Origin: Pestalotiopsis fici W106-1 | Taxonomy: Eukaryota; Ascomycota; Sordariomycetes; Amphisphaeriales; Sporocadaceae | DNA length: 64,000 bases | Assembly: GCF_000516985.1 (NCBI RefSeq) | Contig: NW_006917096.1 | Span: forward strand, 2,465,606-2,529,605 | Direction: 5' to 3' | Shown here: in pieces, positions 1 to 64,000 of the stretch | How positions within the stretch are numbered: position 1 is the stretch's first letter | Layout: each line of letters opens with the position of its first letter | The notes under the pieces: generated by a model | What the model saw: only the letters and a program-made list of their open reading frames with translations | Database searches by the model: none | Told to the model about the DNA's origin: nothing | Position numbers and translations under genes: made by a program

Positions 1-1294
1 CGGTGGAAAGGAATAGTCTCACATGGAGAAAAGGGATATCCATGGCTGTAAATTGCCGCGACATTGTACACAGACACAAACACATTGATTCTTTGCGACT
101 GTCCGTGCAGATAATCGATGATACATCCGAGTAAGTCTGCTGCAGTACGAAAGGCATTGTCAGCTACTAATCATTAGTTTCCTAGCATATAAGAAGAAAA
201 TCTTTCAAGACTTTCACTCTTGTTCTTTTCTTCTTCTTCTTGTCGATCTCCCTTGGATAAAAATTGCAAGTAATCAATGAACGTGGGGGGTTTTATTGAG
301 CTCATCTGGAATTATATTGGAGTTTTGAAAAGTTTCTGGATAGTTATGATTTGGAAACTGAGGTGCTTCCTTCCAGAAACATTCTCGGCCGTTTACCTTG
401 CGCTGCAAGAACAAGACGGAAGCTGTATATAAAGAGAAATAATCAATTTTGTTTACCGTTATATTACCAATCAGTGATGACCATCTGCTCATAGAGAGAC
501 GCAGTCCACCATTTTCTCTCGTGGGCCCAACAACAACAAGCAATCGAATAACAGATGTAGCTTGTACGGCCATATCTCATCCGTCAAGCACTGGCTCGTA
601 ACGAAAAGACACAGTATACTCAAGCACTGCAACACGCCTTGGCGTTTAGCTCATGGCATTCTGACAGAAATTGTGTCGCTTGAAGTGAAGAAGTTTTCGC
701 ACCTTCCATGACGCGCCGAGTTACGCCCTAAGTCTACAGTTGAAAATCTACGACCCTGCTGGCGACGGAGATGGATTCAAAGTTTTTATCCGCCCTCATT
801 ACATGTTCAGTGCTCTGTCTAACAAATTGTGAAAATGCCAGAAAATATTTACCTTGTGCCAGGTATGAGTGAAGATGATCTGACATTTTAACAATGGGCA
901 ATCATGACTAATATAGCGGAAGAGATGCCGCCCCTCTTGTGTCTCCAATGGGGGCGACCAGATTACGTGCGGATCTGTCAGCATGTCTGGACTTTGTACC
1001 GCTAAGCCTATCACGGCCTAGACCTTCTCGACCATAAGCGGTAGGCGTCGCTGATGTAAAAGTTACTAAGACTCTTTGGCGGGGTGTGGGCGGGATTTGT
1101 GAATGATCGCAAAGCAAAAGATGACTGTCGGAAAGGGATGCCAATTACGTGCGGCGGAATCTTCATGACAATTCCACATGGATAAAGCCGCTGCTTCTGT
1201 TCCCTCGTTTGCTTTTTGTATTATTGGCTAGTAGCAGCACATTGCGAAAAGACTTGTATATATCCTGGGATTTCCCATCCCCCTCCAAGAATCA
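1..1294. other. Intergenic, no gene recognised
   Basis: Only short open frames with no family features are seen here on either strand. The last 40 bases hold a TATA-like stretch at 1256-1262 that fits the promoter of the pirin gene on the right. The left end may carry regulatory sequence of a gene outside the window. Confidence 0.6.
1256..1262 (+). promoter_or_regulatory. TATA-like element of the pirin gene
   Basis: TATATA lies 33-39 bases upstream of the ATG at 1295. This spacing means transcription probably starts only a few bases before that ATG, so the leader would be very short, or the downstream ATG at 1505 is also used. Confidence 0.45.
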
Positions 1295-2489
1295 ATGAAG
1301 TTCATTTCAATCACCATTTCTATCCTCGTCGCACTCTTCTCCATTGTCATCTTTAGAGAACAAGTTGTTGAATTCGCAACTGCTACCATAGAGACACTGA
1401 GCAACTACAGAAAGGACAGCCCGGAAGTTATTGATACGAGCGCGACGAGACAGGAAGAAACCAAACTTCCCACAAACCCAATCACACCACAAACCGACAC
1501 CAACATGTCGTCGTCAACTATTCCCAGAGCGATTCGCAAGGTCTTCCTCGCCATCGAGCAGGCCGAGGGCGCGGGCGCACGCGTGCGACGATCGATTGGC
1601 ACGCCGCAGCTGCGCAACTTCTCGCCCTTCCTGATGCTGGACCACTTCAGCATCAAGCCCGGCGCCGGTTTCCCTGATCACCCACACCGCGGCCAAGAAA
1701 CCATCACATACCTAATTGCCGGAGCCGTCGACCATGAAGACTTGTAAGCATCCCCCCGAACAGCCTTAGTGACCGCAATCTTGAACCATTGCTAACTCGA
1801 CATGACCCAGTGCGGGCAACGCCGGTACGATCGAATCAGGCGACCTCCAGTTCATGACGGCCGGCCGGGGCATTATTCACGCCGAGATGCCGCGACAGAA
1901 CCCAGACGGCAGCGCCAACGTCGGCCTGCAACTGTGGGTCGACCTGCCAAAGCAGCTAAAGATGTGCGAGCCGCGGTACCGCGACCTCAAGGCCAAGGAG
2001 ATCCCGCAGGTCGACCTGGACGACGACAAGGTCCACGTCAAGGTCATCTCGGGCCAGTCGGGCGGCGTCGACAGCGTCAAGGACCTTGCCTATACCCCCG
2101 TCTGGATCCTCGATTTCGAGGTCAAGCCTGGCGGCAAGATTGCTCAGCCCCTCCCTCAGGGCTGGAATGCCTTTGCCTATACCCTCGAGGGCGTGGCCAA
2201 GTTTGGCACGGGCAAGGACGAGAGGAGCGTGGATCAGTACCACAATGTCGTCTTTGAGCGCGATGGCGACCTGGTGGAAGTCTCGGTGCCCGAGGACGCA
2301 AAGAGTAGCGCGCGCTTCATCTTGATTGCCGGCCAGGTTCTGGAGCAGGAGGTTGTTCAATACGGCCCCTTTGTGTTAAACAGCAAAGAGGAGGTGTACC
2401 AGGCCCTATTTGACTACCAAACGCACTCGAATGGTTTTGAAAGGGCCAAGGACTGGCAATCGGAAATTGGAAAGTCCATGGTCAACTAG
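1295..2489 (+). CDS. Pirin family protein (cupin fold)
   Basis: Two exons, 1295-1743 and 1811-2489, with a 67-base GT-AG intron, give 375 residues. The pirin N-terminal domain is clear: RKVFLAIEQAEGAGARVRRS, then LMLDHF and PDHPHRGQETITYL, where the two His of HPHRG and later residues bind the metal. Exon 2 continues with MTAGRGIIHAEMP and the second cupin half. Pirins are iron-binding nuclear or cytosolic proteins, some with quercetinase activity or a redox-sensing role. Residues 1-70 precede the conserved core. They begin with a hydrophobic segment (about residues 4-20) that could be a membrane anchor or organelle signal. A start at 1505 (MSSSTIPRAIRK) would give a pirin of normal length (305 aa). 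I kept the first ATG because the frame is open, and the true start is uncertain. Confidence 0.9.
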
Positions 2490-2651
2490 CCGTTTCGTTC
2501 CCTCTGTGTATATAACCACCCATTATGACTTTGTTGCATGCTTATGATACCAAATAGAAATATGATTAGCGCCTGGAGGCGCCCTGAATAAAAAGAAAGA
2601 AATCGAAATAAAACAACACAACAGCCCCATTCATGATTATGCACTTTTGTG

Positions 2652-3056
2652 TTAATGATGACCTTTGGGTTTCCTCACGGCAGGGAACTGATCCGGCAGG
2701 GTCAGATACCATTGAACCTCTGAAGTGGTCTCGTACCAGTCGGGATATCCCTCCCTTGGTGGTCTCACGTTTTCCCACGGCGTTTGAATGTGATGATTAT
2801 GCAATGGTGGCGACTTGGATCGTGGCATGGCAAAGCGCTTGGGAACCACTTCATTAGCTGTGCGACCAGCGGGCCCCTGCCGATGATATGACGAAGCTGA
2901 TAATGGTTGTGCAGCAGACGAGCCAGACGATCGAGAAGAAGAGCTTGCCGCAAACTGGATTTCGGAGGACTTGAACTCGTGTTGTGCGGGAGCAGCAAAC
3001 TGCCGCGACTCCTTTGGTTTCTTGGCAGCCCGACCTGAGTTTTTCGACTTGCCCAT
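2652..3056 (-). CDS. Small basic, Ser-rich protein of unknown function
   Basis: A 134-residue single-exon frame begins MGKSKNSGRAAKKPKESRQF. The N-terminus is lysine/arginine-rich, the middle is a low-complexity Ser/Ala stretch, and the C-terminal half is rich in Pro, Trp and Tyr (ENVRPPREGYPDWYETTSEV), which looks like constrained protein rather than noise. The open frame reaches an earlier ATG at 3161, but a minus-strand TATA-like sequence at 3165-3171 would place the transcription start downstream of it, so the start at 3056 is preferred. I do not recognise a domain. A small nuclear or ribosome-associated protein is possible, but this is a guess from composition only. Confidence 0.6.
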   Translation of the reverse strand: MGKSKNSGRAAKKPKESRQFAAPAQHEFKSSEIQFAASSSSRSSGSSAAQPLSASSYHRQGPAGRTANEVVPKRFAMPRSKSPPLHNHHIQTPWENVRPPREGYPDWYETTSEVQWYLTLPDQFPAVRKPKGHH

Positions 3057-3164
3057 ATTTGCAGCTTGGGATTGATGAGGGGGTTTGAATGAAGAAAAAA
3101 AAAATGATTTTCGTTCCTTCCTTTTCGCCGGCACTTCTTCCAATAGCTGTTTGGCCCCCAACCA

Positions 3165-3171
3165 TTATATA
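3165..3171 (-). promoter_or_regulatory. TATA-like element for the small basic protein gene
   Basis: Read on the minus strand this is TATATAA, about 110 bases upstream of the chosen start at 3056. It argues against the in-frame ATG at 3161, which would lie upstream of the expected transcription start. Confidence 0.4.
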
Positions 3172-4140
3172 CTGCAGCCGTCTTGTCCACCGGGCTGAAG
3201 ATGCTCCGCTTGCACCATTAAAGCGCATCCCAACACACCACATTATTCATATTTCCCCAGGCTGCTGCATGCATACGGGGTCGGCGAATGGGCGCGGCCT
3301 GAGCACCAAGCAGGCCAAGAAGAAAACAGAGGGTAATACCGCGCGTTTCTTTGGAAATATCCTGTTTTCTTACTTATGCGGCCCAATGCGACTCTCGGCA
3401 GCCTCGCGCAATCCAGGCGAGTTTCGTATATGTATGGATTCTTGTTCCTTTCTGGTAGGATCCCGAGAAGCACTGTGTGCTTTCATCAAGGATGGTATTG
3501 CATAAGGTTCAGGCAGAGGGATTCGACATGAGGCTATCCACGGGAGCAATACCACTTCTGGTCGGTGAGCCTCGTCAGACAAGTGGGATTTCTTTTCAGC
3601 TGAATATGCTGCAGACTTGGCGAGAGAGGGGGGAAAAAAAGGGCCAATTGATGGCTCGAAGAAATCAAGCCTTATGCCGGCTGACTGACTGTCTCGTTTG
3701 TAGCAATAGAAAAATCTGATCCTAGAGAACGTCATTCGCCTTTGTTTGTTGTCATAAGCTTTCTGAATATTATCGTAGTATAGTAGATCCTATGAAAAGC
3801 TGGACAATGTACGCAGAGTTGATAAATCGAACATGATGTGATTGATTATATAGCAAGAGATTTCCGTCATGGCCAAGCTTGATGTTGGTCCGTTTCGCAG
3901 GTGCCTTCTCAGCGGCTAGACGAACCTCACAGCCGGCAGATCACAAAAGAGGAGGTTGCGGCCCAATGTCTATTTGGAATACGGCCACTTCTCCTCAGAT
4001 AGAGTCTGACAATTAGGGGGCTTATTCGATGCTATGAGACCTGGAGTCCGAGGTCACTTTAACAAAATGCGTATTTTATCCCCACATTTCGGGCGCACTC
4101 CTCCTATCTTTCAAATTCAGGCCCCCACCAATGCTTCTCA
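3172..4140. other. Intergenic, no gene recognised
   Basis: Short frames on both strands lack family features or introns that would join them. It separates the minus-strand small basic protein from the plus-strand membrane protein, so it probably holds both promoters. Confidence 0.5.
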
Positions 4141-5478
4141 ATGGCATTCACAATCGAGCCGCTCCGCTACCAGAGCAATAGCATCGCATTCGAATCATGG
4201 GTCACATTACTTACAGTCTGCCTTGCCCCATTGATCGCGCACATCTTTGCAGGCGCATCGAGGGTTTCGTATCTCGTGCCTTCAAGGCCGAGATGGCATG
4301 ACCGCATGTGCCTCTACAATCCGATATCGATCATCTACCGCTATGCAGCAATCGTCGAGAGGCGCATCAGAGCATACCACTGGGAGTCGATAGACATCGC
4401 TGGGGCAAATGCCATTTTCTGGACTCAATACGGCTGGGATGGGTCTGAAAACATGGTCGTCGCCAGCTTACCCTTCTGTGGCCTTCTTCCCGATGGCACA
4501 ACAGTTGGCATCTCCGTGGAGTTGTTCAAAACCATTATCACTACCTTCCAAGGTGCCCAGACCGCGACTATTCTATTCGGCGGCCTTAATGGGGCAGTGT
4601 CATTCGATGGTTTCTTGGCTATGGATTCCATATTCATCTCTCTGGCCCTGCTTGGACTGCTGCGCCTGTTCGCTGCAATGTGGTTGGTTGATGACTTCGT
4701 ATACTCAGCAAGAATATTGACCACTGAAGATCGAACACCGCCAATTACCGAAATACAGATGCAGCCGATTGTTTCAATGGATAGCTTGCTCCTGGAGCCC
4801 GAAATATTCGCGACCGCCCATGATCGATATCACCATACGTTGAATTGGCGGATCGTATTGTTCCGGACAATATATCTCTCCATCATATTGGGTCTTTGTT
4901 TCCTGGCGGGATCATGGATGTTCCGGAGCAAAGTTGGCCACAACCAGACGCCTTACTTGTATACGACGACGTCATTCCTCGATGGATTGGGCAACTTGCT
5001 GATTATCTTACCAACAGCATTGGTTTACGGGTACTACTCCATCCGTAATCGAATGCACTCAACTATCGTGCCATGCATTGCTCACCTTTGGTTCAAGGTA
5101 CACACGGTTATATGTATCGTCTTTGTGATGATGCTCATTTTCATATCGGCCTTGGAGACACGCCAAACACCTTGTGGGCGTTATACCACGTGGCCCAAGG
5201 ATTACATTGGAGATGGTTGCACTACGAAAAGTCAGATACCAGTCAGCGTCAACCGGAATGCAGATCTGTCGGCACCATTGCGAATATCCGGGTTAGTCTC
5301 TCAATACGACTGGGGCCATAACAAGTCTGTTTATGCTTTAGACGAAGGCGAATTCTGGGTGTTGAATTTCACAGGAACTTGTTTGGGATTATTCGATGAC
5401 CTCGCTGTATGGACGCGAGGCATGACGATGGGGGTTGCTAACTATACCAATATTACCGGTGGGGCTTTAGAGCTCTAA
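4141..5478 (+). CDS. Multi-pass membrane protein, unknown function
   Basis: An intron-free frame of 445 residues. Hydrophobic segments lie at about residues 20-38, 163-186, 238-261, 279-300 and 320-338. There is a long hydrophilic part between the first two and a C-terminal region with several NxT sites (NFT, NYT, NIT), suggesting that the C-terminus faces the lumen or cell exterior. The layout recalls the many uncharacterised integral membrane proteins of filamentous fungi. No transporter signature, kinase or receptor motif is visible. The ATG at 4141 sits just before the first membrane segment and no better upstream ATG exists in frame. Confidence 0.7.
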   Translation: MAFTIEPLRYQSNSIAFESWVTLLTVCLAPLIAHIFAGASRVSYLVPSRPRWHDRMCLYNPISIIYRYAAIVERRIRAYHWESIDIAGANAIFWTQYGWDGSENMVVASLPFCGLLPDGTTVGISVELFKTIITTFQGAQTATILFGGLNGAVSFDGFLAMDSIFISLALLGLLRLFAAMWLVDDFVYSARILTTEDRTPPITEIQMQPIVSMDSLLLEPEIFATAHDRYHHTLNWRIVLFRTIYLSIILGLCFLAGSWMFRSKVGHNQTPYLYTTTSFLDGLGNLLIILPTALVYGYYSIRNRMHSTIVPCIAHLWFKVHTVICIVFVMMLIFISALETRQTPCGRYTTWPKDYIGDGCTTKSQIPVSVNRNADLSAPLRISGLVSQYDWGHNKSVYALDEGEFWVLNFTGTCLGLFDDLAVWTRGMTMGVANYTNITGGALEL

Positions 5479-6677
5479 CCAGCTATAGGGCATTAAACTC
5501 ACGCTAGGCCCAGCGGCATTTGTATGGAGGATTTAGGGACAGTGATGAAAACAGGCGCTAGAGTATGTACATTGGGTTCGCTTGGCACGATATGCACTAA
5601 ATTCGAAACAATTATTTGAATATGTGCACGTAAATAGTTTCCGATGTCATTCTTGGTATCCACGATTATTTTAAGAGGTAGTTGGTTATGAATTCATACC
5701 CTCTTTAATGTTACATCTTAAAGCTGTGATATCAGATCGAGATATAAGGTAGAAGATGACGACTACGAGCACGGTTTTAGTGGAACCCACGTTAGACTTA
5801 TCATACAATTGTGCCTCCTATGCAGTCCATTTACAATAAAATAAAATATAAACAACGAATTAAAGAAATGCTCCCTCACGAGTCGCCTGCCCCATGCTTC
5901 GCATAATACTTCATTTCTACGTCAAACACCATTGTGCTAAATTGTGCCCTGTCATGCTGAGGCAGGCTCGTCCAGAACATCATGTTCATCAAGTGTGTCG
6001 TGCTCAGCCTGACGGTCGTGCTCAGTATTGCTCGCCCGAGCACTATGGGGCAGCGACTATGTCTGCTCAGTGATCCCTCACTGGCCTTCCGTTGTTCTAC
6101 CTTTGTGACTGTCCAGTGCCTCTTCAGAGCGTTGGTTACCTCTGACGTCTCGATGTTTGCGGGGTTCTTCCTGCACCTTTGTCATGGTTGTTACATTAGA
6201 GTCTAGACCATGGAACGCGGTGATATGCCGTTTCGCAGCGCGACGTTAACTGCCATCCATGGATGCATAGCCCCCACGCTCAGACACGCCCTGATCGCTA
6301 CACTTATGGCAATACTAAACGAATCAACCCGTGATTGGTGATCTCGAAACGCCAATACAGTCCGATTCTAGAATGGCGCACACTGTATACTTACCTCAGC
6401 CCCTTCTACCCGACTGCCTCCGCTAAGCGAGGTAAACGGGTGCAGTAAGGCCTACATATATTGGCTCACCGAAGTGGTGATCAACGCCTCGAATGAAAGC
6501 AACCAGCGGCTATGTGCTATATGTACATACTCAGTTCCGGCTCAGCTGAGAGTTTCAAATGCTCGCCCGTTTTTTTATCCCCAGCTAGAACTGATTACTC
6601 TCTTCTCCAAGCTAAATCTGTGGCGTGAATCAAATTAATGCAGCTTTTCGCATCACTTACAGCACTGGTCATTCACC
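5479..6677. other. Intergenic, no gene recognised
   Basis: About 1.2 kb with A/T-rich parts (5580-5880) and one unsupported short frame (5982-6206). An out-of-frame ATG at 6640, upstream of the start at 6678, could act as a short upstream frame in the next gene's leader. Confidence 0.5.
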
Positions 6678-7823
6678 ATGAGCCGGTAAGTATATTTGCT
6701 TTTCGTTTTTTTTTTACACAAATCACTGCCTAATGCAAAGTAGATCTGTTCCTCGCGGTCGGCTTAAATCCCAGCCAGTAGCTGAGTTCGGTTACGACCT
6801 CGGAGAAGACCAGCAGCGTGGCCTAGATAATCCGGACAGAGCTAAAGTGTTGCGAGTGATTTCCGACTGCCCCATACAATTCTACCAACTGGACGCTGAG
6901 ACTCGTTCCAAAAAAACAATCTTGCAAGAACAGAGGGACTACCAACGACATGAATGGTCTGTCGGAATAGCCTACAGGACCTTTGACATGGCGCCCGATT
7001 TCTTATCAAACAGTCAGGCAGTCTCTACGACGCTTGCACACTGGGGGGTCTATATCAAACGTGACGGCAAGGTATGTATACAAACTCATATCGAAATGAT
7101 CCATCGGATCGGCTGATGGGGTTTAAACTAGCCATATAAGATATTTGGCATGAATTTTGCCGATTTCGACAAGAAAGAGCTCATCATCGAAGATGTTTGG
7201 GCCGCAAATACCAATCATGGACCAGAATGGCGCAGGGAACTTGACATCAACGATTTCACGAAACTTGAAGACCACAGAGACTTGACTATGTACTTTAGTG
7301 AGATTGAATTCGTACTCGCAGGCAAGTTCTGGCTTTTACTTCTAGCCTTTCCAAACAATAGTAACTGTGCGACTGGAGACTAATTTCCATTTTAGCACAA
7401 CTTGTTTTAGATAAATTTGGGGCTGCCGGCTTGGATAATCGTTATCGACCTTTCCTGAGTCAAAGCGATCTTTCTTATAGTGCTCTCACAAGAGACAACT
7501 CTGGGAAAACGTATGGATTGCTACAAAATAATTGTCAAAAGTTTGCGACCCAGTTGATTCAGTTCATGCACGAGAAAAGGTGGGATGAAGCACAGCGGCA
7601 GTATCAATCTTTTCAACTCAACCAATTCGAGCGAGAAATAAGATCCGCATTCCAATATTTCACCAACTCTGCACAGATTACGCATCAAGAAACACAGATT
7701 CGGATGCGGGAAATCGCCATGAGTACTTCGCATCGAGAGGCAGTAGAATTCTACCCAAGTGTAGCCGCCTATAATCCGCAAGACGAATACCCAGACACGA
7801 ATGACTTCTATAGGAGGCAGTGA
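6678..7823 (+). CDS. Fungal protein with His...NNCQ papain-like signature
   Basis: Four exons give 315 residues: 6678-6685, 6741-7071, 7141-7321 and 7396-7823. Exon 1 is only 8 bases (ATG AGC CG) and is needed to reach the Arg-rich start of exon 2. Intron 3 (7322-7395) uses a GC donor, GCAAGT, and keeps the frame. Exon 2 ends with the segment HWGVYIKRDGK, and exon 4 has YGLLQNNCQKFATQLI. A His in HWGV followed by a Cys in NNCQ is the pattern of circularly permuted papain-like (NlpC/P60, LRAT, PPPDE-type) folds common in fungal hypothetical proteins, so a thiol hydrolase or acyltransferase is possible. The C-terminal 80 residues are helical and Gln-rich. Substrate unknown, no secretion signal. 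Confidence 0.75.
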
Positions 7824-8835
7824 TACAGCGGAGGTTATTTCGACAGAGAAAACAAAAGAAAAATTTCGCTTACGAGTCTACACATATTTATGTTTATTGT
7901 ACTTTCCTTTATTAACATTGTGTGGTCAGAGTAACTTGTTAGTCTGCTGACATGTACTTTTTCATTCCGAACACGAGGCTTAAAGCTCAGGTCGACTCTA
8001 ATGATTTTTCATTCTCATGTAGAGTAGACAGCCTAAGGAAAGTCATGACGCTTCAATGTTATCATGACAACGTGAATCGAGGCCTGGGGTAATAAGTTTC
8101 TAATCCTCACTGAAACGCCCTCTCCCTCTCTGCGGTCGACAATTCGACGTCACTCACTTACCTGACCAACGACACCATGTTGGTAGCCGAGTCTGATCAC
8201 AATGTCATCGTTATTTTTTGTTTGTATGTTTTATATTTATCCTGGGGAACGTCCCTCTCATGGCGAACCTAGGGTGTGAGATGACTAAACTCAAGTATGG
8301 CCGTTGGTTGAATGCTTGCTTCAGAGAGCTGCATCAGATCAACACTGCAACTATCCCGTGCGCTAAGCAGATAGAAGTAGGCTCTTGAGAACGATGTATG
8401 TTGCATATCGAACCTGCAGCAGCAGGAATTGTCGTTACCTACAATGTACTAGGTTAGGTACCTACCTAGTTATACACCAGTATCCGGTAAGCTTAGAGGT
8501 ACAACGACTGACCAATATGGCCTAGCCTATTCCGCAAACCATATTTCAACTTCGACGAAGTTACCTTTTGAACCGTATAGATCTCAGTTTCATCCATTTT
8601 GTTGACTGGATTTGACGTATTGCAAGTCTTTTTGGCAAGAATGTAATTAGCCGGCATGTATGTACCTCTGGTTCGGTGGAGGTCCGCTACTAGGTAGCAC
8701 GACTGTGCACTAGGTGCCAATCACTAACTACATCCAGATTCCCCAGCAGTTCCACCAACTTCCTTGGAGACAACAAAATCAGTTTCATCGCCTCTCTTTG
8801 CATTCCTAGAGACCGATAAAACAAATACGCGAATC
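7824..8835. other. Intergenic, no gene recognised
   Basis: Just over 1 kb. It contains short palindromic runs built on TACCTA/TAGGTA around 8445-8475, a motif also seen in the gene-poor region near 41.2-41.6 kb. No coding signal is convincing. The short minus-strand frame at 8493-8720 has no features. Confidence 0.5.
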
Positions 8836-9642
8836 ATGCCGTCGCTTCATATCGTCAATATTGGCAGCTCTTTCGCCGCCGGCCCCGGTCTTCCCCCGCA
8901 GATCGAGCCCTTGGCGGGTCGGTCCGGCGAGAACTACGCGCACATTGTGGCCCGCGAAGTGGGTGCAAAGCTCACCGATTTGAGCGTGTCTGGTGCAACT
9001 TTGCTCAATCTTCTCAGCGAGCCGCAAGAGGTGACCGGCAAGGCTTTCCCGCCTCAGATTAGCGAGATTCCCAGAGATGCAGACATTGTAATGGTGCTCG
9101 GCGGCGGCAATGATATTATGTACATTGGCGGTCTGTTCATGGACAGCTTCGCCGCGTACACAATGTTTCGCTTGGCGTCGAGACTTTACAGCTGGGTCGC
9201 TGGCGGTGCCGAAGATCCGGCGCCCAGCCTCGACGTACAAGAACTTGCTGAGCGGTACGGCACTGTCCTGGATGCGATACATGCCAAGGCTCCCGACGCG
9301 CAAGTCATTGTTGTGGAATATCTCACATTACTGGGACCGGATCTCCAACCCGGAGTCGACTTGCCGTTTGATGATGCGGGCCGGATAGACTACCACAAGG
9401 GCAGGGCCGCACAAGTACAAGAAGCGACAGTGCAGACGATCCAGGGCCGCGAGACTTGGTGCACAAGAATTCCCGTGGCCAGTGAAAGCATGGGGCACGG
9501 GTTGGGTTCCCAAGAGCCTTGGGTTAATGGGTTCGGATTGAGAGAATTGTACCAAAAGTGTGGTTATCATCCAAATGGCGAAGGGATGAAGGCGGTTGCT
9601 GCCATGGTCCTCGAGCGGATGAAAAATCTCGGCATTGTCTAA
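8836..9642 (+). CDS. SGNH-hydrolase (GDSL-like esterase)
   Basis: A single-exon protein of 268 residues from the ATG at 8836 (the frame is open further 5' but without an ATG). SGNH blocks are visible: block I NIGSSFAAGPG with the nucleophilic Ser, block II around VSGATLLNLL with its Gly, block III GGGNDIMYIG with the catalytic Asn, and block V CGYHPNGEGM with the catalytic His near the C-terminus. This matches small cytosolic SGNH esterases or lipases that hydrolyse ester bonds. No signal peptide is seen, so action on an internal substrate or on acylated metabolites is likelier than secretion. The natural substrate cannot be told. Confidence 0.88.
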   Translation: MPSLHIVNIGSSFAAGPGLPPQIEPLAGRSGENYAHIVAREVGAKLTDLSVSGATLLNLLSEPQEVTGKAFPPQISEIPRDADIVMVLGGGNDIMYIGGLFMDSFAAYTMFRLASRLYSWVAGGAEDPAPSLDVQELAERYGTVLDAIHAKAPDAQVIVVEYLTLLGPDLQPGVDLPFDDAGRIDYHKGRAAQVQEATVQTIQGRETWCTRIPVASESMGHGLGSQEPWVNGFGLRELYQKCGYHPNGEGMKAVAAMVLERMKNLGIV

Positions 9643-11080
9643 TAGACACCACGAGAGACTTGACCTTGCTAAATCCGAGTTATCCTTTGGAACACGCCAC
9701 TGCTTTGGCCGATCAGTACCGGATATATTGTTATACGACCGTTGGAAGATTATGGTATCCACAAGGCAGAGGTTGACCGACAACGGCCAGCAGCCAGCTC
9801 ATGACCACCCGCAAAGCATCACTGCATCCAAAAACAATGCCAATAACACAGTGGATCGTACTAAATCCATCCACATTGAATGAATGGTCTGATCTAGAAC
9901 AATCGACATCTTTTACAATATCTCCGAAAAGAACCAAGCATTCAATCCCGGTCGTGCCCAGCCATCAAACAGACGCCAAGACTGTAAGATGAATTGATGT
10001 TTGCTTTTATGGCGATATTGAAATCCATAATATACTTCCTTATGGAGCCTACCACGATTCGAGGTCAACCCAGACCGGGTCTCGGTCGGTGGTAGTCTGA
10101 ATTTCTATCCATATTGCCCCCATCAAGCTCAAAAGGCAGGGCTGTTGAGCATGACGTCAGATGTTGAAGACAATTCCGCCATGGATTCAATGATTTTCCG
10201 CCAATGAAGAAGTGAAATCACAAACGTGTGGCTACATGATCCAAGCAGCAGTCAAATTCATTGCGGTCAAGAGCTCGTATACAGTAGACGCAGAATTTCT
10301 GCCGACGCTCCCGTTTAGGGGACTAGGAAGAACCTACCAGCGATCAGAGCCCGGAAGGGCCCGGAATTAGCGCTCCGTCCAAGAACGAGTTGGCTTTGTT
10401 TCAGGACCCTTGGCGCTCATTTCAGTGAAGCCACCCTTGAGGATCCCTTACCTGGCGCTTCTGCATACGCTGCAGGGATTTGAACCCAGCCAAGCTTGGG
10501 GCTCTGCTGATATCTCTTGGCCGAAGCTTGTTCGTTTTGTGGGGGGAGGTAATATACTCATGTTTTGCTACGGGATTTCTGCAGGCATTAAGCATCTCAG
10601 TGCCCGGCTCCGCATCACCAGCCCGCCTCCACTTGCAAGACACAAAACATGTCGACATGGATTGCTGCTCAGCTGGTTTACTGGAGCTAACTCGATAGAT
10701 GCTGGATAAGCAAAGCAAGGAGCCTAGAAAGATCCCGACCCTTAATCAATCCCCCACTCGTCCAATATATGCCTGGCAGTTGCTTTCGCAATCGGCAATC
10801 CCCCAATTATAGACAAGATATCCAATCCCTATTGGGACATGGTGCAGGGCCAAGCTTTGCGGCAACTTTAGGGAGATGTTGATGAGGATGGATTATAAGA
10901 ATCAAAGAAGTCCAAGAAGGCCAAGATGAATTTTGGTTCTTGGCATCAGCGCTCAACTTCTTCACTTCGTTCATTCATTGGAGGCTAGCCCTTCTTTTCA
11001 ACTATTCTGCCAAGCCAGACACTCAAGAACATACAGTCTCTACTTCCACATACACTCGCTTCTCACTTAACACATTCAAA
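9643..11080. other. Intergenic upstream of polygalacturonase
   Basis: About 1.4 kb without a supported gene. Short frames on both strands lack ATG starts or features. A TATA-like ATTATAAG near 10890 and the CT/AC-rich stretch before 11081 probably belong to the polygalacturonase promoter and leader. Confidence 0.5.
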
Positions 11081-12381
11081 ATGCGTTCCTCTCTCGTCCT
11101 TGCTCTGCTGGGCTCCAGCGCCCTGGTTGCTGCCGCGCCCAAGTCCAACAAGACTTCCACGAGCTCGTCCAGCAAGGCGACCTCGACCACGTCGAGCAAG
11201 AGCTCTTCTACCAAGGCTGCTTCAAGCAAGACTTCCTCGACTGCCTCTAGCAGCTCTGCCACCAAGACTACTGGAAGCGGTGCTTCTAGCTGTACTTTTA
11301 CCGATGCTGCTGCTGCCAGTGCCAGCAAGACTTCTTGCTCTGACATTGTCATTAGCGGTGTTACCGTTCCTGCTGGTGAGACTCTTGATCTGACTGGCCT
11401 GAACAGCGGAACAACTGTAAGTATTATACAATCCTGGGCGTGCTGTTTGAGACCATCTACAATGTAACTCTGCGGATAACTAACATGTCAATTTTCAAGG
11501 TCACTTTCGAGGGTACTACTACCTTTGAGTACGATGAGTGGGAGGGCCCTCTCATCAGCGTTTCCGGTACCGATATCACCGTGACTGGCGCCTCTGGCCA
11601 CGTCATTGACGGAAACGGCGCCAAGTGGTGGGACGGTGAGGGCTCCAACGGTGGTGTCACCAAGCCCAAGTTCTTCTATGCCCACAGCTTGAAGCAGTCC
11701 ACCATCAAGGGCCTCAATGTCCTCAACACCCCTGTCCAGGGATTTTCCATCAACAGCGCCACTGACCTGACCCTCGAGGACATCACCATTGACAACTCTG
11801 CTGGTGATGGCGACGACGGTGGTCACAACACGGACGCTTTTGATGTCGGATCGTCTACAAACATCCGCATCATCAATGCCAATGTCAAGAACCAGGATGA
11901 CTGCTTGGCTGTCAACTCTGGAACCAACATTGAATTTACTGGCGGTACCTGCTCTGGCGGCCACGGTCTGTCCATCGGCTCCGTCGGTGGACGCAGCGAC
12001 AACGATGTGGACGGTGTCTACATTTCCGACTCCACCATCAGCGACTCGGCCAACGGAGTCCGCATCAAGACGGTCTCGGGCGCCACCGGTAGCGTCAACA
12101 ACGTCACCTACACCGGCATCACCCTCAGCGGCATCACCGATTACGGCATTGTCATTGAGCAGGACTACGAGAACGGCTCCCCTACTGGTACCCCTACCGA
12201 TGGTGTTCCGATCACTGACTTGACCGTCTCTGACGTCACTGGTACCGTGAGCGGCGGAACCAACATTTACATTCTCTGTGCTTCGGGCGCTTGCTCTGAC
12301 TGGACCTGGTCTGGTGTCTCTGTCACTGGCGGTGACTCCAGCTCGGACTGTGAGAACATCCCTACCGGTGCTTCTTGCTAA
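11081..12381 (+). CDS. Secreted endopolygalacturonase (GH28)
   Basis: Two exons, 11081-11416 and 11500-12381, joined in phase 0 across an 83-base intron, give 405 residues. The enzyme cuts alpha-1,4-galacturonan of plant pectin outside the cell. A signal peptide (about residues 1-19) is followed by a Ser/Thr/Lys-rich linker (about 22-66), then the catalytic beta-helix. All GH28 signatures are present: NTDAFD near residue 222, QDDC near 245 with the paired Asp, GGHGLSIGS near 266 with the catalytic His, and RIKT near 300. Cys pairs near the C-terminus ([14 protein letters not shown]) match secreted endo-enzymes. The Ser/Thr linker, unusual in length for a single-domain endo-PG, is probably O-glycosylated. 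Coding G+C is high in third positions, as in other highly expressed genes here. Confidence 0.95.
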
Positions 12382-12612
12382 GCGGCTTGTAAAAGGGGCT
12401 CTCACGAATCAAAGGGTTCAATGATCAATCAGAAGTGAGACCGTGTTGTTGTTGTTTTTCTTTATTATTGGTGATGGGTATCACCGACTTGGATGTACTC
12501 AACCATTTATTCTGTATATACTTGAGACGGCTGTTTTAATATAGCTGCTAAAACATAGAGAGGAAAATTCAGAACAGGCCTGGCGTCAATATTCATCTTT
12601 TCGCTATACAAT

Positions 12613-13601
12613 TCACAATCCCAGAAGCTTCTCACCCCTCTTTGACCGCCACTTATTAGTCGACTCGAAAAGTTCTGTACAGCCCCAGACGAGCCAACCA
12701 TACTTTTCCAAGAACGGCAGCGTCGCTTCCCAGTCTCCCGGATTGGAAGAATCGCCCCAAACAATGAGAAACGGTGTATGTACAGCATCTTTGGGCCAGA
12801 CTTCTATCAAATCAAGAACAATCTCGTCCTCGTCCAAGACTCCCGAACTCACTGCCCGGATAGCTCGCTCCCTCATGACGGGAAAGGGCAGCAAATCAAT
12901 CCAGGGGTGATGAAGCACCGAATACTGCACGGCCGTGGGCTTGAGAGCCTCGGGGTACAGCGTCTGATCCGGGAGCGGCAGCGGCAGCGGCCCGGACAGG
13001 CTAAAGGGCGAGATGGCGTCGTCGTCGCAGACGCGGTCGTTGGGCAGGCCAATGAGCCGCGCGTTGCGCGCCAGCGCGTTGAGCACGTTGAGCTTGACCA
13101 GCATGCCCAGCTGGCTCGGCCGTGGCGCCCCGAGGGCGTAGCGCTCGTAGGCCTCGCGCGCAAACCTGATGACATTGTCGCGCCGCTGCGGCGCCGTCAA
13201 CATCTTGTAGCCTTCCTCCTGCAGGGTCAAGGACACGGCGTCTCTCGGAGCCGCGGCGGTGTCTTCGTTGCCTTTCGTCTTATTTTCATCTTGTCCAACG
13301 ACACCGAGAAGTTCTTGGTACACGGTAATAGTGCCCTGTCTTCTCACCTGACGATTCTTTCGTTGGCCTGCCAGTGATATAACTGTCAGTTCCAAGGACC
13401 GGAATTTTGAAAAGTCACTGGACCAAAGGGTTTGTACTTGCGATATGCTCTCTGATTTAGTCGGTTCTGCAGTCTTCTCCTCTCAGAGGTGCTTGTAACG
13501 CCGGTCCAATCATCATCTTGCGACTGAACGTAACGCTGCTGGGACATGGCCTGCAAGGGTAGCGGACTTGGCATCGAGTCATGGTCGCGGGAAATCTCCA
13601 T
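12613..13601 (-). CDS. bZIP-type regulator with DUF3425-like C-terminus
   Basis: Two exons on the minus strand (13601-13442, 13367-12613) give 304 residues. Exon 1 begins MEISRDHDSMPSP and ends inside the basic region ERRRLQNRLNQRAY. Exon 2 resumes with QRKNRQVRRQG, so splicing rebuilds an uninterrupted basic region. The intron (74 bases) has a GC donor, GCAAGT, and a GGCAG acceptor. A GT donor two bases on would break the frame. The rest resembles the long helical DUF3425 region of fungal bZIP-like factors (VIRFAREAYERYALGAPRPS, HHPWIDLLPFPVMRERAI, WGDSSNPGDWEATLPFLEKY). The role is nuclear DNA binding and the targets are unknown. It faces away from the polygalacturonase gene (convergent 3' ends). 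Confidence 0.85.
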
Positions 13602-14399
13602 GCTGTTGAGCGATATGGGGGATATTGTTCTGAGAAAGTGGAAGTAACCATGCTCCTGCAACCTGCTTACCTAGCATTTATACTAATTTCGACTTGCACC
13701 GAGTACTCATGACAAAGGTGCGGGCGACTGAGTCTCAACGTCTAAGGGAATGGAAAAAGGGCTTCCAAAGTTGGGTACGTACTCGTGTAAGCAGGTTGCA
13801 TTAGCTTGCATTTGCCAAGAAATGGGGGTTCACTTGCAACCATATTCTCTATTGTCTGGTTTTGTTTACTTTGATCCTGTGCCATGTACGGATGCAAGAT
13901 GATCATGCATATATTTCTATGAGATGAAGGGATTAGTCCGTGAGAGCACGTGGGGTCTGTCCTGTGGTCCGCTGTGATTACAAATACACAAAGATCAGCC
14001 ATGCTCTAGAACCCGCATTGCCTTGTCATCATGCTTATGTTGAGAGTGATAATGCCAGTTGTGGAAAAGTGCAAATTAGTATTAATCATTTGACACGATA
14101 TGCACGGAGAAGATGGTAGGAAAGCAGATATGATGCTCTGTAGGTTAGACAGAACTACGAAAGTGTTTTTACTGTCTGGCTATTCTGGTGATTTAGGTCG
14201 TGGGCGCATTATCTCCAGAAAGGCCATTAAGTCCAAGGCCAAATGACACCGGGGACTGGCTGAGCAGAAATTCTGAAATTAATTCCACTTATTACGTGGG
14301 ACAAATGATATTGAAATGACATGGAAACTTGAGCGCAAACTTGAGCAAAAGAATACCACAACCAAACGCCGCTCATCCAAAATTGCAAAAGACATATTC
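13602..14399. other. Intergenic, no gene recognised
   Basis: About 800 bases between two minus-strand genes. It should contain the promoter of the bZIP/DUF3425 gene. No family features are found in the short frames. Confidence 0.5.
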
Positions 14400-16532
14400 T
14401 TAATGATTCATTCCAATCACAAGCTCTGATACGCTCTTCTCAGCTCCGTATTCCAGCCAATCCACCGAAACCACATTAAATCTGGCATTCGCGCCGCCGT
14501 GCAGATTCAGAAACCCCGCGAGTGACGCGTTGGCTTGCGCGGCCATGTCTTGCAGCGCCCATTTCTGCACGCCCGTGAGATGAATCAGGACCGTCTGCAC
14601 CACTGTGGGTAGATCGGGCGTCAGGACCCAGTCGACGGACCACAGCGGCGCCGAGTCGGGGTGATGGCAGCGCAGGCCGAGCCCCTGCTGGGCAGAGAGA
14701 TCGTCGACGGTGCGCGGCTCGTCGCCGGGCCGGATGGGTGCCCCCGCGTAGCCGTCGGTATTGGTAATGACGTCGGCAAAGGCGTAGACGCGCCAGTCGA
14801 GGTTCATGAACATGACCTTGGGGGCGCCCTGGGTGATGTCGGCCACGGTCGCCTCGGACAGGATCTGGAAGTCAAAAGACGGCTGCCCAAACGAGTCGGG
14901 CTCGTAGTAGAGGTACTCGGGCGCAATGTACGAGTTGACGAGCTGGGCAAAGCGCGGGGCCTGCGCCGGGTGGTGCCCAAAGTTGGTGTGGGAGATGGCG
15001 GCAAAGATGAGCTCGCCCGAGCCCGGGTGCGCATTGATGAAGAAGCGGATCTGCGCGAGGACGTCGGAGAAGAGCGGGCCGCGCAGAATGTGCTGCGTGT
15101 AAAAGTGGCCGTCGCGCGTGTCGTAGTAGACGCGAAAGTCAAAATGCCGGATGCCGGATTGGAGCTGCTCCAAGATGTTGCGCCCTTGAGTGCGCGAAAT
15201 GGCATTGACTGCCCGGCCCAAGATGAAGTTGTGGCAGATCGGCCCAATGTATAAGGGGTTCTTGCGCTCGGGGGGTATACATATTGGCCAGTTTCCATTG
15301 GCGGGAGAGGCGTGGGCGCTCATGTTCCAGAGAAACTGTACATGCGGATAGACAATCTGACTCAATACTGCAGTGAGCCCATATGTGGCACTGCTGTGAG
15401 TCCCTGGTAGTTTAAGTCGACCCATCCTTCTTGCTTGTATCTGAGGCGTGGACATCCAGATGCTGAGATCCGTCCCCAAGGGTGGGCGGGACAACTTGAC
15501 CACTTTTCGTCTTGGATATGCAAGAACAGACGAACCAAAACGAAGACTATGTATCAGACTGGATGCATACTTTGTTTTTGGGTGAGGTGTCTCTACAACC
15601 TTGCTGATAAACGAGTTGATAACACTGATCACAGAGGCATTGAAAATGGTGTTGATAAAACCTGCCACTCTAAATGGCGTGGCGCCAATGGAGAAGAGAT
15701 TTTCAATCAAGGGGAATAATGCTTCCAGGACGTCAATTATTGTTCCAGACAAGTGATAGTCTCCCAGAGAACATTGCAAAGCCGTGACGTGTGGCTTCGT
15801 GTGAAATGTCAAGTCGATCTGGGCCTGTATGTAGACGACCAAATCTGTGACGGAGAGATTAAAGCTCCCTGTTTGATCGCTGATGGTCTCCGTGCCGACA
15901 AGATATCCTTCTCTCAGTCGAAAGACCATGTTGACATTCCAAAGGTTGCTGCTGCCCCCAGACTTGGGCAGAATACCTGCGTACGTGCATTGCACCGAAG
16001 CAGGGTCCAATTGAAGCCCCTTGATTGTCAAACTGTTCGTCTCGGATATCTTGACGTTGATGGAGTTTGATGATATATACTTGATAATGGCGGGGAGATT
16101 TGCCTGCATGACACTATTGATCAGAGGTGTCAGAACTCCCGGCCCGTTAAAGAACCAGAAGTTATAGTCCCCGCCAGTTTGTGATGGCCGGCCCGGAGCC
16201 AAGACTACACCTCCCTTGCCATTAGGTAGATACTCTGGTATCGTGCAGGTCGCATACAATGGGCTCTGTCCCAGCAGGATGTGCATTTTATCTCCAGAGT
16301 GGAAGCTCATGTCGAAGGAAGATTGACCTGGCCAAGTACTCGCATCCACGCAACCCGATGCATTTCCTCCCGAAGCAATGATACTAGGGCTGGCAAAGTC
16401 CTCCGACATATTGTCATTGTTGTCAATAATCACAGTGATGTGTTGCGGGCAGTCGTTGAAAACGGTCATTTTGGCATCGGAAAGTTGTTCTCTGCTGCCT
16501 ATAGCCCGTAGGCTATTCAGCGACCGCACCAT
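14400..16532 (-). CDS. PI-PLC X-domain protein
   Basis: A single-exon protein of 710 residues. The C-terminal 350 residues are a phosphatidylinositol-phospholipase C X domain of the small, calcium-independent (bacterial-like) type. The first catalytic His lies in KLPGTHSSATYGL, and the second region is IRHFDFRVYYDTRDGHFYTQH with its His. A conserved GELIFAAISH segment follows. There is no PH, EF-hand, Y or C2 domain, unlike signalling PLCs. The N-terminal half (about residues 20-340) is rich in short beta-type segments and Cys (CPQHITVIIDNNDN, TIPEYLPNGKGGVV) and is not recognised. It may be a lectin-like or membrane-binding module. No clear signal peptide. The likely reaction is cleavage of PI or GPI-type head groups, inferred from the family only. 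Start chosen at the first ATG in frame. Confidence 0.85.
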   Translation of the reverse strand: MVRSLNSLRAIGSREQLSDAKMTVFNDCPQHITVIIDNNDNMSEDFASPSIIASGGNASGCVDASTWPGQSSFDMSFHSGDKMHILLGQSPLYATCTIPEYLPNGKGGVVLAPGRPSQTGGDYNFWFFNGPGVLTPLINSVMQANLPAIIKYISSNSINVKISETNSLTIKGLQLDPASVQCTYAGILPKSGGSSNLWNVNMVFRLREGYLVGTETISDQTGSFNLSVTDLVVYIQAQIDLTFHTKPHVTALQCSLGDYHLSGTIIDVLEALFPLIENLFSIGATPFRVAGFINTIFNASVISVINSFISKVVETPHPKTKYASSLIHSLRFGSSVLAYPRRKVVKLSRPPLGTDLSIWMSTPQIQARRMGRLKLPGTHSSATYGLTAVLSQIVYPHVQFLWNMSAHASPANGNWPICIPPERKNPLYIGPICHNFILGRAVNAISRTQGRNILEQLQSGIRHFDFRVYYDTRDGHFYTQHILRGPLFSDVLAQIRFFINAHPGSGELIFAAISHTNFGHHPAQAPRFAQLVNSYIAPEYLYYEPDSFGQPSFDFQILSEATVADITQGAPKVMFMNLDWRVYAFADVITNTDGYAGAPIRPGDEPRTVDDLSAQQGLGLRCHHPDSAPLWSVDWVLTPDLPTVVQTVLIHLTGVQKWALQDMAAQANASLAGFLNLHGGANARFNVVSVDWLEYGAEKSVSELVIGMNH

Positions 16533-17419
16533 TTCCAATTAGACAGAATTTTCGAAACATGAACAAAGGTCATGGATTACACTCTCTTTCTGAGTGCAGC
16601 TCAGAAGAACAAAATGCATTCTTCCTCTAGCCCACCACGCGGCTATATCTCACGTACAGTACTTGCAGATTTCTTGAGCTCTGGACATCAGCCGTTGAAC
16701 TTGGGGTTATCAATAACGGGATCGAGAGATGTCTCGAGCTTATATGGATTAAGTTCGTAGAGCATGTTCACGCGATGACGAGGTAAAAAAGATCTGCCAA
16801 TCAGAAGGCCATGAAAGTTGATTCCCGTCGACAAAGCAACAGCTCCAAAGCGGCATCTTTGTGTAGCACAGACACGGCATGAATCGTTGCGATCTTTGCC
16901 ATCCTTTTCACTATTCCCCATCACTGGTGTTTGCCCCAAACCAAACACTTGCTGCCACAGTTGAAATCCGCACGATCTACACGATCGAGTACTTCTATGT
17001 GACTAGCAAAGGCCTGCAGAGTATAGCATGCTAATTCAACGCTCTTGGCAGACAATCCAATTTGAGTTTGGTAACCCGCCCACGCTTCCGCACGGTACCT
17101 TTCATTGGACGGCACAGAGATAGCTGTAGGTGAGCACTAACAACCTTCTTGAACTAGAGGGCAATCTGGGCTCTCGTTCGTTCGGCGCCGACCAAGACTT
17201 GACACCCTGGACAAACCTGGTGGAGCCGCGGCTCTCCTCTTCCAGTCCTCACGATGATTCCCATGACAGCACTCTATTGTAAAAAATGGGACACCTTTGC
17301 AAAATTAGGACAATTCCACAAGCCAAACAGAACGTTCTGGCCAAAATAATGTAACCTATTCTCCAATAAGCCGCATCTTCTCAACGCCCGCCTCTATAGG
17401 ATCTTCAGCGGAGATGTCA
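16533..17419. other. Intergenic, no protein gene recognised
   Basis: About 890 bases with only short unsupported frames. The left edge holds the promoter of the PI-PLC-like gene. Confidence 0.5.
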
Positions 17420-17491
17420 GCATCTATAGTGTAGCGGTTATCATTCTTGCCTTCCAAGCATGAGACTCGGGTTCGACTCCCGATGGATGCA
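17420..17491 (+). tRNA. tRNA-Gly (UCC)
   Basis: A 72-base cloverleaf without intron. The acceptor stem GCATCTA pairs with TGGATGC (one T-G pair), discriminator A. The T arm TCGGG-TTCGACT-CCCGA is perfect and contains a full B box (GGTTCGACTCC, 17470-17480). The anticodon loop CTTCCAA gives anticodon UCC, reading GGA. The anticodon stem CTTGC/GCATG has one U-U mismatch at its second pair. Pol III terminator T runs lie at 17515-17519 and 17523-17528. Confidence 0.85.
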
Positions 17492-17514
17492 TTTCCCATC
17501 ACCCGATAACTATC

Positions 17515-17528
17515 TTTTTGTGTTTTTT
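17515..17528 (+). terminator. Pol III terminator T tracts
   Basis: T5 followed by T6 begin 24 bases after the tRNA-Gly, as expected for RNA polymerase III termination. Confidence 0.6.
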
Positions 17529-18854
17529 GGGACTTGGCTTTTATTTTCATGTTGCATGACTACCGGGGATAGTCTCACCAAGAGTGAGTGTGATGTAGTC
17601 GCCATGCCTTAATTGAATCAATAGGGGTTCTTATTTAGAAGTGACGCTTGGACTCTTCAGTAGGTAGATGTAAAGATGTACGCAGTCAAGAGTGCTTTTA
17701 TCAGTTGATGGTCTGCTCACAGCGCACACGTACGGACAACGAATGGGAGGTGGGCGTAAGGACGGCAAATGAGAAAGTTTGGCTGGCTTTTGGGGATGCA
17801 TTACTAGAGCACAATATACGTGCATTGCATAGGTGGTATATTGGGACTAGTGCTTGACGTATTGCCCAGATGCATCAATGCTGGCAGGATACATATGTTC
17901 CAGTCCCCTCAACATTCGAATACCTGCTATCGAGAAAGCGCCGATCGGTAAATTGCCCAGAGTGATTCCAATAATTATCCCATCCAGAGTAGTGTACAAT
18001 GGTCATGTTTAATAGAAACAAAACAAAACCTAGAACACAGTCTGCGGTGCAATTGTTCCCTGACCACCAACATGGTGCAATTCCTCTTTTGACGCTCGGA
18101 ACTTTAGCCGTGGCATCACTGACCTGCTCTATCTGGTACGTATCTTGGGATCCTCCCCCCGGGTGGCTTGGCAAAAAGTGGGCGGAGCTCACAAAAGAGG
18201 CCTAGCGGGGATGAATCATAATTGATCATGCAGCTTCTCGACCGAGATGGAGACGATCCCTGTTTGATTCATGTTACCCCGTCACAAGTCAGCATCTCTG
18301 AGTAACAGACCTCGGCCTTCTCAATGTTGGATTTTCCATTCCCTATTCCCTTTTCCTCAGATGGCTATTTTGGTCAAAGGGCCTTGGGTCGCACCAGAAA
18401 GAAGACATGTGTGTATCATTATGGTGAGAATATGATGCAGTATGATACTCTATGATATTGCAATAGAACAGTGAGAATAGGACAGTTATATATAAAGAGA
18501 TGAATATCATCGTCTATTTGAGATGCGATGCATAAAGATACCTTTGTAGCCACGATGAAATCTGATCCGCAATAGTAATTAATGCTAAAGCCACTATTGA
18601 TCGATGAATTAAATGCTGCGATGAATTGCACGACTTCATGGTAAGCAGACATTCATTTCTCCTGGATGCACCGTCAGTCAGACTTATCCTACATGTGCAT
18701 CGTGATTAAGAAAACCACGTTCCCTTTGCCGAAATGAATTCTCTTTTACAAGAGACACATGAGCGATAAAGCAAGAGCCGACATCGACTGATGGTGCAAA
18801 TTAAAAATCTTTTCATTGCTTTTGATCACAATACTTCTGTTTACCCTGCTGACA
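17529..18854. other. Intergenic, no gene recognised
   Basis: About 1.3 kb. Overlapping short frames at 17875-18205 on both strands each carry one hydrophobic stretch but share no coding bias, so neither is called. The region near 18400-18620 is A/T-rich. Confidence 0.45.
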
Positions 18855-19791
18855 TTATACATCGAAACCACCCTTGATCTTGAACAGACTCTTCAAAGCA
18901 GCAACCTCGGCCTCCTGACGCGCAAGACGAACTCGCAGATCATCACGGTCATCCTTGACTTCCTTCAGTTCAGCTTCCAGTTCGCTAATGCGGTCAATCT
19001 TCTTTTGGCGGTATTTTCGTGCAGCAATATTGTTTCGCTGACGCTTGATAGCCGTCTCAGGATCCACCGGGGGCGAGCGCTTTCGTGAATTACGTTGACC
19101 CGTTGGCTCTGTGGAAGCAGAAAATGGGGGAGTGGTCTCTGATCCAAAATCATGAGAAAGCGTGGAGGATGGAGACTGCTGCAAAGGTGTGACATTTGCT
19201 GAAGACGGCATGGTAGTCACTGTCAAAGCTGCCGTGTTTGGCATGGTGGTGGTAGTAGTAGCCAGGATGTGGTCTGGCGACATGAGGTCAGCATATGTTT
19301 CCTTCTGCCTTGATCATCAAGATCGGAAGAGTATTTTCAAACTCACCATAAACATCATTCTGTAAAATGTGTGAAATATCAAAAGCTGGTAATGGCGCCG
19401 GGCGGGCGCCTTCAGACCAATCGAGTCCAGTCAAATCCAGGCCGAAGCTACCATTATCGACGGCACCCGTGAGCCAATTGTCAGACAGGGAGCTGTCACC
19501 CAGACTCAAAGGGTCCGGGTGAAGGCCCCCTACCCCGACACCATAGTGGAAGAAGTCCGAGGGCTCAAATACGGAAATCTCCCACGGCGCGAGGTTAGGT
19601 TGGTTCGTGGGCGCCAAAGAGCTGTGATGGTCTGAACCACTGGGCGAGCATCTGGCTTGGGACGTAGAAGTAGGTTGCAATGGTGGACTCCATTCTGGTA
19701 TGTTGTGTCGGCCTCCACTTGAGGCCGGGTGAGAACCTTGATTAGATGCTAGTGGGATTGTACAAGTGCCGTCTGCCCTTAGAGACGGCAA
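18855..19791 (-). CDS. bZIP transcription factor (GCN4/bZIP_2-like), 5' end unresolved
   Basis: The exon ending at 19347 joins the exon 19273-18855 across a 73-base intron (GTGAGT donor, GCTGACC branch, CAG acceptor). The C-terminus is a classic bZIP: KRQRNNIAARKYRQKK, then a leucine zipper with heptad residues to the end (ISELEAELKEVKDDRDDL, VAALKSLF). The upstream exon is Pro/Ser-rich with acidic-aromatic patches (EPSDFFHYG, LDLTGLDWSEG) that look like an activation domain. Cross-pathway-type or IDI-4-like stress regulators have this layout. The frame has no ATG: it is open back to a stop near 19950 with none in frame, so the left coordinate given is only a TTG. A missed upstream exon, a non-AUG start or a lost start are all possible. 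Confidence 0.7.
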
Positions 19792-20344
19792 GGAGTATGA
19801 TACCCAAGATGGTGACTTGGGTGGTTGATGAGAAAGAGAGGGAAAACGGAATACAAAGACTGGACGCGGGGATCGGACTTTAAAGACTTCTGAGCTGGGC
19901 TTGGACTTTGGGGGGAACCTTGAAAACCAGCACTTTGAGATCCTTCCCAGTCAGGGTCTCGGGGGTACCGCCCTGTGATTGGTGCTCCGTACGCCAGGAA
20001 ACGCTGACTTGCACCAAGGTTGCTTTTAGCATAGCCCCACTCAGCCCGCTTCTCTCTAGCGCCTTCAGATTGTGACCGAACGCCGACTCCTTGTTACCAG
20101 ATTTGTTTCTGCTCTTTGCCTGTGAGGCTGGTGGTGCAAGGTTACATGTGGGGTACCTCAAGGTAGGCGACTGATAGAGAGGCATTGCGTACCTGTATCA
20201 ACTTCGGACCGTTGCGCGCTTCCAGATACTTGTAGAGCTGACAATAGCCATAGGCTGGGCAGCGCCTCGGTTTCCTGATCGAGACTGACAGTATCCGACA
20301 ACCACGGCGACGTTATACTCGTGTTCTCCTATGCTCCCTTCAAT
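19792..20344. promoter_or_regulatory. Divergent promoter between bZIP and AP-3 sigma genes
   Basis: A 550-base interval between a minus-strand and a plus-strand gene. A pyrimidine-rich tract on the minus strand (about 19818-19850) resembles a fungal transcription start region for the bZIP gene. A 101-codon minus-strand frame from 20185 is open but has no family features. Confidence 0.4.
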
Positions 20345-20984
20345 ATGATCAACGCTGTTCTGGTCTTCAACGGCCAGGGTCAACCCCGCCTGACCAAGTT
20401 CTACACTCAGCTGGTAAGCCAAAACCTCCCATTCGCTGTCCTTACGCCGACCTAAAAGTACTGCACAATGCTGACAGTCTCTCTCTTTGTAGGATACCAG
20501 CATTCAGCAACGTCTCATCAGCGAAATCTTCACCCTCGTTTCTAACCGACCCGACGGTGCTTGCAATTTCCTGCCGCTCCCTCCCATCCTCGCCGCCTCT
20601 GGCACTTCACACTCGGCCTCAGAACCGCACAATGACGTCCCGTCTCTTGTCACCTACCGCAACTATGCGACACTCTACTTTATAATCATCTCCACGTCGA
20701 CCGAATCGCCCCTTGCCCTACTGGACCTCATTCAGGTCTACGTCGAGTCCCTTGACAAGTTGTTCGAAAACGTCTGCGAGCTGGACTTGATCTTCAACTT
20801 TGAGACCCTTCACGCGGCATTGAGCGAGATGATTGTAGGAGGAGTAGTCATTGAGACAAACCTGGATCGCATTGTCGCCGGAGTAAAGTCACAAGGCACA
20901 GTCGCAAAGAGGCCAGTCAACGAGACTAGGAGCACTGGTCTCGGCGCAGGACTGGGCGGAACCTTTGTCTGGCCTGGACGGTAG
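20345..20984 (+). CDS. aps3: AP-3 complex sigma (small) subunit
   Basis: Two exons, 20345-20413 and 20493-20984, give 186 residues. Exon 1 encodes MINAVLVFNGQGQPRLTKFY, the conserved sigma-adaptin start, and the 79-base intron falls after TQL. Exon 2 carries YRNYATLYFIIISTSTESPL and LDLIQVYVESLDKLFENVCE, typical of the clathrin-adaptor small chain. VGGVVIETN near the end of the longin fold is the AP-3 version. The protein is part of the heterotetrameric AP-3 coat that sorts cargo from Golgi/endosome to the vacuole. The insert around residues 55-75 (ASGTSHSASEPHND) is a species-variable loop. The short first exon makes this gene easy to miss, but the start is fixed by conservation. Confidence 0.93.
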
Positions 20985-21244
20985 CGAGCAAGGAATTCAG
21001 GATACAAAAGGTCATGATGCATAGGCGGTGTTCTCGGAGTTATGGCATGGTCACTACTTTGGATTTTGATGCTCAAAGGTGTTGCGCCGCGGGACTCTCG
21101 GTCCGACAACGAGGCATCCGTTGTTCTGGAGCTGGCATATAGAATTACACTTGAAAATCAGACGGGTATCCCTCCCCATCCCCAAACGCCTATAAATGCA
21201 GTGATGACTTTGTTCCATGAAGTTGACAGCGCAAGAGATCTCCG

Positions 21245-21750
21245 TTAATCGGCATTCTTTCGTTCGTATCGTTTCGTAGGAGAGAATGACTCTAGGGCAG
21301 CCCAGAAGCTGTCGCGCAACTGCGTGGTGATTTAGCTATATTGGCCAACATCACAAGAAATATCAGATGTCTTACCCCTTGGAATGGTTGATGCTCCGTG
21401 TTCCAATCCATAAATAGCACGCTATAGACAGTTACGCCTATAGAAAATGTTTAGCCATGCATCACACAGCCGATTGGCAGTACAGCACCCTTACCGGTCA
21501 CGGTAACCAACTGAGCCATCTTTACGTATTTATCCCACCGCGGCCGTGCTGTCGCGAGCTTTACCCTACGTTTGTACTTTTTCTCGAATCGGAATTGCTC
21601 TTTCCGCGACAGCTTGGAAAAGTCGGGAGGCCATATCTTCTTTGGCCTGAATCGACTTGTGTAGATTAAGCTTGATGGCGATCTTGTTGTGCTCCTCAAC
21701 TTTGACGGGAATGAATCTGCTGCGCTTCGGCGCACAAGTGTTGCAAACAT
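21245..21750 (-). CDS. Small mitochondrial membrane protein, conserved in fungi
   Basis: Three exons (21750-21495, 21437-21376, 21319-21245) give 130 residues. Introns of 57 and 56 bases have GTAAG donors and CTAAA-type branch points. The N-terminus is Arg/Ser-rich without acidic residues for about 30 positions, a mitochondrial presequence pattern. Then comes a conserved basic block (WPPDFSKLSRKEQFRFEKKY, KLATARPRWDK) and a single hydrophobic stretch spanning the exon 1/2 junction, followed by FMDWNTEHQPFQG and a short C-terminal tail RDSFWAALESF. I recall this arrangement from uncharacterised fungal proteins of similar size. No enzymatic motif. An inner-membrane or mitoribosome-associated role is possible, but the sequence does not show it. 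Confidence 0.8.
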
Positions 21751-22324
21751 GGTCGTGTCCTCTGGTTACTGGTTATCCGCGGGGCTTTGTCGTCTCAAGT
21801 TCGTCCTTGACGACAGTCGCTTCAACTTTTGGGGGGAAAGATGTCGAAGCGACTTGAATAGGTGCTGCGCAGGGACTTGCGATAGATCGAATTACTTGAA
21901 TGGCGTATCGGGAGCTAGCTGCTATGTGAAAGTGATTTTGTGGCTTGAATGCCGTTGGAATTGAGCACCGCCTCAGCATAAATAAAGCACGCGGGATTAG
22001 AAATGCATAAAATGTCGACCCTGGTATGCATAATGCAAAGAGCCCCTCCAATTTTGGTCCCGATTCGGTGGCCATTGATTTCGACCCCGCGGCCCAAGTT
22101 TATTGCAGCGCATCGAATTTTGGTTGAGTCAGAGCAAGCCACTGGAATAACACCTCCAGCAGCCAGATCGCGTGTCAGGCTCGAGTCTTTTTCCCTTTCG
22201 TTGACTCATACGCTCACTTTCCTTGTCTAGGCGTCGATGAGGACGCATAGATAAATACTCCAGTCCTCGAAACTCCGAGAAGCAAATCCAGCGAGGTCGG
22301 ATCGACTAAATTTGTCTATCCAGC
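21751..22324. promoter_or_regulatory. Divergent promoter, mitochondrial protein / LeuRS
   Basis: The interval separates two housekeeping genes transcribed in opposite directions and probably holds both promoters. No TATA box is obvious near the LeuRS start. A CT-rich tract (22180-22235) precedes that gene. Confidence 0.4.
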
Positions 22325-25300
22325 ATGGCTGCCACCTCCGTCTCCAAGGCCCTCGAAGGCTTGACCGTGTCCAAGACCAAGGAGTTGAAAGGTGTAAGAG
22401 ACCTCTCTGGCGGGTTGCATCCACCTAATCTTAAACATACTGACGTTTTCTAGACCGAGAAACGAGACGCTTTGATTGCAATTGAAAAGAAGTACCAAGT
22501 CCAGTGGGAGCAAGATGGAGTCTTTCAACCCGATGCTCCTTCGACCAAGGAGATTCCTCTTCACACGATATCCGCCGCCGAGCTTCGCGAGAAATACCCC
22601 AAGTTTTTTGGAACCATGGCCTACCCTTACATGAACGGTACCCTGCACGCTGGCCACTCCTTCTCCATGTCCAAGATTGAGTTCACTGCCGGTTACGCCC
22701 GTATGCAGGGCAAGCGAGTCCTGTTTCCCATGGGTTTCCACTGCACCGGTATGCCGATCAAGGCTTGCGCCGACAAGCTCGTGAACGAGGTCAAGCTGTT
22801 TGGCCAAGAGTTTGAAAACTACAAGGAGGAAGAGTCCGTTATTGAGGAAAAGCCCGTCGCCCCTCCCAAGGGCGCAAAGGAGGACCCGACCAAGTTCAAG
22901 GCTACCAAGAGCAAGGCCACAGCCAAGGCCGTCAAGATGAAGTATCAGTTCCAAATTATGCAGGCGATTGGTATTCCTCTCCAGGAAATCCACAAGTTTG
23001 CCGACCCGCAGTACTGGCTCGAGTTCTTCCCGCCTCTGTGCCGCCGAGACCTGACCAACTTTGGTGCTCGTATCGATTGGAGAAGATCCTTCGTCACCAC
23101 CGATGCGAACCCCTACTACGACGCCTTTGTGCGCTGGCAAATGAATCGTCTCAAGGAGTTGAACAAAATCAAGTTCGGCAAGCGTTACACCATCTACTCC
23201 ATCAAGGATGGCCAGCCCTGCATGGACCACGACAGATCAGAGGGTGAGGCTGTCGGCCCTCAGGAATACACTGCTCTCAAGCTGAAGGTCCTGGAATGGG
23301 CACCCAAGGCTGGGGAGACTCTTAAGGGCAAGATCCCTGCCAGCGGAAATGTCTTCATGGTACCCGCCACTTTGAGGCCAGAGACCATGTACGGACAAAC
23401 GTGCTGTTTTGTCGGTCCCAAGATCACCTATGGTATTTTCAAAGCCTCTGAGAACGAGTACTTCCTGGTGACAGAACGCGCTGCTCGCAACATGGCGTAC
23501 CAGGGTGTTTTTGCAACCGAAGGAAAGGTTGAGAAGGTTGCCGAGATTCAAGGTTCTGACCTTATCGGAACCCTTGTGAACGCTCCCCTCTCTCTTCACA
23601 AGGAGGGTGTTCGCGTCCTCCCCATGGAGACTGTGCTCCCTACCAAGGGAACCGGTGTTGTCACGTCGGTGCCTTCTGACAGTCCCGATGACTTTGCAAC
23701 CGTGACCGACCTTGCCAAGAAGGCCGATTACTATGGAATTCAGAAGGAGTGGGCTGAATTTGAGATCTTCCCCATCATTGACACACCAACATACGGAGAC
23801 CTTTGCGCTCCTACCTTGGTCAAGCAGATGAAGATTGCTTCGCCCAAGGATACCAAGCAGCTGGAGGAGGCCAAGGAGCTCGCATACAAGGAGGGTTTCT
23901 ACCAAGGTACCCTGAAGGTGGGCGAGTTCAAGGGAGAAAAGGTCGAGTCGGCCAAGCCCAAGGTCAGGCAACAGCTGATCGATGCCAGAGAGGCCTTTGC
24001 CTACTCGGAGCCCGAGCGCAAGGTCGTCAGTCGATCAGGCGACGACTGCATTGTGGCGCTTATGGACCAATGGTACCTCGACTATGGTGAGGAGTCATGG
24101 AAGAAGACTGCCCTTGAGTGGGTTGCCAACACTGACGGCAAGGGTCTCAACACCTACACTGGCGAGACAAAGAACCAGTTCGAGGGTGTCCTCAACTGGC
24201 TTAACCAATGGGCATGTGCCCGAACCTATGGTCTTGGTTCGAAGCTCCCGTGGGACCCTCAATTCTTGGTTGAGAGTTTGAGTGACAGCACCATCTACAT
24301 GGCCTACTACACTGTTGCGCACATTCTCCACAAGGACATCTTTGGACGCGAGAAGGGCACTGGCAGCATTGGCGCCGAGCAGATGAGCGATGAAGTTTGG
24401 GACTACATTTTCTGCAGAAGGGAGCTTGGTGACGACGTTCTTACCGGCTCCGGGATCCCCAAGGAGACCCTTGAGGCCATGCGTCGTGAGTTTGAGTACT
24501 TCTACCCGATGGACCTCCGAGTCTCTGGAAAGGATCTGATCCCCAACCACCTGACTTTCTTCCTCTACATCCACCTTGCAATCTTCCCGCCAGAGTACTG
24601 GCCCAAGGGCGTCAGAGCCAACGGTCACTTGACCCTGAATGGAGAGAAGATGAGCAAATCGACCGGTAACTTTATGACCTTGGACGATATGCTCAAGAAG
24701 TATGGTGCTGATGCGACACGTATCGCTCTTGCCGATGCCGGTGATGGTGTTACCGACGCAAACCTTGAGGAGGATGTCGCTGACAACAATGTCCTGCGTC
24801 TGTTCAACCTCAAGGAATGGTGTGAGGAAATTGTCAAAGACCAGGACCAGCTCCGAACTGGCGAGCTCAACTCGTTCCAAGATGCCCTGTTCAACAACGA
24901 AATCAACGCTCTCGTCGCCGAGGCGCAGAAGCACTACGAGAACACTGATTACAAGCTTGCTCTCAAGGCTGGTCTGTATGACTTTACAAATGCCCGTGAC
25001 TTTTACCGTGAGGCTTGCAACTCCGCGGGTATCAAGCTGCACAAAGACCTCGCTCTTCGCTACATTGAGCTCCAGGCTCTCCTGTTGACCGTGGTAGCAC
25101 CGCACTGGTCAGAATACATTTGGCTCGAGGTTCTCAAGAAGCCCGAGACCGTCCAGAATGCTCTATTCCCCACTGTTCCCGCCACGGACGCCGGTCTTTC
25201 GGCCGCACGCGAATATGTCCGCGCTACTTCATCAAACGTCAACTCGGCCGAACAAACTCAGCTCAAGAAGAAGGCCAAGGGCAAGGAGACGGCATTCGAC

Positions 25301-25756
25301 CCCAAGAAGCCTAAGAAGCTCTCCATCTTCGTGACCGACCGCTTCCCTGCCTGGCAGGAGAAGTACATTGACCTCTTGAAGGAGGAGTGGGATCCTGCTA
25401 GCAAGACCTTCAAGGACGAGAAGGGATTGAGCGGCAAGGTTGGTAAGATGGGCGAGATGAAGAAGGCAATGCCGTTTGTGCAAAACCTCAAGCGACGTCT
25501 TCAAGTCGGCGAGCCTGCAGACAAGGTCCTCGATCGTAAGCTAGCCTTTGATGAGCTACACATTCTCAAGGCCATGATTCCGGCTCTCAAGAAGACTGCC
25601 GGCCTCAAGAGCATCGAGGTCATCCTAGTGGAAGAGGGTGGCAAGAAGGGCAAGATTGTTGCTGGTGATGGTGAGGGTGAAAGAGAGGGCCTGCCGCCAC
25701 AGGCTGAAAGTGCTGTGCCCGGTGCGCCAAACTTTGCTTTTGAGAACGTGGAATGA
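22325..25756 (+). CDS. CDC60: Cytosolic leucyl-tRNA synthetase
   Basis: Two exons, 22325-22393 and 22454-25756, with a 60-base intron, give 1123 residues, the usual size of eukaryotic cytosolic LeuRS. It charges tRNA-Leu with leucine and is essential. The class I signature is MNGTLHAGH near residue 83 (HIGH-like) and GEKMSKSTGN near residue 755 (KMSKS). The CP1 editing domain lies between, with the conserved TLRPETMYGQTC and GTGVVTSVPSDSPDD segments that remove mischarged isoleucine or methionine. A Lys-rich insert follows VIEEKPVAPP (about residues 155-180) and the C-terminal extension is typical of eukaryotes. No mitochondrial presequence (starts MAATSVSKALEGLTVSKTK). Codon use is strongly C-ending, as in highly expressed genes. 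Confidence 0.98.
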
Positions 25757-26310
25757 ATTATGCACGAATGTTTGTGATTGGTAGACTATAAAACGAGAGA
25801 ATAAACAAAAGATCTACAATATTTCTTGTTGCGAGCCTAGACTTGTCGTGCTAGGTTTGTCCAGGGATGAGATGCATGAATTCATTCCGCCTAAACTTAC
25901 CTCCGAAGGACATTCGACTTTGGATGTAGAGAGTGGTGTCGTAGGCGGAAACCAGACGAGGAACCGACAGTCTGGGTACGCTTACCGAGTTGGCTCTGAG
26001 CCCCGATGCTGTCTGCACAAACTGGGATCATGTCTACGTATCAGTATGAGCACCATTACTCGACCAGTGGCCTTGTCCCTGCATTGTCCTTGGCCGGGAC
26101 GTTCAAGGAACAAGATGAGTCCAGATGGGTCTCGGATGCAGAAGCGGATCCATCTCCATCTTATTCCCTTGGAATTACTGCCGCAGCAACCGCGTCACTC
26201 TGTACGTCTCGGCCCAATGAATTTCTGACTCTCCTCGATTCACAGATTTAGAATTCTTGAAGGTTACATGAAGTAGAGTCTCTTCTCGCTTCATATCATC
26301 AGAAGACGCA
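25757..26310. other. Intergenic with one suggestive short frame
   Basis: The stretch 26030-26251 encodes 73 residues starting MSTYQYEHHYSTSGL whose composition is protein-like, but no partner exon or homology is recognised. It may be the leader or an upstream exon of the methyltransferase gene. Confidence 0.35.
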
Positions 26311-27662
26311 ATGGCGGCGCCACTATACAACCAGCAGAACACACAGCAAGATGGGGTCCTGCACGGTAATCAAGCTGGACAATTGGACGAGAACTTTTTG
26401 CCAAACAATCTCCTGATGAATACGGAGCGCGACACGCACGAGTCGACCGGAACTTCAATTTTGGAAGCAGGCTCCATTCATGATCTGAATGGGCGCACAT
26501 ACCAAGGATATCGCGAAGGAAAGTACTTTCTGCCCAATGATCCTGTATGTTTGCCATGGATTCACCGTTTCCCACGTATAAGCCGTCAATAGATGCCAAA
26601 TTACCTATATGATGGCTCACCATGTACCCACATAGATTGAGCAAGATCGTTTGGACTTTCAGCACGCTGGCTTGACCACGTTATTGGGAGACATGTTGTC
26701 CTGGGTGCCCTTTGAGAGCCCGCCGCGCAACGTCTTGGACGTGGCGACGGGGACGGGTCTGTGGGCTATGGACTTTGCGCGCCTGTACCCGACTGCCAAT
26801 GTGCTGGGCACGGATCTGTCCCGCATCCAGCCCGATGATAGTAGGCCCGAGAACTGCCACTTTGTTCAGGAGGATGCCGAGGAGCCATGGCTGCATCCAA
26901 AGAATCATTTCGAGTGAGTATCGACTGGGTGACGAAATCAAGTCCCCTTGGCCATGAGAGCTGATTCGTGTCTTGCTCGAAAGCTACATACATTTCCGCC
27001 TGGTTACGACGTGCTTTGATCAACCACAGTCCGTCATTCAGCAGGCATACGAGAGCCTGGCGCCAGGTGGATGGATCGAGTTCCATGATGCTGGCCCGCT
27101 CCTCCTCGGCGCCGGGGGGACTGTAGCTGAGCGCACCTGGCAGATGGCTGTCGAGGGAGCCGCAGCCATGGGGAGAAATATACTGGTGGCCCAGAGCTAT
27201 AAGCAGTGGCTCATTGAGGCAGGATGTAAGTCCGAATTTCCCTTAGCTGTAAAACCGAGGCTCCGATCGCGCATGGAACACTCCCCGAATTAGTGTTTGA
27301 ACTAGCTGACGCGGTGGTCTTTTGACAATTCAAGTCATCAATGTCGAGGAATACAAACTTCCATGGCCCATGAACGGCTGGCACGAGAATCCGCGCATCA
27401 AGAAGTCTGGCCGTTACATGCAGCGTGTGCTCTTAGACAATGCACAGGGTTTGGTGTACAAGATGCTGCAAGGCAAAGGACTATCGCCGCCCGAGATTGA
27501 GGTTCGTGTGCAGCAGTGCAAGGAAGAGTTTATGGATGAAAGTATTCATGGATACTGGCCCTTGTGAGTCAAGAGCGATTGTTTACAGTACATAATTAGA
27601 TCCTGGTGACTGACATGGCATATTATAGTTATGTTGTATATGGACGAAAGCCGACGGCTTGA
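26311..27662 (+). CDS. SAM-dependent methyltransferase (LaeA/TAM-like)
   Basis: Five exons (26311-26544, 26636-26913, 26984-27225, 27335-27563, 27629-27662) give 338 residues. All junctions are GT-AG and in frame. SAM-binding motif I is NVLDVATGTGLWAMDFAR, with the acidic residue of GTDLSRIQP in motif II. A post-I segment, LAPGGWIEFHDA, follows the region that contacts substrate. The gene fits the large fungal family related to LaeA and to trans-aconitate methyltransferases. Members act as velvet-linked regulators or as secondary-metabolite O-methyltransferases, and which role applies is not visible. The C-terminal exon is tiny (11 codons, ending YGRKPTA) but conserved in style (YVVYGRKP). 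No signal peptide. Confidence 0.9.
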
Positions 27663-27764
27663 TCATGGGACTCTTCATTCGTGCTCTTGCAATAGCCTAC
27701 CTAGAGTCAACCATGTAGATTTCTTGTAATTGCACAGCAGTCGATACACTGGTAGCATGGGATA

Positions 27765-29009
27765 TCAAATGACATTTGAGCCTATCCCAATACTATGAGA
27801 ATGCACAGCCGCTTCCTGTCCCAACTTGACCTTGCCGTCGCTCATCTCTCCCGCTTGCGCGGACGATGCCATCTGAAGCACAGCACCTTTGACCCCAGGA
27901 TGCGCTCGAAGTCTGTCAGAGAACCTGGTTATTGCATCCGTGTTGCCAAAGTAATCCAGATATGCCTTGACATGCTCAGTCACGGCCTGTCTGGCTACGT
28001 CGTCAAGAGTCTCGATAGATCCTGCGTCAAAGGGATCCTGGGTAAAGGGTACGCCCGCGATGGGCACGTACTTGATGCCGGACACGCGAGACAGCACCGC
28101 CAGATCATTGACCAACCGCTTGACATCGCCGGCTGCGAGTTCCCCGATCCCGGCGTAAATCTGATTGATCTTGTTCACGTTGCGGTCAGACGACGGGTCC
28201 AGAGACCAGGCCTGCGGGACCACGTCGAGGGTATTGTACAAGTCTCTATTAAAGACGGCGTATTGTTTTGTTGGTGGACTGGGTAAAGGGCCGGGTGGAA
28301 ATTGGGCGGTCATCATGTCGATTAGTTCTTGGTTTCCAGGCGTGGCTCCGGCAGAAGGGAGAATATACCAGGTGCTGTTGGTTGGCACAATCTGTGACTG
28401 GCGCAGTGCTAGAGCAGTGAGAGGGGCAACGGCACCACCCATGCTGTGCCCGGTGAAGATAACGGTATAATCCTTCATAGTTTCCAAGTACTGGCCAATG
28501 GTGGTGCCAGGCGCAGTCGCGCTCGAGGTATGGCTGACCACGTTCCAGACACCCACACACGTTCCCATGGCAGCTCGAGCGGCAGGCTCCGCCTCGGGAC
28601 GACTGTGTGTGGGCTTGGGAATCTCGTCAGAGGTCCAAGTCCCGGTCCATTCCTCAAAGTCCACCGTCTGGGCCACGTTGAAATCAATTATGACCCAGCC
28701 CTGCAGTGACTTGGTCGAGGTGCCCGCAACGGCCACGACGACGACTTTTTCGCTCTCATTGACAGCGGCATACCACACATTGTCTGGGCCGTTGTGAATA
28801 TCCAGCTTGTTCTTTTTGTAGACGCGGGGACCCCAGGATAATGCCCAGCTATTGTCGAGGTTTTCTATCTCACTCGGCAATATGTCTTCCATGCATTGCT
28901 GCAAAGCGGCTTCTGTTCCCTGACGGTTGGCAACGGCGTTAGAGAAGAGGGAGAGAGTATAGAGCTTGATCCACTCGTCTGGGCTCGGAGTAAAACTTTT
29001 TGCAGGCAT
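27765..29009 (-). CDS. Class 3 lipase-like alpha/beta hydrolase
   Basis: A single-exon protein of 414 residues from a genuine ATG at 29009. The nucleophile elbow is TVIFTGHSMGGAVAPL, the GxSxG of class 3 lipases. An upstream strand VVVVAVAGTS provides the oxyanion-hole region. A candidate acid is in NTLDVVPQ, and the catalytic His is likely in the C-terminal AVTEHVKAYLDYF segment. There is no signal peptide, unlike secreted triacylglycerol lipases, so an intracellular esterase or lipase is inferred. It lies tail to tail with the methyltransferase gene (about 100 bases between stops). Confidence 0.88.
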   Translation of the reverse strand: MPAKSFTPSPDEWIKLYTLSLFSNAVANRQGTEAALQQCMEDILPSEIENLDNSWALSWGPRVYKKNKLDIHNGPDNVWYAAVNESEKVVVVAVAGTSTKSLQGWVIIDFNVAQTVDFEEWTGTWTSDEIPKPTHSRPEAEPAARAAMGTCVGVWNVVSHTSSATAPGTTIGQYLETMKDYTVIFTGHSMGGAVAPLTALALRQSQIVPTNSTWYILPSAGATPGNQELIDMMTAQFPPGPLPSPPTKQYAVFNRDLYNTLDVVPQAWSLDPSSDRNVNKINQIYAGIGELAAGDVKRLVNDLAVLSRVSGIKYVPIAGVPFTQDPFDAGSIETLDDVARQAVTEHVKAYLDYFGNTDAITRFSDRLRAHPGVKGAVLQMASSAQAGEMSDGKVKLGQEAAVHSHSIGIGSNVI

Positions 29010-29941
29010 GCTGAGATAGATTTAGTCGGGTACCTGAGTAGACTCTTCAGCACAGGACTTATCGGATGTAAAATGACGTGATGAACAGATAAAGTATATC
29101 AAATTGATTTTGGAAATGAAGGGAATGTGATGCGACGAGATAGTTATATACATATTCAGAAATCTTCTGGTACAAATTCGTCACATGCGTATGGACAAGA
29201 CTTTGACTCGGTGAGGCTGGCGAAACTTAGCACCAGCACAAAGGATTTGCACATGTGGCTGGTTCAAAGTGAAAAGGTTGATGCTTCTGTGCCCGTCTGA
29301 CGATTGGGCGCGAATTCTTCAAGAATCGAGACGTCGCGCATTGGCTAAAGACGGCAAGGTAGCAAAACTTGTAAGCTTTCTGCGGCCACTCATATGAAAC
29401 GATGATATCAACTGTAGTGGAAATATTGTTGACCGCCAACGACCACATCGTTTCTATAAATGAGAATGGATACCATTTGATCGGGCGATGAGAAATGGGA
29501 TTCGGCACCTGAAGAGCTGAAATAGACTTTGCCAATCATCGATGAGCTGGCACCTGATTCGAAGAGGCTGGTGAGGCTGAGACTTCTTGTGGCTAATAAT
29601 TAGCTTTCCTCAAGTTTCAATTCATTTGCACTTGTTCTTAAAGTCGAGCTATACCCTATACCACATGGCATGTTCCATGAGGCTTGACGGATTATCCCGT
29701 GTTGATGGATAAAAATAGATAAGCTTGTTCTAGTACAGCCCGTCCATCTATCTAGTGTTGAAAGCTCGCCTGACGGCCAGCCAAGCGTCCTTCGACTTTT
29801 CTTCTTCCTTCTGGTCGCAGCCACTTGATCGAAGAATTTCCCATATAGTATTCAATGATCATTGAATAAATCCTTTTGAGGACTTCGACGTCGTCGTGAA
29901 TTGAACAAGTGCGCAATACACTTGGTCCATCCACTTCCCTC
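29010..29941. other. Intergenic, no gene recognised
   Basis: About 930 bases. Short minus-strand frames (29227-29535, 29600-29934) do not show family features. The right side is the 3' flank of the FAD monooxygenase and the left side the lipase promoter. Confidence 0.5.
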
Positions 29942-31536
29942 TCAGCTTTGCCAACCTAGATATGTTCCTGCATTGGCGGCACGAGAATTATCTTCTTCTT
30001 TTGCTTTAACCACGAGTTCATCCCACTGCTCAATTGTATCTCGCATCACGTCAACTCCCCACATAAAGTTCTGCCATTCCTTGTCCGCCAACAAATCGGG
30101 GTTTTGGCCTTCACCTCGATTTGCACTACGTATTGCCTCGTCCCTCTTCTCTTGTTGAGGACCATCTTGTAGGTGAAGATTTTCTCTATTCCTCACAGCG
30201 CTTGCTTGAACTTTTTCAGCTCTATCTTTTCGAACCAGTTCATATACTTGGAGCGCCACTTCTACATTGTCAGTACAGGTAAGAGCCGCAACGATGACTC
30301 CTGCATCTTCGATGGCATTCGCTGCGCCCTGCGCGACGTAGGGTAACATGGGATCTAGACAGGCCGATTAGATACATAGTCCTGTATGAATAGTCACGCC
30401 ATTGAGGGCCTACGACAAGCGTCCCCGATGAGACCTATCCTTCCCTTGACCCAACTTGGTAGTGGCGGGTGGCTGTTCAATGTCCACTTCTTGATCTCGC
30501 CTTCTGGCACATAGCTGAGGAGTTTCTGGATAAGAGGAGACCACGACTTGTAGAAACTCATCATTTCTTTCTTGTCACCCGTAGTCGTCCAAGGTGTCTC
30601 CTTTCCTTCCTGGGTGGACGTCTCATCTTCGGCAAGATGCAAGAATACCACTTGCCAATCAATTAGTCTGACTCCATTGACTAAACAGTGCGCGACTGAG
30701 CAAATAACGGAGTGACTTACCATTATATGCTTGATTGGACTTGACAGGATATGCCATGATGTGGCCATCCGGGCCTATCCATTTTTGAGCCACATTATGC
30801 TGGAGCAGCTCCATAGCTTGTTGGTCTTGTGTCATTGTCTCCCGGGGTATGAGACATCTGTACGCCGCATCACCAGTTGGAATGGCCCGGGACTCATAAT
30901 TGTCTGCTGCGGATATTTGACTGCGGATAGCAGACTTGATACCGTCGGCAGCTATGACCAGGTCACCCTCAAGCCACTCCGAGTCGTTGACTTGGACGTG
31001 TGCCGAGAAGGACTCATCTATTCTAGTGACGCGGTGAGAGGTAAGGATACGACAACCCCGAAGCTTTGCAGCATCTAGCAATACCCTTTGTAGATCTCCT
31101 CTGTGGATCACAAATAGTGGTGCACCATACTCTTTTCCGACTGCGGGCATGATTGGTACCGACCCCAACTCGTCGTCATTCGCGTATCGTCTGGGAGCAA
31201 TTTCAGCACAAGAATACACACATGCTACAGGGGTGGGCTGCAACATGAAAGTGACACTGACCTTATTGAATTTCTTTCAATCACATTGGCATATTTTATT
31301 ACCTCCTCTAGGATATCAAACCTGTTGAGAATCCGCGATGCGTTGGGCGCAATTTGGATACCAGCTCCGGTCTCTGCGATTTCTCGGACTTGCTCCAGGA
31401 TTGTGACTTCATGACCGAATTTACAAAGACCCAGACCAAGTACCAATCCCGCGATACCAGCGCCCACAACAATCACATGGAGCCGGGACACAGCGTGACG
31501 ATCAGAGAAGGGGAGCGTGTCGACCAAGGTATCCAT
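29942..31536 (-). CDS. FAD-dependent monooxygenase (salicylate hydroxylase-like)
   Basis: Four exons (31536-31262, 31190-30721, 30650-30414, 30354-29942) give 464 residues. The Rossmann GxGxxG is VIVVGAGIAGLVLGLGL near residue 20. The DG motif is LVIAADGIKSAIR, and the GD motif with the FAD ribityl contact is GRIGLIGDACHPMLPYVAQG, rebuilt across intron 3. IHRGDLQRVLLDAA is the usual segment between them. This is a class A flavin monooxygenase using NAD(P)H and O2 to hydroxylate an aromatic ring. Salicylate 1-hydroxylase and secondary-metabolite hydroxylases are the closest groups. Introns (71, 70, 59 bases) have CTAAT or CTGAA branch points. The ATG at 31536 gives the usual short lead to the Rossmann strand. 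No tailoring neighbours are seen. Confidence 0.92.
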
Positions 31537-32315
31537 TCTGGCCAACCTTTGGAACTCGAGCAGATGAAATTGACAAAGGTGAGTATGCACATGGAGACGA
31601 CGGATTGATCAGATTACATACATACCTATTTGATTTCACTCACTGCCGCAGCCGAACTCTGACTAATCGCCCCAGATGAGTGAGAGCGATCACAGTACTA
31701 CCGAGCGGCTGTGTTTCGGCTTTAACTTTTGGGGTAACATTGCGTTGAACCGACACTGCGCTGCGGGGGTGGCATCATTAGCAAAGCAGCTGGTAAAAAC
31801 ATTGAATATAATCTACATTGTAGCGTTTTATTGTCGTTTTCAGAAGTAAGCAACTACATAGTCACCAATATTCATGGATATGCATCTGAATTTCCCGCTG
31901 AATTGACTCTTGTACCTGACTGTTTTGATAGAGTCAACATCTTGTTCAACAACGGACCCATTGCAGGGGGTGTCACCACCCTAAGGGCACCTAGTCCCTA
32001 GTAGTCATTAAGCTTTGATACTCCGTAAATATCTACATTACCTAGCTCAAGTGCTAGTTGTAAAGGCTCTTTTAGTCCCCATTGGACTACATTAGTATAT
32101 AATTAAGCCCGAATCCCACCTTCAAAATACAAATTACTACTACCTACCTACATACAAGCTTGTTTCTTTTCTAGTACGTCGCTGGTCTTTGAATCTTTTC
32201 CTTCTGTTAATCCAGTGGTGTCACCGCAACTTCACCATCTCCAGAAACGCACACTTTCACGTCATATTCGATCTGAATAAGATACATTTTGTTTCGCATC
32301 CGCCTTTGTGCCACC
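31537..32315. other. Divergent intergenic region
   Basis: Lies between the monooxygenase (minus) and the F-box-like gene (plus) and likely carries both promoters. It is A/T-rich around 31790-32150. No other feature found. Confidence 0.5.
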
Positions 32316-33852
32316 ATGTCGTCCACCCTCCCTCCCGAAGTGATGCGCAGAATAATCGACCTTCTCATTCACGAGCACAGATCCGTTGTTACCGTGGATC
32401 GTAGTAGTGAAATCTCTCACCATCGCTGGGCATTAACAAAGGATGCACCCGTGTATGCGAGCGTATGCAAATTCTGGCAGGATATCATCGAGCGCGAATC
32501 TTTTGCAATACTCTTCCTTTCACTCGAGCGGCTAAGTGATGCCAACACCATCATGTCGCCGCGCCGTCGCGGCTACGTTCAAAGCATACATCTACAGGTC
32601 ATTCTCCCGCATTATTTCGATGCCGCCTGGGGTCAAGTGGAAACGCCAGAGGAACAGCTCGACAACAGCGTCATCACCACGGCGACAATCAAGGCCTTTA
32701 TTGAACACATGGCAAAATGGAAGATGGAGGATCTGCCAAAGGACCGTAGACTGACCGTTCGGTTGGTGGCCATGTCCCCAAGCGACGAGCACTATGCCCC
32801 TCCAGAAGAAATGAGACAACGCCAGCTCTGGCCTCGGCCCAAGTGGAAGCAGATTTACGAAAAACGTTATGAAAACTCTGTCCTCGAGCTCAAAGATATA
32901 CACACCTTTGCGAGCCTGCCTGAAGTGTCTGTCATTGACGTTATAGACAAACCACATACCTCGGGGGCACGTCATTTTGCGCCTGCTGTTGTATGTGCTC
33001 TATTTGGCCGGCTACGGAATGTCCGGGCCGCTACAGGCCATGTGTGGGATGACCCAAGGGACTATTCTGACAGGAGACATCGGATTCGAGCTGGTACGAA
33101 ATTTTATGCCCTGGTCACTGAGAGTGCAGATTGACTGATCACGCCCAACAGATTTAGCGCAAGTGGTACAAGATTTCGAGGTTGTGCCTGACATGCTGAT
33201 TCTCCACCAAGAGACTGACAATAAACTTCACGAGAACCATTCCGCAGAGCCGGTAATTTTTACACCGCAGGGCACAGATGATCCCTTGACGGTCAGTCTG
33301 CGTGGTTTGTCGCAGAGGTCCAAGAATCTCACTCTAAGCATGTTCATTATCGGTGACGAGTTTTGGTCAACACAGTCGACTGATGCAGACAATAGGCCAG
33401 CTTGGCCGTTCCTTACACATCTGCACATGCGACTAAGGCTGAGCACACCAGACGGGCGGTGGCGGTTTGACTACGCTGAGCCGGAATCGCAGAGTGAGTC
33501 CGAGGGCGACTCCGAGTCTGAAGACTCTGAGGACTCTGATTATGAAGCTGTGAACAGTTTGCGGAGACGTGCCATGCCCGATATGATGAACAATTTCTAC
33601 CGCTCTGTTGCACGGGCTGCACTCCAAATGCCCCAATTAAAGTTCATGGAACTAGATTTCCGGGGGTGGGATTCCAAAGATGTGACCTTTCATACTTTCC
33701 GATACCAGGTCAAAGACTCAGGACCATTAGCAACATGGTACAGCTACCCCTCGTTTGGACCCGAAGCGGACATAATGGAGTTATGGAAGCAAGTTGGGGT
33801 GAAATATCACAACGTGACAACGGGGATCTTTGTCTCTGAGGAGCGACCATAG
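32316..33852 (+). CDS. F-box-like protein, fungal
   Basis: Two exons, 32316-33093 and 33152-33852, with a 58-base intron, give 492 residues. It begins MSSTLPPEVMRRIIDLLIHE, which fits an F-box (LPPEV...II..L) that would bind Skp1 in an SCF ubiquitin ligase. A further VCKFWQDIIERESF matches the second F-box helix after an insert. The rest is the poorly conserved body of fungal F-box proteins, with leucine-rich-like segments (RLRNVRAATG, FLTHLHMRLRLS) and a strongly acidic Ser/Glu/Asp run near residue 385-410 (SESEGDSESEDSEDSD). The ATG has an ideal context (CCACCATG). Target unknown. The family expands rapidly in fungal accessory regions, which suits the location. Confidence 0.8.
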
Positions 33853-34506
33853 AACTAGACGTAATTGGTATACAGATGAACAAGAATAATGAGATGAGCT
33901 TAAAATCGATCACTATGAACATAACTGCCATGCTTGATGGAAGACCTGGCTCTCAAAGTATCTACATTGTTTTTCGCGCTCAATATAGTTCAGATTGTAT
34001 GCTGCCTTTTTCTTTTTCTTGTTCGGGAATGTCACCCGCCTGATAAAATCTACCATGTCTATTACGATACATCAATGCAGTAAGCATCATCTAGCTAAAA
34101 GCTACCTCTGTAGTAGTCGCGGAGAGAGATATGGGGAGGGAGAGAGGAAACAACAGGAGTACTTATGTACTTTTCACAGTTATTGTTTAAAGCCGGGTTC
34201 CACTCATCTGTCAAAGTAGGAGTTTAGCGCATCACAGTAATGTAATCTGAATCTTGAAGACGGCACTGGTCATAGGAGTACGGGCGGAATTTCCTAACAG
34301 AATGGTCCTTGGTGTTGGTGTGGGCGATTCGGCTTGTGATGGTCTATACTATTGGATGGATTACAGCCTTGGTTTCGACCGGACCAACCAAAGTGTGCAC
34401 TGATTTTTGGTATGCTTCCCTTTTCCCCTGTTCCTTTCTCGCCTATTATATTTTCTCAGTATATTAGATACATGTATAGTAAGTAAACTTCACTAGATTT
34501 CGGACA
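33853..34506. other. Intergenic, no gene recognised
   Basis: About 650 A/T-rich bases between the F-box-like gene and a pseudogene. No coding evidence. Confidence 0.5.
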
Positions 34507-35618
34507 GCAGCCGACTCCTGCAAGCGGAAAGACTGAAGATCTCGCTTCCGAGCATATCTTGGTAGGTTCGGCCAGACGAATAACATGGACGTGTCCCCTA
34601 TTATGCTAACAAATTATAGGAATGGCAAACAGTAAGTCGCTTAGAATGAATATATATATTTATATCTACTGGATTAAGCGAGACATGCTCTCCACCTCCA
34701 CCCAAGAGTGTTTGCTGATTTATTAAAGGTTAAAAACCTTTTTTTTCGACATATACTAAGGCCAAAGGTCAAGACCCTGTCGCGAACAAACCAAATCCAG
34801 CCTCGGCGACATTCCTGCAGAACCCAAAACGATGGCTTCAAGGGCAGATGCTCGACCTGTGCAGTTATATGGGCTTTTGGTGGGAAATGATCCCTTTGCA
34901 GCCGACCTTTACGCAAACCTTCTTCGATTCAACAGAGGTCACGGGCATCATGCTCATCATGACGAAGATGTTGGCAAACTCGGACGCGTACAGTACCGAG
35001 CTGACTCTGCTACACAAAAATGTGAGTGGCATGAAAGAGAAGTTTGTCTCCTTGGTTTGATTCAATGGCTAAAACAGAAAGGGAAAGAAAGAAACTAATC
35101 AAGACAAAATCTAGGGCTTTCGGCGGCTATGAGGATCCTGTAAACATCGACAGTTGTCTGACTGATCCACCAAATTATCAGCAATTAGCTAATGGACTGC
35201 GCAAGGAGATATTCACCATCAGATATATACGTTTTCAGATACGCTGCGTTGCATGTTATTGTTGTTGAGTTTATTGTTGCGACTAACGAACATTCTCACG
35301 CTTCAACTCGTGACCCAAGAATTCAAAATACAAGCTGAGCGTATAGTCGACTGGCTGTAAGTCCTCATGTTACTATTTACCATCTTTTCAAAGCCGGGTT
35401 TTATTAACTTGTAGGATTATGTGTTTAGTAATGGAGCCAAGAAGAACTTGGCAGTACGGGGAAAACATGCTAGCCTCATATCTATTCTGACGAGGCTTTT
35501 TGAGCCTCTGATCAGGATGCACTGCCTCTCAATCGCAGCCAGCTATAAGGATCCCGGCAGCGGCAGCGAGGTCTTTGACTTCATCAGGAGTGTTGGCCTG
35601 TATGGCTCGTGTTACTAG
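34507..35618 (+). pseudogene. Decayed multi-exon gene of unknown family
   Basis: Several exon-like pieces with intact splice signals follow each other but do not give one open frame. Piece 1 ends at 34561 (donor GTAGGT). A 12-base exon follows at 34620-34631 (branch GCTAAC, donor GTAAGT), then a block near 34695-34790 reading VFADLLKVKNLFFRHIL in one frame and, after a shift near 34795, SATFLQNPKRWLQGQMLDL and EVTGIMLIMTKMLANSD in another. A GTGAGT donor leads to AFGGYEDPVNIDSC. A second shift near 35220-35240 precedes LTLQLVTQEFKIQAERIVDW, then an intron and KKNLAVRGKHASLISILTRL to a stop at 35618. At least two frameshifts make function unlikely. The protein family is not recognised. Confidence 0.5.
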
Positions 35619-36274
35619 GAGGATGGTGCTACGCTGTTGCTACCCTGGATGTCCAGACTCACGACCTGCGAGGACTAGGGCGTCCATTTGCTGTACAACA
35701 TTCGAGACGCTAATGTCAGGGTTGTTTTGCAATAGAGTGAAGGGTAAAAGGCAGAGGGCAGTATAGGGGTGTATTGTGACGAGACGACGGACTATCATTC
35801 CACCATCGGTGAGTTCGGAGTCCTTTTAGATAAGCAAAATGCCGAGATGGCGTAAACACAGTCTCCTAGATTCCGCAGTCCGAGCGACATGACTGTAATT
35901 TTGCGCGGGCCGGCGACTAGCATGTGATACCCGGTGTTTAAACTCCGGCTTGTTGGATAACTTCACGGTATCACGATTCAATTATAAATCTCTTGGGCTA
36001 CGCGCGATAATCTTGGAAGATCTTTAAATATAAGCTGCGAGGCATTATTAGATAGTCCTTCGTTTTTGGAACCACTCCTAAAGCTTTTCACGCTTTGATC
36101 TTCGATGATCTAAGGGCGATCCCTGCATCCAGATATCTCCCTTTCCAAACTCGCTAGATTCTATTCACCATAAATCCAACCTCGCATTATGGCGATCGGT
36201 GTCAACGCTGGTAGTCAGGGGGCTGAATAAGAACTTACAAATGTCTTTATCCCATCTAAATCCCTAAAAGCTAT
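35619..36274. other. Intergenic, no gene recognised
   Basis: About 650 bases between two pseudogenes. Short frames have no features. Confidence 0.45.
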
Positions 36275-37979
36275 ATGCCAAAGCTAACACATGATCAGCT
36301 GTTGCGATCTGTCGAGGGGGCAACCATACAGCATTCCGGTACTGCAGTTGAGCACCAGGACGAAAAGCAACAAAGACTGTCCAGTCTTACTAGCAAGATT
36401 GAAGACATCTTGACCAGCTTTCCTGCAGAAGGCACCGGGCTCGAAGGGTTCTCCGATGCTATCAATCTGCTAAGCAGCTATTCGGTGAATACATCATCTC
36501 GTGGCTTTCTGGGAAAACTGGTATCGGGACCTTCACTGCCTGGCATTGCTGCGGATTTATATGTGTCCATTCTCAATAACAACGGCCATGTGTGGCGAAC
36601 TTCACCTGCTCTCTCCACCGTGGAGAGACACGTTAGTCTCGAGCTGGCCAAGCTATTCGACCTGCGTGGTCCATACGCCGGAGGTGTCACAGTGCCAGGT
36701 GGAGCTGCCGGCAGCATGCTTGCCATGTTGGTAGCCCGAAACATTATTTCTCCAGACGTCAAAATCCAAGGACGCGCATCCAAAAAGTACGCCATTTTCG
36801 TGTCAGAGTCAGCACATTACTCGATATCGAATGCTGCCCAAATCGTTGGGCTCGGGTCAGACTCTGTTATCAGAGTGCCAACTGTGGACAATGAGATCAT
36901 GGACATGCTTAGCCTTGAGAACCTGGTTCGCGCTGCAGTAGATAGTGACAAGATTCCATTGATGATTTCTCACCTGAGCCGATGTGTGAAGGGGGAACTG
37001 AAGACGAGATGATCGAGGAAGCATTGAAAGTTGTCTGAGTTGATCTCTAGTCTACAAAAGAGAGGTGCTGAAGAGCGACTATATACACACGCAGGTGATC
37101 TGCGGTGGGTACTGACTACGTCAGTACGACATGATTGCTGCAATTTCCGGAACTACTGTCAGCGGCGCGTTTGATCCTCTCGACAAAATTGGTGCGATCG
37201 CCCGGGCGGCGAATGCTTGGTTCCATGTGGATGCCTGCTGGGGCGGAGCAGTCGCCTTTTCTGACAAGCTGAAACACATGCTTCGCGGAAGCGAGCTGGC
37301 GGACAGCATCGCCTTCAACCCGCACAAGATGCCCGGGGTGCCTTTGCTCTGTGCCTTTCTGTTAGCAAGAGATTTACGCACGTTCTGGGTTGCGAATAAA
37401 CTAAAGGCTGGATACTTGTTCCATGAAAACCATGCCAATACAAAGGCAGAAAAGATCCAACCTCTGGATCAAAAGCATGACTCGAAGGACTGGAGGAATT
37501 CCGCTCAGCTGGAAGATGCTCCCAATGTGTCTGAAATTCGAGATCTTGCTTCACTGACAGTGCAGTGCTGTCGATGATCAGACGCAACCAAAATGTTTCT
37601 CCATTGGAAATATTATGGTACCAATGGGATTGGTCGAGAGGTTGAGCAGGCTGTCGATTGTGCGCAGCACTTTGCTCGACTCCTTAGCTCTCATTCCAAC
37701 TTCGAGCTCCTGACTGAGCGCCACGTCTTTGCTCAAGTATGTTTCTACTGGAAACATCAGAAACAAATCGACTCACTCAATGATCGTGCGGCTCTGAACA
37801 GTCGAAGTACGCATTTTTTGTACGATAGACTTGCTCAACATGGATGGTATATAGATCATGCACCTGACGAGGTCAATGGTGAGTTTCTTCGAGTGGCATG
37901 CACTCGATCCACAACGCGACAGACAGTTGAGCAACTTTTCGCCAAGTTGATAGAAGTGGGTAAGGCATTGGATCAGTGA
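36275..37979 (+). pseudogene. Group II PLP-dependent decarboxylase, disrupted
   Basis: Three colinear blocks in one family order: 36275-36967, 37131-37574 and 37578-37979. Signs of the glutamate/cysteine-sulfinate/aromatic amino acid decarboxylase fold are SVNTSSRGFLGKLVSG, GGVTVPGGAAGSMLAMLVAR, the PLP-stacking His in SESAHYSISNAA, VDACWGGAVAFSD with the PLP-binding Asp, and the Schiff-base Lys in FNPHKMPGVP. Two lesions break it. A 163-base insertion lies between two ATGATT copies (36962-36967 and 37131-37136), and an in-frame TGA at 37575-37577 falls where Arg is expected (VQCCR, stop, SDATKMFLHW). Splicing inside the insertion could restore the frame across it, but not across the TGA. The substrate is unknown. 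The MFS transporter downstream may once have been a partner. Confidence 0.85.
36968..37130 (+). repeat. 163-base introner/MITE-like insertion, copy 1
   Basis: It sits inside the decarboxylase gene, flanked by direct ATGATT repeats. Removing it with one repeat copy joins KIPLM to IAAISGTT, which fits the family without gap. It contains a 5' GTGAAG at 36986 and a 3' GTACTGACTACGTCAG (branch plus acceptor, ending 37124). Splicing 36986-37124 keeps the frame and leaves ten extra residues. No terminal inverted repeat and no coding capacity are seen. A diverged copy lies at 42049-42209. Confidence 0.65.
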
Positions 37980-39185
37980 GCCCGCCTAAGCAGACGCCTT
38001 TCGTTTATACATGCTTGGAAGCTTGCGGTAAATGGATATTTCATAATTTCAAAGCGAATTCTTCTGTGTCCTTGCACTATCAGCTTCTTTTGACAAATAA
38101 GTATCGAGAATTGTTTCCACACGTGGTAACTCTCGGGGGTTCAGTGATATCGATCCTGTGTTATGTTCGATAACGCGCCCTGCAAATGGGAAATAATCCT
38201 ATTTTTAATGTTGAGATGAACGAGGTTATGGTGAGTTAAAATAACAGGTTATTTGATTGAGTATCTGTGCGTATCTATGGCAGAAGTAAAAGGTATGTGT
38301 TAGGTAATCATAGAGCATGAAGTCCGAAACGTAGGTGGCTGGGCTTTTATTTCAACACTGAGATCCTCACGCCGACAAGTATGCACGAACTTCAGTGGCA
38401 TGAACTTTGCGACATTACTCTGTCATTTACTTCTATCTATTCTGACGTAAAGCTAAACTCACTATATGTCGGACGCTTAAGACAAGTAGCGAACTTTTAG
38501 CGCGTGGTCTCTTGATTGTAGCATAGGTATTGGTATCGTTCTGATTTGCTTTGGTGCTAGTTACCGGGTCTATCAAGTTTGCTGAAAGATAACATGCAGC
38601 TGTGTAGAAAGTTATGGAGGTAGGAGACGCCTCAATAGCGAAGCATGTCCTGATGTGAAATCGATTCCTTGTTATCAACCTATTACAGTATCTCCTACTC
38701 CAATGCCCTCCAAGAAATTAATGTTTTGCAGCTTCGTTATGTTTTCACAAAAGATGACAAACAGAAAGTATCCACTAAAGGAGCAGGGATCCAGATACAA
38801 ACCCCGAGAAGAAGTTTGAATATAGTGTGGCCGAGACCGAGTCATGCACTCGGAGATTACAACACAAACATTCCGAGCGGCGGGACTCCGAAATCCTCCG
38901 ATTGGACCCCATGGCCGGCCGAAGAGAGAGTGCGGCATCTACCTGCTGCCGAGTATGTTTCGTAAGACCTCGTACTGCTTCACATGGATGCGAGAGGCTA
39001 CCCTATATGACCATAAATCCATCATGTACTTACTGGGAGTCCAGATTGTTATTCATTGACGTCGCGCCAAACAAGAGATTATTGCGTGAACTCCAGGTCA
39101 AGATTAGAAAGCTGTTTCCCATTCTGATTCAAAGTTCCGGTAGCACTATCCCTAGCCCATATAACCAAGAAATACGCTGAACAAA
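37980..39185. other. Intergenic, no gene recognised
   Basis: About 1.2 kb between the decarboxylase pseudogene and the MFS gene. Overlapping short frames at 38669-39180 lack features. The end is presumably the MFS promoter. Confidence 0.45.
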
Positions 39186-40653
39186 ATGCCACAGACTTGC
39201 GACGGAGTTGACACATCACTTGGGTCTGGAACATCAAGCAATGGAAGCCAGTGGAAGATATTCGTGCACATAGAGGAAACGACAACGTACTTCGACATAC
39301 CGATGGATGTCACCGCTACAGCCCATGGTGAGGTCAAGGTTAGAGCAGCCACAGATCCGCCACCGGATGGAGGGTGGAGGGCATGGTTATGCGGTAAGCA
39401 GCAATCACAAAAGTGCACTCTAGGTGTTCCGACTAAAAGATGCAACAGTCCTATGTGGCCATTTCATTTTCATGAATACTTGGGGCTTCATCAATAGCTT
39501 CGGGATCTTCCAAACTTATTATACCTCAGTCTTAGACCTCCCAGCTGCGGATGTCTCATGGATTGGCTCAATCCAAGTGTTCCTGAGCTTTTTCATTGGT
39601 GCCGTGGTCGGGCGTTACACCGATGCTGGTTACCTGCGCCTCATGCTAGTTTGCGGTGCAACCTTGATACTCGTGGGTATCTTTACGGCCTCATGTGCTA
39701 CTCAATACTGGCAATTAGTCCTTTCTCAAGGGATATGTTGCGGACTTGGCAACGGCTTTCTCGTCACCCCAGCTGTTGCTGTTGTTTCGACGTATTTTGA
39801 GCGGAAACGCTCGTTGGTGATTGGCCTTACCACTTGTGGATCCGTTACGGGCGGGCTCATATTCCCTGCTATGGCTAGGCAACTCATACCGACCATCGGA
39901 TTTGCGTGGACGCTTCGTGCCATTGGTTTTGTTCAACTCGCAACACTGGCCGTTATAATGGCCTTTATGAAGTCACGACTACCTCCACAAAGCCCCTACC
40001 ATCTAGTGGATTGGGCCTCTTTTAAAGAACGGGAGTATACATTCTTCACTGTGGGAATGTTTTTTGTAGGTTTCCTATTGATTCTCGTACTTTTTGCCAG
40101 CGATTATGTGTCTAATCTGTCACAGAACTTTTGGGCTGTCTTTTTCGGTTATTTTTTTCTCGGTTCATTTAGCCGAGATGTTATCGGGCTAACTTATGTT
40201 GAATCGTTGAACCTTCTTTTGGTCCTCAATGGTGTCGGCATCATTGGCCGAACTCTACCTAATTACTTGGCTGACAAAGTAGGACCCCTTGGTATGTTGA
40301 TACCGGCCTGCCTACTAGCGAGTGTCATGGTCTTTTCTTGGATTGCAGTCCATACATTGAGCCAACTATACGCCTGGACAGTTTTATATGGAATTATTGG
40401 TGGAAGCATTCTCAGCCTCTTCCCTGCTGGCATTTCCAGTTTAACCACAGATTTAAGCACGCGAGGAGCCCGCATTGGTATGAATTTTACTGTCATCAGC
40501 TTTGCCGTTTTGACTGGAAATCCAATTGCCAGCGCGATTATCGCGGCTCAGCACGGCGCTTACATCGGTGCCCAAGTATTCATGGGTATCAGTTTGTTAG
40601 TTGGAATGGTATTCATTTACTTCGCCCAAATTATAAAGGAAAAGAGCGCATAA
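39186..40653 (+). CDS. MFS transporter, monocarboxylate permease-like (MCH family)
   Basis: Two exons, 39186-39393 and 39449-40653, with a 55-base intron, give 470 residues. The cytosolic start leads into PPPDGGWRAWLC, the conserved entry of fungal monocarboxylate/riboflavin-type carriers (MCH, TC 2.A.1.13), then WGFINSFGIFQTYY and the motif AADVSWIGSIQVFL. About twelve hydrophobic segments follow, with SLNLLLVLNGVGIIGRTLPN in the second half and a loop after helix 6. The carrier would move a small organic acid or vitamin across the plasma membrane. The substrate is not predictable. The frame is intact although the decarboxylase just upstream is broken. The segment SDYVSNLSQNFWAVFFGYFF is longer than I expect and may contain an unspliced stretch. 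Confidence 0.88.
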
Positions 40654-42048
40654 AAGACTTCAGATCTCCGACTCTAGCTAATAGTAAATTTATATAATTC
40701 CATAAATTGTAGTATTTTCTTTTCGCGATAAGGCTGTGTCTGTTTGAAGTCCAGTTAAACAGCGGCACCTTGATCGACGAATAGTTTACATATTTTGTAT
40801 ACTTAGCAATAAAAAACCGTAATTGGAAGATAAGTTAAGTGATGTTATACATATTCCCATGCATCGATATAGTATTACGTATGCGTGCTTCTCGGCAGCG
40901 CTTCAATGTAAGGTGCGTAACTGTCTATTAAGAACTTCCCAACTAAAGATGAGCATATCTGGTATATTTCGCTAGTATATGTATTTATCGGCATGCTTAA
41001 CCATACACAGGCCGTGAAATCTGCATGGATATTGAATATAAGCCTGGCGCTGAGAAATTCAAATCTAAGAATCCTGTGTGCGTTCTGTTGCACCAAATCT
41101 AGTGGCAAACACTGGTAGTAAAATAATCGCTTTATATTTGTCTACTTGTTAGAATACTGGAATTTGCGGTTTAGTACGATGAAGGTATCTAGATACCTAG
41201 GTAGATAGTACAGACTGGTATACTGTTAGTCAGCCGAACGCCGGAAGGCGTTATCTACAGGCCATCGTATGAAGGGAAGTATTCTCTTGAGATGGCACGT
41301 TGAATATATATCTATTTGCCGTCGCCTGTTGTACTGTAAGGCCAGAGCCTTGCTGATTTGTACTGGTACTTCACGGAAAACGACGGAGAAGAAGGTTTTT
41401 GATGGAAGATGATTATGTCAACTAGCTACGGCCACGAGACTGTGGATTATCAGGCTCTGATGATCATCAATCTATGTGTGGCAAGTGTAGCAAAAGGTGA
41501 TAAAGAGAAGAGGGCGGAAAGCTACAGTGGCTGCAGGGGAAATTAGGTACTAGTACCTAGTGTGGTGCCTAGCACCTAACATGTACGAAGTGAAATCCAT
41601 CTGGATGGTGAGACCATTCTACAGCCTCAGTATTTAAAGGACTTTGCCAAGACTACAACTGCTCTGAAAGATAGTGGAACCAAGTTCCCTACACTATTTA
41701 TAACCGTTATGAATGATTGTCGGGCGATTGTGATAGACGCAATAGAAGAAATCAGCTTGGCTTATAAATGCATCGCAACCAATATAGAACGGGCAAGAAA
41801 GAAGGCAACGCACCAAGATAACGAGAGATCTAGTGGTGCAGATGTTTGGACGTGGGATACACCTATCGGAAGCCGCCCGAGCTATTCCCAGGTGCTTTGA
41901 AGTTTCTGTAAAAAAGATTTCTTATTGGTTCAAGAATGCTCCTTGGTCACCTTGATGGGCACCACTGAAAACGAAACGTGGAGACAGTTGGGTCCCCTAG
42001 GTCTATTCATCTCTGTCTAAGCGTTTTATAGATTACTCAATAGCTTAC
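40654..42048. other. Gene-poor A/T-rich stretch
   Basis: About 1.4 kb with many TACCTAG/CTAGGTA palindromes (41190-41210, 41545-41580). A 63-codon frame at 41709-41900 starts with ATG about 75 bases after a TATTTAAA box (41632-41639) and could be a small gene, but nothing supports it further. Confidence 0.4.
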
Positions 42049-42209
42049 CTCACCTGAGCCAATATGTGAAGGGAAGGATGTGATCGAAGGAGCATAGAAA
42101 GATATCTAAGTTGATCTAAGATCAACAACGAGAAGTCCTAAACAGCTATCCAATATACCAGAGCAGGTGATCTGCGGTAGGTACTGACTACATTAGTGCA
42201 ACATTTCAA
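42049..42209 (+). repeat. Introner/MITE-like repeat, copy 2
   Basis: It aligns with 36970-37134 over its full length with frequent substitutions and small gaps. Shared landmarks in order are TCACCTGAGCC, TGTGAAGG, AAGTTGATCT (GAGTTGATCT in copy 1), GCAGGTGATCTGCGGT and GTACTGACTAC followed by an AG. Flanking DNA is unrelated to that of copy 1, so the segment moved as a unit. Confidence 0.65.
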
Positions 42210-42957
42210 TATTATGGTACCGCGTTGGCTATCGCTGCAAATGAGGGAGGGATACACGCGACTATCATGCCATTAGGCATACTCGCAGCTAGCGAAAGAT
42301 TGAATACAGTATACAAAGGACGCCTAACATTCAGTGTTAATTTGGAGGACTAGACCCTGGCAGATTATTCAGGAGCAGCATAGGCACTAATACCAAGCCT
42401 TCTGGGTCTTATATTAGCTGCATACAAGGTAGATAAAAGTCTCGTTCATTAATCAATAGTTTTTCTTTTCCTTCACTGCCTTAAGAAGAACTAAGTAGCA
42501 AATGGACATGTGTTAGTATCGCACCTATCTTTACCAAATCCAAGCAGAAAGTGCACGGGCGTCAAATATGGTATGATGTGACGTTATAAGGTCAAGGTCA
42601 CAGAACCGTAACTACAGGCTATATCACAGCTTGATAGACCAAATTTAATGAGTGAGTCACAAAGATATGAGACTTATCGGGGAGTTCCCAGATACTTTTG
42701 GATCATAATGCACGGAAGTGATGTTGTGAAGAGGATGTGTTAGCTATGATAACTACTAGGTGGTAGATTCTTCCCAGTCATCTCATCTAGCGATTTCGAT
42801 GATCATGGCATTCTAAAGACATGGAAATATCTTGAGATGCGTAAAAGAACTGTGATTCATCGAAGTGATATCCATCCTTCACGCACTTGTACGTGGCCAT
42901 GGAGTCCCGAAGCTGCGGCTAGCAGCCATCGCACCAGTGCCCGGGGAACCGGTAGGA
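42210..42957. other. Intergenic with a coding-like scrap
   Basis: Directly after the repeat, about 50 codons to a TAG at 42352 read as plausible protein (FQYYGTALAIAANEGG, then IMPLGILAASERLN). This may be a remnant exon, and no family is recognised. The rest is A/T-rich with no gene seen. Confidence 0.35.
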
Positions 42958-43833
42958 CTAGTTAGATCTTCCTAGGTATAAGATCTTGCGGCACAGCTTG
43001 TTTGAGCAGCAGGTGGTCTCCTTTCTTACAAGCCATGTTTCGCGGAAATGGAGTTCACCTGCGCCCAGTTGCTCTTGAGTGGTTTGGATCCTAAGCTCAC
43101 GGCAGATGTCGTTGCATTCATGCGTAGAGAAATCCTTCAAGCCATCCCGAGCACGTTTGGTACCATACTCTTGGAACCTCTCATAGGAATCAGTCAAGAT
43201 TTCAGCCGCAAGTATGTTGTTGCCATGTGCAATTATCTTGTCAACGAAGAGCGAGCCTCTAGACCGTTCCAAGGTGAAATGAGAAAAAGCCTCCGTGAAT
43301 ATGTAGGACGCGTCATTGTCGAACACTTCGTCGCGATCGGTAGGCATTCTCAACCGATCTGGCAACAAGTAGTTTTCGCGGTCACTATCCCCACTACGCG
43401 TGAATGGTATGTACACGAGACAGTCCAAAGGCTTATGGCCATAGCCGAGAAGCGCGTTGAATTCAAGAGCAAAAGTTCGAGTCAACTCCATGCTTCGAAT
43501 CCTTTTGGTAAATAAGTCCAACCAGTGACTTTGTGTCTTTTTAGACGTCTGAATGAAGAACTCGTTTGACGAACAAGCAATTTTGGCGTATGAGTACAGC
43601 ATATTTGAGTTCTCCTCGAATGGCTTGGAGTGGGCATATATAGTCAGCGGGGCATAGTTTACATCGGTGTCGTTGTCTCCGGCTATCAGATTGTGGAGGA
43701 TCCTGGAATCATGCCCAGCGGCGTTGCTCATCACGGCTAAGGCTTGCACCGTTTCATCGAGCCAGCCGCTGGCATCCCACTGTGGACGGCTAACTTCCCT
43801 CCCTAGCGGTTGTACCCGGGTCCACGCTGCCAT
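42958..43833 (-). CDS. Hypothetical protein downstream of HET gene
   Basis: An open frame of 291 residues from an ATG at 43833 (MAAWTRVQPLGREVSRPQWD). It is mixed helical, with Cys clusters at the C-terminus (TCCSNKLCRKIL). No recognised domain. The stop just before the ATG and an ACTAAC/CTAG pair upstream (a possible branch and acceptor) leave room for an upstream exon. It lies about 140 bases after the ancestral stop of the HET gene on the same strand, so it may be part of the same allorecognition locus. The family cannot be named and the frame could be fortuitous. Confidence 0.45.
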   Translation of the reverse strand: MAAWTRVQPLGREVSRPQWDASGWLDETVQALAVMSNAAGHDSRILHNLIAGDNDTDVNYAPLTIYAHSKPFEENSNMLYSYAKIACSSNEFFIQTSKKTQSHWLDLFTKRIRSMELTRTFALEFNALLGYGHKPLDCLVYIPFTRSGDSDRENYLLPDRLRMPTDRDEVFDNDASYIFTEAFSHFTLERSRGSLFVDKIIAHGNNILAAEILTDSYERFQEYGTKRARDGLKDFSTHECNDICRELRIQTTQEQLGAGELHFRETWLVRKETTCCSNKLCRKILYLGRSN

Positions 43834-43987
43834 CGACTAGGTGGCTTGTTAGTTGCCACTTGCGGCGGCGATGTATCTAAAGCGCTGGCATCCACGTCGT
43901 CTGCATTGATATAGGGAGCAGCCGATTTTTTGTTTTCCTCTCGCACCGTAGGAGGGTCTTCAAGGCCTCTCGCCTATGACGACGCAT

Positions 43988-44105
43988 CCAATGGCTCCTC
44001 TGCCAGTTTTGGCCAGACGACAGTAGCTTTCCTAGCAGATATGAACCTCAGAGCTTCGAAGCCATGCCCCCGAGAGTGGGAGATATGCTCAAATTCACTC
44101 AGCTC
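43988..44105 (-). repeat. 118-base direct repeat, copy A (beyond HET stop)
   Basis: Nearly identical to 44251-44368, at a fixed offset of 263 bases. It encodes a second version of the HET C-terminal segment (FEHISHSRGHGFEALRFISA) in a frame shifted relative to the gene, ending in a TAG at 43974-43976 that looks like the original stop. Confidence 0.85.
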
Positions 44106-46336
44106 CTTTCACCAGCTAATTCTCTTGCGCATACCTCGCGCTCAGCCCTTTCGTACTGAAGACGGTGATAATTTGCAATATCCTCGTATGACTTGTACTC
44201 AACCCCGTCGTACTGAAGACTGTATCTATCTCGTAGACTCTCGTAAAAATCCAATGGCTCATCCGCCAGTTTTGGCCAGACGACAGTAGCTTTCCTAACA
44301 GATATGAAACTCAGAACTTCGAAGCCATGCCCCCGAGAGTGGGAGATATGCTCAAATTCACTCAGCTCGTTCAATGTCAAAGCATCTTGCGTATGAATCG
44401 TTTCTGCGTTGGAGTGATACCATGGTTTTGGGAAAAGCGAATGCCAATTGTGGACTAGTTTCATCGCCAATTTGTGCTTGTATTCTTCAGCCAAAAGCCC
44501 TTGGGTTGTGTTTGTTATTGAAGATGAGCGGCGCATTTCATCTGATTTTGAGTCCTGTTCGTTACGAAGCATCGTGCTGCGGAGCGATGCATGTTGCAGA
44601 GAGTTCGAGAGTTGTTCCTTCTCCTGCTGTAGCTTGAGAATCTGTCGATCAAGATCGGTCATGCGTACACGCATGGGTTCCAACTTTTCTTCTTCTTGAT
44701 CAATCTGCTGCTGCACATGCATGTACTCATTTGTGGCTGTGTATTCGTCTTGAAAACCGTGGAGCAGATCGTTCATGATACTTATCTGTCCCATTGCATA
44801 TGATATATCAACTGTGTCTTCTTTGCTCCACTTCGTGGACTCCACGCGAACAACAAACATGGTGCGGTTCCCGACAAGCTCTGGGCGAATGCCAACGTGC
44901 AATCCACGCCTGCCATTGTTGGCGCCGTGTTTCCCAAATTCATCTGGCTTCAGCGAATCCAGGTTCTGTAGGACCGTATCTAGCTCAATGGCTTGGGAGC
45001 ATATCAAGACGTGCCATTCTACCCGGGGTTGCGAGTCTTGATTTTTGGGGTCCAATATGACTAAAACGTCGAATTCTTCTGTCTTGAGGGGCTTCAGTCG
45101 GATACAGACTTTTCTGACGTCACTACCATTTGTTTGAACGGTTGGCACAATCATGTCCCTTTCTTCATCCCACCATACACGAGGTTCAACCTCGGCCACC
45201 TTGACAAACCTCTCGACAGAATTGTCAATGTAGAAGGTGAGCTGCGAATTTGAGCTTTCCCCGCCTCTGTGAACTGTAGTAAGCAGCCGTAGTACTTTAG
45301 GCAGTGTTTTGGAAGCAGGGACTGAAAGCAGGCTCAGATCGCGGTCGTACAGTCTCTCGTATTTGTCAGACAGACCGGGCGAGGCAGACTTGGTCACTGG
45401 GATGGCAATGACTCGGTCAGGGTCATCATTCAGACGACAGTGTAGAATAATGAAGCTATGGCCCGATTCGTCCTCGTGAAGGCACCGATGGAGTTGTAGG
45501 CTACCACCAGCAACATGAACCGGGTCTAAAAGTTCATTCTCATGCTCACTGGGCACGATTCTGCCTGACGAAGAGAAGTCTGCCGGACTGGTTGCTAGTG
45601 CGCCTCGAGGGCAGTCGCTCAATGCAATGCGTTGGAGTCCCCAGGCCAATATGGAATCGTCTCGATTTTGTCGCATGATTTCTTCCTGTAAACGTATAAA
45701 GGCACGGTCGCCGTCGCCGTAGATCATCGGCATGCTAATGTCGAACAATCCCAGAAGACAATATGCCAGATCTTCTTTCCTCCTTGTGCTCCTCTTGGCC
45801 GCCCAGGACATTCGTTGAGCCACGCTTGCCTCATTTAGATCCATCACTCCCAGAAGGAACTGTCTAGGAATGCCAGTAGTGCTGACAAGCACCGGGCACA
45901 GCTCTCGTTTGGTACCAAGACAGTCCCAATCATTGCGGTAGAATCGCAAAACCTTGGGAGCGATCAGTTCCTGCAACGTCCAGCCACGACTGAACCATCG
46001 GCTGTGACTGAAAGCGGAGTCTGTGTCCCACTGGTCGACATATCCGTCCACATCAGAGAGATACGCGTAGCAGATGCTCGCATCGGCGTACCATCGAAAC
46101 ATTGAGTTGATAGCCTCGCTGAGCTCTGTAGAATTGGTCTTATCGATACAACACGTATCGATCCAGACGTAGTCTAGACCATCCTTAACAGCTTGAGCGC
46201 AGCTCCCGTCGAATTTGCGCCGCCCCATTGTAGGTGGGATCCGCTCGTATTCTTGGGCATCTTGAAACGATACCTCCTCACTGTCTGGACCCCAGGTATG
46301 TGATAGGATGGCGTAGGCAGGTATATTGATATCCAT
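44099..46336 (-). CDS. HET-domain (heterokaryon incompatibility) protein
   Basis: A single-exon frame of 745 residues. The HET domain has its three conserved blocks: AYAILSHTWG at the start, YVWIDTCCIDKTNSTELSEA near residue 55, and WFSRGWTLQELIAPK near residue 115. Proteins with this domain start cell death when unlike fungal individuals fuse. The middle is unassigned. Residues of about 535-600 form a coiled coil (MTDLDRQILKLQQEKEQLSN), possibly for oligomerisation. The usual HET start MRLLN is present upstream at 46377 but separated by a one-base deletion, so translation must begin at the internal ATG 46336, losing about 14 residues. The 3' end carries a tandem duplication, and the present stop lies inside the second copy. 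Function may be impaired. Confidence 0.88.
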   Translation of the reverse strand: MDINIPAYAILSHTWGPDSEEVSFQDAQEYERIPPTMGRRKFDGSCAQAVKDGLDYVWIDTCCIDKTNSTELSEAINSMFRWYADASICYAYLSDVDGYVDQWDTDSAFSHSRWFSRGWTLQELIAPKVLRFYRNDWDCLGTKRELCPVLVSTTGIPRQFLLGVMDLNEASVAQRMSWAAKRSTRRKEDLAYCLLGLFDISMPMIYGDGDRAFIRLQEEIMRQNRDDSILAWGLQRIALSDCPRGALATSPADFSSSGRIVPSEHENELLDPVHVAGGSLQLHRCLHEDESGHSFIILHCRLNDDPDRVIAIPVTKSASPGLSDKYERLYDRDLSLLSVPASKTLPKVLRLLTTVHRGGESSNSQLTFYIDNSVERFVKVAEVEPRVWWDEERDMIVPTVQTNGSDVRKVCIRLKPLKTEEFDVLVILDPKNQDSQPRVEWHVLICSQAIELDTVLQNLDSLKPDEFGKHGANNGRRGLHVGIRPELVGNRTMFVVRVESTKWSKEDTVDISYAMGQISIMNDLLHGFQDEYTATNEYMHVQQQIDQEEEKLEPMRVRMTDLDRQILKLQQEKEQLSNSLQHASLRSTMLRNEQDSKSDEMRRSSSITNTTQGLLAEEYKHKLAMKLVHNWHSLFPKPWYHSNAETIHTQDALTLNELSEFEHISHSRGHGFEVLSFISVRKATVVWPKLADEPLDFYESLRDRYSLQYDGVEYKSYEDIANYHRLQYERAEREVCARELAGERS
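44251..44368 (-). repeat. 118-base direct repeat, copy B (inside HET gene)
   Basis: In frame with the HET protein, coding LSEFEHISHSRGHGFEVLSF and onward to ADEPLDF. It matches 43988-44105 with about a dozen differences. The spacer also holds a smaller repeat, CGTACTGAAGAC, at about 44151 and 44209. Confidence 0.85.
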
Positions 46337-46377
46337 GAACTCTTCTAGGACTTTTGTTCGGGCGTTTATAGACGCAT

Positions 46378-47534
46378 TTTGACTGCTCTACCACTAACCA
46401 AGCTTGGACAGGAGTTCAGAGAGTAGCGTACTGTCACGCCTGCTATGAGGGGCGAGGTTTGTACTAGTTGGCAGGTTTGACGAAAACTACTGTGACTGTT
46501 GTCAACACTCGGTAATGGTTAAGGCAGAAGATGTTGCGAGGCTGTGATTGATTGAGATCATGAAGCTGACCATCAGATGAAGTTGGAGTCGCGCTCACGT
46601 GCAGTCTGCAAGCTACAGCCTGTTCTCGCTGCTCAGCCTTGCCGAGCTTTACCCCGCCCCATTGCCATCGTACCCTACATAAGAAGGGATGTCAGACAAA
46701 TTCAGACTCTTTACAACTCCAAATTGGGACACACTGATCTCCAAGGAGAGGGAATAGTTGTTGACCCAGTTGGGCTGCGTGTTGGTCTGAAGTTTCCATA
46801 ATAGAGGCGCCAGTAGGTGAACCTGGATTGACCTGCGTCTAGTGCCATGCCAAATTCGGTGATACGTGGTTTCGATATTGCTAGTGATCCGGAAATGCCA
46901 GACAATAGCAAGAGTGAACTCAGAAAACAGGTTAATGCTGCGCATGATTGAAAGGCAGTTTGAAGACAGCGAAAAAAAAAAAAATTAGCACAGGCAAGTT
47001 CCGACAACCCCCACCTATCACCAAAGTGGCATCAGCGCATGCAAATTGTATTACGAGGCTAAATAAAGTACAGCCACGCCCATTGCACAAGACGTCGTAT
47101 CACTGTTTGTGGATAGTAGTACGAAATTCTTCGTGAGTGCTCCATAATGAAGGCGCCGTGACGATTTCCTGATGAGCACACTAGGTAACCTGGATAGGAC
47201 TTATGCCGAGATCCGGAAGGTAAAGTCGATCGCCGCTTAGTCAACGGGCAATTGCCGTGCTGGTACGGAATATGCGGGAAGGACAATTGACATTACGCTA
47301 GACATGGGTGAATCTATTCAAGGATTGACTATTTCTTAATGGCATCTCGGCCTCGAGTTCCAATTGGAAGCACCTCATAGACGGCCGAAATCTGTAAACG
47401 GATGCCCCTTGTCGGCCGTTCCCCCACCCCCACATGATTCCGGCCTCAGGGCGTGCTGTGTAGGTATATATTGGAATGTAACCTCTTTTGTGCATTCTGT
47501 AGCTGGTCAAACAAAAGTGTCCGTTGTTGCAAAG
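46378..47534. other. Intergenic, no gene recognised
   Basis: About 1.15 kb between the HET gene (minus) and the EthD-like gene (plus). Short frames around 46577-47000 overlap on both strands without features. A TATA-like TATATA at 47465-47470 belongs to the next gene. Confidence 0.5.
47465..47470 (+). promoter_or_regulatory. TATA-like element of the EthD-like gene
   Basis: TATATA lies 65-70 bases upstream of the ATG at 47535. It supports that start over the earlier in-frame ATG at 47364, which precedes it. Confidence 0.45.
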
Positions 47535-48491
47535 ATGCAGTTACATACTCTTTGCCTTTTCTCCCTGGCTTCTTCGCCCGTCATCGCACAAGCAACTTCT
47601 AGCGACAACTCCACATGGCCTAATAGCTTTCCCAAGCAGATTGTCGCAAACCGTCGTCGTACAGGGCTCACCACTGCAGAGTACCTCTATCACCATACAA
47701 TAGTGCATGGCCGTAAAGCTTGGAACGCCCCAGACAGCATTGACCAGCCCATTGCCTACGTCCAAGACCATGCTTTTGACTCGGCCTATGGCATCAACAC
47801 CACTGCACAAGGCATTAACACCCCTCAAGTCAGTTACTTTGGTCACAGCGACGTGACGGAACTGTACAGCCGCTCGCAAGAAGCATTCTTCACGCCCCCA
47901 CCGAACAACTACACCCAAGATGTCATTGGACCGGACGGAAATGCATTTAGCGATTTCTCAGCTTCCATCAGCATGTATGCCTATGAAGATTTCCAGGCCG
48001 TCAATAGTTCTTGTGTGATCACGGAATCGTCGGAGCTCTTCAATGCCTTTTATTTCGTTTTTGCCAATGCAGAAAATGCAAATCAATTCTCATTCGACAA
48101 TGCCACATTCGCTGCCGCTATCATGCAGACTTTGCTCGCCAGCCTCCCGTATGGATCCATATACAACGCCAGCATTCATACTTCAGTGCCTGGCCTCGAT
48201 GCGCGCCTCTATTATGGGGGCATGGACAACCCCACTCTGAGTGCAGTTCTCAAGTTTTGGCTCTGCGACGATAATCTGGCTGTCAGCTCGTTTAGAATAG
48301 CGCAATTGGGCCTAATTTCGCAAAATGACGAGTTGGGAATCAACCTGGATGAAAGCTTTGTAATGTTTACTCGGGCAACGTTGATCTATGACCGAGCCAG
48401 TGCGATCCCATTCGACGATGAGAGGGCTAAACAAGCACTGCTGAACGATAGGTTCCGTGGAGATCTCGCCGGCCCACCCGTGCTGGCTTAA
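47535..48491 (+). CDS. Secreted EthD-domain-like protein
   Basis: A single-exon protein of 318 residues. The start MQLHTLCLFSLASSPVIAQA is a signal peptide, followed by NSTW and about ten further NxS/T sites, so a glycosylated extracellular protein is likely. The segment NRRRTGLTTAEYLYHHTIVH resembles the EthD/dimeric alpha-beta-barrel entry (R.pGlt.eef..yh...H). SMYAYEDFQAVNSS and FVFANAENANQF would be later strands. EthD proteins act in ether or polyketide breakdown and in dehydratase-type reactions, usually in the cytosol, so a secreted member is unusual. Function unproven. Its neighbours are an SDR, an NmrA-like protein and a Zn2Cys6 regulator, suggesting a shared pathway. Confidence 0.75.
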   Translation: MQLHTLCLFSLASSPVIAQATSSDNSTWPNSFPKQIVANRRRTGLTTAEYLYHHTIVHGRKAWNAPDSIDQPIAYVQDHAFDSAYGINTTAQGINTPQVSYFGHSDVTELYSRSQEAFFTPPPNNYTQDVIGPDGNAFSDFSASISMYAYEDFQAVNSSCVITESSELFNAFYFVFANAENANQFSFDNATFAAAIMQTLLASLPYGSIYNASIHTSVPGLDARLYYGGMDNPTLSAVLKFWLCDDNLAVSSFRIAQLGLISQNDELGINLDESFVMFTRATLIYDRASAIPFDDERAKQALLNDRFRGDLAGPPVLA

Positions 48492-48588
48492 GCTATAACC
48501 GCTTCTAGCGGAATTGGCGCCTAATGCAGATGAGCACTTATTCAAGGTTCATAAGCATGTTCATCTGATACATAATCACATCTAAATA

Positions 48589-49522
48589 CTACATGCCAAT
48601 GCCGTTCAAAGACACTCTCAAGAGCATTGAAGATTGAATTTCATCCGCCCGGGCCAAAAGCTCTTGTGCATCCCAATTTGCCCAAACAAACTTGTCCTTC
48701 AGGAACTCGGCTTCTTTTGATGCAAGCCATACCAAGAAGTGAGCCGGCAGTTCCACTATAAATAGCAGCGGTTAGCACAGTGACAGCCAATCGCATGAAG
48801 CTGTTTTTGACATTACCTTGATCGGCCCCTTCTGTGATATTTGGGTTGATTTCAGTAGCAATAATTCCTGGTTGGATGCTCACAGTGTGAAAGCCCGGAT
48901 TCTCAAAAGCGAAGTACTCAAATATCTTCAAGGCTGCCGCTTTTGACGCCGCGTAGCTAAAGACACCAGGAATCTCCGGCATAGGTGCCAAATGCCCGAT
49001 GCCGCTCCCTATATTGAAAAGCTTGGCCCCGGGGGCTGCGCAATGCATAAATGCTTGAACTGAATTGAAAGCGCCCAAGATATTTGTTTTGATGCATCGT
49101 CGAAGTTCTGCTTCATCATAGTTGGACACCGGGCCCTCTGTCGGCAGCATGCCAGCGTTGGCGGCAAAAATGTCAATCTTGCCGACTTTGGCCACGATGC
49201 TATCCAACGCTGCCTCAATCGATTCGCGTTTTTCCACGTCTCCCGTTTCGAACAAGACACGGGTGGAATGACCAGCAGCCTGGATTTCTCGTGCTGCAAT
49301 TTCGAGACGGTCGAGTCTGCGGCCTATAATGGCTACAGACTGCGCGCCAGCTTGAGCAAAGGCAATACCGATGGCCTTGCCAATTCCTGTGCCTCCGCCT
49401 GTGATGACAACGTTTCTTCCTGCTGCTGAAAGTTCCTGTCTCTTTGGCGAGATGAAGGGATATGGTTCGCTATGCCAGGATTCGGTGAACGAATCGAAGT
49501 TGGGGAGGGCAGGCGGCGCCAT
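48589..49522 (-). CDS. Short-chain dehydrogenase/reductase
   Basis: Two exons (49522-48817, 48755-48589) across a 61-base intron give 290 residues. The Rossmann TGxxxGxG is VVITGGGTGIGKAIGIAF near residue 40. NAG is in IFAANAGMLPTEGP, the catalytic Ser in FNIGSGIGHLAP, and Tyr/Lys in FSYAASKAAALK. It is a classical NAD(P)-dependent SDR. The first 35 residues (to PKRQELSAAGR) precede the core. An upstream ATG at 49567 adds 15 residues but lies almost at the transcription start expected from the TATATAA at 49601-49607, so 49522 is preferred. Substrate unknown. It is divergent from the NmrA-like gene with about 430 bases between starts, which allows shared control. Confidence 0.92.
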
Positions 49523-49951
49523 GATGAGTTTCAAATCACGATACTTTTTTGATGAGGATAGATCCATTAATAATCGCCAGATGAGTCGGGAAACACGCGT
49601 TTATATACCCGCTTTGCCAGGGGATGATCCCTTTGCTACGGTTCTAACGATTGAAGAATCCAAGAATTTCGGTGTAATTAGTCCCCGTTTGAGTTTACAC
49701 CTGACTAATCGTATATGCTTCCGCGGAACTTGGATTTCTCAGTCATTGCATCAATGCTACAATCTTGCTGGAATTTCAGCACTGTATGTATTTGAAAATA
49801 GACCAGAAAATTGAAAAATATCCTACTGGAATGGTTTACTAATCTATATAACCACATACCGTCTACAAAATCATGATCAATTTGTTCTCCTGTCACTTCC
49901 TATCAACGACTCATCATACTCTTTTTATGAAACCCATAATAAGACTCCTAC
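49523..49951. promoter_or_regulatory. Bidirectional promoter, SDR / NmrA genes
   Basis: A 430-base interval between divergent starts. TATATAA on the minus strand at 49601-49607 serves the SDR. The NmrA side has no clear TATA box. A common regulator, perhaps the Zn2Cys6 protein two genes on, could act here. Confidence 0.4.
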
Positions 49952-51147
49952 ATGATGTCCCATCTTGAGCAGTCAAGAACAATTGTGGTAGTGGGCGCTA
50001 CTGGCAATCAGGGCAGTGGTGTCGTCCGTTCCCTCCTCACCTCCACAACCGCATCATGGCGCGTTCGCGCACTTACTCGCGATCCTTCTTCCGCCAAATC
50101 ACAGGCCTTTCTGTCAGCCAATCAAACCCCAGATGACCGCCTTGTCCTTGTCTCTGGTCATGTATATGACAGAGCTTCACTCATATCGGCCTTTACTGGG
50201 GCGTATGGTGTCTTTGCCGTGACCAGCGAGGTATACCCTTTCAAGGTGCTTGAGAAAGAGGAAGAGATGATGCATGAGATTGATGCTGGTCGCAACATGG
50301 TGGATGCTGCCAAGGAATGTGGCGTCAAGCACTTTGTGTTTAGTACTCTGCCCGACATGGTCAAGACTACAGGAGGCCGTTACCCAGGCATTCATCATAT
50401 GAACAACAAGCATGCCATTGAGCAGCTTGCCAGAAAGGAGCTTGATGGCTACACTGGCCTCATACCTGGTGAGAAATACGCTCTTCATGAATAATCTCAC
50501 AGTTTACCTGACGAAAGCCACTTAGGTTATTTTTACACAAATCTAGCATGGCCGCAATACAGCCAGCGAAGAGGTAAGACCGCTGAATTTCATGCTTGTT
50601 GATGCGGATGTATATTTGCAAATATGACTGACACGTTGTTCCAGAGGATGGTGTGGTGTGTTTCGTTGCTCCGATTCCTGGAGGCCAAGTCACTCAATGG
50701 ACTGACCCAACCTACGACATGGGCATCTTTGCCGCCAGTAGGTCTCATTTATACTATGCAAATCCATTTACAGAGTATAAACTCATGTCCCAATCAGAGG
50801 TCTTTGAACTTGGCGTTCCCAGAACCAAGGACAGAAACTTTCTCGTCCTCTCCCCCCGCATCACAGCTGATGAGATGGCTTCCACTTTTACCCGCGTCAC
50901 TGGTCAGCCCGCGGTCCACGTTCCTAATACAGCCGACGAGTTCGCGGACATGACGGCGCCTTTTGTTGGGCCTGCCTTCAGGGAAGATGCAAAGCAGATG
51001 ATGGAATGGGCCGCTGTTACGCCTACGGACAAGGTCTGCTTTGGAGCCATGGACCCGCAGGATGATGATTCGTATGAGGTTCTTGGCGTTAGAGCTAGTA
51101 CGTTTGAGGATTTTCTTCTGCGCAGTGGATGGAAAGGGCCCGAGTAA
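49952..51147 (+). CDS. NmrA-like NAD(P)-binding protein
   Basis: Three exons (49952-50468, 50526-50573, 50645-51147) give 355 residues. Exon 2 is only 48 bases and carries YFYTNLAWPQYSQRR. The N-terminal Rossmann motif is TIVVVGATGNQGSGVVRSL, the NmrA/HSCARG type of atypical SDR (GxxGxxG, no YxxxK). The family senses the NAD(P)/NAD(P)H ratio and can bind transcription factors, as NmrA does with the GATA factor AreA. Other members act as isoflavone-type reductases. KHFVFSTLPDMVKTTGG and GGQVTQWTDPTYDMG are typical later segments. Two adjacent ATGs (49952, 49955) make the exact start trivial. It is convergent with the Zn2Cys6 gene (about 160 bases between stops). Confidence 0.92.
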
Positions 51148-51311
51148 AGGGATGGGAGGGCGCCAAGCTCGAATACTCAGTCTCATCGTCTTGATCAGCA
51201 ATGTATCAAAAGTTTGCTTTCATGTATTGCAAACTGCCAGAATGGTAGATAAGGGTGTACAATTCGTATTGTTCGATTTCTATATACATTAAATCCTTTT
51301 TCCTTATCTTT

Positions 51312-53133
51312 TTATGCTGCCAGTCCAGCCGTCATGAGCCTCAGCTGCCACTCAGACTCAGAGTACACTTCCAGGACTCTGCTTGCCTCCAAGACCTTTT
51401 CCACAACATAGCAACTGTTCTCCTCTGGCAATTCTCGCAGAAAACACGCGGCATCCGCCTTCAATATTTGATCACCTACACAATGACCATCGTCAAAATT
51501 CAGAAATAAGTCGACAGATAGGCAAAGCAATGAAGATGCAAAGGCACCTAGCTGCGTGACTATGAATATCGGATGTTTAAGCGGGATACTACCAAACAAT
51601 TTCATGAATGCCCTGGACTCTCTCACCAGTGCATTCCAACCTGGAGGCTGGGATGGAGGGGTAGGTATATGTCCCACCGCCCCTGCGTCACTACTGTGAG
51701 CGTAGGTGAGGACTTTATCGATCCAGCTAAAGTCCATGGAATTGACCCGACAGAGCTGGCCGAGACATGCCACTACTATGGCAGAAAGAGTGCAAAGAAA
51801 GCGTGGTAGGTAAGTCGCGTGCATCACATCGGCCTGCGGCAACATTGGGGTTGGATTGATCAACTGGCCCGGTATCCTTGCTTTCCATTGTCTGATGGAG
51901 AGTCGTATACTCTCTGCCAACTGTGCCGTCTCGCCGGGATCCCTGCGGCTTGCTCGCACAGAGGACACACAGTCGTACACTCGGGATTCAATTTGTGCAA
52001 GTTCGATCCGTGCGCGGAAAAAGTTGAAACTCGTCAATGCATGGCCCTCGCCATCATCACTAACGCTGATGAAGCCAGCTTGGTCAGTTTTGTCCTCATC
52101 AGACTGTGGCATCGTCTCTGGTGGTAGATCCATATCCATATCATCGTCGTGGAGGATCGGTGCGTGTCTTAATCGCAACGCAACGTCCCTGTCTAGAATG
52201 TACGCGATCCAAAAGACACGTCTTCGTTGCGTCGCTTCTTCAGGGGCAATGGCCATGCCATCATAGTAGTCCCTCCGGTGTATGCCCATAGCCTGGGCGA
52301 ACCTCATTGCAGCCGAGACAAAGACCATTGGTGCAGCGGGTTCTGGTCTGCCAAGAAAGATCATACCTAGACCGAGTAGGATTTGTACATGTTCGAGCTC
52401 CAGGTTATTCCCCTTGAGGATATCTGTCAAGACGGACTGTGCATTCTCGATGCATTGACCGACACTGGGTATTTGTAGCACTGGATCGAGATATCCAAAG
52501 CTGTGGCACTGAGTCAAGGCAATGATGAGATTGATACACGCCCATGAAGAGGCAGTTCGTTCGGATGGTTGACGATACCAGCTATTGATTATTTGCAGGA
52601 GGCGGCGAGGGTGGAAGAGTGGCAGCATGTTGTTTAATGTGGATAGATAGACATTGGCAATGGAGCGCACTGTCTCTTCCGAAAGAGAGACGGTGGTCGG
52701 AATCGATGATGCGTTGAACGAACCGTGCACTGATCTGGGGCTGGTAGACACGAAGGGGCTGTCGTTTAGGAGAAACGACGGATCTGATGCTGCGATGCTC
52801 CCCGTGCTGCTCTCCCCGAGAAAGATGTCAGATTGAATTTGGTTTCCATTGGCAACGCTGATTTCATTCGTGCCTCGAGTGTGTGGTCGTCGCTTTTGCG
52901 CTTGTTGGTCTCGACGGTGACCCTTCCTAGTTTTATTCTTCGGTCGACTAGCAGCATCGTGAGTGCAGTCGCTCTTGTATATCACGCAATTGGAGCATCG
53001 CGGACGATCTCCATTGCACTTGATTCTTTTGCGATAACAGAGATCGCATGACTGTATGGCAGTGGTGTGAGCCCAAGGAAACAGTGGTTTTGTCAGTGGG
53101 GTGTGCTACCTTGCGAATTGTTTTCGGCTCCAT
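51312..53133 (-). CDS. Zn2Cys6 fungal transcription factor
   Basis: Two exons (53133-53110, 53051-51312) give 587 residues. The 24-base first exon encodes MEPKTIRK. A 58-base intron separates it from the zinc cluster CDLCYRKRIKCNGDRPRC, followed by SNC and YKSDC, so the six cysteines fit C-x2-C-x6-C-x6-C-x2-C-x6-C. A basic linker (RKGHRRDQQAQKRRP) follows, but no clear coiled coil. The middle-homology (Fungal_trans) region lies at about residues 110-330, with YLSTLNNMLPLFHPRRLLQI, AMRFAQAMGIHRRD and RRRVFWIAYILDRDVALRL. The protein probably controls neighbouring genes. The SDR, NmrA and EthD genes are candidates. The short first exon makes the DNA-binding domain easy to lose in prediction. 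Confidence 0.92.
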
Positions 53134-54244
53134 CACTCGAAGCAAGGACAACGCGTATTCAGTCCGGTAAAGCCGCAGCGTGGGGTCCTATGAATGGTAG
53201 AGAGCCACGGAATCGGGAAAGAGTGAATGCTGTCATGACAAGCGCCAGCCGAGCAACGGAGCTCCGTCCCGGCCTTGTAAATGCACAACTACTCCGTAGT
53301 TGGTTCCGCGGAACCGGCTTAGAAATCGGCTATGCACGTACCGTTGTTTGCAGGCTACTACTAGGTCGCTACCGTAGACACCCGGAACTCGCTTATCTTT
53401 GCGCTTTAAGCTTAAATTCAAGTGGCGCTGCCCCACATCGGACGGCGTCTTGGAAGTGTCGAAGAGCAATTGCTTACCAACATGCTGACACAATAGAACC
53501 AGTACACCCTGATGGCCAGAGCCAGCTACAACGGGCAGCTGTCAATACATGTTGATAGCATCACAGTCTTGGCAATGAGCTGCCATGTCGGCCGTTGCCG
53601 GCCGTTCCGTTGAGACTGAAGGTCTTGCCATGTTCTCTCCATCTCCAGTGACTGCGATACCAAATCCCCCCTTGTTGACGGCAATCTGTATCCGAGCGCG
53701 TACCAAGTTCTTCCACAAATATATCATGAAGCCAATTGCGAATTAAGTGGCGAATCCCATACCCCAACCCTTTTGGTGGGGACATGGATTATTGGGATCA
53801 TGAATCATCATAAGGTCCCGAGCAATGCATTCTACTATCGGCATGAGAATGAATGGATATATTTAGGACGGGTGCCCTACATCTACTTTAAAAAGCACCC
53901 CCTTGGTGATTAAGCGAAGCACTCTCCTGATCCACAGGGACAATATTCAATACGCTTTTGACAACTACACTTTTGAATCAGCTCAGAACCACGCTGAATT
54001 ATCTCTGTATAGTACAGTTATTCTTGGCTAGCGCATTCTATTCGGATGAGACCATCCAGCACGTATACTCGGGCTTATCTAAGAACCCGGGAGTATAGTC
54101 ATGCTAGTTTGTTCGTCTATTTCGCGAGGTTGACCACGACATACATGCGTTTTGCCTTGGTTGCAGCTCTGGTATCAGTGAATCTCCAAAAGTCTCACAC
54201 ACTAGATGTTAATTCGCGGGTTATGACCTTCCATTTTGGGCCAT
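53134..54244. other. Intergenic, no gene recognised
   Basis: About 1.1 kb upstream of the Zn2Cys6 gene. Overlapping short frames on both strands (53067-53785) have no features. Confidence 0.5.
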
Positions 54245-54535
54245 GTAGCAGCCAAGCCTTCTAGTGTAGAGTGAAGCTCTTGGCAGCCTCACCATAAACT
54301 CGTATTGCATCCCAAGTTACCGTAGCAGCCAAGCCTTATAATGTGGAGCGAGCGGCTCGGCAAATTAACCTTAACTCATTGCATTCCAACCAAGGTAGCA
54401 GCCAAGGCCTATAGTGGTAGAGTGAACTTCTTGGCAACACTACTCATATTCCATTTCAAGCCATGTACAAGCCAAGGCTGGTAGTGTACAGTGAACACCT
54501 TGGCAGCTTAACTCACATTGGAATCTGTTAAGGCA
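54245..54535 (+). repeat. Four-unit tandem array of imperfect hairpins
   Basis: Units begin at 54245, 54322, 54395 and 54465 (periods 77, 73 and 70). Each has GTAGCAGCCAAG (GTACAAGCCAAG in the last), a centre like TAGTGTAGAGTGAA, and a closing CTTGGCA (CTCGGCA in unit 2) 24-32 bases on. GCCAAG and CTTGGC are inverted, so every unit can fold as a hairpin. In unit 1 the arms extend to GCxGCCAAG/CTTGGCxGC. The 30 or so bases between hairpins vary. No coding potential. Confidence 0.8.
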
Positions 54536-55328
54536 TAAAGGCCTAGAACTCGGATCACATAGAATTATTGCCGGGAACCGGAGGACTGCGAGGTTTTGTG
54601 CAAAGCCACAAATATATGCCACCGATGGCAAAAATGCACGTGAGATTATGTCAGTTGCATATCGTTCAATCTGTCATCGTGCCAGAAAAGGCCCCCCCAC
54701 GCTCTGCGAACGTCGCAGGTTTCTCGTTAAACCTCTTGGTTAACAAATTTACCGGCGAGCATAAGCGAATGGAGACATGCATCTCATGGGACGACGGCGT
54801 TGGGTGTTCCATCTGCCGACTAGAGACAACACTGCCCGGGATGATACCGTCCCTTTGCCAAGTTTGAAAATAGTTGAATCGTAGGGTCACCTTGAGGGCG
54901 AGGACTGGGGCGAATTAAGAAGGAGGCTCTTGGCAACGGCTCATCTGATAAAGGACTCTGTTCTGGGCAATGAGGACATCTATAGAAGTATGATACAAGT
55001 CACGATAGTTGCGAGGTGGATCAGGCCGGATTGGGAAGGAGGTATTTGGCGACGGCCAGTTAAGCTTAAAAATCCGTGGCCAGATAAGGTAACGGGTCCT
55101 ATTGGCTCATTTCTGGGTTACAGTATTGTATAGAGCTCTATTTTGGATAGAGGCAAAACGAGCATGATGCGATTCACGATGCTGGATCTTGAATGAGTAT
55201 ATATGAGCATGTTCGCCGTCATCCAGTCTGGGAGTTTGTAGCAGCATCGCAGCCTCATCTTGCTTCGCATCTAGCTTCCTCAACATCAACGCCTCTTTCT
55301 CTCACGTTATTGTCTCAGACCGCTAGAC
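54536..55328. other. Intergenic, upstream of chymotrypsin gene
   Basis: About 800 bases. The short frames have no features. The last 60 bases are pyrimidine- and CA-rich, as in leaders of expressed fungal genes. Confidence 0.5.
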
Positions 55329-56468
55329 ATGCAGCTCTCTCAGTTCCTCGCCTTTTTGGCAGCCGTCCTGCCCGTCGCCTATGGCGCTCCCTCGCAGGCC
55401 TCGTCCAGCCTTCACCCGAAGATCCTGGCTGCCATGAAGCGCGACTTGGGACTGGACGCCGACCAGGCCACTGCTCGTGTCGCCCGCGAGATCGCCGCCA
55501 CCGAGGTCATCCAGCAGGTCCGCACCCTGGCTGGTGACTCGTTCGCCGGCGCCTGGGTTGCCGAGGACGGAACCACGATCAACGTCGGTATCACTGACGC
55601 ATCCCTGGCCGCCGAGGTCACCAACGCTGGTGCCACTCCGGCCATCGTTGCCACCAGCCTCACCAAGCTTGAGGAGGCCAAGTCGGCACTTGACAACATG
55701 GACATCTCGCAGGCCCAGACCTTCGCCACCGACTCGGCTGACTTGGGCATCGCTGCCTACTACGTCGATGTTGCCTCCAACAAGCTCATCCTTGAGGCAC
55801 TCCCCGCCAGCATCTCCCACGCCGAGTCTCTCGCCACCGAGGTCGGCCTTGCCGCATCTGAGTTCGAGGTCGTGACTGTCAATGAGATGCCCACTACCTT
55901 GGCCACCGTCCTGGGAGGCGATGCCTACTACATCAACCGCGCTGCCCGATGCTCCATCGGTTTCTCGGTCACCACTGGATTCGTTTCCGCTGGTCACTGC
56001 GGTTCCTCCGGTGACTCTGCCACCACCAGCGCCGGTGCCGCGCTCGGAACCTTCTCGGGATCCGTCTTCCCCGGCAGCGCCGACATGAGCTACGTCAAGA
56101 CCGTCAGCGGCACCACTCTCCGCGGTTACATTGACGGCTACGGATCCGGCAGCTTGCCCGTTTCCGGCAGCACCGCCTCCGCCGTCGGTGCCAGCATCTG
56201 CCGCTCCGGCTCCACCACCGGTGTCCACTGCGGTACCGTCGGCGCTCTCGGCGCCACCGTTACCTACTCCGAGGGACGTGTCACTGGCCTTACCCGTACT
56301 AGCGTCTGCGCTGAGCCCGGTGACTCTGGCGGTTCCTTCTACTCTGGTGCTCAGGCCCAGGGTGTCACTTCCGGTGGCTCTGGTGACTGCTCCAGCGGCG
56401 GTACCACCTACTTCCAGCCCGTCAACGAGATCCTCTCGTCCTACGGCCTCACTCTTGTCAAGGCTTAA
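55329..56468 (+). CDS. chy1: Secreted chymotrypsin-like serine protease, bacterial type
   Basis: A single-exon preproenzyme of 379 residues. Signal peptide 1-19 (ends VAYGAPS), then a large propeptide of about 170 residues like that of alpha-lytic protease/streptogrisin (S1E), then the mature domain from about residue 194 (VLGGDAYYIN). The catalytic triad is His223 in SAGHCG, Asp252 in SADMSY, and Ser333 in GDSGGS. Cys pairs match the bacterial enzymes (CSIG/GHCG, CRSG/HCG, VCAEPGD/GDCSSG). It closely recalls Metarhizium CHY1, a chymotrypsin reported as acquired from an actinomycete and active against host protein. The lack of introns and the C-rich third positions fit that origin. The enzyme acts outside the cell. 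Confidence 0.93.
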   Translation: MQLSQFLAFLAAVLPVAYGAPSQASSSLHPKILAAMKRDLGLDADQATARVAREIAATEVIQQVRTLAGDSFAGAWVAEDGTTINVGITDASLAAEVTNAGATPAIVATSLTKLEEAKSALDNMDISQAQTFATDSADLGIAAYYVDVASNKLILEALPASISHAESLATEVGLAASEFEVVTVNEMPTTLATVLGGDAYYINRAARCSIGFSVTTGFVSAGHCGSSGDSATTSAGAALGTFSGSVFPGSADMSYVKTVSGTTLRGYIDGYGSGSLPVSGSTASAVGASICRSGSTTGVHCGTVGALGATVTYSEGRVTGLTRTSVCAEPGDSGGSFYSGAQAQGVTSGGSGDCSSGGTTYFQPVNEILSSYGLTLVKA

Positions 56469-57825
56469 GTCTTTTCTGTAAATATTTGATGTTATAAGAG
56501 TAGTCTATAGCAATTCTGATAGGTGGACAATATTTATCAATTACTTTTGCATAACAACGTGTGTCTACATAAGAGAAAACCAAACGTTGTGAAATTCAAG
56601 TCTTGATTGTGGAGGCACGACCGTGATATGGCTCAACTCCCTTTATGCAGAAAATTAATAAAGTGCATGTTTAATTTGAAATAAAAGTACTCTTATCGAA
56701 GATAGCTAGGCTAGTGCCATTATATCCAGAAACCAGAGCCGCAAATTGCTTTGAATCTTGATAATATTTGTCAAAATGTAGGAATAAGTGGAGCGCTTCC
56801 GCATGTATATATCTTTGACCATCCGACCTCCGTTAGATGTCTGCAACTCAACTAATACAACAACTATTACCCATACCTACCAAATATTTTCACAATGCTA
56901 TCAGGACGATATTTCTATACAACCATTTAAGAGAGAAATTATTTTATCAATTACATTTGCAAGTCAAAATATCTATTCTGCAATATTTCCTTTCGGCCTA
57001 CCTGGATTTTAAGGAGGCGACTTACCCAGGTGCACTTTACGCTGTTTAAATCAATTTGTCTCGACATGCTAGTCTCATTGCTTACACCAATGACCTGTCG
57101 GACCTCCTAATTGACTGTTCAAGCCACAGAGGTGGTGCTAGTTTAGTTCGGGTGCTTATCTGTCTCACAGATGAGCAAACAGCGGAGGTTTATATTCGTG
57201 GTTGTTGGTGGCGACTGATCTATGCAACTACTAGGCTGTGGTTTAATGCAGTTGAATGTAATGACCCGCGTCTAAACACTCGTATATTCCTCAATAATTA
57301 AACTAGTAGACGAGACCACATGGGACCACTACCCTAAACTAAATCGATGCCCGATTGTGAGCCTTCATTGCGATTACCAAGGCCCTAATTGTTTCGATGA
57401 TCACGCCGGAGCTTTTGTGAAGAATGGGGTGAGTTTTGGTTAATCCTTCTTGGTGCACCTTTGGCTGCCCCTAAGAGCGCACCGGAAAGTACATCAACAA
57501 GTTCTGCATTCCAGGCGAACGATAGTAAAAGCGACAATGAAAGCATGGTGCTGAGAGTAGGGTTGTGTACTGGGCTTAGACTAGGGTTGCCGCTTTTGCT
57601 GATAGTCTGCGGCCTTGCCACCTGGACGCTGATTTGGGGATTTTCGAAGAAATGACGGCAAATATTTCAATCTGATAGCGCAGCTGTTTCCACAATTATA
57701 TCCAGCCCCAATCAAGGGCTGTATGTACCAGGCGTGGAGCTGCCACCCTATGGATCACGAGTATTATAGACACACTGAACGCGACGCATACGAGAATTAC
57801 AGGATGACTCATGACATTTAAAATC
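56469..57825. other. A/T-rich intergenic with a membrane-tail fragment
   Basis: About 1.35 kb, strongly A/T-rich from 56470 to 57300. At 57461-57655 an open frame without its own ATG encodes a Ser/Thr/Asp-rich stretch, then a hydrophobic segment (RLGLPLLLIVCGLATWTLIW) and GFSKK before the stop. It looks like the tail of a single-pass membrane protein whose 5' part is missing or not recognisable. Confidence 0.4.
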
Positions 57826-59937
57826 TTACGGAGTAATAGTAATACTGTCAGCAGAAAGTGAGCCATCCGTGACAACCAATCCAATCGCTCCACCCGTATA
57901 GTCCTCGTCCACTGCCAACAAATCCACCCCTCCAACCTGCGCCTGAATCTTGCTACCTTGGACGGTCAGATTAACATCATACTTTACATCGGGCTTCCAA
58001 TCAAACGGCTTGCTTGCGAGCTCCAACCTCTTGTCATCTGCGGCCTTGATCAAAACAGCCCGTTTATCTTTGGTGAGCATGAGTGCATAATATCGATTGA
58101 GGCCCTGAACTCGAGCCGCCACGCCCATCGGTCCACCATGATTGACAACAAAATTTGACACGACGACCTTGTAGTTGGTCCAGTCCCGCGTTCCTTGGCT
58201 CAAGATGCCTTGCCCCCGGTCTTGGGCGAGGAATAATGACGGCCCCATGGTCGTGTGCATCTTGTGGATGGAACTCACCCAGGCCCTACGCCATAAGCTT
58301 TGGGACTTGTTTGTTGGCCGCTTCAAACACATGTGAGGCGTGCCGCTCCATCCTAGGCTGTCAAGAAACACGGCACCAGTCAAAGCGGGAGAAGCTGCAT
58401 TGGAGCGGATCGCCAGACCGATTTGCTGAATTGGACAATTTTGCAGAGTATCAGGGATGGTCCACTCGAGCTTAGCTCGCTGCCCAGGCTCCAGAGTCAC
58501 GGGAATACTGTCGACAACCGTCAATTCATCATTTTCGTTGTACGCCTTGAGTCTCAGGCAAACTCTTGAGGCTGCCGTGTTTCTATCAGCTGCAAGCAAC
58601 TCAGCTTTGACTGTCTGGCCGGGATAAATCAGAGGCGAAGCCATCATGTCGTAATGGCGATTTACTTTCAATATGTCGAGTGGCGTAAATGTTGCAGTTG
58701 TGACTTCTACAGGGTCGCTAGTGTCGGTCAAGCCCTCTAGGTAGATACCAAGGCTCTCCACTCCAGGGTCTCGGGTCTGGTTGATGCGGAGTAGATTCGG
58801 GTGTGCTGTGCCTTGGAAACCCTGGACACTACCGGGAAGGGAGAAGTGGAACTGAGCGCCGGCCTTTGGCGGTTGGATTTGCGGTTGTCCGGCTAGTTGG
58901 TGGCCGATATTGGCGAGATCGTAGCTGATACGAGCGGCATTATTGATGGAATAACCACCATCGGCGCTGGAGATGATGGCTCGATCGGCGAGGGGACCAA
59001 GCCAGTCCGGACCGCCCTGAAAAGCAGCCAAGCCATGCATCAGAGCGACCAGACACCCCATGTTACCAGAATTGCAGTCCGTATCCCAACCACAAGTGTT
59101 GATGATGTGCATGGCTTTGTGAAAGTCGTGACCCCCATAGAGCAGAGCCATGATCATGATGGCGTGGTTAGGAATGACATGGCAAATGCCCAAATACTTG
59201 TCATAGCCGTAACCTTCTTCGATCCGTTGGCGTGCCTGTCTCCAGTCTCCGTCCTGTTGCACCCATTTCCGAACGTCGGCGATCATGCGTGCAATGAGAG
59301 AGTTGTCAGGTATACTTTTCAGACCGACATCGAGGAGATGTTCGACGTCCTTGGATACAAAGGCTTCAGCCTCCATGGCTGCCCACAGCTTGGCTGCGTA
59401 TACCGCCTCGCCGTCATGGCTCACGCGAGCCGCCGCCTCCGCAAGCCGTGATGCCAAATCTGGATTTCCCGGCGCCACCATGGCCCAACCGTCAATGAAG
59501 ATTTGGGCGCCAATCTGCTCCGCTATGGTGCGCCCATTGGTGCTGGCGGCACCGCTCTCAGGGGCACGAATTCCGTGCTTTAGATTGAGAAACGCAGTAT
59601 GCTCAGTCGAGATGCCATTTCCACCCCACCAGAAGATGCTTCGACCTTCGATGACCTGATTTAACCAGGTCTTGCCAACCTCTTCCGATGAGAGCTCTGC
59701 GCGCACGCCGTGCTCTTCCAATGCTCGGACAAACGCAAAGGTGCCCGATACATCGTCATCGATGACGACCAGAGGCACGTTCAGTTTGTCGTGCACATAA
59801 TAGTCAATGTCTCCCAGTTTGGCTTGAATTTCTTGGTATGTCCAATTTTCAAACGGCCGGCCCAGGTATACGCCAATGAGCTTGCCAAGAACGCCGGCAT
59901 AGACGCGTTCTAGATAGTCTTGAGGAAGCGACGACAT
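57826..59937 (-). CDS. ADP-ribosylglycohydrolase-family protein
   Basis: A single-exon protein of 703 residues from the ATG at 59937 (the frame extends to a TTG). The N-terminal 350 residues are an ADP-ribosylglycohydrolase (DraG/ARH) domain. It has YAGVLGKLIGVYLGRPFE, the metal-binding Asp triplet in VVIDDDVSGTF (residues 60-62), and the second acidic motif GWDTDCNSGNMG near residue 290, which binds the two magnesium ions. CHVIPNHAIMIMALLYG lies between. The C-terminal half is beta-rich, with a probable carbohydrate-binding or concanavalin-like fold (VVVSNFVVNHGGPMGVAARV, NRYYALMLTKDKRAVLIKAA). This fused arrangement is known in fungal and bacterial proteins of uncertain substrate. No signal peptide. 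Removal of ADP-ribose or a sugar-related hydrolysis is inferred from the family only. Confidence 0.88.
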   Translation of the reverse strand: MSSLPQDYLERVYAGVLGKLIGVYLGRPFENWTYQEIQAKLGDIDYYVHDKLNVPLVVIDDDVSGTFAFVRALEEHGVRAELSSEEVGKTWLNQVIEGRSIFWWGGNGISTEHTAFLNLKHGIRAPESGAASTNGRTIAEQIGAQIFIDGWAMVAPGNPDLASRLAEAAARVSHDGEAVYAAKLWAAMEAEAFVSKDVEHLLDVGLKSIPDNSLIARMIADVRKWVQQDGDWRQARQRIEEGYGYDKYLGICHVIPNHAIMIMALLYGGHDFHKAMHIINTCGWDTDCNSGNMGCLVALMHGLAAFQGGPDWLGPLADRAIISSADGGYSINNAARISYDLANIGHQLAGQPQIQPPKAGAQFHFSLPGSVQGFQGTAHPNLLRINQTRDPGVESLGIYLEGLTDTSDPVEVTTATFTPLDILKVNRHYDMMASPLIYPGQTVKAELLAADRNTAASRVCLRLKAYNENDELTVVDSIPVTLEPGQRAKLEWTIPDTLQNCPIQQIGLAIRSNAASPALTGAVFLDSLGWSGTPHMCLKRPTNKSQSLWRRAWVSSIHKMHTTMGPSLFLAQDRGQGILSQGTRDWTNYKVVVSNFVVNHGGPMGVAARVQGLNRYYALMLTKDKRAVLIKAADDKRLELASKPFDWKPDVKYDVNLTVQGSKIQAQVGGVDLLAVDEDYTGGAIGLVVTDGSLSADSITITP

Positions 59938-60609
59938 ATTGAGGGTCTGTTTCAATCCGAAATCATGTTTGACGGGTGATTGCTATGTTCTATTAATCGA
60001 TCGCTGGTTATTTGGGATCTGACGTACCTACTATATATCACGATGAACTTGTAACACAAACTTCCCCTCCCCCACGTGATTGAATTGTAGAGTTGGTGGT
60101 TGGATGGATCCATGGTGATTTTCGAGCGCGGGGAATGTCGTACAGTGGTGAATCTGCATCCCGACGGACAAAGATTCCGTGCCCATCTTGGCGAGATATG
60201 CTAATCCCTACCAAAACACCTACAGCTGGTTTCAGTGGCGGGGAAAGCGGCAGCTTATCTAATGGTGGGGGATAGATTTGATATCATCCTCCCCAGTAAC
60301 ACCAAGTTGGGGATTCGTGGGGAAGGGAATATCCAGTGATTCCCTACAAATATAGTTCAAATCCGCGCCCTGACCCCTACTGGGCAGTAATCTCTACACC
60401 GATAACATTCACTTTGGATTATCATCGAGCGGCTCAAGACTCCACCCTCTTGAGATAAGAGTCGCACAAGCACTCAGCATGGCAACCGGGTATAAGTATC
60501 CACACTGCTGGTTGCCTTTTGGCAGATGCCAACCCCAACTACCTCTCATTCCTTGAAAGGGAAACTTAACTGTGTGTAACCAATTTTTCGAATCACCCGG
60601 GAAGTGAAA
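59938..60609. other. Divergent promoter region
   Basis: About 670 bases between the ADP-ribosylglycohydrolase gene (minus) and the sugar-type transporter (plus). Both may share regulatory sites. No TATA box is certain, and no gene is seen in between. Confidence 0.5.
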
Positions 60610-62215
60610 ATGGCGCCCCGGAAACTATCGCGACTTATACCGCGTGACCAGAGATGGCTCATCGTATGCTTGGTACTGGTCTCAGTAATCGATTCCGTGG
60701 TATGTTTTGACTTCTCTGGGCAGAGAAGCCTTTGCTGATCAATTGCGTCTCGGTGCCATCTAGCTCGTCGGCTATGACAGTTCGCTTATGGGCAGTCTCA
60801 ATGTCATGCCCACCTACAAGAGCTACTTCACCCTGACTACCGCCACGACGTCCCTGAACACGGCCATCTCCTACATCGGTGGTGCCGCTGTTGCACCCTT
60901 TGCCGGCCTCTTGGTCGACTGGCGAGGCCGGCGAGAATGCGTGTATTGGTCGGCTCTCTTTACCCTCATTGGGGGTCTGATCCAAGGATTCTCGAAAAAC
61001 ATTGGCATGTTCATTGCTGGCCGATGCATCGTCGGCGGAGGCATGGGGCTGGCTCAAACAGCCGCCCCGACCCTGGTTGCCGAGACTGCTCCCGTCAAGT
61101 ACCGAGGCCTGGCTCTTGGCATGTACTACGCTTGCTGGGGTGTCGGCACCTTGATCGCCGCTGGTGTCTGCTACGGGGTGAGTTCAACTAAACCATCTGA
61201 AAGAATAGAGCAACACGCTGACCATATCGAAATATAGACCCAAAACATTGACTCTACGTATGCCTGGCGCATTCCCAGTCTTCTCCAAGTTGTACCAAGT
61301 CTCGCCTGCTTTTTGATATTGCAATTCGTCCCCGAATCTCCCCGCTGGCTCATTAGCCGCGATCGCCACGACGAGGCTCTGGAAATTCTCAACATTGTCA
61401 ATGGCGGTGATACCGACGAATCGCAGGTCCAATACCGGGAGATTGCCGATACCATTGCCCTTGAGAAGGACCGCAACTTGTCCCTGTTCCAAGCGCTGTC
61501 CAAGAAGTCCAACCGGAAGCGTCTGATGCTGACATCCACATTTTCCATCATTGTCATGCTCCCAGGAACCAACATCATCCAGTTCTACTTTGGCGACATG
61601 CTTACGGGCGCGGGCATTGAGAGTGCAAGTTCGCAACTCCAGATCAATATCATCCTGGCCTCCTGGACACTAGTTGTTTCTATCATTTCATCCTGGTACG
61701 CCGACTGGCTAGGCCGAAGATGGTTGTGCGCCATCAGTCTGGCCTTGCAGAGCGCTTGCTTGTTCCTGTTTGGTGGACTGACCAAACTGTATGGCGAATC
61801 GACTGACACTGGTGGAATTTATGGCACCATTGCCCTTATTTTCTTGTACAATGCCGTCTATGGTTGGGGAATCACACCGCTGACTGTCTTGTATCCCCCC
61901 GAAGTCCTCTCTTTTGACATTAGAGGCGTAGGTATGGGTATCTACACTTTTACTACAAAGTGCTGCGGTATCTTGGCGGCAATGGCTGTACCCTTTGGTC
62001 TGGAGGCCATCGGGTGGCAATTTTACATGGTCAACGCGTGCTTTGATGTGGTATTGGTGGTCTTTGTCTTGGTAACTTGGGTGGAAACACGAGGCCTTGC
62101 TCTTGAGGAAGTCGACAACTTGTTCGACAGAGAGAAGCGTGCAACGGTTGTCGAGCACGTCAAAGCTGAGAAAGAAGGCCTTCAATATACTGAGACGGTG
62201 GTATCAGGTCCCTAG
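60610..62215 (+). CDS. MFS sugar transporter
   Basis: Three exons (60610-60699, 60764-61177, 61238-62215) give 493 residues. Sugar porter signatures: VDWRGRRECVYW after helix 2, GRCIVGGGMGLAQTAAPTLV, and PESPRWLISRDRHDEALEIL between helices 6 and 7. YADWLGRRWLCA and YPPEVLSFDIRGVGMGIYTF follow later. It belongs to the lactose-permease/hexose-type branch. It would take up a mono- or disaccharide by proton symport at the plasma membrane. Introns of 64 and 60 bases are clean GT-AG. It is divergent from the ADP-ribosylglycohydrolase-family gene, which might act on a sugar-linked substrate. The exact sugar cannot be read from the sequence. Confidence 0.92.
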
Positions 62216-63152
62216 AGCGACGGCGTTAATGGCCTCATTAGATCTGCAAATCTCTTCAGCAAGCGCGTAGTACTCGGACGAAATTAGATCTACTACAGTT
62301 GCAAAACAGGGAGCGAGCAGATATCAACATTAAGAACTAATGGATTCCCACTCGAATCTGAATATAACATTGTCGTTGATGATCACTTACGAAATGAGTT
62401 ATATTGATGAACATGAAGATGTTGCCATAGGTCAAGTAGATTCGGCCGAGTTAGTAAAGCAACAGGACTTAGTGTTCGATTGGCCTTATAAGTGTGGTTC
62501 TGCGTTGCGGCGGCAGCAAAGGTGGGGTCAGGGCAAGTAGCCACCAGACCAAATACCAACACAATACCAGTATGTTGCAGCACTTGATAATAACATTGGC
62601 TTCTCTGCACTGATAATAGATAGACTTAATGCGCAATTACCCAAGAATACAGATGATTTAGTGTCGCCCGGATAGACTGTTTATGGCTCTGGTACCTTAT
62701 TGATCGCTCAAGCTGGTCGGTTATACTCAAAGTTTAGTTGATGCTGGGGAGGGTGGGGGTTAGCAAGGGCCTATAGCTCTTTGAAGTGCACGACCAGCTC
62801 TGCCAACTCCACTTTTGGATAAGTAAGCCGTGAGCAAGTATTCCAATTCTCATAGCTCTTGGCGAGACTTGTCCAGTACCCATGAAGTTGAGAGATTGTG
62901 TATCAGGATTGAATGAAGAAAAGCAACTAGTACATAATTACCGTTTTGCAGAGCCAACAATCTGGTCTGCGCTGGACAGGCCTGACACACCCATACCTCA
63001 ATGTGGCCATACTTTCTCAAGAGATCAAAGGTCAATCATACCTAGGTGTGGGCAGTGATGCTATCACTATCAGCTACGATTGATTTGGAGCTCTTGCTCA
63101 GATTGATGCATGATATAAGCCTTTTGAACCAAACGGTGTGTTTCGTAAATCA
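62216..63152. other. Intergenic, no gene recognised
   Basis: About 940 bases. A 66-codon plus-strand frame at 62340-62540 and minus-strand frames have no features. Confidence 0.5.
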
Positions 63153-64000
63153 CTACTTCCGACCCCAAGCATCTTCCAGCCCCTTGACCAAGAATCCGTC
63201 CCTTATAGGGTCCTCTGGCTCTTTAAGGAACGTTACCGCGCCTGTATAAAAGGCCTCTCCCTCAATCCGCACTACGACCCCCTTCGTGGATAGACCATGG
63301 CCACTTGCAATTGCCACCTCCTCTACATTCGATCCGATGAATGCACCACGCCCATTGCTAGCCGCCGACACAAACGAGTTGAAAGCGTGCCTCTCAAATA
63401 GCTGGCTTTCGCCCTTGGCATGAGCCAAAGCCATTCGCGCGGCTACACAACCTCCAGTAGGCGATCTATCAATCTGCTGGTCGGCAAAGAAGCAGAGCCC
63501 GCTCTCCGTGGCGGCGACTCCATCAACTTGGGCGGTGTTTACCCTATCCACCACCATGACTCCGTATAAGTACCACGGGATATCCAAAGGCAGAGCAATC
63601 TGCTCAACCAGGTTCTCCGTTTCCGCAATCTGCGCCTTGACGATGCGGGTCACTCTGTCGAATGTTGCCATGTCTCGGTCGGCCAGGCCTCCGGCAAATC
63701 CCAGCTCGGTGGCGCTCACCATGCAGAACCACGCACCACCATAGGTCACGTCAACGGTTACTGAAGTTCGTTGACCCAGCTCTGGCCACCGGAGATATTC
63801 CGGAATCTCCACAACCAGGTCCAACGCTCCCGCAAAAGATGGCACAGACAGGATCGACACGGGTCTCGAGGGATCCGACTTGGTGCCGTCGGGCGTTGTG
63901 GGAACCCTGAGACGATTGATGCCGCAAGGCGTGTGCAGGTTCACAGTGGTTGTGTGTGTCTTGGGGTCGAATTCCAGTGTGTTTCTTAGAGGGAACACAT
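63153..64000 (-). CDS. Proline racemase family, probable trans-3-hydroxy-L-proline dehydratase (partial)
   Basis: The 3' part of a gene whose 5' end lies beyond the window. About 281 codons are open to the edge, and the GTG at 63998 is not a start. Landmarks are TPCGINRLRVP near the edge, DVTYGGAWFCMV (substrate-binding GG), and IDRSPTGGCVAARMALAHAKG. In racemases the last motif has a catalytic Cys (DRSPCG). The Thr here is the hallmark of dehydratases that turn trans-3-hydroxy-L-proline into a pyrroline carboxylate. The first catalytic Cys (usually in GGHP/MCGH) would be upstream, off the window. The C-terminal EGEAFYTGAVTFLKEPEDP and GFLVK are typical. Cytosolic amino acid catabolism is likely. 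Confidence 0.88.
   Translation of the reverse strand, partial: VFPLRNTLEFDPKTHTTTVNLHTPCGINRLRVPTTPDGTKSDPSRPVSILSVPSFAGALDLVVEIPEYLRWPELGQRTSVTVDVTYGGAWFCMVSATELGFAGGLADRDMATFDRVTRIVKAQIAETENLVEQIALPLDIPWYLYGVMVVDRVNTAQVDGVAATESGLCFFADQQIDRSPTGGCVAARMALAHAKGESQLFERHAFNSFVSAASNGRGAFIGSNVEEVAIASGHGLSTKGVVVRIEGEAFYTGAVTFLKEPEDPIRDGFLVKGLEDAWGRK

What the first reader, a model, noticed from the sequence alone, without database searches (positions are those of the whole stretch)
36962..37136. Short repeat inserted in the decarboxylase gene carries usable splice signals (introner-like)
Seen: two ATGATT direct repeats flank 163 bases, and deleting them with one ATGATT restores an uninterrupted family sequence (KIPLM to IAAISGTT). 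The insert itself has GTGAAG at 36986 and CTGAC plus CAG at 37112-37124. Splicing these keeps the frame (711 bases before, phase 0 after). Inference: a mobile non-coding element that enters genes and is largely removed as an intron, comparable to introner elements in other fungi and algae.
Basis: partly seen in the sequence, partly recalled or inferred. Interest (0 to 1): 0.8.

Follow-up and report, generated by a model that had tools for sequence, protein, structure and literature searches.

The report
Short fungal jumping element breaks gene
A 164-base non-coding mobile element, found at many places in this fungal genome, has recently jumped into a decarboxylase gene; it looks like a small transposable element rather than a new kind of intron.

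Summary
The insertion is real. The boundaries shift by one base: the element is 164 bp (36968-37131, TCTCACC...ACGACA) with a 5-bp target-site duplication, TGATT. Two end-pattern scans merge into 107 places in the genome (reversed-pattern controls 0). Of 48 copies with both ends recognisable, 31 carry a perfect 5-bp duplication, none a perfect match of 4 or 6-9 bp; mispaired flanks reach 5/5 in 0.13%. Identical copies at different sites show recent movement; copies of about 72-91% identity show an old family. The introner reading is not supported: copies are not generally enriched in open frames, one exonic copy is antisense, the proposed donor is weak, the splice would leave ten extra residues, and the host gene has a second lesion, an in-frame stop about 440 bases downstream. 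Introners in ascomycetes are reported without target duplications. The genome is Pestalotiopsis fici or very close. Best explanation: a non-autonomous element inserted whole by an integrase or transposase supplied in trans. No inverted ends beyond chance and no autonomous partner were found, so LTR-derived versus DNA-type origin stays open. RNA-seq could not be examined.

The parts
36963..36967 (.). left copy of the 5-bp target-site duplication TGATT
36968..37131 (+). the 164-bp mobile element (TCTCACC...ACGACA)
37132..37136 (.). right copy of the target-site duplication TGATT
37080..37085 (+). TATATA, a TATA-like stretch inside the element (function not tested)
   Evidence: read by eye
37109..37127 (.). 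palindrome GTACTGAC-TAC-GTCAGTAC near the right end, predicted hairpin; it supplies CTGAC...CAG on both strands
36986..36991 (+).
36275..36967 (+). decarboxylase gene, part before the insertion (PF00282 profile 31-201)
37132..37979 (+). decarboxylase gene, part after the insertion (PF00282 profile 202-301 and 319-374)
37575..37577 (+). second lesion: in-frame TGA where the ten aligned relatives have R or K
42048..42203 (+). second, older copy of the family in the window (156 bp, 74% identical)

Best explanation
The insert is a young copy of a non-coding, non-autonomous mobile element of 164 bp that moves as a complete unit. Shown: many dispersed copies, fixed ends, an exact 5-bp target-site duplication, identical copies at unrelated sites, and interruption of a decarboxylase reading frame. 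Inferred: an integrase or transposase supplied by another element joins both element ends to a 5-bp staggered cut, with a lean to A+T-rich DNA; the copy in the decarboxylase landed recently and inactivates a gene that also holds an in-frame stop; its shortness (below the length that RIP usually attacks, recalled) lets near-identical copies persist in a genome whose reverse-transcriptase elements are heavily mutated. The enzyme is not shown. I slightly favour an LTR-type origin (the unit equals a short solo LTR or an LTR-derived unit) over a DNA-transposon derivative: the ends are asymmetric without an inverted repeat, 5 bp is a usual LTR-integrase duplication (recalled), and LTR elements dominate the repeats of other Pestalotiopsis genomes (PMC13237565, passages).
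For: 107 places from two end patterns, controls 0. 31 of 48 copies with both ends carry a perfect 5-bp duplication, none a perfect 4-mer or 6- to 9-mer, against 0.13% for mispaired flanks; 4 of 50 further, mostly older places are perfect and 8 have 4 of 5. The window copy equals L088 base for base, and six copies of another subfamily equal one another. Frame interruption at PF00282 position 201/202, ten of ten aligned relatives continuous there. A+T 69% in the duplication, 65% in the 19-bp target, 51% in wider flanks.
Against: No autonomous partner was found: among neighbouring places no unpaired left end lies within 15 kb upstream of an unpaired right end on the same strand, and the 122 reverse-transcriptase matches are not nearer to copies than chance within 6 kb (2 of 107, null mean 2.5) or 8 kb (6, null mean 3.3), though within 15 kb they are slightly (10, null mean 5.5, about 95% range 2-9). 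No inverted repeat beyond shuffles, unlike a MITE. Right-truncated copies break at recurrent points (27 and about 121-123), which this mechanism does not explain.
Confidence: 0.85

Rival explanations
1. Solo LTRs (or a TRIM-like relative) of a short-LTR retrotransposon: each copy is what LTR-LTR recombination left behind, or a single-LTR unit put in by an LTR integrase.
For: Exact 5-bp duplication, T...CA ends, no inverted repeat, TATA-like stretch. LTR elements dominate repeats in other Pestalotiopsis genomes (PMC13237565, passages). Full-length parents could be hidden by RIP or by assembly gaps: one copy, L112, runs straight into a 100-N gap.
Against: No two-LTR element was recognised: eight same-strand neighbouring pairs lie within 15 kb and, compared by eye, none has matching outer flanks. 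The 2.6 kb read upstream of one reverse transcriptase near a copy holds no second LTR. A ratio of about 100 solo to 0 full-length copies would be extreme for a recently active family.
Confidence: 0.42
2. A miniature derivative of a DNA transposon with a 5-bp duplication and degenerate ends.
For: Copies insert as a complete unit of constant length (38 of 59 two-ended places are exactly 164 bp). Fungal DNA transposon groups with duplications of 2-5 bp (CMCT) and hAT families with 5 bp are described (PMC12730594, passages). hAT dimerisation domains occur in this genome (16 matches), and a MITE class is reported for P. fici (PMC4320822, passages).
Against: The two ends are no more alike as inverted repeats than shuffles (2498 of 5000 shuffles as good). 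DNA transposons are low or absent in other Pestalotiopsis genomes (PMC13237565, passages). No transposase was found between such ends.
Confidence: 0.38
3. An introner: a mobile element that inserts in genes and is removed as a spliceosomal intron.
For: A CTGAC branch-like site 5 bases upstream of GTCAG, a GT 19 bases into the element, and a frame-keeping splice. Introners with TSDs, and ones that leave extra residues, exist in other eukaryotes (PMC9860276, passages).
Against: No general gene enrichment, an antisense exonic copy, weak donor (recalled consensus), ten extra residues, an independent in-frame stop in the gene. Ascomycete introners reported without TSDs or TIRs (PMC9860276, passages).
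Confidence: 0.04
4. A SINE-like element copied by target-primed reverse transcription.
For: Copies truncated at either end exist. The right block is among the most conserved parts and a hairpin is predicted in it.
Against: The duplication has a fixed length. Of 12 copies retaining the right end, most of them left-truncated, 11 have no exact 5-bp duplication near their left limit; L071 has one 12 bases to the left, which fits a nearly full-length copy with a changed left end. No box B, no tail; no Rfam family above threshold.
Confidence: 0.06

Closest known systems
Solo LTRs and TRIM elements of fungal LTR retrotransposons (features recalled)
   Same: 5-bp duplication, asymmetric ends T...CA, short non-coding unit, dispersed
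   Different: No two-LTR parent, primer-binding site or internal region was found; left end is TC, not the usual TG
MITEs of fungi, such as the mimp type (features recalled)
   Same: Short, non-coding, many near-identical copies, defined ends and target duplications, some in or near genes
   Different: No inverted repeat beyond chance; no transposase partner found
Introner-like elements of Dothideomycetes; introners (PMC9860276 passages, PMC4457414 passages)
   Same: Short, repeated, can interrupt genes; carries branch-site-like and AG motifs
   Different: Ascomycete introners are reported gene-biased and without TSDs or TIRs; this one has a TSD and is not generally gene-enriched
Sister stwintrons of Hypoxylaceae and Xylariaceae (PMC12403724, passages)
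   Same: Same broad fungal group; near-identical short sequences at unrelated sites; inverted repeats near an end
   Different: Those are introns with seamless integration and no sign of target duplication

Membership tests
Introner / introner-like element | removed as a spliceosomal intron | not testable with these tools
   no RNA-seq on hand
Introner / introner-like element | copies biased to genes | tested here: not met
   median spanning frame 261 nt against 300 nt nearby; the 500-nt class is slightly above control (16% against 12%)
Introner / introner-like element | in ascomycetes: no TSD | tested here: not met
   31 of 48 copies with a perfect 5-bp TSD; feature from PMC9860276, passages
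Stwintron | seamless integration without TSD, nested introns | tested here: not met
   5-bp TSD; nesting of introns not tested; feature from PMC12403724, passages
MITE | terminal inverted repeats | tested here: not met
   2498 of 5000 shuffles as good
MITE | short, multicopy, fixed TSD | tested here: met
Solo LTR / TRIM | TSD of 4-6 bp and T...A ends (recalled) | tested here: met
Solo LTR / TRIM | a related two-LTR element with internal region in the genome | tested here: inconclusive
   none recognised; RIP and assembly gaps could hide it
SINE | Pol III boxes, tail, variable-length TSD (recalled) | tested here: not met

The most novel reading that the evidence does not exclude
The unit is neither a solo LTR nor a MITE but a 164-bp element without inverted or long terminal repeats that an LTR-type integrase inserts directly. 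Its conserved, hairpin-prone right block would be the recognition signal, and it would spread in a RIP-affected genome because it is too short to be mutated. The palindrome puts a branch-site-like CTGAC and a CAG on both strands, so some genic copies may now and then be spliced.
Probability: 0.12. Interest if true: 0.6.

Novelty: new member of a known kind. Interest (0 to 1): 0.36.

Why it matters
It is a recently active short element in a genome reported to be repeat-poor and heavily affected by RIP (PMC4320822, passages). The methods passage of that paper says repeat consensus sequences under 200 bp were discarded, so this family may have been missed, although the same paper also names a REPET annotation with a MITE class. 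It interrupts a gene, and it shows how a branch-site-like palindrome inside a mobile element can imitate an introner. If its moving enzyme were found, it would show how very short elements stay active where longer ones are mutated.

Tried and rejected
Rfam scan of the insert: three weak snoRNA matches (E 0.057 to 4.7), all below their gathering scores, taken as chance. tRNA-type promoter boxes: one box-A-like match on each strand, no box B. Conserved RNA structure: 8 predicted pairs, one with a compensatory change, most of them in the right hairpin; the single-strand fold is modestly more stable than shuffles (z -2.18; other strand z -1.59). Target-primed insertion. A longer element sharing the first 27 bases: the DNA beyond L124 is single-copy; L120 and the others were not searched. 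LTR partner near the reverse transcriptase on C12: none in the 2.6 kb that I could read, 21% G+C. Integrase domains (5 matches) and hAT domains (16) gave no link beyond one hAT match 1.3 kb from a copy. A profile search of the genome was not possible. No comparison with other Pestalotiopsis DNA was possible with the tools on hand. Papers: PMC9860276, PMC12403724, PMC4320822, PMC4457414, PMC12730594 and PMC13237565 were seen as passages; all others as search listings; none was read whole. Searches that could have shown an earlier description of this family: none of the listed titles or abstract starts describes it; this is no proof of absence.

Full report
Observation. The window lies at G000:C6:2465606-2529605 in a 51.7-Mb genome of 20 contigs. 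An MFS protein encoded about 2.3 kb to the right of the insert matches Pestalotiopsis fici PFICI_09218: all 381 aligned residues are identical, with one 20-residue gap. So this is P. fici or a very close relative. Comparison of copies shows that the A at 37131 belongs to the element: the element is 36968-37131 (164 bp) and the duplication is TGATT, 5 bp.

Copies. A DNA search scored 40 of 145 candidates; these match at 93-100%. Patterns for the two ends (up to 3 mismatches) hit 90 and 76 places, reversed controls 0. Merged they give 107 places, 59 with both ends, 38 of these exactly 164 bp and 9 of 165 bp. In the loci fetched first, 57 distinct copies could be read: 32 have a perfect 5-bp duplication, 6 have 4 of 5, 19 fewer. 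Among the 48 with both ends recognisable it is 31 perfect; perfect matches of length 4 and of 6-9 do not occur, length 3 occurs three times; mispaired flanks reach 5 of 5 in 0.13%. I then fetched the 50 places not yet covered: 48 gave a BLAST match, L113 and L132 none; 4 of the 50 have a perfect duplication and 8 have 4 of 5. Most of these are older copies; matches over the whole length run from about 72 to 91% identity. Young subfamilies differ at TACACACG / TACCCAAGC / TACCCACGC; six copies of the second kind are identical to one another and the window copy is identical to L088.

Anatomy. Ends TCTCACC and ACGACA (many older copies end in GCAACA). Left and right ends are no more alike as inverted repeats than shuffles. 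The right end holds an 8-bp palindrome predicted to form a hairpin. By eye the most conserved parts are the left end and roughly the last 44 bases. A+T is 69% in the duplication and 65% in the 19-bp target, against 51% in the wider flanks.

Host gene. It is a pyridoxal-dependent decarboxylase (PF00282). The profile breaks at 201/202 exactly where the insert lies. Ten relatives chosen from 120 listed are continuous there. At 37575-37577 a TGA stands where these ten have R or K. So the gene has two lesions, and splicing the insert out would not give a full-length protein. A database protein of 245 residues on a contig of 3,909,710 bases equals the frame that runs into the element (P0123); how it was predicted is not shown. 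The ten neighbouring frames that I scanned, of 31 listed, include no polyketide or peptide synthetase domain.

Introner test. At 56 empty sites the longest spanning frame has a median of 261 nt against 300 nt at nearby positions; 39% against 51% reach 300 nt, but 16% against 12% reach 500 nt. One copy lies antisense in a class II aldolase exon (L105). One seems to lie inside an intron of a P450 gene (L091; intron judged by eye). The proposed donor GTGAAG lacks the usual G at +5 (recalled). The splice would insert ten residues. Ascomycete introners are reported without TSDs or TIRs (PMC9860276, passages) and 288 Xylariales stwintrons without TSDs (PMC12403724, passages). The same paper on introners does describe other eukaryotes' introners with TSDs and with added residues, so those two traits alone do not exclude the class.

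Mechanism. Fixed ends and a fixed 5-bp duplication point to two-ended joining by an integrase or transposase. Of 12 copies that retain the right end, most of them left-truncated, 11 have no exact 5-bp duplication near their left limit; L071 has one 12 bases to the left, as a nearly full-length copy with a changed left end would. No partner was found. Reverse-transcriptase matches (83 and 39) lie within 6 kb of 2 of 107 copies (null mean 2.5), within 8 kb of 6 (null mean 3.3) and within 15 kb of 10 (null mean 5.5, range about 2-9); the last lies just above the null and leans toward a shared neighbourhood. Eight same-strand neighbouring pairs lie within 15 kb; by eye none has matching outer flanks. 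LTR-derived and DNA-type origins remain open.

RIP. Stops in the copia reverse-transcriptase matches are nearly always TAG or TAA; one of 83 matches lists a TGA. This fits the RIP reported for P. fici (PMC4320822, passages). That RIP spares short repeats is recalled, not tested.

Novelty. The methods passage of the P. fici paper discards repeats under 200 bp, while its results passage names REPET and a MITE class (PMC4320822). The family may therefore be undescribed, but it is a new member of a known kind: a short non-autonomous mobile element.

Noticed in passing
window 37575-37577: In-frame TGA in the decarboxylase gene, a second lesion independent of the insertion.
   Followed up: yes
window 42048-42203: A second, older copy of the same family (156 bp, 74% identical) about 4.9 kb to the right, same strand.
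   Followed up: partly
L120, L124, L112 (base 27); L092, L106, L153 (about bases 121-123): Right-truncated copies break at two recurrent points; L112 breaks into an assembly gap. Unexplained.
   Followed up: partly
L038 and L035 (G000:C9:1883872 and 1894758): Two inverted copies 10.7 kb apart share CTTCC at one junction each, as if the DNA between them had been inverted; the other junctions do not match.
   Followed up: partly
L116:350-700: A copy whose right part is inverted relative to its left part.
   Followed up: no
G000:C9: 16 of 107 places lie on this 2.6-Mb contig, about three times its share by length; three of them (1576568, 1587717, 1598449) are spaced about 11 kb apart.
   Followed up: no
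G000:C9:1596930-1597178: A hAT dimerisation domain with two TGA stops 1.3 kb from a copy at C9:1598449.
   Followed up: no
window 44099-46336 and 42958-43833: A HET-domain frame and an alpha-kinase frame near the site.
   Followed up: no
No Pestalotiopsis-named relative of the decarboxylase is among the 120 listed; the best are Aspergillus, Neonectria and Fusarium proteins, so the gene may be patchily distributed.
   Followed up: no
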